64,000 bases of DNA, from the NCBI GenBank assembly GCA_022661535.1, contig JAKULF010000009.1:2790001-2854000 (forward strand). Reading direction: 5' to 3'. This stretch comes from Eutypa lata. Its lineage: Eukaryota; Ascomycota; Sordariomycetes; Xylariales; Diatrypaceae. Positions within the stretch are counted from its first letter, which is position 1. Each line of letters opens with the position of its first letter. Below, in pieces: positions 1 to 64,000 of the stretch. The position numbers were made by a program, and so were the translations under genes. Below the pieces are notes generated by a model. That model worked only from the letters and a program-made list of their open reading frames with translations. It ran no database searches and was not told where the DNA came from.

Positions 1-1
1 C

Positions 2-1921
2 GAAGCTGCTGAGCTGGTATGGATGCACGAACATGGAGTCAAGCCGCCCGAACATGGTGCCCCTTATCACTACACGCCGCACCTACGAAAAGACAGCTAC
101 GCACGCGCTCGGACTGCTAGTGTTAACCGGCACAGTGGCGACTTTGGCGGCGCTGGACGTGCTAGAGATTCTCTGCGTTCTTACTCGGGTAGCTCATCTG
201 GAAGTGACATGGGCACCCCGTCTGATAGTCCTCGTGAGAGCACCGACCAACCACGTAGCGTTCCCCAAGAGCCGACTAAATCTAAGTCGTACTCTGTGTT
301 GGGAAATACCCACCGCCCGAGTGCCCGTAATCACCGTCGGCGGAGTAGTATGAAGCGCAACATTAGCGGCGAGATAGAGAAGCCATTCTCGGGAGATCAG
401 ATTTGGGAAGAGCCCGAGGGTAATGCCCCAGAGCCGCCACCCAAGGAGTCCGGTGCTTCTAACAAGGTCCCGACGCCGCTGAAGCCGAAGCCGCGGAATC
501 CTCTGGGCAGAGTTCAGTTTGCGCCCGCGTCGCCTCAGACCTCCCCGTCCGGGTCGCCAAAGCGCCTCTCTAGATTCGATATCCACAGAAACCCACCGTC
601 CCAGTCACGCAACCCCAGCTACCGAACTAACAGCCCTCTCCCGTCATCGTCGGAGCCTACTGAGGAAGTTCCGAAGAAGCATGGGATGGAGATACGCGGC
701 GATGATATTCGTCAGGCTACGAGCATGCGGCTAAAGGACCGTAGTGCCAAGCTCCCCACGCCCTCCGCCGTCAGTGACAGCCCTGGACGTCCAATCGTAA
801 GCTTTGACAAAAATTGGAAGGCCCCCGAAGAGGCAACTGATCGAACGTCAGAAGAGTCCAACCGAGTCCCACTCGACGGGCTCAGAAAAGGCGGTCCGGG
901 TCAAGACTCGGTACCGCCTGTCCCTACTATCGCAGTTACGTCGATTCCTGAGACTTCGCCGTCCCCGCCATCATCGCGGTCATCTGGCGCGCCCGCCATC
1001 CCAAGTATTCAAATAGAGGGCAGTGATGACAATGGCCCACGGATTCCCGTACCTACTATCGTGCTCCCCGGTGACGACGACAACAGCAGCAATAACAACA
1101 GTACCACGTCAAGCCCTACCAAGCCCTCAGCTAGACCACTACCAACCCCCGGTGCATCCAATGCTCAGTCTCGCGGTCCCTTCGGAGGTCGCCCGAGAGG
1201 CCACTGGTCGCCTGATCCCCATAACAATAACATACCAGGCCGCTCCACGGCGCTCTGCCACGAATGTGGACATGCCATCCAGGGCCGCTTCGTGGCACTG
1301 AAGGGCTCCGCGGAGCGCTTCCACCCGCAGTGCTTCCGGTGCTACACGTGTGGGACGGGACTCGAGGCGCTCGAGATCAGCCCGGAGCCAGACTCATTCC
1401 GGAGCGAGCGGCTGGACCGGATCCGACGGCGGGCGGCGGGCGAGGTGCTCGACGAGGAGCCCGGCCAGACCATGGCCGAGGACGGCGACGACCGGCTCCG
1501 GTTCTTCTGCCACCTGGACTGGCACGAGCAGTTCGCGCCGCGCTGCAAGCACTGCAAGACGCCCATCCTCGGCGAGCACATCGTCGCCCTGGGCGCCCAC
1601 TGGCACTACGGCCACTTCTTCTGCGCCGAGTGCGGCGACCCCTTCGACCGCGGCATGACCCACATCGAGAAGGACGGCTGGGCCTGGTGCGTCAGCTGCC
1701 AGACCAAGCGCACCGAGCGCCGCGCCCCCAAGTGCCGCAAGTGCAAGGTCGCCGTCATCGGCCAGTACGTCCGCGCCCTGGGCGGCGAGTGGCACGACGA
1801 GTGCTTTCGCTGTGCCACTTGCGGCGGCGGCTTCGACGACGGCCAGATCTTCCCCGTCCCCGAGCGCGGCGACGGCGTCGTCCTGTGCACGGGGTGTCGT
1901 GCTGCGGAGCTCAAGATGTGA
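2..1921 (+). CDS. LIM-domain protein (paxillin-like), 5' end outside the window
   Basis: The frame is already open at base 2 and reads in the same frame into the first ATG at 23, so the true start lies upstream and this is a partial gene. Residues are counted from that ATG. About 410 residues are Ser/Pro-rich and low in complexity. Three LIM zinc-binding domains follow: about 412-499, 506-560 and 571-627, each with the CxxC...HxxCxxC...CxxC/D pattern (CHEC/CRYC-like, CKHC/CAEC, CRKC/CATC). The first LIM has a long insert between its two zinc fingers. LIM domains bind proteins. Fungal relatives with a disordered N-terminus and C-terminal LIMs act at the cell cortex and actin ring (Pxl1 type), but that role is inference. 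The LIM-coding part (1250-1900) is much more GC-rich than the rest. It converges on the SUMO gene. Confidence 0.88.
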   Translation, partial: EAAELVWMHEHGVKPPEHGAPYHYTPHLRKDSYARARTASVNRHSGDFGGAGRARDSLRSYSGSSSGSDMGTPSDSPRESTDQPRSVPQEPTKSKSYSVLGNTHRPSARNHRRRSSMKRNISGEIEKPFSGDQIWEEPEGNAPEPPPKESGASNKVPTPLKPKPRNPLGRVQFAPASPQTSPSGSPKRLSRFDIHRNPPSQSRNPSYRTNSPLPSSSEPTEEVPKKHGMEIRGDDIRQATSMRLKDRSAKLPTPSAVSDSPGRPIVSFDKNWKAPEEATDRTSEESNRVPLDGLRKGGPGQDSVPPVPTIAVTSIPETSPSPPSSRSSGAPAIPSIQIEGSDDNGPRIPVPTIVLPGDDDNSSNNNSTTSSPTKPSARPLPTPGASNAQSRGPFGGRPRGHWSPDPHNNNIPGRSTALCHECGHAIQGRFVALKGSAERFHPQCFRCYTCGTGLEALEISPEPDSFRSERLDRIRRRAAGEVLDEEPGQTMAEDGDDRLRFFCHLDWHEQFAPRCKHCKTPILGEHIVALGAHWHYGHFFCAECGDPFDRGMTHIEKDGWAWCVSCQTKRTERRAPKCRKCKVAVIGQYVRALGGEWHDECFRCATCGGGFDDGQIFPVPERGDGVVLCTGCRAAELKM

Positions 1922-2815
1922 GTGACGACGCGAGGTGACGGCTGTGTGGATGGGTAGATAGATAGCTGGGATAGGTAGTCGAGTGGATGGATGGATGGAT
2001 GGATAGACAAACGGACGGACTTGGGATGCAGAAGAAATTTGACAGTGACAGATTGACAGAAGAGAAGATGGCGTTGATGGTTTTTTTTCTTTCGGTTCGT
2101 GACTCTGAGCAAGCAAGCAAGCAAGCGGGTTTTTATCTTCGTTTTTTCTATTTCAATTTGATTCGAACTTGCAAGATTTGATTGATTTAGCTTGGTTTGG
2201 TGGGTTCGGTGTTTTTGCTTGCCATTTGCCTTCGAGATTGATTACTGCCCCTTAATAGTTCGTGAAATATACGATCACCTATCTACCTTCTTGCTCCTAC
2301 TCTGGTATCTATCTATATTGCCTTACCTCTTAGTCTAGAAGTCAAGGGGAAAGTCATTAAATAACCTCATTATTTAAGTTATACTACACTGGGTCTTGGC
2401 GAATGATCACATCATGAATATGGAATGGTAGTTTTGTGTAGTAGCATATCTAGACTATTCTAATAGAGCACAGGATCTCGCACTTGAAAGAATATACCTA
2501 GAAGCTCGGGATAGAAGATGTGCGGTGGTGCAAAGCAAGCCTGTCCTGAAGTGGCTGCGCATGTGTGATTAACTATGTATGAACTCCATGAAATCTGCAA
2601 AGCAAATTCCTAATCCCTATGGTCGAGAGAGAAGTCCAAGGCCGGTAAGGAAATGAAGCGTGAATTTTTTCATTGCCAAAGATCCCCTCCCTTATGCGCA
2701 TTCCCTTCCCTTTGCGCCTAATCATCATCATAGCCATCGTGATCACCCTCCCATCATAGCAGTTGTGTACCATGGGTGCTGTCTTATTGCGACGTTGAAT
2801 GTAGACAGGTGCTGA
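1922..2815. other. Convergent intergenic region with short tandem repeats
   Basis: This region separates the stop codons of the LIM gene and the SUMO gene and should hold both 3' UTRs. Visible elements are a GATG/ATGG run at about 1984-2004 and a four-copy AAGC run at about 2108-2125. I see no coding exon. Confidence 0.6.
1984..2004. repeat. (GATG)n microsatellite
   Basis: Five consecutive tetranucleotide units lie just 3' of the LIM-protein stop codon. Confidence 0.8.
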
Positions 2816-3209
2816 TCAGCATGCGTCTCGACTTCCTCCTCCCACCTGCTCCTGATGAACTTCGAGGCAATCGCCGTCTGCCATCTCCAGCTATCGAGAG
2901 GGAGTATGGTGGTTAGTAACGAGAAATACATGCATAGCAAAGACATCGGAAGCCATATTAGCAACTTACAGTGTCGGGAGTGTCGCTAGCTTGAACACGT
3001 TGGCCTTCAAATAGGAATCGAACTGACTGCGGGCTCTTGCCCTGTCGATCGCAGAAGGCTGTCATAAGCTTCTCAAGCTTCGTAGAGCGCTTGATCTTGA
3101 AAAAAACTTCGTTGTTGTTGTCGGTGACCTTGATGTTTAGGTGCTCTGCTGGGGCGGCGGCCTCAGGTCGGTCACCGGACGGGCTTCCGCTCTCGTTCTC
3201 ACCGGACAT
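2816..3209 (-). CDS. SMT3: SUMO (ubiquitin-like modifier, Smt3)
   Basis: Small ubiquitin-related modifier that is attached to lysines of target proteins. There are two exons, 3209..2970 and 2890..2816, with a 79-nt intron (donor GTAAGT, branch TTACTAAC, acceptor TAG). The product is 104 aa. After an acidic N-terminus, the beta-grasp core starts near residue 23 (LNIKVTDNNN), continues through FCDRQGKSP and RFLFEGQRV, and ends in HQEQVGG. The diglycine is followed by six residues (GSRDAC) that a Ulp-type protease should remove to expose the conjugating glycine. Length and tail fit fungal Smt3. Read without splicing, exon 1 would stop after three more codons and lack the GG, so the intron is required. 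The gene is divergent from CMC4. Confidence 0.95.
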
Positions 3210-4519
3210 GTTGAGGTTATGGGAATGAGAATTTGTGGTAGACGTGATTCGCGACGATATCTCTATTGAAATTGGGAGTGGTAGTGGTTAGCGGGAAGGA
3301 TGTTCTTGTATCAACCAGTGGTGAGGATGCACATGTGCGTAAGTGGGTAGTGGAATGCGGCAGGGCTCTTGAGGTAGGTAGGGCAGGTCGGTCGGCCACT
3401 TATTGATTTGTTCAGGTGGTGGGGGAGGGTGTAGTCTAAGGTGTAAGTAAAGTACGTACTTATATGGTATGGACTGAACAGAGGTGGGGACTGCTTTGCC
3501 TGATGTTCCTTAGAGAGCAGAATGCGAGATTCTGTGTATCTTTTCACGGGATGAACAAAGTATGTTGAAGTTTTGCTGGGAAGACACGGTCAGGTAATGG
3601 GAAGGTTGGTTGATTGGTGAAGGTGAAGATGAAGATGAAGTGAATCAAAAGGTAAAAGTTCTAGACGTGAAAGAAGACTTGGCAAATGACATCTAGGTAC
3701 GTAGTGTGTAGATTGTTTCTGATTCGTAGGAAATAACTAGTGCTCCCTGGTGCTGATAAATTTTACCCTAACAGCGTATCAGCCGGATCTAACTTACCTT
3801 ATCTGCCTAGATGCCTCAAGTTAGACGCCTTGGGTATGTAGGATATGTAGGTAGGTACCGATGTGAGGGAGGTATGTACAGAGTAACTATGTGGTTGGTC
3901 GCGTTCGGTGCTGACCAGGATAACAAGGAGAGGCGGCTGAGGCGGGTATTTAGTTGAAGTGGAAGGTGGGGTATCAATAAAAATTAAAGGCCTTTAGACA
4001 AACATTTGAAGTGTTCGTTTCAAGTACCTAGGGAGGAAGCTACGACCAATTGAAAGAAACTAAACGATAACTTGGTAGTTACTGCCTTCGTTGAAGCTTG
4101 GAGTATCAGTGTGTAGGATCCTGTTAGTTGCGGTGGCTAGTATGTAGGATGTAGCTCTTGGGATGGATGGATTACTACCTAAAAAGGTACATAGAGGAAT
4201 ATATATTCAAAACAGTGTAGAGAAGAATACTTAGAGGCTAGGTTACTATATATCGTTAAAACGTACTGAGTTCATAAAGGCACAACGCTTGTATTACGTC
4301 ATTCCATTTGCTAATATGTAGGTATAACTTGATATATAAAGTAGGTAAGATACGTAAGTAAATAGATGATAATAGAGAACTTTTTATGTTGTCTTCAACT
4401 TCCTATAAGCTTGAACCACCGCTAAAGATCTCAGCTCATTTGCCAGTTAGTTATAGCCTGTGGCAACTCTTCACGTTGGCGGAATCGTATCTCTTGCATG
4501 GAATCTAGCAGTCTGTAAT
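3210..4519. other. Divergent intergenic region (SUMO / CMC4)
   Basis: About 1.3 kb between the SUMO and CMC4 start codons, presumably carrying both promoters. It contains a GAAGAT run near 3625-3640 and several TAGGTA/TACCTA hexamers (3690-3860). I see no convincing coding segment. Confidence 0.5.
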
Positions 4520-4964
4520 ATGGTTTGTCCCATGGCTTGGTCACAATCGTATGGATGGCTTCACTAACTTGGTTTTAGGGACTGAAGGAAGACCTTGAGG
4601 CTCGACCTCCATGCCATCCTCGTGCGGTTAGTACTGTTTATGATCCTTCATCACATATGATACTATGTTGCCTGCTGACACCAGGGTTTCTAGTGTGCTA
4701 TACAAGGTATTTAACGTTCCGCAACAATCGCATTTTCATACGCTTTCACTCGATTGCCTTCGGGAGCTAACACCACAACCAGACTGCCTTACCAAGAATT
4801 CATACAAGGAAGCAAAATGCCAAAACTTTATTGACGCCCTTTACGAATGCTGTGATGCATTTTACCAGAAGAACGGAGAAGACGCGACTACCGCTAGCTG
4901 TCCAAAGGCACACCTCCTGCGACTGAAGATGAAGCAGCGTCAAGAGGAAAGGAACAAGCAATAG
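4520..4964 (+). CDS. CMC4: Cmc4, twin Cx9C mitochondrial intermembrane-space protein
   Basis: Small disulfide-rich protein of the mitochondrial intermembrane space, the class imported by the Mia40 relay. Four coding exons: 4520..4522 (ATG only), 4579..4626, 4694..4706 (13 nt) and 4783..4964, giving 81 aa. The tiny third exon supplies CAIQ and the first base of the next Asp codon. With it, the first Cx9C (C13 to C23) is complete and matches the ACAIQDC motif of yeast Cmc4. The second Cx9C is C34 to C44, followed by C45 and a third pair member near ASCPK, then LLRLKMKQR as in the family. All three introns have GT...AG ends, and introns 2 and 3 have CTGAC and CTAAC branch sites. The first donor, GTTTGT, is weak. 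A simple open frame from 4665 reads intron sequence and loses the first Cys motif. Confidence 0.9.
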
Positions 4965-5977
4965 CTCAGGATGATGGTTTTACCAGCCCCGATTACTTGG
5001 CTTAGGAGCACGACATCGGCATCAGCATCAGCATCACGTAGCTGAAAGCATCACCATAGGGATATATTATAAAGATTATAGATGTAACACCCATCCTCGC
5101 GACGTGAACCTCCGACGAACAGTCAAGGTCACAATTTTCGGAGGGTGAAATTCCTCTAGGCGAATCATTGAGCACGCAAGGAGACCTCGATGGGCCTGGA
5201 TAAGCATTGAAATACAAAAGAAGTGGCTTATCCCGAGACTCTAAAATGAAGCCGAATGACATTGAGGAGAAAAAGAGAAGAAATATCAACAGAGTCTGTG
5301 GATGAAAGAGATTTTATATGTACCTAATCTAGCTCCACTAACTGAGGCTTAGCTTATCTAGGTTTTAAGGTACCTACTTACGTGCCAGGCACCTGCACAT
5401 TTCATAAGCCACTTAACTACGGAGTATGTACCAGCCACAACTATCTCAGGTACTTCATACGTAGGCATGTAGGTACATGCCAACACGCGAGCAATTTGAA
5501 CGCGCTCAGGGTGTGCACCTGTTGACAGAACATTGGTTAGCTCCAATGTACCTACATACTCCCCACAAGCATGGGTACCTCGCACTGAGAGCAAAGAAAC
5601 TGCAGTAAACTTCCAGGTTGGGACTTCAGCTTGAGATACAACGAATCCTCCCTAGGTATCTATCAGGAAAAGAGGAAATATTTCCGAGTCTCGGGTCTCG
5701 TAAGGTTGTCATTGACAATATATTATTCTCTTTGGCAGTTCCTTTTCCAATTCTGCTGAAGGCAGAAAATACCATCAAGTTCTACCATTCTTGTCAACTC
5801 TGGAATTGACCTTGTCATTTCCAGCGTGCCAGCCCTAGCTAGCACATGGTTACGAACTGTAACCATGCTGGCAACTTCACGCATCACAAAAAACGAGTGT
5901 CAATCCCAATAAACCGATCTCCCCTCTGGATTCAACTGCGATTTTAGTAGCTTCTGAACATACAACACGCACACACG
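4965..5977. other. Intergenic region between CMC4 and the Nup84 gene
   Basis: About 1 kb. It holds a short GCATCA run near 5018-5036 and several TAGGTA/TACCTA motifs at 5370-5480. No coding exon is supported. Confidence 0.5.
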
Positions 5978-8900
5978 ATGCTGTCGCATAGACCACAGCG
6001 CTCGGCAAGCGCACGCCACGGCCAGTCGACAAGCACATTTGGATGGGTCGATCAGGAAGGTAGGCTACCATCTTTGCCCTTGACTGCCAATCTATACTCA
6101 AGACCTTCGGAGAGAAAGAGAAAGAGAGACTAACACCAGATGTATGTGCCTATGTAGCGTCAACCCCTAGTATCGGTGAACTGGGCGATGAATTCGTCCA
6201 AGACGCCCAACACTTTGCCAAAGCACTCGACGTACTCTCGCTACCTAAGAAGTCCCCTGCCGAGAAGCGTTCTGAGGTGTTCCGACTCGTTGATACATAT
6301 TATCAATATGCTATTGATAAAGTTCATACCCTACGTGATTCGCGTCGGAAACCGCCTAGGTCTAGTTTGCGCCGCTTAGATGATGCCTCAAGTCAAGACT
6401 CCATGGACTTGGACGATGCCGATTATGCCGACGAATCGCCTGCTTTGAAGGAAAGCCTCGAATATTGGGAACAAGAGGCCCAAACATGGGATATGTTGCG
6501 CCGACTCCTACCTCTCCGCTACTCGAGCCGAAATATCCTCAAGCCTGCCCGCCGGGACATCGCGAGATTTCAGAGTACTTCTGAGGTGTGGGAGCATTTC
6601 CTAGAGACAGATCCCACCGCCCAAGAGCGCAGGGCTATTCTCGAGTGTTTACAGAACAGCGCCGATGAATCGCGAGTAGATATTGACGAGCTTGTCCGGG
6701 AGTACCAACGGCGAGCAGAGCGAGGTGACATCATTGCCTTTGGGTGGCTTCACACGCGATCAGCTATTAAAATGCAAAAGAGTGTCAACGGCTTGTCAGG
6801 TGCCATAGATCCCAACACTCCAACTGCCACCCATGCGATCATTGGCGCTGATGGAAACGAGCCGCTTGTCACTCAGCTCGACCCGGATGTGGCAACAAGA
6901 CAGGGCCGAAAGCTGCAACCGCAAGATGACTACTTCGAGAGAGCTATATGGCTTGGATGCTATGAGTTGCTGAGACGAGGACGAAACATCGCCGAGATTA
7001 GAGACTGGTGTATAGAGAGAACTGAGGTTTGGAGGGCCGTGAGCATGTCGGCCATGCCCCTGTCCAAGGGTGAGAAGCAAGAGCGCGTCAATATCAATCC
7101 GTTGTCCACAATTCTTTGGCGACGCACGTGTTTTGCTCTAGCTCGCCAAGGGGGAACCGACGACTATGAACGTGCCGTCTATGGCATACTCTCTGGCGAC
7201 ATACCCAGCATTGAAAAGGTATGTCAGAGTTGGGACGATCACCTCTTTGCCCACTACAATGCACTTCTACGGACTCAATTCGATGCCTATTTGATAAAGC
7301 GCTCCTCACCAGATGCAACCGCAGCTATTACACAGTCGCTTCCTTCCTTCAACGCCATCCAATTCCATGGCGATTCTGCTTCTGTCGGACAGCGACTTGT
7401 CGAGTCCCTCGAGTCCAACCCCAAGACGTCGGCCGAGGCCAGGACGCCAATGAAATCTCTTCAAGCAGCTATCATCTCTAACAATCTGGAGCAATATATC
7501 TACGAGCTCGGACTTGTCCTCGGAGACCAGGCAAATGGCGAGGAATCTTCCGCATTGATACCGAAATTCGGGGCTGCTAACAAGGACCTTGATGCGCGGA
7601 AGTTCTTCCGACTAGACAATTACCGGGGGCTACGCGTTCTTGTCCATATATATCTGCTCATTACCAGTCTAGACGGGCTGGAGGGCAGCAGCCGTAATGA
7701 TCTGTCAGAACGTCATAGGGCACAGGAGAACGTGCTTTCAGCTTACGTCAGTGCGCTCCGGTTAAACGGCATGGTAGACTTGTTGCCACTATACTGTTCC
7801 AACCTCAAAGGAGACAGGGCTTTCTTTACTCTCGGGAGGAATGTCAGCAGCGTGCTGGATCCAAGAGAGAGGGACACTCTGCTACGAATTATGGAAAAGC
7901 TTGGAATGGACATCGCCAAATTTGTCCTATTCCAACCAGAATCACTTTTGCGGCAGTACCCAGATACAGACAATGATGGGCGAGTGTTAGGCAGTTTTAC
8001 CGTCTTCTCTAATGAGCCACCTTCGCTCAAGTATGGGAGGCCACTGAAGCCAGATTTCTTCGGCGAAGTTCCAGAGAATCTAGACACCGTCGATGAACAG
8101 CTCATCCAGTCTCTCGAGTGGTTCCTTCTTGTGGATGGTCTGTGGAATGAGATCTTCTTTGTTGGCACTATCATATACAAACGCTTCTTAAGTAAGTTAA
8201 ATGGTAGCACCTTTCCAGCCTAATGAGTGCCTCAAACTAATGGTTGGTTAGAGCATTTTAATCTGCATGCGGCGCGGGCCCTGTCGGAGCGAGTGCCATG
8301 CTCAGAAATATTTAAGAGAAAAGCTGGCGTACCTATCCCTGACAGTGCAGATCTGACATGGTTTGACGACGTTCGTTCAGACGCAGTGAATGGCACCCTC
8401 GAAGAGAATGGTCTCGGCATAGATGAGGTAGTCGTAGCCCGTAACTACTTCGAGTTAGAGTCCCTTGTACGATCACTCGACTCGATGGAGACGATAGCGT
8501 CCAGTGAGGGTCTAGCTAAAGAGTAGTAAGCAGCACCGGGATGTGGTTCTATATAGCGGAATCTTAGCTAACCTGGCAAGCAGTCCACCCGAGGAACTGG
8601 ATAGAAACTTCTGGACAGAAGTCGGCAACGAAGTAAAGCGCATAAAGAGCTTCATGAGACCACTTCTCAGCAACTGGCTCATGGAGAGCATCGAGGGTAA
8701 GGAGAGGAGATGTAGTGGAATGTAAGACAGACACTAACGACTTGGACAGAAGACGAGGAGTTCAATATGCTCCGAGACGCGTACCTACCAGAGGCCATCA
8801 TAGGTTACGTCAGTGTATTACACTTCGCGGGAACCAGCTTGTCTCGGGACAACCTCCTGGAGTGTATGGAGCTAGCGGCGGTGATCGCCAAGAAGGATTC

Positions 8901-9075
8901 TGACATAGCATCGGTACTCATGAAGTCAGGACGTATGAAGGAGATAGTGGAGGGGTTTGCAAACGCTAGCAAGGCGCTCGCCATTACCACGAGTGAAAAG
9001 AAGGGCTCTGGTGGTAGTAGCAAGAAGTTGCGTGAGATGGGCTGGACACGAGAACTGTGGTCGGTCAAGCGGTGA
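5978..9075 (+). CDS. NUP84: Nup84/Nup107 family nucleoporin
   Basis: Scaffold subunit of the Y-shaped (Nup84/Nup107-160) nuclear pore subcomplex, rich in alpha-helix. Five exons: 5978..6059, 6140..8191, 8252..8525, 8584..8696 and 8750..9075, giving 948 aa. Introns of 53-80 nt have GT-AG ends and recognisable branch sites (GACTAAC, AACTAAT, GCTAAC, CACTAAC). The phases join without a break. The large exon carries the Nup84/Nup107 signature: the helical stretch ending in PQDDYFERAIWLGCYELLRRG, then RRTCFALARQ and FRLDNYRGLRVLVHIYLL. The last exon encodes the C-terminal helices (EDEEFNMLRDAYLPEAIIGY). The N-terminal extension before the conserved part is shorter than in many relatives, so a different first exon is possible. 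It is followed in tandem by VPS37. Confidence 0.88.
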
Positions 9076-9667
9076 GGCAGTCTTTGGTTGCACATCATAC
9101 CTATTCTTTCTCTGGCGTTTCGGTAAAGGAGTCTTGGAAGACAAACATAACGGTGTACGAAATAGTTCTCGCCTGTAATGGACATTTGTTGTTATTTTCT
9201 CTGTCAACTGGCTCTACCTACCCTTTAGTACGTAGTAGGTTATGGACCTACATGTACCCTTGAACACGGCTAGGCTTGAATTTAAAATGGCTTCCAGAAA
9301 CGAAAACCAGCAGGCTCTTTTTATTGACTACCTACTGTACATATACTCCTTGACCGTAACAGTGCTCTTAATTCTGTTAGATTACGTATAATATTATGTG
9401 CCTCAGGTAATAAGACCTACATGTATGAACCTGTAGTTACCTATGTACTTAGTACATACCAACCTGACTTGAGATCGATAAGATAAGCCCCACCGAATGT
9501 ATACATGTAGCAGCTAATGTTGACTTGACGTAGCTTCAAACCCTCTTCCTCCGCATGTTCATCAGTGCAACTACATAGGTACTACATTCATGTTCCTAGA
9601 TGAGACGACCGCCATAAGAGTGGGAGGCTGTGGGAAATAAGTAACACCTCTCAATGCAACAAACATC
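9076..9667. other. Intergenic region upstream of VPS37
   Basis: About 590 bp with many TACCTA/TAGGTA and GTACAT motifs (9215-9445). I see no coding exon or RNA gene. Confidence 0.5.
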
Positions 9668-10577
9668 ATGTACGGTCCTCCCGCTTCACCTCCTGTTCCA
9701 CCGCCGAAGCCCAGCAGTCACGATGCCAGCCGACTAGGCACACCATCCACCACGAACTCCCCGCGACCACCACCTCCGCTTCCAGAAAATGGCCTGAATG
9801 GTATGGATTCCAAGGCAAGGGGTCTCGCAATTGACTCATCCGGTCTCATTCTTGCCCCGATGGGCAGCGCCCACACTCAACCCATACCCGATCCTGGGGA
9901 ACAATGGCTCCCTAAGGTGCTCGAGGACAAGTCGTGAGTTTTCCCCTGCATCTTCAACTCGATTCGAGTAGACTACATATATATCTCACTATGTCCTGCG
10001 GATGTATGTATGTTTGTGTATATGGTATATATGTCTAAATAAAACATTGCGCTACACCCACCACAGCAAGCAAGACCTCGCCGAGATACTCGGCAGCCAG
10101 GAGCTCCTCAACGCGCTGACGCACGCACCGTCGACGATGCACCCGTCGCTTGCCGCGACCGAGGACGCGCTCCTCGCGGCGCTCGACGAGAACGAGGGGC
10201 TGGCGCGGCACCTCGCGGACCTCGAGGCGCGCCTGGCGCACCAGCGCTCGTCCACGCAGGCTCAGCTCCTATCGACGCACGCCCTCGAGCGCCAGTGGCG
10301 CCAGAAGCAGGCCGAGATGGACCACGCCCTGAGCCCCTTCGCGCCCGCCGCGCTCTACCACCGCCTCACGCAGGCCCTGCAGGAGCAGGAGATGGTCTGC
10401 CTCGCTATGGAGGAGAGCTTCCTGGAAGGTGGCGGCACTGCTGCCGCTGACGCCCTCGCTACCGAGAGGGAGACCATCGAGTGGGTGAGGAGGTATCGCG
10501 AGGCCAGGAAGCTGTACTATCTTCGTCAGGAGAGGAAGGAGAGGTGGAATGAACGTCGGGTTGGTGGGTGGCGCTGA
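9668..10577 (+). CDS. VPS37: ESCRT-I subunit VPS37 (Mod(r) domain)
   Basis: Component of ESCRT-I, which sorts ubiquitinated membrane cargo into multivesicular bodies. Two exons, 9668..9933 and 10067..10577, joined across a 133-nt intron (donor GTGAGT, acceptor CACAG), giving 258 aa. The first 60 residues are proline-rich (PPASPPVPPPKP), as in fungal VPS37. The Mod(r) domain begins at WLPKVLEDK and continues into the second exon as KQDLAEIL, a long helical, coiled-coil region (LLAALDENEGLARHL) and an ALQEQEMVCLAMEESFL segment, ending in a basic ETIEWVRRYREARKLYYLR stretch. The second exon is clearly GC-richer than the first. Family assignment is firm; the start codon is the first ATG of the frame. 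Confidence 0.88.
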
Positions 10578-11577
10578 GCTAGCTGGCTGGCTTGCTGGTT
10601 GGTTGATCTACAGCGTTTCTCTTGGACTACAAACCGACCACTCTAGGTTTCGGAACGTGGAGTCATGATGTGATATAATGAATGAATGAATGGACGAATA
10701 AATGACTTATAGCTGGGTGGATCATCAGTTTACACAATACCCATGATGTATGTTAGTACAGTTGTGATCGGTGTCTACATCTGAACACGCCTCTCTCGTC
10801 CAAAGAGTCAGCTTGATCTGCGGTCTACGTTGCAATTTATTTATTTTAGCATGACTATCTCTGGGGTCTGGGCTCTGTGGCCGCGAAAGCTGTGATATCC
10901 CTCGGTCTGTGAGACAGTGTCATAATTAATGACTCGTCCAGAATAGTGTTTCCCATGTGTATTTACGTAGACTTCGATTTCAGAATTACAAATATAGTTT
11001 ATATGATCTTGAAGCAACAAGACAGACTTTTTCTAATTTTACCGCGCGTCTCTTCGAAACCCTTCTCTATATCTTACTCATGTAGCTTCTTGCTCATAAC
11101 ATTTGCTTATGACATAGAGCTGCCAATACTGTTGACTACCCAGTCATCCTTCCTTCGCTGTATATTTGATACCCTTCTGTCTAGAATCATAACACCCCCC
11201 AAGTAGTTACATATGAATATATGCACATACCGTGTCAGAAAGTAGGTCAAGGGGTGTTATCAGACCCTCATACCAGAATGCAAGGGGGATTTTTGTACAA
11301 CGCTTGCTCGCTTGCTTTGCTAGCGTACACAATGCTGGGACACGAGGTTCGCGCATGTTACGTTATATTATATGTTGGGTTGTGCTTTACGCATCTACTT
11401 CTATGCCACATCATCATTTCCTAGACTCCTCATTGCAGCTATGTGCCCATGTATTGTATATTCTCTTTTTTATATGATGCTGTTGATGCCTCCCCGCAAG
11501 GCGATTTTGGCTAATCAAGCATACTACTTCTTCTGACTGTCCTTACTCCCACTACCACCCAAATCATCATTTCGATA
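10578..11577. other. Convergent intergenic region
   Basis: About 1 kb between the VPS37 stop and the stop of the unknown-function gene on the other strand. It contains an (AATG)n run near 10677-10692 and is otherwise AT-leaning with no convincing coding segment. Short frames at 10946-11477 show no family features. Confidence 0.5.
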
Positions 11578-12675
11578 TCACTTGAGCAAACTGAAAGGAC
11601 TCGTCTTCATCTCAGGGCTTCTAGGACTCATGGGTAGAGCAAAAAGCTCATCTTCTGTCTCCCTACCTTCTGATGCTATAGGTGGCTTGTCATTGCCCAT
11701 CATTGCATCAAGAGATGCCACGACGGCGCCCGATGCCATATTAGGTGCGTGAGGATTTGGCACGAGGGACGAATAAGCCGGAGCAGCTGGAACAGGGAGT
11801 TCTGGTGGGGATAGTGAGTGAACATGCTGATTGGTGTTTCCACCTAGAAAAAGGTCAGTTGTGAGTGTTTCTTTGATCTCATCATGTCGACTATAATTCG
11901 ATAGAGTAAGTAATTCCATCTTACCTGTTTTGCCCCTAAGGTCACTCGACGAGGTGGCCAGTTTCAACCCTCGTAACCTCTCGCCTAGACGGCCCCCTAT
12001 CGGGGATCGGGGGGTTTGTGGCGTAGGCGGCAGTGGTAACGGCATCGGCTGTTCTTCGACATTAGGTTGCTCAATACCGAAGTGTTCAACAATCCATTGT
12101 CGTTCCTGTATAACCATTTCCAGACCGATGCCTTCACTATTATCCTGAAGCTCTTTCCGGACCTCTTCTTCCAACTGGGAGAGGCGCTTCTTAGCCCATA
12201 ACGTGTGTAGAACGCCTCGCTTGCCGGCATCCTTCGAATCCACCCCTAGACCGGGAGCGAATATAGCGGGCATAGACTTGGTTACCAGCTTACGACCTGT
12301 ACGCGGTTGCGATATTGTTACCGATGGCGGGATAGTAACTTGCGGCGCGATGAGGAAGTAGACCCTCCGGGTGCCACTGTCATCCTCTTCGCTAAGTGGA
12401 AAGCTAGCCGCTTTCCCGTCAAAATCCACCTCCCAGCCTTCCTGGTCCTGTGGCGAAGATCCATCAGATTGAGAGGTTTTCCACTCAATCATTAGGATCT
12501 TTGTTCCCTCATTCGCCTTTCCCTTTTCAAATTCAAATCGTGCTAAAGCATCCGGCGACGAAGGTAAGCCCGCTAGATTTACCGAACTCGCCGTGGCGGG
12601 TGTCTCCGATATCCGAGCGTCGGACCCGGCATTGAGCTGGTCTGGGGCACCCTTGGAGCCCGGACCATCATTCAT
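11578..12675 (-). CDS. Conserved fungal protein of unknown function with SPRSPEM-type C-terminus
   Basis: I recognise this as a conserved family of filamentous ascomycetes without an assigned function. The open frame is 365 aa. An N-terminal beta-rich part begins at ARFEFEKGKANEGTKILMIEW and includes WEVDFDGK and RVYFLIAPQ. A helical segment follows (KRGVLHTLWAKKRLSQLEEEV), then GLEMVIQERQWIVEHFG. The rest is proline/serine-rich and ends in ELFALPMSPRSPEM. The 81 bases 11844..11924 have GTAAGA, CTGAC and TAG signals, are a multiple of three and contain no stop. They read as a non-conserved insert (starting KMELLTLSNY), so they are probably an intron, and the spliced product would be 338 aa (12675..11925 + 11843..11578). 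No signal peptide or membrane segment is visible. Confidence 0.8.
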   Translation of the reverse strand: MNDGPGSKGAPDQLNAGSDARISETPATASSVNLAGLPSSPDALARFEFEKGKANEGTKILMIEWKTSQSDGSSPQDQEGWEVDFDGKAASFPLSEEDDSGTRRVYFLIAPQVTIPPSVTISQPRTGRKLVTKSMPAIFAPGLGVDSKDAGKRGVLHTLWAKKRLSQLEEEVRKELQDNSEGIGLEMVIQERQWIVEHFGIEQPNVEEQPMPLPLPPTPQTPRSPIGGRLGERLRGLKLATSSSDLRGKTGKMELLTLSNYSRHDEIKETLTTDLFLGGNTNQHVHSLSPPELPVPAAPAYSSLVPNPHAPNMASGAVVASLDAMMGNDKPPIASEGRETEDELFALPMSPRSPEMKTSPFSLLK

Positions 12676-15600
12676 GGTGACTGCTGGCTAATCCCGGATG
12701 TGATAGTACGGTACCCGGCTTCAATACGGGATATAGACTCGGCTTTTTACCCGCAGGGGGGGAAGGGAGGGGGTCGGCTCGCCCACTTGCGCGAAACAAT
12801 AGAGAACCGCGTGGCGCTTACGGAGGGCAACCAGATACGTGTACCGGAACGGATTGTGGAGAGGCTCAATATTAAAAACCAACGAAAACGTGCAACAGAC
12901 TACTGCACTAAAGGCTAAAGCGGAAGGGGTAATGTCGTCAGCTGTGTAGTACCGTATATCCGGCAATGTACTGTTAGACGAGATGACTGGTAGGTGTCGG
13001 TCGGTTAGGTGAAGTTGCCTTGCGTCTGCCGACTACCACTCACCGGCCTACCATATACATGACAAATGCGGAGAATGAGGGGCAGCCTGTCCAATGTACG
13101 ATATTGACAGGGCCCGGAACCGTGCGATATGAACAGGAAGCAGAAAAAAGGCTGAAGGAGAGTGAAGGTGAGATTGAAACGGGGCGCAGGATATGCGGTT
13201 GAAGGAAGAGAGAAGCTCAAAGATGACGGCTGTCAGAATAGTAACATAACCAACTAACTACCTACATACAACACGCAACTATTAACTAACCAACTCGGTT
13301 CCCCAGCCTGACCAGCCCCGGGAAACAAGGCGTGCTCGGCGAAGGGTAGCCAGGCAGAGGAGCAAGGGTCTATCTTCTTCTTTCCCTTCCCAGTGGTAAC
13401 TTCCATGCTATTGCTCAAAGGGGATATTGCATAACATCTTGGCAGGTTGCTGACAGTACTTAATGGAGACTTACGATTACAGCCAAACATCGCAACAAAA
13501 AGCATATTTCGCTTTCGTAAAGCATGTAGCTCGAACGTACAGGCAAAGGAGGAGGAGTTGTTGGCTTTAGGTAAGGTAGATGGGGGAATGTACACATATA
13601 AGAAAAGGGGAGGAATACTCATACGAAGGTACGAGGTCTCACTATTCACCTGTAGTCGCGAAGTACTTGATACTAAAAATAGTGTTAACGTATGCAGCAA
13701 CCGTTAACTAGAGATCCCCCTCTTGTCGCCCCCAAAAAGATGCAGCGGGATTACGTATCAACAGCGATGATCCTATTGTTTTCGAGTGATGAGTCTTTCA
13801 GCGACCATCTCTGCCTTATCTAATTATGGTGGATATGCTCCCTTGGCAACAGGCAAGTTAGATTTTCTAGAGACACTTAGGGCATCCATCGTGCTCGAAC
13901 TTCTAGAAATTCCGAGATGCGCTGCCTCGCATCCCTTCTAAACGATGTTGAAATGTTGAAAACGGGACTCACAAGATGGGATGTTTAAGAATATGTAACT
14001 GGATGTATAGGAAGCCAGCCGTCGGTTTGTAGCACAGATTTGGCCCAACAACATGATCATATAACAAGGTACCATATCAGATCATCCCCTTCATGTGTCT
14101 GTCCTTTTGGTGCCAGTTAGCTGCTAATCTGGCAGCAGTGAGCCTAGTACTTCCGGGGCCTCTTCCTTCGGTATTGGTGCCTTGTTGGGTCGGCGTCGTT
14201 GGAAGCAGCATGGCGTGCTACGGTCTCATGCTACTAGTCCACTTTCTACCTACCATCTCCTATCTTCGGAGAGCTATGTTACCGGTGCTCTCACGTCTAT
14301 ATAGAAGGGGTAGATAGTGAGCCTCTCGCCCTCTAGATCAGAGATGAATGATTCCTCGTCTGCTGCATATGAGGACATGGTAGGCACTGGGGCCGATTCA
14401 AGATGCGGTACCTACTAGAAGTATGTACATCTTGGGCGGACGAGCGCTGGGCAAGCTCGATTGGGCGCATAAGGTTTTCACGGTAGAAAAAGATCAACAC
14501 GCCAGACAAGAAACAGGAGCACTCGACGGATGTTGGGAGTCTAAAATGAATATATGAGGGATCCAATCCCTAACAAGACCTGAGAGGGAGCGTCGGTGAA
14601 CCACGTTCAAGGATATTTATGCCCTATTACAAAACAGTAGGTAGACATGAATGTATGCAGCACGTAACCCGGGGAGTGCGGCTAATCAATACAATACACG
14701 AGTATACATTAGATGTCGTGGGCCGGTGACTTTTGTATGTGTAGGTATATACATAAATACATACCCCAGATATTATTAATCTCACAATATGAATGATAGC
14801 TTCTCAAACGTCCCTTTGCATCATGACAGTGGATCCAGAGTACCTATCTGTGTAGATGGCGGTTGTTCGACTCAACACTACACCTGGACATCATGTGCAT
14901 GGGCTATATGTAGCTGATAGGATTGTATTACATACTCGTAGTAGGTAGTATACGTATATCCCCTTGGTTAACTTTGCAGAGAACTGAGAGAGCACCAACT
15001 GCGTCAAAGACCAAGGACACAAAAGGGAATGATCTGTAGGGTATGGCATTGGTTGGGGCTTGTAGGCCTTTTCTTCACTACCTATTAAGGCATATTTTAT
15101 CACCCATACCTAAGAAATATGTGTGTGTATAAAATGCTCCATATGGGTAGTGATATAGATGTGTATATGCCTGTGTGTGCGCGTGTCTGTGTGACTGTAC
15201 CGTATGTTTATATGCTAAGTCAGCGCAAATTCTTCTGGCGATATCACCGCCCCGGCTTGCACCGCCTGATCAGGTGCTGCTTCGCGGGGCGTTGGTGCGG
15301 CCCTTTGAATGGAGCGGATCGCTTTCTTCAAAGTTCCACTTCCCTCGGCACGTCTTCGGGGAAAACCCACATGGATTTGCACATTTTCTGCTTTTCTGAA
15401 GCGCCAAGACTAATGAGACAAGGTAATCGAGGAGAAAGGAAGAATGACCGCGAAAGGGCCGGAGTTCATGGTCTACCTACAGTATCTGCCCATGTGCATC
15501 TGCTGACACTGCCGGCTCTATCGCGGGGCGATTTGCTATATTCAGATCGCGAACACTTTCTTACCGTCACGATTATAGCTATATCGACGAAGAGGATAGA

Positions 15601-17615
15601 ATATCAGCTAGGTGGTATGATGCATACATACCTATTTCAATGAATTCTTTGAACGAACAGGTAACGTTAAGTTTTCTTAGAACAATTGTCCCCTACCAAG
15701 TCAATCTTCAGTTCCATCCTCAGCGGCCCCTAGACTGAACCGCCGGTAGTGCCGAATTTAGCTCTAACAAGTTGTTCGGTAAGAGAGACACGTGAGGGAG
15801 AGAACTTTGGCCGACCTGTGATGATAGGTGCTTCTTCGGGCCTTGATTATACCGCTGCGCCGATGCTATACCTCTAAGTGAAATTGCGACTTCTCTCGCA
15901 CTAATCGCCGTCCCCGGCCTTCCAACGACATCGTGTGTGGGTAAAGCATACCATTTGCTCGCCGAAAGGGTCGGAACTATTTATGTATGAACCATATACC
16001 TATGTACGTAGGACCTAGGACCTATGTAGACGCCTTGACGCCAACCATACTGATTTTAAAGATAGCGAATAGGAGATAACTACTCCTTCTTTGAGGACAG
16101 GGCGTGCATGAGGTACACGCAGATCATGCTACCATTGAGAAACAGACAAAAAGAAGTGCCGAAGTATGTAGGCATCCTGTGTAATAAATCTACCCGAGCA
16201 ATTGGATGAATCTTGCACGATGACCAACTAGAGTGGGTGGCACCCCACTTACTTCTTCCTCTCTATGATCTGTTGCCGTCCATCACGATGCTGATGGAGT
16301 ATATTCTGAAAGACAAGGTGCTTTGTTGGGTTACGGTCTATGAAACCTCGAGATGAGGACTGATGAAACAAGACCTTATCTACTTATGTAGGGCTGGCAC
16401 CATCGGGTGAGTCGATGATAGCATGATAGCGAGGACCATCTGCCCACCGTTTATCTACATAGATATATGCATCTTGTGCTCCTCTCTTGATGATGCTTTT
16501 TTCTTATTTACCACCACAATAGGCTAAATACCTGGGTGCCCTTGCTTTCGTCCAACCTCGTCAGACTTGATGCATACGCGGACACACAAGGAAAGAAATG
16601 TCGGTCTGTAGTTTAAAGATAGCAAAGGCGAATATTTCCCAAAACCTCTTTTGTTTTTCGGAAAATTTGAAGGGCACTCGTTAAAACGACGAAGAAGGCG
16701 ACGAGTAGTGTTGATTGATATCGGGTGGATCATAGAGAATGACTGCTGCTGCTTGGGGTCTTCACGGCCCGATAGAAAGGGCCAGCCAGGGATGCGCATG
16801 GGAATTCCGAGTGGACTGAAAGGGATGACTACTTACATGTGTACAAACAAGGTAAACTTGGCGCCTTAAAACCCTTGCCGACTGGCGTACCCATCCGGCC
16901 ATCCACCATCTCGTTCCCATCCAACCACAGAACAGCTATGGCGTAGAGACGTGCCTAACGTGGTAATCGAAGTGGCGAGCATGATATCGGTATAGCATGT
17001 ACTAGGCAGGTTATTTCGTGCAGACTCCCTGAATGACTGCTTACATACCAGCATGCCCAAGTACATACAAATGCGTGATGCCCGTAACGATTATATTAAG
17101 TATTGGTAATGTTCTGTAGCAAGTTAATAGGATGTCAGAGCAGATAATCAGGAGAGCGACAGACAATTTGAATGGGGGTAGTTAATGGTAGATCTCAAGA
17201 AAACCCAATAATAAACGAGAGGAATAGACGCTTAAGCGCACTGAGCCACGGAAGGCCGAGGAAGATGATGTACTTGCTGGCGGATTGGAGTGTCGATCCC
17301 CACTATTAGGCCGGCCATATCGCCGGGAACAGCAAGAAAGGAGGCAGAAATAGAAGAAAGAAGGTGCTGAATTTTGGAATTTTCAGTTTTTACTCTCTCC
17401 CGAATTGCTACCTAACATACATAACATGCTTCTTACCTACATAGTATGTACATAACCTACGTACGGTTGCTATTCGATCCTGGTTATTCCTTAATTATGG
17501 GTATTAATTATATCATGTGTAGTGGTAGGTGGATAGGTGGCACCTAGGTGTATATGCATGCTACGTGGTTTCATCGTCCGATGCTGTCTGTTACTGATAC
17601 ATCTGTAGGAGCCCC

Positions 17616-17623
17616 TATAAAAG
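17616..17623 (+). promoter_or_regulatory. TATA-box-like element
   Basis: A canonical TATAAAAG sits between a C4 and a G-rich run. No gene start lies at the expected distance; the next start codon is about 1.8 kb downstream. It might serve an unrecognised transcript or a long 5' leader of the F-box gene, or be chance. Confidence 0.25.
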
Positions 17624-18242
17624 GGGGGAAAAAAGAAAAATTTGATAACCATTAAATGTTACATACATACTACAGCCGCTTTGACATGTTTATACGCCGA
17701 AGTTTATATATGGTAGCACTTGCAACGTTGAATATACCTCCTTTACTCCCCATGCAGCTGCCATGTTGAAGCAGAAGCATCTACATGGATGGACCTACAT
17801 AGATATAGACCTAGACCTATAATATCGACGATGGTGCAATTATCAACGATCAATGATCAATGATCGTGGAGAAATAGCCCGTAGTTCCCCCGTAGTTGCC
17901 CCAAGTGGTTGTGGTCCCCTTCCCCTTATTTATCCCACTTCACCCCAAACCCCACCTCTTTAAAGCCGTCGTAGTGTGTTGGAAACTGGGAACTGGTATT
18001 ATGGTCTTACATATGTAGGTACTATAGAGAGATGTGTCAAAGAAAGAGACTGGACTGCTGGACTGGAGTTCAATAGTATGTACATAACCACATGAGTTTA
18101 GCGCTAGTTAAGCCATCTCGCCTCGAACCGTCCCCGACCCATGTGCCTGGCCTTATTCTTTCCGAAGAAACGCCCCTAGCCTCTCGGTATGTACCTAGGT
18201 ATGTAGGTACCTACAGGTAGTTTAATAGCTGATGGGGAACTT

Positions 18243-18255
18243 GGGGGGGGGGGGG
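18243..18255. repeat. G13 homopolymer
   Basis: Thirteen consecutive G in the long region upstream of the F-box gene. The run length may be uncertain in the assembly. Confidence 0.8.
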
Positions 18256-18495
18256 ACCTAGAAGGGTCCACTTTCTGCCACTCACACTACCGTGACTACA
18301 TTACATTACATGTATATGTGTGTGTGTGTGTATGTAGGTAGTAGGTATGGGTGTATGTAGGTATGTACTTAGTAGTTAGGTGTATTCTACCCTGCTTGTT
18401 AACGCGACCAGGCCAGTCAGTCCACATCTGCACCTGCTCTGCTCATTGAAACTCACACTCACTCATTCTCATCAGTCTCAGCACTGCCCTCACTC

Positions 18496-18555
18496 ATCCA
18501 CGTCCACCACGTCCACCACTACCACCACCACCACCACTACCACCACCACCACCAC
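18496..18555. repeat. CCA-rich trinucleotide repeat
   Basis: A run of CCA/CAC trinucleotides, interrupted by GTC and TAC, about 860-900 bp upstream of the F-box start codon. Confidence 0.8.
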
Positions 18556-19411
18556 TTTCAGCCTGGTCCAGTGCTGTCAAGACCTAACGTAGTCAAGTCG
18601 CCCTCTTTTCCTCTCTGAATGCTGGCTACCTTAGTTTTATCCCATCTTCTCTTAATTTTGGTCACTACATCGAATTCATTCCTAACTCATTTGGGGAGAA
18701 GATCATTCCCTCCGGCCTTTTTTCTTTTTGCTTTTCCCACGAGTCAAATCTTGATTGATTTTAGTAGTTAGCGTCGGGCATCATCACCCCAACCCTCCAT
18801 ACGACTAACTTTACGAGACTCCTCTGGATATCGCGAAGCCGATACTTACGCCGCTACTGCAATTGAAACGATCGCGACTGTAGTGAACCCACGCCCTCCA
18901 AACGAGAATATTCCTTTGGCCTCCCCAAAACGTTCACGATTCAATCACCATCGCCATTTGTGTTCTCAGTTGGGTGTTGTTGGGTGTGGCCACTGAGTTG
19001 TCTTGGAGCTGTGTCCGTTTTAGAATAGCCTAACTACTCGTCGCTCGTTTGTTGAATTTCAGGTTGCTCTTGCTTGTTGGCTGGGATCTTGCAACACTCC
19101 TTCCTCTTACTCTCTTGTGTGTGTTTGCTCTCTCGGATCTTTGTGGCGACGACAATCGATTGAACGAACGAACGAAACGAAACGAGCCCTGCGTTATTAA
19201 TTTCCGATGTCTCAACATGTATGATACGCGCCCGACTACTACCGATATTATTCAGCCAATTTCCGTGGTCTTCTCCTATAGATAGGAACACTACACTCTA
19301 CACGACGAGCACGAATATCGACCATCGAGCATAAACGCATGAGGATCGCCTGTCCTTCAGTCGCGCATCCTAGCTGCCTCGGTTGGCGACCACGAACCTT
19401 TGGCGTGTGCG

Positions 19412-21179
19412 ATGGACCCTCCACACGTTACCGAGTTCGCCTCGCAGCGTTACTTCGATAAACTCAAGCAACTTAGTGATTCTAAAACTCAGCCCCAAGA
19501 TGCTGGTTCCCATCAACACGACGGGCCTGTCGTACAACAGTCCTCTACCTTTATATTACCCATTGGCAAGCCTAGATTATCGGATCAAGTTCTCTATGAC
19601 CACCCAAAGTCCACAGACAAGCGACGTCCGAACTTTAGCCTCCGGTCTATCCTCCCTTCACGGAATCCTGTCGAGCATGATCATCAGCGTAGGACCTCCA
19701 CGGAGACTACTAAGCCTAAGACGTCCGCATCCCCCCCCCCCTTTTCGCAAGGCTTTGAATGCCCCTTCTAACACAATAGCTTACCTATATTTAGTGCTCG
19801 AACATTCGACCAGCTGTTTCTGGCTCTCCCCAATGAGCTCCTAATTCAGATCATTGCTTCGCTGCCCCTATCGGATATTTTAAATTTACGGTTGGCGTCA
19901 CGAGGTTGGCATGCCATGGTATCTCTAAACGAGCTTCCCATTACCCGCTATCACCTCAAGTACAACGTTCCGGCCTATGCAGTTCGCTTATACCCGGCCC
20001 CCGATCCCTCAGCTATCAAGCTTCACTACCTGTGCGGCTTATGGCACCGATTACATGTTGCTGCTAAACTTTCCTACTTAATATGCGAATGGGCAACGAA
20101 GGAAATTTTCCTACGAACGACAGAGTCTATGCGCCTCGAGTTCGCGCCGCAGCACGAGCGCATGCGTCGCCGACTCATTCCCTTGCTTTTCACCATATTC
20201 CACTTTTTCGAGACGTATCGGTCGCTCCATGTCCAGTATGTTAAGGACCACGGCCATGGCCTGTCTCGAGAGCCCTTTACTTTAAATCCTATAGAGGTCA
20301 AAATTATGGACATGTACGATGACCGGACTCTTCTGCGTGTCCACCAAGTCTTCCCAATGGTGATAGCCTCGTTTTGTCGCCGCCTGAGACCCCCATCCTA
20401 TGCTGGACGCCTGGAGCGGTCTTTAAGGGGTTATCTGAAGGACAAGCCGTCGGATGAAATATATGCCGCTGCGCTGTGTGTCGGCGGTCTCCGTCAGGTC
20501 GAGCGGTTCTGGGAGATCAAGAGTTATAGCTCGAGGAGAGGGGCTGTTGACTTGTGGTATACATCAGTTACAAAAGAGCACGTGGACCATGCCCCAAAAC
20601 AAAGAAGAGGTTTCATGGGCCTTAGCCGGAAAAAGTCCACTATGAATATTACCGACAATGCGAAAACTCATATGGAAGCCTCAGCAACGAGTTATGCCCG
20701 GCGTGGATCTGAAGGGGGACGACGTAATAGCGATGCCTCTGCCTTCGGCACGTGGGAAAACTTGGTTTTTGATACCAGTATGGCTGCCGGAATGCCCATG
20801 GGCCCACTTACCCGTGATCAACTACGATTGATTATGCCAGATATGCCGTTGTTGCAGGAAATATGGCTCCCTACGGCGGAAGCCCTCATACTGGAGAGGA
20901 ATATTGTCGATCGGCCGCAGGATATCAAGCGTAATGCCCAGGTGTTGCTTGATCTCATCCGGGAGGATGGTGCGGCCGAGGAAGATGAGTGGTAAGTTCT
21001 CGATTATTATTCATCCAATATCAGGAGTCGTTTGCTTCCTTTGGGGGAAAAGAGCTTGGATTCCTTAAGATAAAATTGGTGAGACCAAGTGCTAATCTAA
21101 TATGTCTAGGTGGTACGGCAGGACGGCCCCGGAGTCGGTTCGGCCACCCAACGACGCAATCGAGGAAACTATTGAATAA
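19412..21179 (+). CDS. F-box protein (first intron uncertain)
   Basis: Likely substrate-recognition subunit of an SCF ubiquitin ligase. My model is 19412..19722, 19795..20991 and 21110..21179, giving 525 aa. The F-box lies just after intron 1 (FDQLFLALPNELLIQIIASLPLSDILNLRL, split here as FDQLFLALPNELL and SLPLSDILNLRLASRGWH). The rest resembles the conserved C-terminal region of fungal F-box proteins (LRVHQVFPMVIASFCRR, LWYTSVTKEHVD, MPDMPLLQEIW). Intron 2 (118 nt, GTAAGT, GCTAAT, TAG) is well supported and adds WYGRTAPESVRPPNDAIEE. Intron 1 is weak. The two halves are in the same frame but separated by a TAA at 19769, and the only phase-compatible donor nearby is GTCCGC at 19723, next to a C11 tract. 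A sequence error or an inactivating change cannot be excluded. Confidence 0.72.
19730..19741. repeat. C11 homopolymer within the F-box gene
   Basis: A run of eleven C after GCAT. It falls inside the proposed first intron, or inside exon 1 if that intron is wrong. In the exon reading it encodes SPPP and is followed ten codons later by a TAA. Confidence 0.8.
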
Positions 21180-21936
21180 GAACACGACATCCTAGGATCG
21201 ATGTCAAAATCATACATCAATTATATGGTCAGCATTTACGGGCGTTTTCAAGGAAAGCAGGCGCTAGGTGTTTTGCGCAAGCTTGAGGCAAAAAGGGGCT
21301 TCAACAGAGAAGCGTAGGGCGTTCGTAGGGATTTACATTGGGGGCATCAAATCACGTTTTTTGATCATCATCATCGCTGGCGTAATCTGTAAAGCATATT
21401 GGGATAGCCATGTGTGGAGTCAGGTCTCGGCAGCATTCCAAGTTGCTTTGCCCTCTTTTTTAAACTCTCGTTTTCTTTTCCTTGTTTTGTCTCTCTCCCG
21501 AAGATAGATAGATATCATCACACACGAGGTAGACCACCCGTCCTTCGTCTTCTTTGTAATGTCAAGCAAGAATCTTGAGCCATCAGCCATTGCCATTCCA
21601 TACCGAGAATTCCCAACCCCACCGGGGTACGCGCTTTTTCATCCTCCATCCGTCCATCCATCCCTACATGTTATCCTCCATGCCCATGCCTATGCGACAT
21701 AGAAAATTATCCCCCGAAGAGGGAAAAGAAAAACGAACAAGATCCATCAGCCCCGGACCAGACCAGCGTAGCCAATATCACAGCTTAAGAAGACATTTCC
21801 TCCCAACTGATAACAAAACGCCACCCGCCTACACCACATCATAAATAGAATTAGAAACAAGGGGAAGGGAAAAGGAAAAAGAGAAAATCCTAGGCGATTA
21901 TTGTTGCTCCTATCCCACGCGTGATATCATCAATCA
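21180..21936. other. Convergent intergenic region (F-box / AT-hook genes)
   Basis: About 760 bp that should contain both 3' UTRs. I see no coding exon or RNA gene. Confidence 0.5.
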
Positions 21937-24900
21937 TTATGAAGGCCATCGATTCTGACTAGTGCGGCCTACGCCGCCAGATCCCAAGTAGTTGCTCAAC
22001 CCCGAAGTTTGCGAATAGGCTGGCGCCGCAGCGGCATTGGACGTTCGTTGCTGCTGATGCGTAGTGTTACTACCGAGACCATAGGGGCCGGCCCCAAGCC
22101 CCATCCCACCCTGACTGGTGCTCGAGTCCAGGCCTTGGATGTCCAAGAAAGCCGGATCTGCTGCAAAGGCCTGGAAGGAGGATTGTAATCCTGGGTGTGA
22201 TGCCCCATGTGTCGTCGTAACGGCGCTATGGCGTGAATTAAAGTGAGTAGCCTGGCTGGGAAGGGCTTGGCTGGTGGTGCCGTTCGATCGGTAATTATTG
22301 GTATCCAGGGGCGACGCTGATGGTGTACGGCGTGGCACAAAAGCTGTGCTACTATGAGCTACCGTCGGAGACGCCCTATAACTGGTGTCTCCCTGTAATA
22401 AAGGCGAATTCGACTGTGTGCCATACTGAGGAGAATTGACGTGCATTTGTTGCTGCGATTGCTGCTGCTGCTGCTGCTGCTGTTGTCGTTGGTTCGGAGC
22501 GAAACTAGCTTGTGTCGTGGCGTTGTAGGGGGCGCCAAGGGATTGCGGCTGAGTATAATAACTTTGGGGAGCTCTCGTTTGCGACTGTGACGTGAGAGAG
22601 ACGGGTAACTGCGAGCTTTTAGAAGCCTGTAATGGTGTTGGTGACACTGTCTGTGGCGGTTTCTGTGGATGGCTTGCTGTGGGCTGTCTTATGCTGTTGT
22701 GCTGATGGTTCTGGAGGGCGGCAAAGCGCTCATAGTGAGCGTCCAAGCCCTCGGCAGGGGATTGGGATACACCAGTCCCGATAGGCAAAGTAGATTGTTG
22801 GGACTGTCTCTGCGGACGATTAGCCGTGTAACTCTGCCCCTGGTCAGTGCGGCCTTGTCCCACAGTCATTCGCTCGTAGTCAATATTTGGCTGAGCAGCC
22901 TGACGCGTCACCTCAGCAGAAGTAGGGACTGTATCCTTCACCGGCGGGTTAATTGGTGTCTGACGCCTTGCCGCTTGTGTCGAGCTCGTATCTTTCGATT
23001 TACGGGGCCGTTTAGCTACCGGTGTAGATGTATCAGTAGATATAGGCTGCTGGCTAACACTCTGCGGCTGAATCTGAGAAGTCGCTGGCGATTGCGTGTT
23101 AGAAGGGTGATGAACTTGGGTTTGCTCGGAAATCAGGCTTCTTCCCGTAGCTTTCGTGTTGGTGTCTTTCTCCTTTTCGGTGCCAGCATCACCCACCTTA
23201 CCAGCCGGCCGTTTTCGTTTTACCCCTACTATAGTTGATTCCTTGACTAAGGGAGTCGTGGTACCAACACCAGATGTGACACCTAGTTGAGCCGGTCGTT
23301 GTGCACCGCTGTCACCTTGCGAGGCTACACCATTGAGAGTGGAAGAGGTAGTGTTTGCAAGGGATGAAGATCCCGTCGCCCTGAATTGTCCAAACGAGTG
23401 GCTGTCCTGCCTAGCGGCCGCAGCCGACGACTGCTGTCGGGACTCTGTAGATGGCTGAACTACTGCACCACCACCACCACCTTGCTTGAGCCGGTTTCTG
23501 GAGCCTTTTGGACGCCCTGTATTAACCTTCCTCGGCTGGCTGTCAAGCGCGGGGGTAGGGACAGGTACTGGAGTAACCTTCGGCGGTGCTGACGCTGTTG
23601 GAACCACAGGCTGGCTCACCGTGTTAGTAGCCGCCATAGCTGCAGCCGCTTGGCTAGTAGACTGGGAAGTAGAAGCGTCTTTGGGCCGATTTTTAGAGCC
23701 TTTTGGTCGACCACGACGTTTCGCGCCAGAGCCAGACGAAGCAGCCTGATCAATGTTAATCGACCTAAAGCCAGCGGAAGAGCCAGTTGCCGGAGTAGTG
23801 TCGACTATATGACGGTCCAAACCTCGTGACGGTGTGCTCAGGGCGTTCCTTGATGCTGTACTGACCTCGACAAGATCTCCTTCACCGTTCAACTCGAGAA
23901 CGCTGTCTTCAATGTCGACCCAGCCGTCGTCTTGCGGGTCTTGTCCAGCCGCTGCCGAGGCTGTACTATCAACCCGTTTTTGTGTTCCTTTTTTAATGCC
24001 CTTATCACTACGGACCTTGGAAGCCTTACTTCCCTTTGGACGTCCGCGTCGTCTTTTTTGAAGGGTGCCTGAATTAAGCAGAGTAGGTCTCCGTGGATGG
24101 TCGAGATCCGGGAAGATCTCAGCAAACCAGCCCACAAATAAGGAGCCCGAACCGTTGGCCTCGGCGCTCTCGGGAAACTTGCCGTCGGCGGGCGGCGGGG
24201 CATCAGGTATGCCGCCAAAGAAAGCTAGAGCCCTACATATTTGATCAACGATAGTAGGGGGAGGCAGAGTCCGAAGAAGCGTTAGCAGACGAGCCTGCTC
24301 CGCCTTAGTTTCGGCAACGGTCAGAGGCCGCTTAGGTGCTGCCGTCTCAGGAGCCGGGGATGATTGGGGTTTTTTAGAAGAGGTCGGCGAGGAGAACTGC
24401 TTGAGTCCTGCAGGCCGAGGGTAATTGGCCCTTCGATGGTGAGATATGTAAGAGTCGGTCTGGGCTAGTTTGGCCTGGCGAGCGGTGCTTTCGCTAGTGA
24501 GCTTCGCAGCAGCATCCCTATCTTGACTCTCGCGGTGGCTAGTGACGTCCATGTGCATGACACTAAAGTTACCTCTCATCTCTTCAGTGACACCCTTCAA
24601 TTTGCTCGGTACGGGATTCCGCACGCGGCCATCTCTTGGATAAAGCCTCATATCGGGGTTTGGAGAAGCGGTGCCAGCCCCGGGATCGGGGTGGGTGCCA
24701 ACACTGTTGCTCCCCTTGCCCTTGGTATACCCATTGTCATTGTCATTCCCATTCCCATTCCCATTACCATTCCTGTTGCTGCTGCTGTTATTATTGATGT
24801 TTGCGTTGGTCGTGGTATAGATGTTGGTACTAGTACTGTTATTATGACCGGTACTGGGACTAGAAGAAGCGCCAGATAAGGTGGTGATGTTGGTGCTACT

Positions 24901-25098
24901 CGGGAGGGCGGCAGCTGAGGATGCTGAGTTGAGAATAGTGGGAGCTCGAGGGGACACGGAAGGGGGGAGGTCATGGAGACCTGGACCCAAGGCCGATGCT
25001 GAAGCGGAAGAAGGTGAGGCTGAGATCAAGATTCGACCAGTGGGATCAGCAGTGTTGGTAGTAGTGGTAGCAATAGAGGCAGTAGGCGCGGCTGCCAT
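21937..25098 (-). CDS. Large AT-hook DNA-binding protein
   Basis: Single uninterrupted frame of 1053 aa, probably a nuclear chromatin-associated or regulatory protein. Three AT-hook-type motifs bind the minor groove of A+T-rich DNA: KRRRGRPKGSK at about 347-357, KRRGRPKGSKNRPK at about 457-470, and a weaker TGRPKGSRNR at about 526-536. A conserved globular segment precedes them (about 255-335: VAETKAEQARLLTLLRTLPPP ... LFVGWFAEIFPDLD). The rest is low-complexity: Ser/Thr/Asn-rich at the start, with an alternating NGNGN/NDND run at about 109-122, and a Q-run near 868-880 encoded by CTG/TTG repeats on the plus strand. There is a KRKRPAGK and a KRPRKSKD basic patch, possible nuclear localisation signals. 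No TF-type zinc finger is visible. The exact family is unknown to me. Confidence 0.82.
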   Translation of the reverse strand: MAAAPTASIATTTTNTADPTGRILISASPSSASASALGPGLHDLPPSVSPRAPTILNSASSAAALPSSTNITTLSGASSSPSTGHNNSTSTNIYTTTNANINNNSSSNRNGNGNGNGNDNDNGYTKGKGSNSVGTHPDPGAGTASPNPDMRLYPRDGRVRNPVPSKLKGVTEEMRGNFSVMHMDVTSHRESQDRDAAAKLTSESTARQAKLAQTDSYISHHRRANYPRPAGLKQFSSPTSSKKPQSSPAPETAAPKRPLTVAETKAEQARLLTLLRTLPPPTIVDQICRALAFFGGIPDAPPPADGKFPESAEANGSGSLFVGWFAEIFPDLDHPRRPTLLNSGTLQKRRRGRPKGSKASKVRSDKGIKKGTQKRVDSTASAAAGQDPQDDGWVDIEDSVLELNGEGDLVEVSTASRNALSTPSRGLDRHIVDTTPATGSSAGFRSINIDQAASSGSGAKRRGRPKGSKNRPKDASTSQSTSQAAAAMAATNTVSQPVVPTASAPPKVTPVPVPTPALDSQPRKVNTGRPKGSRNRLKQGGGGGAVVQPSTESRQQSSAAAARQDSHSFGQFRATGSSSLANTTSSTLNGVASQGDSGAQRPAQLGVTSGVGTTTPLVKESTIVGVKRKRPAGKVGDAGTEKEKDTNTKATGRSLISEQTQVHHPSNTQSPATSQIQPQSVSQQPISTDTSTPVAKRPRKSKDTSSTQAARRQTPINPPVKDTVPTSAEVTRQAAQPNIDYERMTVGQGRTDQGQSYTANRPQRQSQQSTLPIGTGVSQSPAEGLDAHYERFAALQNHQHNSIRQPTASHPQKPPQTVSPTPLQASKSSQLPVSLTSQSQTRAPQSYYTQPQSLGAPYNATTQASFAPNQRQQQQQQQQQSQQQMHVNSPQYGTQSNSPLLQGDTSYRASPTVAHSSTAFVPRRTPSASPLDTNNYRSNGTTSQALPSQATHFNSRHSAVTTTHGASHPGLQSSFQAFAADPAFLDIQGLDSSTSQGGMGLGAGPYGLGSNTTHQQQRTSNAAAAPAYSQTSGLSNYLGSGGVGRTSQNRWPS

Positions 25099-26119
25099 TA
25101 TATCGACTGATTAGGGGGCCTAATAACAAACAAATCAAGTCGCGTCGCGTTAGTCAGGCCGTATATGATGGCAGAGACGAAGACTATGACAATGATGATG
25201 AAGATGATAACGAGAATAGTGCGGTAGATGAAGATGCATCATGGGAGGAGATATACCGAGAGCGGTAACCAGTAGACTGAGGGATGGTGGCGGCAACAAC
25301 GATGACGATGATGGAAATAATAGTAGCGATAGCCTTCATGACCGGTAGAAACGATAATTGAGAATGATAATGATATGATTGTGTGTCTTCGAACTTGGGA
25401 TCTTCGTCGATTTTGCTGTCTTTTCGGACGACCCCCTTCAGCCCCTAGCACTTTAACACTTGGTTTGCGGGTTTGCGGGTTCGCGGGTTCGCGGGATTGC
25501 GACGATCAAATGTTTTAGGGGGTGATTTAGGCTTTACGCTTAAGGCTTAGAACCAACCAGGCTTAGCCTATAGCATGTTACTAGGTAGCTCTAGTTATGT
25601 AGTCTGGTAGTCAGTCGGCGATGTATCGATCGAGTCCCGTCTGCTGGTGTCCCACGCTACGTACTACCTTATGACCGAGGCAGACACCGACGCCGACCCT
25701 TGTTGTGATTAAATTGAGAAAGAAATAATACTGGTAACCATGATTGAATGGAAACCAGGCTTTTTGTTTGGTTGGAGTGTTGTTGTAGTCAAGAGAAGGC
25801 TGGCTGGAGGGAGGGCTAGAGTTACTCTATCACTCTGCTTCTCGAGGGATGAAGTCGCTTGATTGGTAGATCGGCCGTGGGGAGCCAAGTGCCCGCGCGG
25901 CAAGTACTGAATGTGTAGTAGGACCTTGTATGTACGTACATACATGAAGGTAACTATGACCTCGGGAGTAGTTACGTGGATATAGGTAGTACAGACCGTC
26001 AACCCAACAACAGCATTAATTATATACGGATATCTTAATCCTTCTTCCATTTGCGAATTCTTCAACGAAATTTGAAGTTCTCATCTTCTTTAACGTTAAG
26101 ACTTTATATCACGCACGAG
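25099..26119. other. Divergent intergenic region (AT-hook / thioesterase genes)
   Basis: About 1 kb between two start codons. It has GATGATGA-type runs near 25185-25330 and a GCGGGTTY tandem repeat near 25463-25496. No gene is seen. Confidence 0.5.
25463..25496. repeat. GCGGGTTY tandem repeat
   Basis: Four consecutive copies of an 8-bp unit (GCGGGTTT twice, then GCGGGTTC twice) about 365 bp upstream of the AT-hook gene start. Confidence 0.8.
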
Positions 26120-27154
26120 ATGCCGCCTCTCTTCCGTAACCGGCTCACCTCTGGGTCGTTAAGGCGATGCAAAGACCTGATTGTCTCACCCAGTCAGCTA
26201 CATCTTAGATATTGTCGTTCCTCGCCCAGTCCTCATCGGCTTGGTCGTTCATACGCTTCAGCATCTGGTCGGTAGCTCACTGGTTGTTTCGTGACCAGTG
26301 CTGTCCATTGGCTAACCGCCCACGCAGTCTCCAGTCAACAGTTGGCGAACCAGCCATCTTTGTTCCGACGCGTTGCAACCGTATTCATTACTGGTGTTAT
26401 ATTCATTTCAGGCGGGTTCGCGATGGCTGCCGCGCCCGCAATGCCGGCTGTCCGCGGTCTCCTGAACCCACCATCAAACGATGATACACTCGCTATGTTC
26501 AATCCATTGACTGACGAGGAGCGCGAGGTAGAGGAATTCATCAACCAACATCCCTTCACAACAGAGATGCGGTCCCAGCCTGGGTTCTCAGAGTCGAGGC
26601 CTCATCTGAAAATCCCACCTTCGTTCCGGAACCACAACCTTACCGGTGGGACATTGCTAGGACCGGGAAAGGTGGTGGTGCCGCCTATCGTATTTACCGA
26701 ACAGGGAGGGAAGTCTCTAGTATCAATAACGCATCTAGGCGATGAACTTTGCGGCCACCCAAACATTGTTCATGGCGGGCTATTAGCTACTTTACTTGAT
26801 GAGGGACTGGCACGGTGTTGTTTTGCTGCATTACCACATAATGTAGGCATGACGGCCAAGCTAGCCATCAATTACCGGAACCCGACGCCCGCAGGATCCT
26901 ACGTGGTACTAAGAGCCACCACCACCAAAGTCGAAGGACGGAAGGCATGGGTGGAAGGGCGTTTGGAAACTCTCGTGGGTAAAGGGGAAACACCCGTGGT
27001 CTTAGCTGATGCGACGGCCCTATTCGTATCGCCCAAGCAAGCTGCAGTAAGTACAAACCTTTGCATATATAGCCATAAGCTCTTGTTGATTGTGTTATTA
27101 CGTTAAATCTAACTTGGCTTTCAGATGATGACGAATGTATACCCGAGCACATGA
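26120..27154 (+). CDS. Hot-dog fold thioesterase (PaaI/FMP10-like), probably mitochondrial
   Basis: Three exons, about 297 aa: 26120..26271, 26335..27046 and 27125..27154. Intron 1 could instead be 26268..26327 (298 aa), since both pairs keep the frame; the branch site is GGCTAAC. Intron 2 (GTAAGT, ATCTAAC, CAG) is clear, and the last exon encodes MMTNVYPST. The N-terminus is basic and Ser-rich (MPPLFRNRLTS, LRRCKDL, LGRSYASAS), which suggests a mitochondrial presequence. One hydrophobic segment follows (VATVFITGVIFISGGFA). The thioesterase domain contains HLGDELCGHPNIVHGGLLAT with the HGG motif and LLDEGLARC, the usual hot-dog helix with an acidic catalytic residue, then KLAINYRNPTPAGSYV. 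Such proteins hydrolyse acyl-CoA; the substrate cannot be read from sequence. Confidence 0.85.
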
Positions 27155-28123
27155 GCTCAAAAGACGCGAAAAAAACGCCATCCGCAGCTAATTATAGATG
27201 GTCATAACTAGACGTCTAAAATAGAATATTCCTTGTAAATTTATATGTACAAACCAGGCATCTAGCATGATAACTACATACTTAGGTTCAGTAGTGCTCT
27301 GAAACCGTCTAAATATAACCGTTCTCCTATACTTATAGTGATATACGTTATAGGCAGCTGATGCGAGACTGTAGGGCTAGGGTCAATCGTCTAAATATTC
27401 GATAATCAACGTTCTCACACTTGGCAATTTCAAGATATTTCTTCATTCTCATGTGCGTGTGTGTGAGATACTAGAATATAGAACGAGCTTAGGGAATAGG
27501 GAAGTTTGTATGTAGGTTTGCTAGTTACGAATAGGAGGTAGTAGTCAGAACAATGATCGGCCAACGTCTTCCACTCCGCTGATAGTAAACGGCAACCAAT
27601 ACTAAAGAAATGACAAATGATAAATGAAAAAGAGAAGAAAGCAGTACTACTCGGCTACATCAGGTAATCAGTCATATTACTACCTTGGCATATAAATCCA
27701 GGATAATAATTACCTGCCTTAGGTAGTACCTATATCTATCCTCCACAAAACAATTTACCTGATACATATTTCCTATACAACACTCAACTTGGGAACCCTT
27801 TTCCAGTAGTCGATCTGCATATGGCAGCTCCTTAGGTACCTTACTATAGCTATCAACTGGGGCTTCAGGGGCTTACGTATACTACTAAGATGGAGACGCC
27901 ATACCTTACTATAAGTAACTAATGGCGGGGGATCACAAACATGCAAGCAGACTTATATAGGTATGATGTACATACATATATATCTACTAAGTACAGTGAC
28001 CTTTCCCTTGGTCGTTTACACTCTATAACTCTCCATTTCGAAATATCTGGCTTGCATCGGTCCTGATAGTATCTGTCCCCAGGTGAATTTATCTCTCACA
28101 CGATTCTCAACTACTAATTAACA
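27155..28123. other. Intergenic region upstream of MET14
   Basis: About 970 bp, AT-leaning, with several TACCTA/TAGGTA motifs (27720-27840). No coding exon or RNA gene is seen. The last part should contain the MET14 promoter. Confidence 0.5.
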
Positions 28124-29093
28124 ATGGCAACGTAAGTGTAGATAAGCAAACAACAAGTAGCTATGGAAATTTTCAGTTAGCTTTTTTTTCCTTTTTGGCC
28201 TACCCCTCCAGAACTCCAATGGCCAAAATACCCCTCCCCCACCATCACCACCCACCATGATGTGTCTTCCACCATACCTGCCCGTCTACGCGGAATTGAA
28301 GAGTGGGACGTCAGAAACGGAACAACACATGCTGACCCGAAGCTTGTCGTCATTTCTAGCAACATCGTCTGGCACCCATCGCTGTCGCGCAAGGAGCGCA
28401 GCGAGTTCCGCAAGCAAAAGGGCTTCACCATCTGGTTCACGGGGCTCTCAGCCTCGGGAAAGTCCACCGTCGCGACGGCTCTAGAGCAGCACCTGCTGCA
28501 CCTGGGTCTGGCCGCCTACCGCCTCGATGGCGACAACGTGCGGTTCGGTCTGAACAAGGACCTCGGCTTCTCTGACAAGGACCGCGTCGAGAACATCCGA
28601 AGAATCGGAGAGGTGCGTATATGGAGTAACAGGGAGGGGGAAAAGGGAAAGGGAAAAAACAAGTTTTTCCCTTGACCTAAGATGTGCTGCTGGGTGATAG
28701 ATGCTGACCCGTTATATCACCTGTTCCCAGGTCGCGAAGCTCTTCGCCGACTCGGCCACCATCGCCATCACGTCCTTCATCTCGCCCTTCAAGGCGGACC
28801 GCCAGATCGCGCGCGACCTGCACACCGCTACCCAGGGCAGCGACGAGGCCATCCCCTTCATCGAGGTGTTTGCCGACCTTCCCCTCGAGGTCGCCGAGCA
28901 GCGCGACCCCAAGGGGCTCTACAAGAAGGCCAGGGCGGGCGAGATCCCCCACTTCACCGGCATCAGCTCGCCGTACGAGGCGCCCGAGAGCCCCGAGATC
29001 ACCGTCAAGACGCACGAGCAGAGCGTAGAGGAATGTGTGGCTACCATCGTCCAGTGGCTGGAGGCGAAGGGCCTCATCTCTATCCCTAAGTGA
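28124..29093 (+). CDS. MET14: Adenylylsulfate (APS) kinase
   Basis: Phosphorylates APS with ATP to make PAPS, the second step of sulfate assimilation, in the cytosol. Three exons: 28124..28131 (8 nt), 28360..28612 and 28731..29093, giving 207 aa. The short first exon supplies MA and part of Thr, so the protein starts [13 protein letters not shown], exactly as in fungal APS kinases. The 228-nt first intron (GTAAGT, CTGACC, CTAG) is long for this window. The P-loop GLSASGKST is at 31-39. [18 protein letters not shown] binds the nucleotide and APS, and ITSFISPF and [11 protein letters not shown] are also family signatures. The C-terminus ends KGLISIPK. An unspliced reading would start only at a GTG inside intron 1 and is not credible. 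Confidence 0.95.
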
Positions 29094-29558
29094 TGGTCGA
29101 CCCCCGGCCCCCCCTACTCTGGAAAATGTTATTAGGAGGACCGTGGATAAAGACTAGAAAGCTCGAGGTGTATAAAAGGGGAGGTAGGGCTGCTGCTAGT
29201 CATCATATATAGACATATACATGCGCATTCATGCAGGAGAACTTGACTATAATGCAACAAGTAGCACAAACGTGCTTTGTCGACGTAGCCAGGCTAGCGG
29301 CAGCATGATTGATACGTACAGTAATCAAGACAGACCTTTTATATATATCATATCTGAGATGGTGTTGTCCCCAGCGTATCTTCCTATGGGGTATGCACTT
29401 TTTTTTAGTGGAAGTTACAAATAGCTATCACAAGCGTTAAAACTATGTAGGGGTACTCTCGCTCTGTCGCCCTCATCCTCAACCAATGCCTCGCGTCTGA
29501 CTCTAGCGTGGGTATCCTTCCCAATCACTTAATGTGTGGTGTGACAGGACATAGCTAT
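29094..29558. other. Convergent intergenic region (MET14 / VMA5)
   Basis: 465 bp between two stop codons; nothing beyond presumptive 3' UTRs is visible. A TATAAAAGGGG lies near 29170, downstream of MET14, without a gene behind it. Confidence 0.5.
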
Positions 29559-31088
29559 CTATAACTCGAATTCGTAATATACATAGGCCGTGTACTCGTT
29601 TCCATCGCCTGAATGTCCTAAACCGGCCGCCGCCATTTCTGACGTCAAGGAGGCGTCGTCCTTAGTGATCCTTCCGCGCTTGTCCCTGCCAAACGCATTA
29701 CCACCCAAGTATGAATAGGATGAATCGAGTGCCGACTTGACCTTCTTGACCGATTTCGAATTCGACTATTGCAACAGTGTCCGTTAGTTAGTGTCAAATT
29801 TCATGACGAGGCTAGGGTCGATAGATGAAGCGGCTTACCACAACGAGTGCAGAAACAAACTCTAAAGGCAGTCCGTAACGCAAGACCGACTCGACGAAGA
29901 CACGGAGAGCCATGACGTGGGCCCATATCATGACGCTTTCGCTCCAGCCTGTACGGCTTAACCGTAGCGCCTCACCCCATATCTTCTTTTCCTCCCTACC
30001 GACGCGGTCCAGCTCTTTCTGCTCCTCCTCTTTGCCGCCCTCAACGTACTTATATTGCCGAGGCGTCCACTTTTGTTCGCGACATTTCTGCTGGAACTCG
30101 GCGCTGTGCTTCTTGAAGGTGGTGACGGCAAACAAGATGAACTCGTCATCTTGGGCAACCTGGACCGACGAGCGTGGTACAACCATAGGTGACAGCGTTT
30201 CATAGCACTTTACAAAGTCTTTCTTCAGGTTGGAGGGAACTGCGATCAGATGGGTTTCGAGGTACTCGGAATCCTGTACTAGGAGGGATGGGTCGACGAT
30301 AGGCGTAAGTGACTTGGTCGCCAAGTTACCCCTATGCTCGGAAATAAAGTCAGTGGGCAAGCACATATCTTATAGAATACTTTAATGGAGATCTAGTGGG
30401 AATACAGGGTTGGAAGGGAGGTTGGAGCGGGGATATCATACGTTTGCTTTCTCTGTAGGGTGGCGAAGTTGGTCTTAACTTGGTTGTACTGGTTAAACTT
30501 GCCCTTGACGTCGTTATCGATGGTAACAAGTTCCTGCGATACGAGATTTCTCATATTAGCACCAGTATAGATTTGATTTAAATAAATAAAAAGCTGCGAA
30601 CTAAGCTGAGAATATAATACCTTTTGTAGAGTATCGATCAGCTCGCCAATAGGCTTGTCAGCCCTGTAGCGGACTTTGTTCCAGGTGAAAGTACGAAGGT
30701 ACTGGTCGGTAGGCTCTGCGAGGAGGGTCATCAGCGACGTAGGGCCCTAGGTGGGGGGGAGGCCAAGGGAGGTTGTTGACAACGCACTGTCGTTTACGAA
30801 CTGTTGTTTAGCAATCTGCTCTTTGTCGTCGTCGAGTAGGGTGCGTAACGAATCGGCAACCTTGGCTACTAAGCCCTCGCAGGCAGAGTCGAGCTTGCCC
30901 AGGTCGTCGGCCTGTTGAACCAGAGCATCCAAGGTCCCTATCTTGAAGTTGGGGACGGAGAAGGAAAGGACGGTGCCATTATCGGTTATAGTCGACTTGA
31001 GAGCGTCGAGGGCTTCATCCTTGTCGCCGGTGTCAAAGGTGCTCAAAGGCAGCGACAGGAGGGCGTAGGTGGTCGTTTGAGGGGCCAT
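29559..31088 (-). CDS. VMA5: V-type proton ATPase subunit C
   Basis: Peripheral V1 subunit that links the catalytic head to Vo and is released on reversible disassembly; it acts at the vacuolar membrane. Five exons: 31088..30788, 30715..30621, 30533..30442, 30331..29839 and 29765..29559, giving 395 aa (yeast Vma5 is 392). Every junction restores a family motif: NDKPTDQYLRTFTW across intron 1, TLQKELVTIDNDVKGKF across intron 2, RKQTGNLATKSLTPIV across intron 3, and the stretch leading to KSVKKVKSALDSSYSYLGGNAFGR after intron 4. It ends EYTAYVYYEFEL. Introns are 72-110 nt with GT-AG ends and an ACTAAC branch in the last. The start is the Met of MAPQTTTYALLSLP; an upstream in-frame Met at 31145 adds 19 residues without family support. 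Confidence 0.95.
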
Positions 31089-31846
31089 TTGGCGTTGGAT
31101 ACAAGGCGGTAAAGCTGTAGCAGATGGGCTTGCGACGGTGCACACTTGCTCGTTCGGAGGAAAACAGAGGATGAGGTATAGGTCAGAAGAAGACGACGAA
31201 GGGGAAGTGTTGAAATGTAAATGGGTAAAGAGTATATGTCATGGGCTACAACAGGTATGCGATGGGTGACATTGGACTGTGTATATTTTGGAAAAAGACG
31301 AGGGCGACGGCAAGGTAAATGACAATAGCAGTGGTGTATAATAGGTCTCGTTAGATGGGGATACTGGAATTGCCTTTATTGTAGGTAGACATCTATGAAG
31401 GTATGTCGTCTTAGCTCTCGTTGTACGTATAATACTGAGCTACGAAGTACGGTTATTACATAGAGCTAACCTTCATGTTACGTTAGTACTTATAGAAGTG
31501 GGGAACAACCCCAAAACCTCCAAATCCGCGTCATTGGTCTAGATTAGGATATTTATACATTTATATATCTATTTCTGTAGGTATTTTAAACAATTCAAAT
31601 ACTTACATAAAACTTATATTATTGGAAGTATTAGTACATTATGTCTTAAGCTGATAAAGTGTGTCTTAGTAGTGGTTGTGAACCCGGTATCAACTGCTTC
31701 GTTCAGTATTCATATTCTCATACTTATTGGCATAGACATATCGCAGTAATCACACATCGACTAGAAAACAAGGAATGTAGCTATGTATAATATGATTCGA
31801 CCCATCGTCATATACAATGGAGAATTTGTAGAAGAAATGGCTACCG
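31089..31846. other. Intergenic region between MAK21 3' end and VMA5 start
   Basis: About 760 bp, AT-leaning. It holds the VMA5 promoter and the MAK21 3' UTR. No gene is seen. Confidence 0.5.
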
Positions 31847-34800
31847 CTATAGGTCATCTTCTTGAGCAAGCATCTCGGCATAATCATCGGCGGATGCGAA
31901 AGTAGGAAGGTTCTTCAATGCCTTCCTCTTTGCTCTCTTCTGCGATCCCAAGCTCATTTCCTTCGCCTCTTCCACCACAGGTTTCATCTTAATCTCTGCA
32001 CCCCCTTCATCGTCTTCGTCAGAGCTTAAATCTGATTCACCTAGGAAATCTAGCTCCTCATCATCCTCCTCTAAACCTGCCATGTTGTCCTTTAGGTCAT
32101 CCTCCGAGTCATCAAGATCCATCAGATCATCGAATTCAGGATCGCTATCTGACTCTCCCTGAACTTCTGGGTGAGAAGATACGAGAGCATCCCAGATCTC
32201 ATCCTCATCAGCCTCGCCCTCCTCGTCATCCGACGCTGCCTTAGCATCCTTGGATTTCTGGATACGCTCAGCTTGTCGGGGCTTGCCGATCTGGGCAAAG
32301 TATTCGTGAAAGAACACCTCGTCTTTAGCAACATCCTCGCTCTTCTTGTTCCAAAACGAAGACGTATTTAAAGAAGCCCCATCCTTGCCTGAAGGCTTAT
32401 TGGAAACCAATATATGGCCTTGGCCGGCTGCAGCGACCGGCTGCATGATGGAGATACCCCTGCTCGAGTCGGCTGTCTTAGCATTGCGATACACAAACTT
32501 ATCTAAGAATGCAATGAGCGTGTGGTTAACCAGCTCAGGTTTTTGACTCGTTTTCCGCCCAGAGAGTAGGGTTGATGCATACACCTCCACCGACGGATGA
32601 AAATGCTTCGAAAACGGCAACTGTCGAAGTTAGTTAGTCAACTGGGGATGTAAGTGAAGATCGAGGCACTCACTAATTCCCACAAACAACTACGATGCGC
32701 GTTGCTATATTCAGGATCTCGTTTCCGCCCGTCATACGTAGACGAAAGGTGCAGATCCTGAGGGTCTTTCTTCTCGGTGGGGGCGTCAGTCGCTCCGGCA
32801 TCTTGTGCTACTTCATCCCAGTCGTTCTCCTCGGGCTCAGTGAGTAGTGTCTTCAGATCTGCAAACACGCCAGAAAGTTCAATTATGAGATAAAGGATAC
32901 CACAGACAAAAGAAGGCTGCTGTAAGTTCAAGATTTGCAACATTCTCTTCACAAACGCCTTAACTCGGCGAACATCTATATCCGCCTTTAAACTACGGTA
33001 GAGTAGGTTCAAGTACAGGGCTTGCTTAGAGGAAATTGTGAGACGTGGATCTAGCAAAGACTCGTAGAGGGTTCGATAGAACCTCTCCGTGGCAATCTGC
33101 CGGCTAGCTGACAACTGCTGGATCAACATAAGAGCTTGTATGCTAGTATTGAAGTTAGATGAATGTGTGATCCGGAAGAGAGTGTCTAGATGTGATTCGA
33201 CCCTATGAAAAATTAGTCAGCCTTTGTCTTCTTTAATCATTAATTCATGATATACGAACGTAGACTGGTCTGCCTTGGAAAACGGCAAGGCCCGGTTGAT
33301 TCCAGTAAGGATGGATGACACCAGTTTCTCCGTGGCTTCGAGATCGGTTGGACCTCCCTTTTTCGCGTCTTTGTTATTCCTTGATGGCTTCCCTCCCTGT
33401 CGGTTCTTGTTTGCCTTATTCCTGTCCTTGGGTTCTTGAGAAGAGGGGCCATCGAGTTGACTCAGCTCTCCATTCTTAAGCAGCGAAACAAACAGGTTAA
33501 AGTAGATACGCAGAAGACTCTCAGCAATCTCTGGCTCTTTAGTGCTCAATATCGTTTGGTTCAGAGTGTTGATAGTATAGTATTTTGCGCGTATATTCTG
33601 CCCAGACCGAAATAAGACTTCCTGCTCAACACTCTGTATGACAATCATTTTCATCCCGGGGTGAACATTGAGCAGCTGCAACAGGAGATACGACGCTCTT
33701 GACGCGATTTTACGCTCCCGGTCGCCAAGCTTGTTCACCAGAAGCCTCAAAAGGTTAGATTCCTGTTCCGGCTTATCCTTCAACAGGGCATAGACCAGGT
33801 CGATAGCCTTCATCCGAGCATACTCGACTTCGTCATCACACCAAGTCTCAAGAGACTGGATCATTTTGAAATAAGCGTCCTTCAGCCAATCTTCAAATAC
33901 CCACGATATCAAGTGCTCTTTGGTGATCTTGCCAGGTAGTGGCTGGCCAATGGACCAGGATTTGACCCGATGATTTTGCAAAGTGCCAACGAGTCCAGCC
34001 TGAGAAGGAAAAGGGTGTAGACGACGGTCCGAGGGCAAGATCATACCGGGGCCGAGAAGATCCACCAATGCAGCTAAGGAAGACAGGGCTTGATCGCGGC
34101 TCCGCTTCGATGCAAAGCCCATTAGAGTCTCGAGGGCTTTGATATTGTGTACAGGAGACTCTTGGATAGCCAGAGTTAAGGCGGAAACTCTGTCGGACAT
34201 TGTACCCGAAGACATGATGGTTGACATGAACTTGTGAGAGGAAGAAGACGAAATCGTTGTGCTATATGCGGTACCATCCTCGTCTAATACTGATCTAGCA
34301 TAGGTCTTTAGGGCCGTAATGGCTGCCATATACGGTGCCATGTCGTCAGAGGATGGTTTTGGTAGTGAATTCAAGGGAACAGCATGCCAATCAGGGCGCG
34401 GTTCGAAGATCTTTTTTTACGGGAAGTGTGGTTAGTAGAGTTTCGCAGCCAAAATCTCACCAGTTTGGGGGAACGAGAGGCTTACTAACCGTCTTCCCTT
34501 TGAAAATTCCTCGAGGTCGCTCAGGGACCGAAACAGCAGCCGCCCGGTTAGACTGGTCGCCCTGGTCTACCTTGTTGCCTGCACCGTCATTATCGTCTTC
34601 GTCTTGGCCCTCGCCATCTTGTTCTTCTGATTCCGACTCGGCGGCCGCAAAATCTGAAGCGACCTTGTCGAAACCAAGGCCTGCAGCAAAATGGGCCAGT
34701 TCGTCCCGGAGCTTCTCATCGGCACCTTTCTCCTTTTCAGCCAGGTTATTTTCATTTTCGAATACGCCCTCCTCATCCGAGTCAATATTTTCAACGAGCC

Positions 34801-35131
34801 TCAGGTCTTCCTCGCTACCTCCTAAAGCTTTAATCTCATTAAGGAGAACATTGACATGTTGAGGGGCGGAATTTGTCGTCTTGGCACTGGTGCCCGTCTT
34901 CTTAGACTTGGTAGTATTTATCTTGTCCTTGGAATTCCTTGCCTCGCTGCGACTACGCTTGTTCGAAGGAGGTTCTGAAAGTTCGGTATCGCGCTCGGAA
35001 GTCTGTTTGCGTTTCTTATTCCCACTTTCTCTGCTCTTTCCATTTCCAAGTATCTTAGGCTGGGATTCGCCAAGTTTGCCGTCGATCTTGGCTGTCAATT
35101 TAGACAGAGCGGCTTCATCAAAGGTAGACAT
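31847..35131 (-). CDS. MAK21: Ribosome biogenesis protein Mak21/Noc1 (CBF/Mak21 family)
   Basis: Nucleolar factor for 60S pre-ribosome assembly and export that works with Noc2. Four exons: 35131..34490, 34410..33260, 33202..32674 and 32620..31847, giving 1031 aa (yeast Mak21 is 1025). The N-terminus is charged and acidic. The conserved HEAT-like and CBF regions follow: PRPDWHAVPLNSLPKP, FEDWLKDAYFKMIQ, YTINTLNQTILSTKEPEIAESLLRIYF (given in parts), LMLIQQLSASRQIATERFYRTLYE, and HFHPSVEVYASTLLSG. The C-terminus is very acidic, then basic (KRAKRKALKNLPTFASADDY). Introns are 53-79 nt and keep phase; intron 2 has a TGACTAAT branch. The first donor is GTTAGT, so the junction GKT/IFEP could shift slightly. 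It shares a 433-bp divergent promoter region with the prolyl-tRNA synthetase gene. Confidence 0.93.
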
Positions 35132-35564
35132 GGCAATTATTATATGCTTAGTCGACAAATAGGGGTCGAGGGTGTTATGTGAAGTCTAACAATGACGCAT
35201 CGCAGTATGTGAGTAGCAGTAGGTAGTTGCGCGCAGTAACATCGAACTTTTTTTTTCTTTTTCCGGGATCGACCTGCGGAATCGATAAGATAACGTAGCT
35301 ATTAGGCGGGTGTAACTAAATAAGCGTTGTATATATCCATAATAACTATGCGTTTAGCGGATGGGTACTTGATTTTGGAGGGGCACACAACCAGGTACAA
35401 CACAAGGATAACGACTAAGCTGCTAAGGTATGCCTGCAGGGCTTGATAATATGCAAGACTTCAGCTTTTCTTTTTCAACACGACGGAGAGACTTGCACAT
35501 TCATCTATAGCATACGTCTATACCTAAGTATATTGGAAAGAAACTTTACTGTGCTCTAGAAAAT
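35132..35564. promoter_or_regulatory. Bidirectional promoter region (MAK21 / prolyl-tRNA synthetase)
   Basis: 433 bp between two divergent start codons of translation-related genes. It includes a T9 tract near 35250 and an AT-leaning core. No specific factor site can be assigned. Confidence 0.45.
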
Positions 35565-37834
35565 ATGCCGTCGTTGCTAAGTTCAAGATGCAGGTGTTTT
35601 ACTGCTCCACGTCGCATCAGGTTGACAGGGCCTCATCCCGTCTTACCCCTGAGCTCTACCAACGTCATCATACAACACGGAGGCATTCACACACTGCCCA
35701 ATTCTACCTCACAGTCCCCCTTTACTAGGCTTTCCACATTTTGGCTTGCTAGCGGCGGGATAACAGCTACAGAAAATGAGGGTAACGTCTCCATTCCCGC
35801 TCATCGGTCTACCCTTGAACTAACTATATCTACAGATACCCATGCTAAATTAATCAGGGCTGGCTATCTTCGCCAGGTCAGTTCTCCGCCTATATACTTT
35901 ATGTCTATGCACCTATCTTACACAGTATCCTATGCAGTCACATGCCGGCATATTCCACATGTTACCCCTGGGTCAGAGGGTTCAGGAGAAACTCGAGAAG
36001 TTAATCGATAAACACATGGCTCAGCTTAGTAGGTCCCTTCATAAATATTAAATTATATATTCCATCACATTATTACCAGTGAGTGAGCGTTCTCATGCTA
36101 AGTCAAGCCAAGGCGCATCCAAGGTCTCACTTTCTTCCATCTCATCCCAAGCACTATGGGAGCAGACAAACCGATTAGAGGGTTATGGGCCAGAGGTAAG
36201 ATTCAAACCAACCCTAGTATTTTAAACTGTAGTCCTTATGTGAAAGTGCTCTGCAGTTGTTCAGATTTTCTGATAGAAAAGATGTACCCTACCTGCTCGC
36301 TCCAACACACGAGGAAGAAATCACAGCCCTGGTATCGAAAACAGTAAAATCATACAAAAGTCTACCGTTAAGACTCTATCAGATTGGTAGGCATGATGCA
36401 ATTCTCCCCCATGTGTTTATCATAGGGCTAAAACTTTGGCTAGGACGAAAGTATCGCGATGAGATCCGTCCTCGCCACGGCATGTTGAGGTCCCGAGAGT
36501 TCATCATGAAGGACCTCTACACCTTTGATTATTCAATTCAGTCTGCTTTATCAACTTACGAAGAGGTCCGCGCTGCCTACTCTAGACTCTTTGATGAGTT
36601 AAAGCTGCCCTATCTAGTCGCGGAAGCCAGTTCTGGAGATATTGGGGGGGATCTCAGTCACGAATATCACCTGCCCACTTCAGCAGGGGAAGATAACGTA
36701 ATAAGTTGTAACACTTGTGAATATATCGCTAATGAAGAGCTCGCTACTGCACGCCTAGACGATTCGAATCAGCTTGGCGCTGGATCGAAGGACAGTGACC
36801 ATATTGAGGGCGGCCTTCAGGCTGCTCGTGTCTGGCGCGGCGCCTCCAAGGACAGGTCAACTCTTATTAATGTTTGGTATCCTTCTTTCTTCTCTATTCC
36901 CAGCACCGCAGAATTATCGGAGTTTTCTGATGCAGATCTCAACACTCATGCTATCAAATCCATCCTACCGGACCTGGACTCGAGCCTGGGCGATGCAACC
37001 CCCTTTTGGAAGAACACGCTCCAATCACTCGAGTCTGCACGTCCAAAACGAATCGTCAACATCATCGACCACAGGCTTGGAAAATACTTTTCTAGTGCCT
37101 TGAAAGCCAAAAACCCACAGTTGCCATTGTTACCCCAGCAAAGTGATCTCGACTTATCTGCTATTCCCTGTACCTACATAGATTCTGTCAACGATGGCAG
37201 TCCCGTCAACATCATCCGAATTCAGGATGGAGACAGATGTCCTCGATGCAGCTCAGGGAACCTCAAGGTTCAGAGGGCAGTCGAGCTTGGTCATACATTT
37301 CATCTTGGCACCCGATATTCAATACCCTTGGGTGCCCACGTTCAGATCCCCGCTGCGCTCACTAAAGATGGCCCCGATGTAGCAAGTAGTGGAAAACTAG
37401 AGACCGTCCCCATTCAAATGGGTTGCCATGGCATTGGAGTTTCTCGTATCATTGGTGCAGTCGCAAATCATCTAGCTGACAAAACAGGCCTTAATTGGCC
37501 ACGGGTTATCGCACCATTCGAGGTTGTCGTCATCCCGGGAAGAGGTTTCGAGGGAGATGCAACCACAGTGGCCCGGTCGCTGGTGGGTCATCGTGATGAG
37601 TCCAGTTCTACATCCATACAACCTACAGATGTTGCGCTCGATGATCGCCCAGATTCGCTTTCCTGGAAAATGAAGGATGCTGATCTGATTGGATACCCCG
37701 TGACAATTATATTGGGCCGAAAGTGGGAGTCTGATCGACTGTGCGAGGTCCAGTGTAGAAGACTGGGAATTAGTTCACATGTCTCTTTCGAGGAACTACC
37801 TGTATATATCAATCATCTCCTCTCTCAGTTGTAG
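35565..37834 (+). CDS. AIM10: Mitochondrial prolyl-tRNA synthetase (class II)
   Basis: Charges tRNA-Pro, most likely in mitochondria, given its bacterial-type architecture and an N-terminus rich in Arg and Ser (MPSLLSSRCRCFTAPRRIR). Five exons: 35565..35876, 35938..36028, 36080..36195, 36257..36386 and 36444..37834, giving 679 aa. Junctions restore family motifs: RAGYLRQ/SHAGIFHMLPLG, GYGPE/LFRFSDRKDVPYLLAPTHEEEIT, and LYQIG/RKYRDEIRPR. Class II motif 2 is RDEIRPRHGMLRSREFIMKDLYTFD (given in parts above) and motif 3 is GCHGIGVSRIIGA; an HGTP-type anticodon-binding domain ends the protein. The 57-nt intron 36387..36443 is a multiple of three without a stop, so it also reads as an insert in the middle of motif 2, which would not be tolerated. 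Symbol by similarity to yeast AIM10. Confidence 0.92.
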
Positions 37835-38810
37835 AAATACAGAGTGATGCTTCAATATGGTCAATAGCAGCAAACTTCGAAAACCAGCAGATGGTGTGTA
37901 ATGTGTGGGTTATTCGCATTCCGAGCACGTGGGATTGCTGTTTAATTCTGATGTGCGTTAAGTTATACGATGGTGAAAATAAGGACATAGGTAGGTATGA
38001 GTAAATCAATGGTATAGGTACTACTGTATTGTGATATCAGTGTTTCGATCAAAGTCCCATGTTCTATTCTGTTTTAGTACCAGTTGTCAAGACGGTATGT
38101 ATATATTCACTGAGTAAACACATGGTCATATCTGTTGTGAGAGTGTACTCCAACGATGTACCGCTACGTCCCCCATCCGCGAGTAATTTTGTCCTATGTG
38201 AATTTGTGTAATTTTTGTTACTTGCCGCCTACCCCCTTATTTGGGTTGCCTTTACCAACCGGCTTGATCTTTGGCGGTTCATCGCTGTTGTCTTATATGC
38301 TGATTACTTTAAATACAGTACCTAACAAACGGCTATAAGACCATAAATATGCTTCAACGACCAAGTCATTTCCACTACGGGCAGGTAACATGTGTTCGTA
38401 GGTGATATACCTAATTAATAACCAAGTCACCTGTAATAAGATCCGGCCAACCTGGTTCATGTACCCCTAAGGGCCTAGAGAAGCCAAGCGGATTTATGTT
38501 TAAAGAAGCCGCTGTATTATTGCTCCTAACCAGTCTCGATCAGTCCCAATCCAAAGCAGAGTCTCCCGATAAAGATAGTATCATTAAAACAATAGCAGCG
38601 GGAGTCGGATGTTTACACAAGATATTAAACATATCACCTACAGACTGACCGTAGATAGGTAGGCACGGCATGTACTGAACCAAGGGAGCTAGGTATGGCA
38701 TATAGCAGACAGTGGTTGTTGCTGGAGAGATCTGGATCTACTAAGTATTAGCTGTGGTGCTCTATATATATATATGAAGTGGGCTTCGGAAAAAGGGGTT
38801 TCCTGTGTAA

Positions 38811-38935
38811 CGGTACAGGCAAGGACTGTACTGCTACACTACCAAATGTGAAGCTGTTGTTAGCTCGTGAGCTAAAAATCTTGCATCACCTTATATAGCG
38901 GAAACGCCTATTGTCACTTAGGACCGTGACAATAG
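38811..38935. repeat. Dispersed repeat with palindromic core, copy A
   Basis: The 41-bp core 38855-38895 matches 50449-50489 at 34 of 41 positions by hand alignment, and weaker similarity extends on both sides (ACGG...ACAG upstream, CACTTAG downstream). The core holds the perfect palindrome TTAGCTC-GT-GAGCTAA. The copy ends in a second perfect 10-bp hairpin (38908-38917 with 38926-38935). The class of element is unknown. Confidence 0.6.
38908..38935. repeat. Perfect inverted repeat, 10-bp arms and 8-nt loop
   Basis: CTATTGTCAC at 38908-38917 is the exact reverse complement of GTGACAATAG at 38926-38935. Confidence 0.85.
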
Positions 38936-39535
38936 TGGCATAGAATCTTTAGGCCATACTACTGGGAACTTTAAGTAACGGAAGCCACAAGGTTGCAACA
39001 GTATCATATTCAAGATTTAATCGACGATGATTCCCAGAATGAGACGACATATAGCGGGCTACTAATATCTGACTAACAGTCAACCTTCTAGCCAGGGCCG
39101 TGTATATGTTATGAAGTGGTCCTGGGGTTGAAGGACTTCTCTCATGCGAGTATTGAAGCTTTCTAGGCCATATATTCGATCTGCACAACATCATCTGTTA
39201 CAATAAATAGAAGTACATGTCGGTTAAGGGTGTTTTTTTTTTGGTTGTGTTTAAAAAAAATTAAAAAAAACCAATCATCTTCACGATCAAGTTTTATGAT
39301 ACGTACCTGATCTAAATGCAAGGCTAGAACGCCATCCAGAAGAAAGATAAATATGAAGAGGGATGGGTGTTGGTCATTCCTGTTATCCGGCAAAATTTGA
39401 TTCTGCCCTTGATAGACATGCTCTCCATGGTCGTTCCCAGGTCCGCTAATTGTCTATCAATGGGGATAACTTCGAGAAAACAATCAATTATATCAGGCGT
39501 ACAAACGTCTAGTTTCTGTATTGGTGTTACCGGAT

Positions 39536-40642
39536 TCATTCCAAGTCTCCATCTGTTCTTTTCAAGAGCACGTCCTTTACTGCCTTTTCTACATCATTAA
39601 AGCAAAACGGCATTGCCGCAACCATCCCAAAATTCCTTTCGCCCAATAACTTGCGTCCCTGCCCAAAGTCTATGACCGCTCCATTGATATCTCTGATAAC
39701 GCCGCCGACTTCTTCGAAAAGTAGGTTCCCTCCGGCATGGTCCCAAACGTAGGTGAAGCGCTCTCGGGTTTTGGGAATCCTGACCATGACATCCGTCGCA
39801 CCTAGCGCCAGCGAAACATATTTCATCTGCTGCGACCAGATAACGGTGGATGGCCACTTAGCTCCGAGAGTTTCTGCCACCTCTCTGTGTTCAGATTGCG
39901 ACAAAGTTGTTTTACCAATAGTCGCCTCGACGAAATCGAGTGTAGTGAGATCCTTTCTCTGTCCCTGCTGCTCAATTTGGGATGGGCTCCCCAAGCTATC
40001 AGCATGCATTTTCTGCACTGATGTCCCTTGGCCCTTTACGGCGGATAATACTACGCCATAACCCTCCAAGTCCACGTCGTCCTCTCGAATCTTACTCCCA
40101 GCCATTTCGAAGCTCAGGTTGGGACATCCAATGACGCCGACATGCTGCACGCCATCAACTAGCAAGCAAAGACAAACTGCATATTGCTGACCTTTCATGA
40201 ATGTAGCAGTACCATCGACTGGATCAAGCACCCACACTCGTCCCTGTCGTGTGCTCTCACCCATGCCAAGATCCATTATATCAAGCATAGTCTCCAGGGT
40301 GCCTGGGGAAGCCAAAGGATCATCGTGCTGCTCCATTTTCAAAGAAGCTGCGCCTTGAACTATTTCCCACACTCGCTTGGCAAGATCAGGATTATCTCTA
40401 AGCTGCCGCGCATCCTCCTCACCGACGAATTTATCGTCTGGGTATACAGAGTGGATAGAACTTATGATTAGAGCCTGGGCAGCAAAATCAGCGATGGTCA
40501 CTGGTGATGCATCGGCCTTTGTTTCTGCTGAGATACGATTGTCTAGCGATCGCAAGACTTGTTTGGTGACAATGGATGCGCGATGCACTGTACGTAACGC
40601 AAGTGATAGCTCGGTAGAGAAGTAGGCTGGTGATAGGGCCAT
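39536..40642 (-). CDS. MET22: 3'(2'),5'-bisphosphate nucleotidase (MET22/HAL2 family)
   Basis: Metal-dependent, lithium-sensitive-type phosphatase that converts PAP to AMP (and PAPS to APS), clearing the by-product of sulfate assimilation. Single exon, 368 aa, close to the 357 aa of yeast Met22. Family metal and substrate residues are visible: VTIADFAAQ near 48-56, FVGEED at 72-77, the LDPVDGT motif at 139-145, and WDHAGGNLLFEEVGG from 300. The strand after DPVDGT reads ATFMKGQQYAV where I recall KGFLRGGQYAV in canonical Met22, so this may be a diverged paralogue rather than the only PAP phosphatase. No presequence is evident. The gene lies in the same window as the APS kinase gene. Confidence 0.88.
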   Translation of the reverse strand: MALSPAYFSTELSLALRTVHRASIVTKQVLRSLDNRISAETKADASPVTIADFAAQALIISSIHSVYPDDKFVGEEDARQLRDNPDLAKRVWEIVQGAASLKMEQHDDPLASPGTLETMLDIMDLGMGESTRQGRVWVLDPVDGTATFMKGQQYAVCLCLLVDGVQHVGVIGCPNLSFEMAGSKIREDDVDLEGYGVVLSAVKGQGTSVQKMHADSLGSPSQIEQQGQRKDLTTLDFVEATIGKTTLSQSEHREVAETLGAKWPSTVIWSQQMKYVSLALGATDVMVRIPKTRERFTYVWDHAGGNLLFEEVGGVIRDINGAVIDFGQGRKLLGERNFGMVAAMPFCFNDVEKAVKDVLLKRTDGDLE

Positions 40643-41934
40643 AATTAATAATATGGTATAACTAGACGACCTAGGTAGGTAGGAAAATAGTGTATGGATT
40701 CCAAACAGTGCCCGGGGACGAAATTATGTACGTGTGAAATGGCTTTATAGAGTGTTGATGTATGAAATGGCTTGCATACAAAAGTCTCCATTTCTACGAA
40801 TTGCATGACGATTTGGCAAGGCGGGGGCAGCTAATTCAACCACCTCGTTATATAGATTAACCCGCTTAAATATACGACGTATAATGGAATAATATATACT
40901 CTAATATCTGCAATATAACCCCGAGAGGAAAAGTGGTCAAAATATAGATTTCTTTCTTTAGGCACTTGGATCTGAGGTGGCATTTGTAACGCACAGAGTT
41001 GCAACTTTAAGCTTTTCCCGTGTAAAACATGCGAAGGGGAGGGGCGTAGTCTGGACAGAGATATCTAATACACTGCTTGAGGTTTAAATGTAATAGTGAG
41101 AATGTGTAGGAGACCTACCTAATTGTTGATGTGTACCGGCTGGGTACATGGTCACATATCAAAGTGAACGATTCATTTTAAGGTAGCTGAGTATGAGGGG
41201 TCATCTATCGTGTACCCGAAGTGGCCGCGACCCGAAACAGACCTATATGCTGCGGTCGTATCTATTAATATAACCTGGGTCTAGGTATAAATGTATTTGG
41301 CATTGATATTGTAGCATCAAGACACGTCCTGCCTGTTGGCTCACCCACGTAACTTGAAGATAGCCTAGTCTAGTTGCCTGGGGGTCTGTGTCGACAATGT
41401 TTAATTTCGATAACTTAACACGTAATCTATCATCTTGCTACAGTCCACAGCTATAGGCTTATCTAACATATCTGGGTTTGAGCCTTATGATAACCACATC
41501 CGGATGAACGAGTTACACGGTCATATAAATAATGGACAAATTCTGCGGTACAACAATAATATCCCATCAATAGGAGCCGCTATAGCGTATCAGGGACCCG
41601 GCTCGATCATTAGACACGCCATCGCCCTGGGCTGGGGACGGCACTACCACCTTATGCTCTAGTAGGACGAATAAATCTGCTTTCTATTTAGGTGGATGAA
41701 GAGTTGAGATGACACCCCCAGAGAGAGATTTTGCAAACACTGCCACGGTAATTCCTGGGGGAAAATCAAATTGTGTTTATCACTAAATTATGTGTGGACT
41801 AAATACATCCCATCTATCGGACAGACAGCCACGTGACTGTCGCGAGGCGAAAGACTGGGCTGCTACTACTATAAAAAATCTGCCTTCTTCTCAGCTTACA
41901 TGTGTTGCTTCAAATATGGGTTACCATTTGCAGC
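40643..41934. other. Intergenic region between P450 3' end and MET22 start
   Basis: About 1.3 kb. It contains the MET22 promoter and the P450 3' UTR. No coding exon is supported; a 75-codon frame at 41435-41662 has no family features. Confidence 0.5.
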
Positions 41935-43760
41935 TCAACCCCAGCTCCTCTCCGACATCCTCACCTTCAGCCCCTCTTGTCTCGGGAACCAGCTGTTCAC
42001 GACAGTCCACTCCTTGTCGGTAGCCAACTCGATGTCATACTTGGTGACTAGGGTCACTAGGACCTTGTATGCCTGGAATAGACCCATGCTCTTTCCCATG
42101 CAGACACGAGAACCTGCGCCAAAAGATAAGTCGTGCTTTTTCATCTTAGTCAGACGCTGCTCATAGTCGCTCTCTGACTCGCCCTCCATGCAGAGCCAGC
42201 GCTCTGGTCGGAACACGTCTGCATCTTCCCCATAGATGGATTTATTGCGATTGGTGACATAGGGGTTCATCCCAACGATGGTGCCCTCCGGGAGGTAGTC
42301 ACCGTTGGGCATCGTGTAACCGCCTCCAGGCACATACCGCTCCATTGTCATGGACACTCCCGGGAGCACCCGCATCGCTTCGCAAATTACAGCATGGACG
42401 TAGGGGAGAGAGCGGGCATCTTTGTACGCAGGAGGCATACTGTCATGGAAGTCGGCGGCCACGATTTCTTCATTCAGTCTCTTCCATACACGAGGGTTCT
42501 TGAGAGAGAAGTACAGGGCGTTTCGGATGGTGGTGGCGGTGGTGTCGGCACCACCAATCAGGTTAAGCATGAGCCATGAAATGATCAAGACGTCGTCGAC
42601 GTTTTCGGGGTCGGCATGTTTCGCCTCGATAAATTTGTCGAGGAAGTCTGGGACGTTGGTATCGCGCTTCTCCTTGTCTAAACCCTGAGAGCGCTCACTA
42701 AGGTGCTGAACGATGATGCCGGCGACCCTGTTGAAGCCAGGAGGGCCTATCCGAAAGACCGGATTCTTATCGAGCACCCAGTCGAGGAAGGGCATCGTAC
42801 CCACAGCTGCGAAGTAGTCCATCGCCTTATCGGCATTGCTTAGTGTGCCATCGAAGTCCTTACCCTCATTCAGATACCCAATCGGCTGCGAGAATGTCAC
42901 TGCGCCCACAACATCCCAAGTATCTGTAATAAGTCAGTCGTTGATGCTCCTAGACAATTAAAAAATCAAAAGGCTAAAGAAGGTCAAGAGACAGTCGCAC
43001 TCACAGTAAAGCACCCATCGTCCGAGATCGACCACCGGCTTTCCCTTCGCGTCGCCCATGTACCTCTGCTCCAGTTCACAGCAGAGCTTCTGAATCATTT
43101 TGTCCATATGTGGCTCGAGGTTTGTGATGCTAGCAGGGGAATAGTGTTTAGCGATGGGCTTTTTCTCCCTGGCGTGCTTAACGGGATCGGTCTCGCTAAA
43201 GAGGTTCAGGACCCTCTTTCCATTAACGAGTGCGCTGCTTCCATGGTAAAATTCGGTCTAGAGACAAGTCAGTCCTCTACAAGAAATGAAATGAACAACA
43301 GTGTAGAGCAAACCTTCAGCCACTCCAGTTTTGTACTAAATATCACATGGGCCATCTCGGGGATGTCGATGTCAATGATGTTAGGTGCGATACGGACGAT
43401 TGGACCATGCTGCTCATGAAGCCGCCTCCATTCGAGGTGAGAATTGCCGGTAGAAGCGTGGTACAAATACCAGAGTCGCGTCCATCCTAGTAAAGAAGTC
43501 AGTCTACAAATCAACCACGAAATCGGAACACGGCGATGAGATCATGGCTTAGTAGGCAATATTAGAATGAAAAGTTGCCCTGGCATCAGGTGGCTGAAAG
43601 GAGTATGCTTACCTGCAAGAAAAGGCCCCGGATATTTTCTCAGGGGTGACCGAAGGTAGGAAATCAAACACCAAAGACAGTAAGTTGCCAATGGAATGAT
43701 GAGTAGCAACGATTTATGTGACAGTACATCAAGGCGCACTGGAAGAAGCGCCAGCGCCAT
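41935..43760 (-). CDS. Cytochrome P450 (pisatin demethylase-like)
   Basis: Membrane-anchored heme monooxygenase, probably of secondary metabolism or detoxification. Four exons: 43760..43613, 43486..43314, 43257..43005 and 42923..41935, giving 520 aa. The start is the ATG of MALALLPVRLD; a longer frame begins only at GTG. An N-terminal anchor (LLLIIPLATYCLWCLISYL) is followed by a hinge YPGPFLAG. The I-helix is GGADTT at about 315-320, ExxR is EAMR at 373-376, then FRPERW, and the heme loop FGAGSRVCMG with Cys466. Junctions restore AGWTRLWYLYHAS, EWLKTEFYHGSSALVNG and VLYYTWDVVGAVTF. Introns are 56-126 nt. The fungal family with this pattern includes pisatin demethylases; the substrate is unknown. 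It opens the accessory region. Confidence 0.9.
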
Positions 43761-45939
43761 CTCAGTCGCTGTGTTAACGAAAGAGGAGGCAAGAAAAGGC
43801 GAGACGATGTTCACAGGAAGGAAACAAAGTGAGTGTTAAAACTTCGCTGTACGTTAGAGCAGCGTGGTAGTTGGCAATATGTCTCAAGCGCATCTCATCT
43901 CATCCATACAGTCTTGTACTTATAGATGATAGGGAAGGGAAAGGGGTTACATTCCAGCAGCAGCTCTGCCCATATCGTACCAAGCGGAGTGATAATAATC
44001 GCTGTTGTCGGTAACCACGAGCACTATCCGTTATTTCCTTAAACAACCTCGCCGCGTGAGGTAAGATAACATGGTATATCATATGTCAATCATAATGCAG
44101 CGTGGATACGACCACGGCACATGGTCATTGCATGGTTTAATTCCAGGGCCCTGAGCTTCAACACAGACCTCTAACTATATGGTAGCGCCAACAACATTCT
44201 AGATGTGGGGCGTTCAAGTAGCAATTAGGTATACTCTTCGGCCCAGGCCCCGGTTATGTTACAGGGACGCGGGGAAGAGAGGGGATAGCAATCACGATCT
44301 GTAACGGCTCTGTCACCAACTGCATAAGATAAGGAATATCACGCGATATATTGTCTGATTGTATGTGTCAATATGGCGCAGACGACGCTCGCATCAGCGT
44401 GGCCCGTAGGTTTCCTCACCATTACATGGTTTGGTCCAGAATACTTGACTATATTATAGAGTCGCTTATGGCTGTGAACACGAACCTTCATATACCAACA
44501 CTACTTTAGAAGGTAATCGATCACCCATTCAGGGATCTTCGTTCAAGACGTAACCGCTAACTATATATGGCCATTTGGGTTGGAAATGTAGAATGCCGAA
44601 CTCGTAACTACGGCGAAGGCGATGTCGTTATTGCATTACACGATAGTTATCTCTTCTCAACGATTTATTTTCCTCGAGGTTTCAAACCCGCACCATGATA
44701 TCACGATCCCCTCCTTATACTACAAAGGTCTTTGAAATCCGGACAGCGCTAACTGACTAGCTAGCTATATAAAAACAATAAAAGAACAGCCCTGGCTTCC
44801 CCTAACCACGACCGTGGTTTCTGTCAATCCGTAATTGGTTGCATAACAACCCACCTGCAGGTGAAAACCAGATAAGCGAACCGATCATCGGTAAATATTC
44901 TCTCCGTATGTGTTGTCCGCATTTAAAAAGTGAGACCGTATTGCATGTGGTTGGTTAATAGGATTATCCAAGCTCATGGATTTACATAATTTCTTAAGAC
45001 ATCCTATTTAACATACCTAGTCAGATACCTACACGGTATTCAGGGATTCTCAGTGTCTAAATCTGGACAAACAGGGACTACATAGATAGACCGAGTATGA
45101 TCGCTTTAAATGATTAATGGGTACTTATATAACCAGTAGCTACAGGGATGGTTGATCCATATGCTTAACTTGGATGGTTGTTTATAGAGTTCCCAAAAAT
45201 TAGTCTCGGTCTTCCATACGCCCTCATTGGAGTATTATACATGCTGACTCACGTACGTTTGTAAAAATAAAAATAAAGCTCATAGCTGTGCATGAAACAT
45301 TTTCCACGCCCCTAAATTACCTGAAACTTACTTTGCCAGAGACTAACTCGTTGAGCAAATCGCAGGTAGGTATATAGATATATATTCTCTTGCAGAGATC
45401 GTAGCTGCCCTGCTAATTAAATTCAAAAGTGGTCATCACCCTTGTCAGCATCCCCGAGGATCACCAACATGCTGAAACCAACTGCAGATGTACAAATAGG
45501 AAAAGAGGCCGTGGTAGATGTGTATGTTTCGTATAGCTAGCGCCCTCCGCGTGTCTATCGTGGTTCCTAGTCAATATTGTGTGTAGTTGTACACCTACGC
45601 ATCATGTATGCCGCCCCATTCTCACCTTTTCTTCTATCTTCTTTCAACGTCGGCTCCTACGAACCCTTTTTTGTCCTGCCATATCTGTTGGTCTTACCTC
45701 ATCTCGTGGCTGTTTTAGAAGGTCAAAGTTCTCTGTTACAGTGGCTTCAAGGACCCTGTCGTATATACCGTAGGACGTCGAGCGAGGATCGTGTGAGATA
45801 TAATCCAGCTGCACCGCAACTCCGGTCATATTTTGAAGCATAGATTCCTCTATACCTATAACGCCTCAATTTGTCAAGTTGCTAACCCGCCAGTATCTTG
45901 GACGGCCGGACCGGAGAAAAATCAGAACCACATCACAAT
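43761..45939. other. 2.2-kb divergent intergenic region in the accessory zone
   Basis: Between the start codons of the P450 and the rhodopsin-domain gene. It is AT-leaning with no supported exon. A frame at 45577-45843 looks unrelated to any family. Confidence 0.5.
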
Positions 45940-47413
45940 ATGGCAGACAGCGGCAAGGGTCGTATGGCGTTGATCGTCATGTGGACGTCAACTGCCATCA
46001 CACTCGTTTTTGTCGTCATTCGACTCTTCACCAGACACTTTATCGTGCACCAACTCGGAGCTGACGATGCCGCGTACTTTGTTGCTGGGGTAGGCTTTCT
46101 AGATACGTGTCACAACAATCTTCGTTAGGTCTAACGTGTGAACTCATAGTTGTTTCTCCTACTTTACACCGCATTTGTCCAGGTGGCCCTTCCATATGGC
46201 TTTGGTGAGTCTATGGATGACCTAGAGCACGACAATGCCGTACAAGCAATTAAGTGGGAGATGATCGGTCAGACATTTGCCGCCCTAGGCATGTCTATTG
46301 CCAAGTTATCGATGGGACTCTTCCTACTCCGCCTCGTGGTGAACAAATGGCATCGCATCGCAATATGGTCTATGATGCTTAGTCTGTTTGGATGTTCATG
46401 CCTCATAGCTGTCGTCTTCTGGGTTCAGTGCATCCCCGTGTAAGTACAAAGAACAAGTCGATATCTTGTCTGTCTCTCTCCGTTATAGAACCTTCTGCAC
46501 GACATGATGAAAAATGTAAATACTAACTTGTTTTTACTAAAAAAGACAAGCCATATTCGACCCATTACTTAGGCCAATGGCTCGGTGTGAAGTCCCCGTC
46601 ACCCCGTTTGGAGTATTACTTGGAGGTAAGCCTTCCGCCAACTCCCGCAATTTCTTTCTCAGCATGCTGATCCGGTGGTGTTCTTCGACAGTGTGGTGCA
46701 TCGTGGCAGATTTCTTCTTCGCTATCTTCCCACCTATCGTAATCTGGGGCCTTCAGATGAAAAGAAAGGAGAAGATTCTCGTAGCTTCTAGCATGAGCAT
46801 AGGAGTATTGTAAGCTAGCCTGACCTCATGGTTTACTTTCAAGTTTAAGCAGGCTGACAAGATCACCACAGGGCAGGAATTGCCGGGATTTTCCGCACGT
46901 ATGAGGTGGCCGTAGGCTTCACAACCAACTACACCCGTAAGTTTCTACCAGGCTGCCCCTTTCACCCTCGAAATTTACCTAAAACCTGTTCTTGTGATAG
47001 GGGATACTGTCGCCTTGATTGTCTGGTCCGCTGTCGAAATGGCTGTTACTATGATCTGCAACGGCATCCCCATTATCCGGCCGTTGTATCGCCGTATTGT
47101 TCGTGGCTACGGGCAACAGTCTAGTGACGCGCCCTATTACAAGCACGGAGAGGGAGGTAACAGCGCGGGCTATGAGTTGGACAACACGATGAGGTTTGGC
47201 AAGGACAGAAGCAAACTTACAGGGAACGTTTCGAGGCTGGGCATGCCTTTCCAAACGGTTACAGATATCCAAACGTCAAACCAGAACAATAACAGTGACG
47301 AGAATATCCTGAACCCATGCCACATGCATGCTATTGAGGCTGGCCATGGTGGACAATCAAGAAGCGGAATCCATGTGACGGATGATATCAGGGTGGAGTG
47401 GAATGATAAATAA
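45940..47413 (+). CDS. Rhodopsin-domain (PTH11-like) seven-helix membrane protein
   Basis: Fungal integral membrane protein of the rhodopsin-domain/SAT4 type, candidates for receptors or transport-linked functions; the ligand is unknown. Six exons: 45940..46089, 46150..46439, 46546..46625, 46692..46809, 46872..46936 and 47001..47413, giving 371 aa. Seven hydrophobic helices are visible, beginning ALIVMWTSTAITLVFVVIRLF, AAYFVAGLFLLLYTAFVQ, TFAALGMSIAKLSMGLFLL, IAIWSMMLSLFGCSCLIAVV, VWCIVADFFFAIFPPIVIW, ILVASSMSIGVLAGIAGIF and VALIVWSAVEMAVTMICNG. Family marks are GADDAAY after helix 1, LAGIAGIFRTYEV, and WSAVE...IPIIRPLYRR. A hydrophilic C-terminal tail of about 100 residues follows. Intron 2 (46440..46545) is nearly the same sequence as an intron of the FAD-oxidase gene. 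Genomic neighbours are the P450 and a secreted protein. Confidence 0.88.
46440..46545 (+). mobile_element. Introner-like intron, copy 1 (in rhodopsin-domain gene)
   Basis: A complete 106-nt spliceosomal intron (GTAAGT donor, ACTAAC branch, AAG acceptor). It aligns end to end with the intron at 52058-52161 in an unrelated gene, at about 79 % identity by hand. The shared core is GTTATAGAACCTT and later GATGAAAAAT and ACTTGTTTTTAC. Similarity stops at the splice sites. Confidence 0.75.
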
Positions 47414-48194
47414 ACAAGTTAATATTCTAATGGAACGCAAAACGACGAAAAGTCATGAAGACCCTTTAATTCGTATGGTGTATTAATGTATATACATAAA
47501 TGTTGTTTTTTTATCATAATAGGCACATCCTATGTATTTATCTGCTAATATAATGTTTTAAGGAACGCGCGATATAATCCCTCTTCATATTCTTCGCTGT
47601 GTTATTTTGAAACGAAGGCATTTTAAGTGAATCGGCTGTACACTAGGATGTATTGTTTATCAGGTTATTATTTTTGATACAATGTTTAATATACTATTGT
47701 CAGCATATGGGTCGGTCATATCAATGCCCCTGGGAAGCTTGTTGTATTCCCAGGAATCAACATGCTTGCAAGTTAGCTAGTTATAGTGCACTTCTTGTTG
47801 TGAACGGCTTCGCATTGTCCGAATCGCTCCCACTGTCTCTTGGTGTTAAAGCACCACTTTAGTACACTACACACTACACACCTACTGACAATTGTGTCAT
47901 TATCTATTGCCTACTGTGATATTGCCTACTGTATATTATCCTATTATCCATAGGTTATTGTACTATTGTGCGGGACACGGTCCAGAGAGTTCTGCCCGCA
48001 GTAAAATCTATAAATACCTCCCAACTTTCCTGTCCCTTTTCCTTCTTCGACCAGTTAGCCTTTACCCTCGCCTTGCCGACACTCAGCACATAGGTTCATC
48101 ATCTCTGAACTCTTCGGAAGACCACATAACGCTATTCGCCTACGCACCCGGGAAGTAATCAACGGGAACCCACCCCAGGAGATAAGCAGTCACC
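47414..48194. other. Intergenic region upstream of the secreted-protein gene
   Basis: About 780 bp, AT-leaning, with TATTGCCTACTGT-type short repeats near 47900-47940. No gene is supported. Confidence 0.5.
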
Positions 48195-48629
48195 ATGAAG
48201 GTAGAGTTATGATAATTACCAAGTTGTAGAGCATAACTAATAGGGACGCTCTAGTTTTCCGCAGCTCTCTCCCTTTGTTTGGCCACCACTGCCATGGCCT
48301 TGCCCACAGACCCTAGCAGTATCACTATTCCTACCGACATCGATGCTCCGAGCAACGACACTGCCGTGACCAACAGTACCGGCATCGCTATTCCAGTCAA
48401 CGAAACTGCTCTAGCCGGCAGTCCTAATGGCGATCAATTGTCAGCAGATGTCTGGAGATACATATTCCGTTGCCACGACTCTTTCAGACGCGTACGATGC
48501 GTCAACTACTTCGATTCCTACTGCACCAATGAGGGATGGGTTAGCACCGACGCGCCGTGGTACTGCGTTACTCCTCACTGCTATTGCGTCGGATATGATG
48601 CCATATCGTGTCCCGGCGGAAGTTGCTGA
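48195..48629 (+). CDS. Small secreted cysteine-rich protein (candidate effector)
   Basis: Two exons: 48195..48200 (ATG AAG only) and 48255..48629, with a 54-nt intron (GTAGAG, CATAACTAAT, CTAG), giving 126 aa. Splicing at 48254 creates a textbook signal peptide, MKFSAALSLCLATTAMA, which no unspliced frame gives. The mature part starts with a Thr/Asn-rich segment carrying NDT, NST and NET, possible N-glycosylation sites. A compact domain with eight cysteines follows (FRC, VRC, SYC, WYC, PHCYC, ISC, GSC), enough for four disulfides. No known domain is recognised. Size, secretion and cysteine content fit fungal effectors or antimicrobial-type proteins, but this is inference. It lies in the accessory region near a RIP block, a common effector setting. 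Confidence 0.75.
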
Positions 48630-50395
48630 ATAACCAGAGTGACAGATGGCTGGAGTAGTAGGATTAGCCTAGTGCGTAGCAGGGCAACCGCTGAGACTCT
48701 GGTATGGTTGAGAACTAATTTCAGTTCTGTCGACAGACTCGGTAATAATATGGTGGCCTAAATGATGGTTGCTGTGGGATATGGATACCTTAGGGCTTGA
48801 TGGATGTACTAGGAGACCTAACTAGAGCAACAATTCACCCACAGTTTATGGCCCAGTTGACGTGTTCCTCCTCGTGAATGGTATGAGCGAGATCCTCAAC
48901 GCCTATGAAGGTGTTCTATATGATGGGCCACTGGGTTTAGTTTCCGGCTCTGGATCAGGACAGCGATGACAGTCCAGTCAGCATGTGTGACGACTACGTA
49001 TCGATGTTGCAGCAAAGACGTCCTGCTGAGCCTTAATGGTTTATTATTGTGTCATATTGTATGCTACTGGAAGCAATTATTAGTTTCTGAGAGGGTAGAT
49101 TAAGAGTTTCTGTGTATATTGAGAATATCCCTGATTTCAAGTGAAGGAATGCTATCAAGTGGCCTATGAGCTGGATTCGCGATCAAATTGACTGTAAATA
49201 CTATGATTTCGTCCACAGACAGATGCCTCAATTACAGGAGACTACATCGAAAATACCGCCAGCGACTCATACTAACTACTAACCAGGGACAATATACTAG
49301 CAACACCATATGCTTCAGAATTTATCCATCGGATTTCGTAGTTTCTGACGTACTAGAACAGTTATGCTCGAAGACAATTATGTAGTAGTGTCCACCACCA
49401 AACCGGCATTGGAGTGCTTTGGCTGTTAGTTACTAGATAGACCAAGCTAGACCTTGTGTCGCGTCAGTGCCGCATTATTCTTGTGCGAAAATCACCCGCT
49501 AGTTCCGGTATTAATCACCAGTCTACAGACTAAAACTGAACATGGATTACCGCTAGCAGATGTCGATCGGGGACCAAGACATGCGTATAGCGTCGATCAC
49601 ATATTACCTTGACTGTAATATTTCAGGGTTAATTTGGCAAATACACACTACGCGAGGAAAGCGGAATATGAATGAATACGAAGTACGAGACCGAAAGCGA
49701 ATGGTAATGTCAACACTTCCACTCGTGACTTGGTAATTGCCCCGCCTACTCTACCCAGTCCATATACGACATAAACGACAGCGTATGCGCGTCTATCTGC
49801 AGCTCAGCCACATTCCGCCGACACGCACATGCCTTTCAGAACGAATAGTCCTCCGCCGTCCCGGATCGTACTTTTTTAGACTATACAATAATTAGTGCTC
49901 AGCAGTCACCTCAGTAGACCCTTTCTTGCAGGAGCTTAGCCGAGAAAACGAAGCTTATCAGATCCGAGATTCGCTAGATTAGCGTTCTTTCGCTCTTCCA
50001 ACTATATCCTTTGCTCCCGCAGCGGGTCCAAACATTACCCATTCTACAATTTTATTCTATAAGGACAACGATACTTTCTCTCGGTATACCCAAGAGTATG
50101 GTCTATTTATTCTGTGATGAAACATTTTCCTGGTCTTTTAAAACCGACACCTGTCTTGTTAAAAAGCGCATAGGATGTATTAACGCTGAGGTATGTTGAC
50201 TGCCTAGTCTACGTAGGCTGGGCACAAAGCGAGCTAATGTCAAGAGCAGGTATTGTCTATTTATATCCGATATACTCACTTTTCGCAAGACTTATAGCAC
50301 AACCGGGATATACAACACTAAATGCAGGGCACCAATGGACCTCAAGGTATCTCTATTGATGATTCTTGGCGGGCGGGAGTACCCATAAAAGTAAG

Positions 50396-50530
50396 TGTGA
50401 CGGAACAGAATGCAAAGACTTAACTACCGATGCACTACGAAAGTATAATGTTGTTAGCTCAGGAGCTAGCCATCTTGCATAGCCTTATAGTAGACTGCCA
50501 CTTAGAGGTAGCTCCAGTAATCAATAACAG
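50396..50530. repeat. Dispersed repeat with palindromic core, copy B
   Basis: The core 50449-50489 matches 38855-38895 at 34 of 41 positions. The central inverted repeat TAGCTC-AG-GAGCTA is kept. The terminal hairpin of copy A is not preserved as a perfect palindrome. Confidence 0.6.
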
Positions 50531-50666
50531 CATTAGATGTACCGAGACTGCTATACGAAGTAACGATATGTTTTAATGACACCAATGCAAGCTATTCGTG
50601 CGGACCCATTAGTGAGTAGATAAATACATATCCTTTTATTTCAAACCTGTAATTAGGTAGGTGAGG

Positions 50667-50731
50667 CAAGAGCGAGAACGAGAGGGGGGGCGAGAAGAGC
50701 GAGAAGAGCGAGAGGGAGAACGAGAGCGAGC
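50667..50731. repeat. Purine-rich GAGAAGAGC-type tandem repeat
   Basis: The plus strand is almost all purine apart from single C bases: GCGAGAAGA units repeat imperfectly with a G7 run, about 190-250 bp upstream of the FAD-oxidase start codon. Confidence 0.75.
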
Positions 50732-50916
50732 TGCAAACCCTTGCAAGTCGGCGGTGCTCATTTCTAATTGTGCTGATCACAGGCTTCCAAATTACAGCAG
50801 TTCCTCGTCATGGCTTCCAAAATTAGGTGCCTGGCAAGTATATTAAAGGGCGCTCACGTACGCTGTACAGTTGGGACGCAATCTACCATCTTTATCAAAC
50901 CTGGACCTACGCAAAC

Positions 50917-52882
50917 ATGACGAACTTTCATCTTTATTGGGCATCAGTGCTAGCTCTGCTCCTTGGGCTCCAGAAGTGTCTGGCAAACACTGCACCACAA
51001 GGCTGCTACAAGCTGCACACCGACGACGACTGGCCCTCGTTCCAGGAGTGGGAAAATGGAATCCCCGGTGTGGTCAAAGAGAACAACAGCGACAGGTTTG
51101 GAAGCTTACCCGACTATCGTATCCGCGCAAGGAGCTACACCGATATTCAAGCCGCAGTCAAGTTTTCCGCATTACACAAGATACGACTATCCGTTATCAC
51201 GACTGGCCATGATCAGATAGGGCGCAATATCGCTGGCTCGGGCCTGATAATTGACCTTTCGCTACTGCAGGCTGCTCGGGTACTGGAATCTTTTAATGCT
51301 ACGATGGAAGGCGTCCAGAGCCTCGAGCACAATGAGAAACCACAAACAATTGTGCCTACACCTGGTGTTCAAGCTGCTGTTACATTCAACCCAGCTTTCA
51401 ATGGATTAGAGCTTAACAAAGCTCTTGACTTATCGGGCTTGTTCGTCGTGGGTGGTACTTATGGTAAGTAACCCTGTGAATTCCTTCAAGCTTCAAACCA
51501 GGAGCTAAGTCAAACTAGCCGGAGTAGCAGCCGCTGGAGGTTTCGGTCAGAGTGGAGGCTATGGACCTCTCAGTGCCCAGTACGGCCTAGGCGTCGATCA
51601 GTGGCTGGAGGCTAAGGTTGTCACTCCTGATGGTCAGCTATTGGTCGCCAATGAGGTCTCTAACCCTGAGCTCTTCTGGGCTATCCGAGGCGGGGGCGGG
51701 AGCACCTTTGGCGTTGTCGTTGAAGCCACGTTCAAAGCGCATCCCAGAATACCTTTACTTTCCTTTTATTGGTATATCAACTCCACATTGTCTACCAATG
51801 ATACAAGCCTAGATGGCCACACGCCAACCAGCGAAGCAATGGCATATCTGTTTTCAGAGCTACCAGAACTTCACAGCAAGGGGGTCTCAGCATATCTCTA
51901 CGTCTTTCCTGACAATGTCAGGTGCCACGCCATTCACCCGGATCAGTTGGCTAATGTTGACGACGCGAATGCTATCTGGGGGCCAATTCTGACCACAATG
52001 CAGTCCTTCCCGGGCATGGGTCTATTCCAGAGCAAACATTTTCACTTCCCCAGCTATGTGAGTACTAAAAACAAGGAAATACCTTGTCTTTCTCGTTCTG
52101 TTATAGAACCTTCCACAAGATGTGATGAAAAATTATATACTGACTTGTTTTTACCAAATAGCCAGAGTTCTATGACACCACCTATGGACCATCGAACGAT
52201 CCACCAATTCCTACAAACCACGGAAATGTTCCATATGACAGCCACTTGTTGAGCGCAGACCATTTGCGAAGCCCAGATCTCACTCACGCCCTCAGCGGAA
52301 CAGGGGGGTCGTACGGTGCATTGATGACTTCCCCAGGGATAACAGTTGGTGACGGAAAGGATACCGCTGCTAACCCTGGTTGGAGGAATGCTACTCTCTT
52401 ATTAAACGGCTTCAAAAGTAACACTACAAATGTTGACGGCTTACGAGAGCTGGCACCTGGCATGGGGACATATATCAACGAGGTTCAAACTCCACCATAC
52501 TGGGCCACACTAGCAGTACATCTGGCTAACAATCCATTAGGCTAGCATTCATGAACCAGACTGGAGTAATAGTTTCTGGGGGGCGAATTACCCGCGTCTA
52601 TCTACATTCAAATCGCTGATCGATCCGGACATGGTATTCTGGGTAAGCCCGGGTATCAACGCTGATTATATGCAAGTCATTGATGGCCGAGTTTGTCGAG
52701 TCCAACCTACTCCGATGGAGCCATCGTTGTACGCGCCTCGTGTAGAAAGGGTTGTTGAAGCTGACTTGGTTAATGATCGGGATTTTGTATTTGGGAAGCA
52801 AGAGCTGATAGGCGCTCAATTTCCAGCCCCTGGGGAATTAATCGGGCTACAGCCAGATGTATGGGACAATAGACTAGTTTAA
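50917..52882 (+). CDS. Secreted FAD-linked oxidoreductase (berberine-bridge-enzyme type)
   Basis: Flavoprotein oxidase of the FAD_binding_4 plus BBE class. Four exons: 50917..51463, 51519..52057, 52162..52482 and 52541..52882, giving 582 aa. A signal peptide is clear (FHLYWASVLALLLGLQKCLA). The FAD domain has the histidine loop TTGHDQIGRN with His98, the usual covalent FAD site, then GGTYAGVAAAGGFGQSGGYGPLS and WAIRGGGGSTFGVV. The second usual attachment residue, Cys in GGTC, is Tyr182 here, so FAD is probably held by one covalent bond only. The C-terminal BBE motif spans intron 3: YINE/ASIHEPDWSNSFWGANYPRL. Apparent stops in each open frame all fall in introns, so the gene looks intact. Intron 2 (52058..52161) matches an intron of the rhodopsin-domain gene. 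It directly abuts the RIP block. Confidence 0.9.
52058..52161 (+). mobile_element. Introner-like intron, copy 2 (in FAD-oxidase gene)
   Basis: A 104-nt spliceosomal intron (GTGAGT donor, ACTGAC branch, TAG acceptor) that aligns over its full length with 46440-46545. Both insert cleanly between codons or within one codon of unrelated coding sequences. Confidence 0.75.
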
Positions 52883-53392
52883 GGATGAAGTTAAGCAAAA
52901 TATAAGATTAAACTATAAGTTTAAGGATTATCAGAAACTTTTATAAGCTTTAAAACGAAATATAATATAAATATAAAATAAAATAACTTAAAAAATATAT
53001 TAATTTTAAATACGTAAAAAAATATTAATAAATTTTATAATATATATTTAATATTTTTATATTAAATATAAAATTATTTTTAAATTTTTTAAATAAAGAA
53101 TTTATTAAATTAAAAAATTAAAATTTAATATTATATTAATTTATATAATATTTTATATATAATTAAATTATTATTATAAATTAAATTAAAAATATATAAT
53201 TTAATTTTTAATTTTTAAATAATATATATAATAATATTATTTTTAATTTTATAATTTTATATATAATTATAATTAATTTTTTAAAATATTAAATATTAAT
53301 ATTTATTATTATATTTTTATATATTTTTAAATTAAAATTAAAATGAAAATTTATTAATTTATATAAATATAAATATTAAATTTTTATTTATA

Positions 53393-53393
<1 letters not shown>

Positions 53394-53428
<35 letters not shown>
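53394..53428. repeat. (ATT)n microsatellite in the RIP block
   Basis: About eleven uninterrupted ATT units. Confidence 0.85.
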
Positions 53429-53430
<2 letters not shown>

Positions 53431-55924
53431 TAATAATATATTAATAATATATAATTTATATAATAAATTATTAAAATAAATAAATTTTATATATTATTTA
53501 ATTAATACGTTAAAAATTAAAACATTAATTTATAAATTTGTTAAATATAAATTTTTCTTTAATTATTTAATTATAATAAATTAATAATAAATAATTATTA
53601 TATTAATAAAAGTTTAAATATATTTTAAATTTTTTTTTAAAATTTTAATAATTATATTTATTATAATTTAAAAAACGTTTATTTAATTATATAATATTTA
53701 AATTTAATTTTAAATTTTACGTAATTAAAATTATATATTTAAAAATATTAAATTTTTATAAATATATAATAATAATTATAAAAAATTAAAAAAAAGAATT
53801 TAATAAATTTTTTTAAAATAATATTATATTAATATATTAAAAATATAATTAAATAATTAAAATATTATATATAAAAACATTTATAATATAAACGTAATTT
53901 TAACGAAATAAAATTATTTATTAATATATATTAATATTTTTAAAAAGGGTTTTTTTTAAACTTTTAAAAAAAAAATTATATTAATATTATAAAAAATAAT
54001 TATTAATTTTATATATTAAACTTTTCGTAATTTTTAAATTTTTAAATAAAATAAAATAAGTTTTATTATAAATTTTCTTTTTTAATTTTTTATATTATTT
54101 ATTATTTTTTAAAAAAAAATAAAAAAACTTTTTATTAAAATTTTTATTAAAATTTTTATAATTTAAAATATTTCGTTTTTTATTATTAAATTTTTTTAAA
54201 AATTATAAAAAAAGAAATTCGTTATTATTTTATTTTTTAATTAAAATCATCGTATTAAATCTTTATATTATATATTATTAAAATCTTTATATAAAATTAA
54301 TAATTAATTACGAAAATATTAATATTAATAATAATTAAATATAAATTTATTATTAAATTTAAACTTTTATTATTAAAGATTTATTTATATTTTATATTTT
54401 AATATAAATTAATAACGTTATAATACGTTTTAATTCTTTTATTATTATATTTAATAAAAAAATAATAAATAATAATTTATTTAAATCTTTAAAATTAAAT
54501 AAATAAATTAAAGTTTAAATATTACTTTTAACTTTTAAAATCGATTTAACGTTTTTTAATCTTTTTTAATATTTTTTTAATTTTTTTATATTATTTAACC
54601 TTTTTAATAAATTATTATTTTTGAAATTTTTATTATATAAAATTTTTATTATAAATTTATTTTTTATTATTTTAATAAGTTATTTATTATTATTAAAAAA
54701 TAAAAATAAAAATAAAATTTCTTAAAATTTCTTTTATTTAAATATATTTTTTTTAAAGTTTTATATTAATTTTTAAAGTAAAGTTATTATAAAAAAATTA
54801 TTATTAAACTTTATAAAAAACCTTTTTAATAAAACGTTAATATTAATTTTTAATATTAATTTTATTAATAATAAATTTATTTTTTCTTTATCTTTTAAAG
54901 TTTAAAGTTTTTTCGATTTTATATTAAATTTTACGAATTTATTCGTTATATTTTATTATATATATATCGATATTAATAAAATTATTTATTTAAAAACTTT
55001 TATTAAAAAATTACGTATTTTTATTAAAAAATTTAAACTTTAAAAAATTTATTTTAAAAGATTTATTAATAAATTTTAAAATTTTTATATTAAAATTTTT
55101 TTTTAAAAACGATTTTTTATTTATTAAATATATTTTAAAATTTATTAATTTTTTTAAAATAAATTTATAAATAAATTATATAATTAATATAAACCTTTTT
55201 AAATCGTTATTTATAAACTTTTTTAATAAAAATTTTAATTTTATATTTTAAAATAATCTTTTGCGATTTTAATTTAAAATTTAATTAAAAAATTTATTTA
55301 TAACTTTATAATTATTAAAATAAATATTTATTTATATAATATTATTAAAAGTTAAAAGTTATATTATTAATTTTAAATAATTTAATATATTATTAAAAAT
55401 TTAAATCGAAAAACTTTAATTATATAAATATTATTTTAATTATAAACGTTAAAATAATAACGTATTTTTTCGTTTAATTTAATAATTTTAAGTTATTATT
55501 TCATTATTTTAATAAATATTTTATTCGTATTTATAATAATATAATTATTTAAAGTTTTTTAATTTATTATTAATAAAAAATAAATTTAAAAATTTGTTTT
55601 ATATAAAAAATATTTAATATTAATAATAAAACTTTACGAATTATTAATAAAGATTATTAAAAAATAATTTAAGTTTTTTAATATATTATTATATATTAAT
55701 TTAATTTTAATTATATAAAATTAAAAATTAAATTTATATATTATATTATTAAATTCTTTTTATAAAAAATATAATAAACGTAATTATTTAAAATTTAAAA
55801 AATTATAAATGAAATTAAAATTTTATTAATATAATATTTTTTTTAATATAATAATATTTTTAATTCATTATTTAAATTAAAATTAAAAAAATTATTTAAT
55901 TTAATTAATAAATTAATTTAATTA

Positions 55925-56170
55925 TAAAATCGTTGCGCGCGACGATATAATTATTAACAAGCGGCGGTAAAACATTTATTATTCGTATTATTATTACAAA
56001 AAAAAAAGTTTTATAATAATTAATTTCTTTTTAAATAAATGTCGCGGCTATTAATGCGGTTATTTATATATAAAAAACGAAGTTATTTAAACATATAAAA
56101 AATAATATTATCGTTATAAATAAATAATCTCGCGTTGTAAAAGTTACGCTTACGTTACGAGCGTTTTTAT
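55925..56170 (+). pseudogene. Less-mutated island, possible helicase relic of a transposon
   Basis: This island keeps GC-containing words within the AT block. In one frame, 55957-55977 encodes TSGGKTF, similar to a P-loop. The same frame, broken by stops of the TAA type that RIP makes from CAA, reads NVAAINA at about 56038-56058, reminiscent of motif Ia of SF1 helicases (Pif1/Helitron or Upf1-like). The match is short and the family cannot be fixed by eye. Confidence 0.3.
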
Positions 56171-58339
56171 ATATAATTTTTAAATTACTTAATTATATTT
56201 TTAATATATTAATATATCGATTTTAAATTTTCTTAAATAATTAAAAATTACGATAAAATTAAAAATAAACGTTATCGCTTATAAAAAGTTACGTATTTAT
56301 TTATTAATTTAAATAATTTTTAATAAACGAGTTTTTTTTATTTTATTTAAATTTTTACGATAATTATCGTATATCGATTAAATAAAATAAACATTTAATA
56401 AGTTAATAATGCGAATTTATAATTATTATTCTTTAAACGTAACGATTTAATAACGCATAAATTTTATTCGTTTTAACGGTTTATTATATAATATATATAT
56501 TATAAATGTATTATATATTATATATTTTATATAAATAAATTATTAATATAAAAGTAATAATAATAATAATAATTTAATTATAAAAATATAATTTTAATAT
56601 TTAATTAAATAATTTATATATAATTTTTATTTAAATTATAAAATATTATAAAAAGTTAAATTTAAAATAATTTCGTTTAATTTCGAAAAAAAATTTATTT
56701 ATTTATTTAATAACTTTATAATTTTATCGAAAATAAAAAATATTTAAATATTAAACTTTAAATTTTTATAAAACGTAATTAAAAATTTAATTATTTATAA
56801 TTATAATTTAATAAAATAATTTTTTTATAAATTTATAAATAATAAATATATTTAAATTTAAAAAAATAAATATATTTATTTAATATAAAAATTTAAAATT
56901 TAAATAATATAAAATATTTAATTATAATATTTATATTTAATAATATTAATAAAAATTTAAATTAATAAAAATAAATAAATTTTTATAATTTTTATTAAAA
57001 ATTAATAATTTTAATAATAAATAATATTTTAATAATAAATAAAAAAGTTTATAAAAAAATTTAAATCGTTATTTTAAAAAAAATTAAAAAATATAAAAAA
57101 TTTATTTATTAATTTTTATTTTTATTTTTATTTTTATAAAAACTTTTAACGTTTTTTAATATAAATTTAATATAATAATTTTATATTTAAAAAGAAATTA
57201 TATAAAAAGGTTTTTTATTATTAAAAATTATATTTAAATAAAAATAAATACGAAAAAATAATTATTAAAAGAAAAGTTTTATTATTATAATAAAAACTTA
57301 TAAAATTTAAATAAAATATAATAATATAATTTATAAAAATAAATTATTTTATTTATTATTAAATATTAAAAATTTATTAAAAAATTTAAATCTTTAAAAA
57401 TAAATTTATATTAAATAAAATAAAATATTTCGTTTTTTATTATTATTAAAAAAAACTTTTAATTTTATAAATAATATTCTTTTTAAAAATTAATTAATAA
57501 TTTATAAATTATTATTATATTAAAATAAAAAACGTTAAAAAATAAAATAATAAAAACTTTAATAAATTATATAATATTTAAAAAAAAATTTAAAAATTAA
57601 AAATTAAAAAAATAATAATAAAAATAAACATTTTATTTAATTAAATTATTTTATTAAAATTAAAATATTTAAATATATATATTTAAAAAATATATATAAA
57701 ACGTAAAAAGTTTAATAATAATAAAAGTATAAATATAAAAATTAATTAATAAAATTTAAAATAAAATTAAAATTAATACGATTTAAATATATAATAAAAA
57801 AACTTTATAAAATTAATTAATTTCGAATTAAATTTTTATAAATAAATTTAAATAAAATTAATAACTTTTAATTCGAAATTAAAATAATATTAATAATTTT
57901 ATTAAATTTATAAAAGAAAATTAAAATTTTAATTATATATATTTTTAAAATTTTATAACTTATTTAATTTGAATTATTTATAATTAGAAATAATTATATT
58001 AATTATATAATAATAATAATTAAATAATATATAAAAATTAAAAATTAAAAATTAATAAATTTTATAATTATTATAATTTATTACTTTATAATTTATAATT
58101 TAAATATAAATTATTTATAATTTAAAAAGTTTTAAATTTATAATTAATATATAATTATATATATTATTATTATTAATTTTACGTCGATAATTTATTATAT
58201 TAATTATATTAACTTAAATATAAATATACGATATATTTTTCGTTTATATTTTACGTATTAAAAATGTAATATTTAATATTATAATTAAAATATTATAAAA
58301 GCTTATAAAATAAATTATAACTTAACGATTTAATAAAAT

Positions 58340-59030
58340 TAAATTAAGTAATTTAAAGCGTTTTTTTTAACTTTAAACGAGCCGTAAATAAACCGTTACG
58401 ATTAAGTTATCGAATCGTTAAATATACGTTATAATAAGCTTTAAAGATAAAAATCGTTAAATCGAACCGGTAATTACTTTAATTTTCGAATAAAAATCAT
58501 TTCTTTATCTTTATTAATTTATAAACTCGATTTAATTTTTATTATTTTTTACGTTAACGAATTTTATTTTTATAATTAATTAATAATTAATAAAAGTTTA
58601 AATCGTTAAATCGAAAATATTAATTAATTATAATTCGATTATAATTATTATTAATTAACGATTATTATATTCGTCGTAAAGAATTTATTTAATTAATCGT
58701 TATAAAGTTTAAACTTTTTAATAAACGAAAAAAGAAATACTTAAAAGCTTTTTATATAATTAAATCGCGGTTAAATCGACGTAATAATACGTTAAAAAAC
58801 TAAGTTTATAAATAAATAAATAAAACTTAATAACGATATAATATATTAAATTTAATAATTAATAAAATTTATTAATTACGTTATATATTTTTTATCGAAA
58901 AATAACCGAAATTACATTATTAACGCCGAGTATTTATTACGAAAAAAACCTTAAATTCGATTTTTAAAAGTAATAAATCGAAAACGATAATCGTTAAAAA
59001 AATCGAACTTTTTTTAAAAATAATAATAAT
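58340..59030. pseudogene. Less-mutated island in the RIP block, unidentified
   Basis: A stretch with many more CG, TCG and ACG words than its surroundings, which suggests a former coding region of a repeat. Stops interrupt all frames. I could not recognise a family on either strand. Confidence 0.3.
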
Positions 59031-59660
59031 TAAATTTTTAATTATTAAATTAAATAATTTATAATTATATATAAATAATTATAATAATTTTATAAAAATA
59101 ATCTTTTTATAATTATTATTTTTATATTTATATTTTATTAAAATTAACGATTTTTATTTTTATTTATTTTTATTTATTTTTATTTTTTAAAATTTAATTT
59201 TAAATAAATAATTTTTATTATATTTATAAATATTACGATATTATTAAAATATTCGTTTTTATTTTTTTATTAAAAATTATAACAAAAAATTATTTATTAA
59301 TGTTAATAATTAATAAAGAATAATTAAAAATACGAAAAGTTATATTAATTTTAAATTTATTATTTAAATTTAAAAGATTTTAAAAAATGTTATTTTATTT
59401 TAATTTTAATTATTATTAAAAAAATACGTAAAAAACGAAAATAAATATAAGAATTTAATTTAAAGTTTTTATTTTTATTTTTTTTATATTTAAATATTAT
59501 TTTTAAAAAAAAGTTTTATTATATTTAAAATAATAATTTTTATATAAATTATTAATATATAATAATTATAATCTTTTTTCGTAATTTATTTTTTATAAAG
59601 ATTTATTATATTAAAAGTTATTTAAATATATTATCTTTATTAATTTTATATATTATTATT

Positions 59661-59740
59661 ATATTATATTATATTATATTATATTATATTATATTATATT
59701 ATATTATATTATATTATATTATATTATATTATATTATATT
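59661..59740. repeat. (ATATT)16 microsatellite in the RIP block
   Basis: Sixteen perfect copies of the pentanucleotide ATATT, 80 bp without interruption. Confidence 0.9.
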
Positions 59741-62700
59741 AATAATAACGACGAATTTATATAAAAATTATTATAAATTTAAAAAATTTATTATTATAAT
59801 TTTAATAAAATTTTAAAAAATATATAATTATCGTTTATATTAATAATAAATACGTTATATATATTAATAAATTAAATTAATATTTATTTTATGAAAATAA
59901 AAATATTTAAATATTTTTTAATATTATTAAACGATTTAATGTATTAAATATAATATTAATAATATTAATATTTTATTTTTATTTTTTTTATAAAATAAAT
60001 TTTAAATTAAATATAATTATATTTTAAAAAAAAAATATTATTAAAAATTTTTTAAATCGTTACGTTCGAAAAAAACCGTACGGCTTTTTACTTATAAATA
60101 AGTTACGAAAATCGTTTTTTTTTAAACGAAATCTTTTTTTTATAAAGTAATAGTTAATATAACGCTTTTTATATATATATAAATTTTATAAATTTATAAA
60201 TTATAAGTTTATAAGTTTATAAGTTATAAATTTTATTATTATTTAAATTATTTAATTTTATACTTTATTAAATAAAAATTAAATTTAAAAGTTTTAAATT
60301 ATAATTATTATATTTATAAATTTAATTATTACATTATAAGTTTATTATATTAATTATATTAAAAGTTTATATTTTATTTATTTATATATAATTAATTTTA
60401 AAAATAAATAATTAAGGTTATTATTATTTAAATTAAAGGTTAAATGATTAATAATTAAATAAAGAATTAATATAATATTATTTAAGTTATTTAAATTTAT
60501 AAGTTATAAGTTTAAAATTTTATAAGTTTATAAATTATTTTATAAGTTTATAAATTATAAGTTTATAAATTATAAAATTAAAAATTAAAAATTATAATTT
60601 ATAAATTCGAAAAATAACTTATAAATTCGAAAAATAATTAATAAATTTATAAATTTATAAAGTTAAATAAACTTAAGTTTAAAAGAATTAAAAATATAAA
60701 CCGAAAAGAAAATACATTTAATTAATTATAATTATAAATTATAAATTATATATATATTTTTAATATTTTAACGGTTATTTAATTATTTAAATAATAATTA
60801 AGTAATGAATAACGTAAATTAATAACGTAATTAAATAATTTAAACTTAATATAAAATAACTTTCGATTAAACTTATAAATTTTAATATATAAAAAGTTTA
60901 ATCGTAATAATAAATATTTTAAAATTATAATTAAACGAAAAGTTTAAAACGTAAATAATAAAAAGTAAAAAAATAAATTTTAAAATTAAATAAAAAACCT
61001 CGTAAATTATTTATACGTATTTTTAATATATATATTTAAAAAATTTATTTTATAAAAGTTTATATTTAAAAAAAAGTTTTTAAATTTAAAGAAATTCTTA
61101 ATATATAAAAAAGTTTTATAAAATAAATATTACGTTTTTATAATAAAATAATAAAATAATATATTTTTAAATTAAAAAAAATTAATTAAAAGTTTTATTA
61201 TTAATAAAATATTTAATTAAATTATATATATAATATAAAAGCTTTTAAAATGTTTTTATTTTTATAAAATAAAATAAAATAAATTTAATTATTTAATAAA
61301 ATTATTTAATATAAATAAATATTAATTTTAAATAAAGTTTAAAAAATAAAATATATATTATTAATACGAAAAGTTTATATTAATTTAATAACAAATTTAA
61401 ATTATATATTAAAAAAATATTTTAAAAATTATACGTAATATTTTAAAATATATTTAATATTTAAATTTTTATTATTATTATAAATTATTATTAAAGTATT
61501 TTATTTATTAAAACATTTTTTTATATTAATAAACGATTAATGTTTTAAAAGATTTAAAAGATTTAAGAAAATATATTATAAATTTATTAAAATTAAACTT
61601 TTAATTTTCGTATTAATTTTTACAATTTAATTATTTAATTATTAATTTTTTTTATATCGTAATATTAATAATTTCGTTTATATATATATATATTTAAAGT
61701 TTAATTAAATTATTATTTATTAATAAATCTTTTAATTTTATATATATAATTTACGATATTTATTATTAATTAATACGTTATCGATTATATAAAATTAAAT
61801 AAAATTCGAAATATTTAATTAAAAAATTACGAAAAATCTTAATTAAAAAGTATTAATTATTAATTTCTTTTTTTATATTATATATCATAAATATTTAAAA
61901 AAATAATTTATAAAAACGAGTTTATTAAATAAAAAATAACTTAATTTATAAATCAATTAAATACTTTTAAATTAAATATTAAAAAAAACTTTTAAATTTA
62001 ATAAAGATAATAATTATAAAAAATTATGCATTTTTTATAACGAAAGTGTAATAAATATTCTTTTTATTTAATTCATTTAATTTATTAATTAATATATTCT
62101 TTAATTTTTAAAATAATTTTTAAAATAATTTTAAACTTAATTTTATTATAAATTTATTAAAAACCTTTTAATTAAAAAAGTATAATAATAATATTTATTA
62201 AAACTTTATTCGTTTTAATATATTAAACTTTAATATAATTATTATTAATCTTTTAACATATATCATAATAATTAATTTTAATATTATATTTATTTTAAAT
62301 ATTATAATCTCTTTATTTATTTTAATACATTTATATTATTTTTTAATAAAATAATATTTTTTTAAAAAGCTTTTAATATTAATAATTTTTATTATTATAA
62401 TATTAAATATTAAATATTTAAAATTTTAAACTTTATATAATAACAATTATTTATATAAAATATATAATTTATAATTAATTTATTTAAATTAAAATTATTA
62501 TTAAATTAAAATATTTAAAATATTATTTATATATTTTAATAAACGATTAATATATTTTATATATTTCGATAATAAATTATTTATAAATTAAATTTAAATA
62601 AATATTATTATATTTAAAAAATATTTTTATTTTAAACTTTTCGAAAATTAATCGTAAAATTCGAAATAAAAATAAAATTAATACGATTTTAATAATTAAT

Positions 62701-64000
62701 AAAAAGTTTCTATTAAAATTAATCGAATTTTAATTAATAAAAATTTTAAAGTGAAAATAACCTTAAAAATTAAATTAATTTTAAAAAAGATTTAATATTT
62801 TAATTAAATATATTTTTTAAATTTTATAAATTATTTAAATTTAATTATTTATAACTTATAATATTTAAATCTATAATTTATAAATTTATTTTATATTATA
62901 ATTTTTAAATTTATAATTAATTTATAATTATATATACATAATTATAATAATTAATAAAAATAAAAATAATTATATAATAATAATAATTAAATAATTAATA
63001 AATTTATTTTATAACGTATAAACTTATAACTTTTAAACGTATTTTATAATATATAAATTTATAATTTTTAAATTTATAAATATAAATAATTATAATAAAA
63101 ATATAATAAAAATAATTATAAAAATTATAATAATTAAAAAAAAATTATAATAATTAATGCAAATAATAATAATTATACGATAATAATAATTAAATAATTA
63201 ATATATTTATTTTATAATTTATATTTAAAACTTTAATTATTTATAAATTTAAAAATTTAAAAATTATAATTTATAATTATATAAAAATAATAATTATACG
63301 ATAATAATAATTATATAAAAATAATTTATAAATTTAAAGTTTTAATTATTTAATAATTTTTTAAATTAATATAATTAAATAATATGATTAAATAATAATA
63401 ACTTTAATTATTTATTTAATTTTTAATTAATTAATTTAATTATAAATTAATTAAATTTTTATACGAATATAAAATTAATTATATATATAAAAATAAAATA
63501 AATTTTTTTTATATAATAATTAATATAATTCGTAATATAAAAAAATTATAATATAATAATTAAATTTATAATATTTATAATACATAATAATAATTTCGTA
63601 AACTTTAAAATTTAAATTTTATATAATATAAAAAAAAAGAATTATTTTTTTATTTTTGAATATTTTTATATAAATTTAACTTTTAAATTAAAATTTAAAT
63701 TAATTTCTTATAATTAATTAAAAATTAAAAAATTATTTTATTATAAAAATTATTATTTATATATATATAATAACTTTTAAATAAATAAATATTATTATTT
63801 ATAAAATAAAATTCTTTTATTTAAAAAATTAAAAAAAAGTTTTCGAAATTTATTTATAAATATAAAATTATATTTTTTCTTTTTAAAAAAATAATTTTTT
63901 TTTATAAATTATATTAAATTTAATTATATAATTTAAAAGATTTAATTTTTTAATTAAATTTATATATTTAAACGTTTCGTTTTTAATAATATTTTTTAAT

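Follow-up and report, generated by a model that had tools for sequence, protein, structure and literature searches.

Two look-alike introns as members of a predicted introner-like family in a fungus of the Xylariales

The window, a stretch of 64,000 nucleotides from a Sordariomycete of the order Xylariales (by one gene closest to the Diatrypaceae), carries two genes that are each interrupted by one of a pair of look-alike introns (Table 1). The pair had been pointed out in an initial annotation and was found as described there: aligned from donor to acceptor the introns are 79.8% (about 80%) identical, the shared blocks named in the annotation are present, and the flanking exons are unrelated, the likeness stopping at the splice sites. 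After removal of the first intron (L001) in silico, a match to PF20684 (fungal rhodopsin domain) spanned the exon junction, and removal of the introns from the second gene gave the frame of a berberine-type FAD oxidase of 582 aa. GTTATAGAACCTT and ACTTGTTTTTAC occur exactly in both introns, yet singly they are unremarkable within the window, where with up to two mismatches 2 matches were found for GTTATAGAACCTT (2.5 expected from shuffling) and 14 for ACTTGTTTTTAC (9.4 expected). A close kinship of the two introns was rejected, since each has nearer relatives, with about 87% identity, among the other copies described below. A search of the same genome for paralogues of the two window genes returned only the genes themselves.

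Table 1 Positions of the two introns and their host genes in the window
Feature	Position	Strand	Remarks
Introner copy 1 (L001)	46440..46545	+	106 nt, phase 2, GTAAGT...AAAAAAG; in fungal rhodopsin-domain gene
Donor GTAAGT, copy 1	46440..46445	+	
Branch element TACTAAC, then 3' near-terminal inverted-repeat arm TTGTTTTTACTA, copy 1	46521..46539	+	Pattern match C9:2836521-2836539, 0 mismatches
Acceptor AAG, copy 1	46543..46545	+	
Introner copy 2 (L013)	52058..52161	+	104 nt, phase 0, GTGAGT...AAATAG; in berberine-type FAD oxidase gene
Branch element TACTGAC and 3' inverted-repeat arm, copy 2	52138..52156	+	Pattern match C9:2842138-2842156, 2 mismatches
Acceptor TAG, copy 2	52159..52161	+	
Gene hosting copy 1, with a fungal rhodopsin domain	45940..47413	+	Both ends approximate
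Gene hosting copy 2, an FAD-linked oxidase	50917..52882	+	582 aa once spliced; last base computed from the 582-codon frame
Further introns of the FAD oxidase gene	51464-51518 (55 nt), 52483-52540 (58 nt)		Both shorter than copy 2

A chance likeness of the two introns was rejected as well, the similarity over the full intron length being much greater than chance would give. A blastn search of the same genome with the whole 106-position intron gave 39 other matches with E-values from 3.5e-26 to 4.6e-13, 38 of which span 92 or more positions of the query, and three pattern searches of the genome gave 75, 51 and 30 matches against 1, 0 and 0 with the reversed pattern, some of the 75 being the second arm of one element. 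These many further copies support the proposal, made in the initial annotation, that the introns belong to an introner-like family. The family occupies 103 places in the 54.5-Mb genome; three copies are present twice in a segment duplicated between contigs C6 and C11, which leaves 100 distinct insertions. Rows without an element were dropped before counting (L099 and L114, with two mismatches each, L128, L129, L131 and L135), the double cluster at C6:3859040/3859126 was counted as one element, and a first estimate of 104–130 copies predates the removal of false clusters. Two further points of the annotation did not hold. Rather than being near-identical, the copies have a mean pairwise identity of 80% and a mean identity of 88% to the consensus, the best pair reaching 95%, in a comparison of 57 introns (55 copies and the two halves of L042, leaving aside the 43 copies fetched later and L077); and rather than being a speciality of accessory regions, they are found on 18 of the 29 contigs, and conserved genes, CWH43 among them, carry copies too. 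Judged from sequence, both window introns belong to a single introner-like family, whose predicted canonical introns are about 104 nt long and have at least 100 distinct insertions in this fungus, a probable member of the Diatrypaceae.

For 97 of the 100 insertions sense splice sites were assignable, so that the copy reads as an intron bounded exactly by its own donor and acceptor, and the modal copy length is 104 nt. The acceptor was taken to be the first AG past the branch region; manual placement was used for five donors and twelve acceptors, and a local motif for the donor of L138. The set of 97 analysed here leaves out L042 (a stwintron), L077 (antisense) and L108, which has neither a clear acceptor nor a long open frame. 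Retention of the intron would give a stop or a frameshift in 96 of the 97 copies, and under a codon-usage model the best-scoring of the six frames was a sense frame in 92 of them (66 of the 71 outside the training set), the five without a top-ranked sense frame being L005, L024, L072, L100 and L104. In a Pfam scan of 12 selected spliced proteins, the domain match spanned the junction in nine, albeit by two residues only for L032, and in none of the 120 CWH43 homologues listed does a gap fall less than 9 residues from the L002 junction. Removal of the copies by splicing is therefore predicted, as deduced from reading frames and homologues; in Hypoxylon, related short introns were found to be spliced in 11 of 12 cases by reads or RT-PCR (PMC8469720).

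Compared with its reverse complement, the consensus shows 68.5% identity (z 5.0). It folds into a single hairpin of −19.6 kcal/mol (z −3.9), the near-terminal stem of which comprises 17 positions, 16 pairs and one mismatch. The inverted repeats are near-terminal in that they begin about 8 nt inside each consensus end. Symmetry of the single copies is below that of the consensus, with z above 2 in 43 of 57 and values of 0.7 and 1.4 for the two window copies, and an unbroken near-terminal stem of at least 10 pairs is present in 36 of 97 copies. Compensatory changes in the stem were not found among the 57 introns, so the stem appears to be maintained by nothing in the inserted copies. From the gappy alignment A2 no consensus structure was obtained with RNAalifold; the covariance model R1 is therefore sequence-only and was not used further, and the hairpin was derived from the consensus sequence. 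The centre of the consensus, TATAGAACCTTCTACAAG, is conserved, as are its ends, and TAGAACCTTCTA is found there within two mismatches in 82 of 97 copies.

Splice signals are present on either strand of the element: in reverse complement, its branch site reads as a donor and its 5' arm as a branch site plus acceptor. One copy, L077, lies in antisense and corresponds exactly to a 79-nt intron of the opposite strand. Its limits are the antisense splice sites and not the ends of the DNA element, the sequence outside those sites being missing. L077 is a single case; L128, considered as a second antisense copy, was rejected as a chance match. Another of the 100 insertions, L042, is a [D1,2] stwintron made of two family members. 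Two junction patterns run over the genome for further stwintrons gave 1 and 0 matches; more divergent junctions may escape such patterns.

Insertion is seamless, without target-site duplication, and favours a pyrimidine|A step. No significant direct repeat was found in 1444 placements over the 97 insertions (best p 0.005, uncorrected), and 32 of the 97 sites are Y|A against 10.5 expected. CA sites are enriched (15 against 7.0 expected) whereas the complement TG is not (3 against 5.4), an asymmetry that is modest (binomial p 0.03); considered base by base, the signals (T at −1, A at +1) are strand-symmetric. The Y|A preference is absent among copies ending in CAG (4 of 28). The proto-splice context AG|G was found at none of the 97 sites and AG| at three, and G at +1 is depleted (12 against 27.2 expected). 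In RNA, YA steps are those cleaved most readily.

Taken as a whole, these features are probably best explained by an introner-like family that is copied via excised intron RNA, which we infer to be the likeliest mechanism. The copied unit would be the excised intron RNA, whose hairpin may keep the two intron ends together and shield the RNA from decay. The RNA would be joined into a coding-strand nucleic acid of a transcribed gene and copied into DNA, and the new intron would be spliced out thereafter. Master copies would be strongly symmetrical, and inserted copies would decay through ordinary mutation. The signs of an RNA step are indirect; selection by itself could purge antisense copies, and inverted repeats with a hairpin fit a DNA element, too.

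The near-terminal inverted repeats and the self-complementary consensus are also what a non-autonomous, MITE-like DNA transposon would bring along, as proposed for algal introners, with a transposase cutting and pasting the inverted-repeat ends and splice sites lying in the element or in the target-site duplication; its marks are present in 78.5% of the non-ascomycete introner families where both marks could be judged (survey PMC9860276). Such an origin is unlikely for the family described here: target-site duplications are absent in the 97 insertions, each of the 97 analysed copies has its donor and its acceptor within the element, so that neither is taken from the target, and the antisense copy lacks exactly what lies beyond its antisense splice sites. 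Moreover, a clear intergenic copy was not seen in the whole-genome pattern search, and an indirect search for an autonomous element, through the surroundings of arm matches, showed that all 30 fetched ones (1.5-kb flanks) sit in a whole or nearly whole introner; among the remaining arm matches, L099 and L114 are without an element. Six copies are uncertain as genic (the five without a top-ranked sense frame, and L108), and the lack of intergenic copies is thus not fully established. Seamless, sense-strand insertion within genes, as observed, is predicted by the model preferred by earlier authors for fungal introners, as recounted in PMC8469720, in which the spliceosome reverse-splices the intron lariat at proto-splice sites in RNA or DNA. 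We regard it as rather improbable, since the proto-splice context is avoided, as judged from the AG|G, AG| and +1 counts above, and since the model does not require symmetry. The spliceosome could still act in the joining step, provided that the choice of site is not its own.

That the introns are independent and old, or that one intron was spread by gene or segmental duplication or by gene conversion, is extremely unlikely. The segment duplicated between C6 and C11 holds three copies in both places, but it accounts for these doubled copies only, and segmental duplication was rejected as the source of the family: the exons beside distinct copies are unrelated and similarity stops at the splice sites, paralogues of L054 and L075 in the same genome are uninterrupted at the intron position, and in two paralogous sugar-transporter genes whose introners occupy homologous positions, the introns are not sisters (74% identical) and the exons are 38% identical. 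The conserved centre would agree with introns kept alike through a function, for example as hosts of a small RNA or a splicing regulator, but this is very unlikely, too. No Rfam match was obtained at E up to 0.1 in the window region 45900-53000, on which a hosted RNA was rejected, the stem is without compensatory changes, and the mean identities in the 57 introns, 80% for pairs of copies and 88% against the consensus, are as one would expect if the copies had decayed in star-like fashion after being made. In viral contigs, three 18-base matches (11.5–11.7 bits) were obtained, none of which extended into an introner, and a second pattern gave no match.

Returning to copying via excised intron RNA, a more specific form of it is put forward tentatively, as a possibility that we would rather doubt than assert: the intron copies itself via its own excised RNA from either strand, the YA target lies on a single-stranded coding-strand nucleic acid, and [D1,2] stwintrons are dimers. 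The piece spliced out would then be the piece inserted, so that an antisense copy would be trimmed to its antisense splice sites, and the [D1,2] stwintrons of related families would arise through insertion of one copy into the donor of another. If so, the published order, in which the stwintron comes first and the short symmetrical intron follows by deletion, would be reversed, and the family would offer a simple origin of stwintrons.

The origin of new introns is an old open question, and well-sampled systems are few. About 100 insertions of one short hairpin intron in unrelated genes are a useful case for such studies, and the target preference, the antisense copy and the two-member stwintron each bear on the choice between DNA transposition, reverse splicing and capture of intron RNA during repair. 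What appears to be new is the family itself and its apparent host, together with the prevalence of the single unit, the bias in target choice, the antisense copy and a stwintron built of two members.

Compared with known systems, the introns resemble the introner-like elements of the Dothideomycetes (Capnodiales) in being canonical, present in many copies in unrelated genes and longer than ordinary introns, as well as in predicted stable structures and parallel gains at like positions (PMC4457414). These elements belong to another fungal class and were compared by description, not by sequence; the AG/GY preference reported for them, as cited in PMC8469720, is not seen here. With DNA-transposon introners of algae and others the family shares inverted repeats, many copies and intron function, but unlike these, as they are outlined in PMC9860276, it has no target-site duplication, no splice-site co-option and no clear extragenic copies. 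In the same survey, ascomycete families are reported to have neither TIRs nor TSDs, whereas the family here has near-terminal inverted repeats. In kind, the introns are introner-like elements and symmetrical (stw)introns like those of the Hypoxylaceae and Xylariaceae, which come from the same order, are multi-copy at unrelated sites and near self-complementary, and insert seamlessly without target-site duplication. In the Xylariaceae, branch site and acceptor are likewise 14 nt apart with a near-terminal repeat between them; here the distance is exactly 14 nt in 46 and 14–15 nt in 65 of 97 copies. The ends are similar, GTACTAAAAAC and GTTTTTACTA here versus GUAUAAAAAC and GUUUUUAUAC in the two families, a comparison of ends and architecture and not of full sequences. 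The main unit there is a [D1,2] stwintron (examples of 184, 185 and 207 nt), whereas here it is the single unit, with one stwintron among 100 insertions; in Hypoxylon CO27-5, short symmetrical introns number 10 copies, plus three unique to a sister strain, and were read as deletion products. The central palindrome WTTCTAGAAA of the Hypoxylon group is absent here in its exact form (0 of 97) and present within two mismatches in 41 of 97 copies. A site bias is not reported for the two families, and a genuine intron is reported for the coding strand only, in contrast to the Y|A enrichment and the one antisense copy found here. The family in the present genome suggests that symmetrical mobile introns reach beyond the Hypoxylaceae and Xylariaceae.

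The two introns of the window (see table) were confirmed at the positions given in the initial annotation. They are 79.8% identical over the aligned positions, in agreement with the likeness of about 79% claimed there, and the exons around them are, as had also been claimed, unrelated. The host gene of copy 1 encodes a fungal rhodopsin domain (PF20684) whose Pfam match spans the intron junction; the host gene of copy 2 encodes a berberine-type FAD oxidase, the frame of which amounts to 582 aa after splicing and the remaining two introns of which have sizes of 55 and 58 nt. The short blocks common to both introns, each taken alone with up to two mismatches, are no rarer than chance within the window; it is the whole-length likeness, and not the short blocks singly, that counts. 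For the FAD oxidase, the top-scoring sequences come from Hypocreales (Clonostachys and Fusarium, 75%), and those of Xylariales rank lower (Pestalotiopsis, 67%); this gene is therefore uninformative on the affinity of the host, and the pattern could reflect a patchy family or possibly horizontal transfer. An imperfect GA-rich repeat was seen upstream of its gene.

A search of the 54.5-Mb assembly (29 contigs, the window being in C9) by blastn with copy 1 revealed at least 39 further copies, with E values between 3.5e-26 and 4.6e-13 (the scoring covered 40 of 66 candidates). Their identities were 76–86%, except for L026, which has an internal deletion and measures 86 nt (89% over 65 positions). 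Three pattern searches gave 75, 51 and 30 hits, the reversed patterns 1, 0 and 0. Merged with the blastn matches these formed 98 clusters, which came down to 95 places as one element had been counted twice and two clusters were without an element. Two more patterns and one extended stretch added twelve further candidates, with the element in eight of them, giving 103 places. Since three of these are second copies within a near-identical inverted duplication shared by contigs C6 and C11, 100 distinct insertions remain. This number is a lower bound; overlaps among the first three patterns suggest 104–130 copies, by an estimate that predates the removal of the false clusters. The C6/C11 stretch is 99.7–100% identical over 3 kb at three points with the spacing held over ~ 332 kb; either a large segment was duplicated recently or two haplotypes were assembled. 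The window observation is real and the proposed introner-like family holds, but the copies proved neither near-identical nor, in the strict sense, recent as had been proposed; nor was the proposed location in accessory regions borne out, though four copies, one of them on the opposite strand, fall in 58 kb near the C9 end. The chance of such a cluster anywhere is ~ 0.02 under uniform scatter, tested after the cluster was noticed. Two pairs on C18, the members of which lie a few hundred bases apart on one strand, probably each reflect two insertions into a single gene.

Positions of introner copies and associated features (window positions or contig positions)
Feature	Position	Remarks
Copy 1 (L001)	window 46440-46545	106 nt
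Copy 2 (L013)	window 52058-52161	104 nt
FAD oxidase gene	window 50917-52882	host of copy 2
GA-rich repeat	window ~50670-50735	imperfect
Four-copy cluster	C9:2784412-2842158	starts just outside the window, reaches window 52161
L042	C2:3701609 region	GGT-starting [D1,2] stwintron; two family members, 104 and 106 nt
L077	C6:552696	antisense to its gene; sense splice sites absent
L108	C8:5608447-5608545	
C18 pair	C18:745264-745367 + 745577	one strand
C18 pair	C18:972289 + 972709	one strand
Inverted stretch	C6 ~1.19-1.53 Mb, C11 ~3.09-3.43 Mb	doubled copies L021/L023, L024/L025, L034/L038

Sense splice sites were assigned in 97 copies. Retention of the element would lead to a stop or frameshift in 96 of them. 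When codon usage was scored in all six frames, a sense frame ranked first in 92 copies (66 of the 71 not used for training), the exceptions being L005, L024, L072, L100 and L104. Twelve spliced proteins, picked as recognisable-looking or important here, were scanned against Pfam: a domain match crosses the junction in nine (in L032 with a margin of just two residues), in L042 and the FAD oxidase the domains lie away from it, and the L077 protein gave no match. The host of L002 is a CWH43 orthologue, and none of its best 120 of 1989 homologues shows a gap within 8 residues of the junction. Among the 120 homologues listed for the FAD oxidase, 110 cover the intron position and 25 of those are gapped there. 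Among the matches listed for the CWH43 protein, Diatrype stigma came first (79%), followed by two from Monosporascus (78% and 75%) and, at 71–73%, by Biscogniauxia and Hypoxylaceae; on this one gene, the host is closest to Diatrypaceae (Xylariales). L108 is not among the 97: its donor and branch element are good, but it lacks a clear acceptor and a long open frame, and it may be broken or lie outside a gene.

The first 55 copies are 82–147 nt long (mode 104) and use the donors GTAAGT (43), GTGAGT (7), GTACGT (3), GTCAGT (1) and GCAAGT (1). Acceptors in the 97 copies are TAG (35), AAG (34) and CAG (28); the branch element ACTAAC is found in 61, and it precedes the acceptor triplet by 14 nt in 46 and by 14–15 nt in 65. 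Folding of the consensus yields a single hairpin of −19.6 kcal/mol (z −3.9 relative to dinucleotide shuffles), and the consensus shares 68.5% identity with its reverse complement (z 5.0). This symmetry is weaker in single copies, with z > 2 in 43 of 57 introns (55 copies and the two halves of L042) and values of 0.7 and 1.4 in the two window copies. The near-terminal stem spans 17 positions, of which 16 pair and one is mismatched in the consensus, and includes the branch element; no compensatory double changes were found in it among the 57 introns. We read the symmetry as a property of copied masters which is lost in inserted copies, in agreement with the view proposed for Hypoxylon (PMC8469720).

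Evidence for gain came from paralogues. The sugar transporter gene carrying L054 matches 18 further places of its genome (E ≤ 1; 10 at E ≤ 0.01), of which 17 are uninterrupted across the insertion point; the nearest (71% identity) holds one stop codon. The nearest paralogue of the AMP-binding enzyme with L075 is likewise uninterrupted (63% identity, open frame of 340 aa). A paralogous transporter gene carries L057 at the same ATC|AACTAC codons as L054. Because the two introns are only 74% identical and apart in the tree, and the exons share 38% identity over 180 nt, they are independent, parallel insertions at a homologous codon boundary.

No significant excess of target-site duplications was found in 1444 placements of 3–6 nt words in the 97 copies (best p 0.005, uncorrected). 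Against a background of phase-matched positions from the host exons themselves, insertions favoured T|A (17, 3.4 expected) and C|A (15, 7.0 expected); Y|A was found 32 times (10.5 expected), a number reached by none of 5000 draws. None of the 97 insertions falls in AG|G, and G was rare at +1 (12, 27.2 expected). Y|A occurred in 16 of 34 AAG- and 12 of 35 TAG-acceptor copies, without excess in the CAG class (4 of 28). Unlike CA, its complement TG was not enriched (3, 5.4 expected), an asymmetry (binomial p 0.03) which hints, weakly, at a coding-strand target in single-stranded form. The last exon base ahead of the intron is G in 12 of the 28 CAG copies but in none of the 34 AAG-acceptor copies.

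The antisense copy L077 reads CGGCAG|GTTAGT...TATTAACTTGTTTTTAG|GACCGG on the gene strand and is a phase 0 intron of 79 nt that consists of the family core in reverse complement and is flanked by 88 and 195 open codons. Its donor derives from the reverse complement of the branch element, its branch and acceptor from the 5' arm. The outer element parts are missing and, therefore, the insertion ends are the antisense splice sites. As far as a single case can be relied on, the inserted unit is what had been spliced; alternatively, a full antisense insertion was followed by exact trimming. Antisense signals in combination (GTNAGT, a branch-like element and HAG) are present in 23 of the 97 copies.

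Introners as such are already known; among the open-access papers searched, we found no link of introners or stwintrons to Eutypa or Diatrypaceae. Two-step removal of the stwintron L042 leaves a HET-domain protein frame of 381 + 272 open codons, compared to 382 + 33 after one-step removal; junction patterns revealed no further stwintrons in the genome. Of the two members of L042 the inner one has diverged further, and at 74% to the consensus it stands farthest from it among all 57 introns; this alone does not show the order of arrival. According to PMC12403724, such stwintrons are the main repeated form in Hypoxylaceae and Xylariaceae (288 in 14 taxa); the short symmetrical introns have been interpreted as stwintron deletion products. 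The published stwintron HCOc066A has 48-nt end repeats with 102 nt between. In E. lata, in contrast, there is one stwintron among 100 insertions, and a dimer of the symmetrical unit would match the published layout. Because of both, the order from single unit to stwintron, opposite to the published one, is worth testing.
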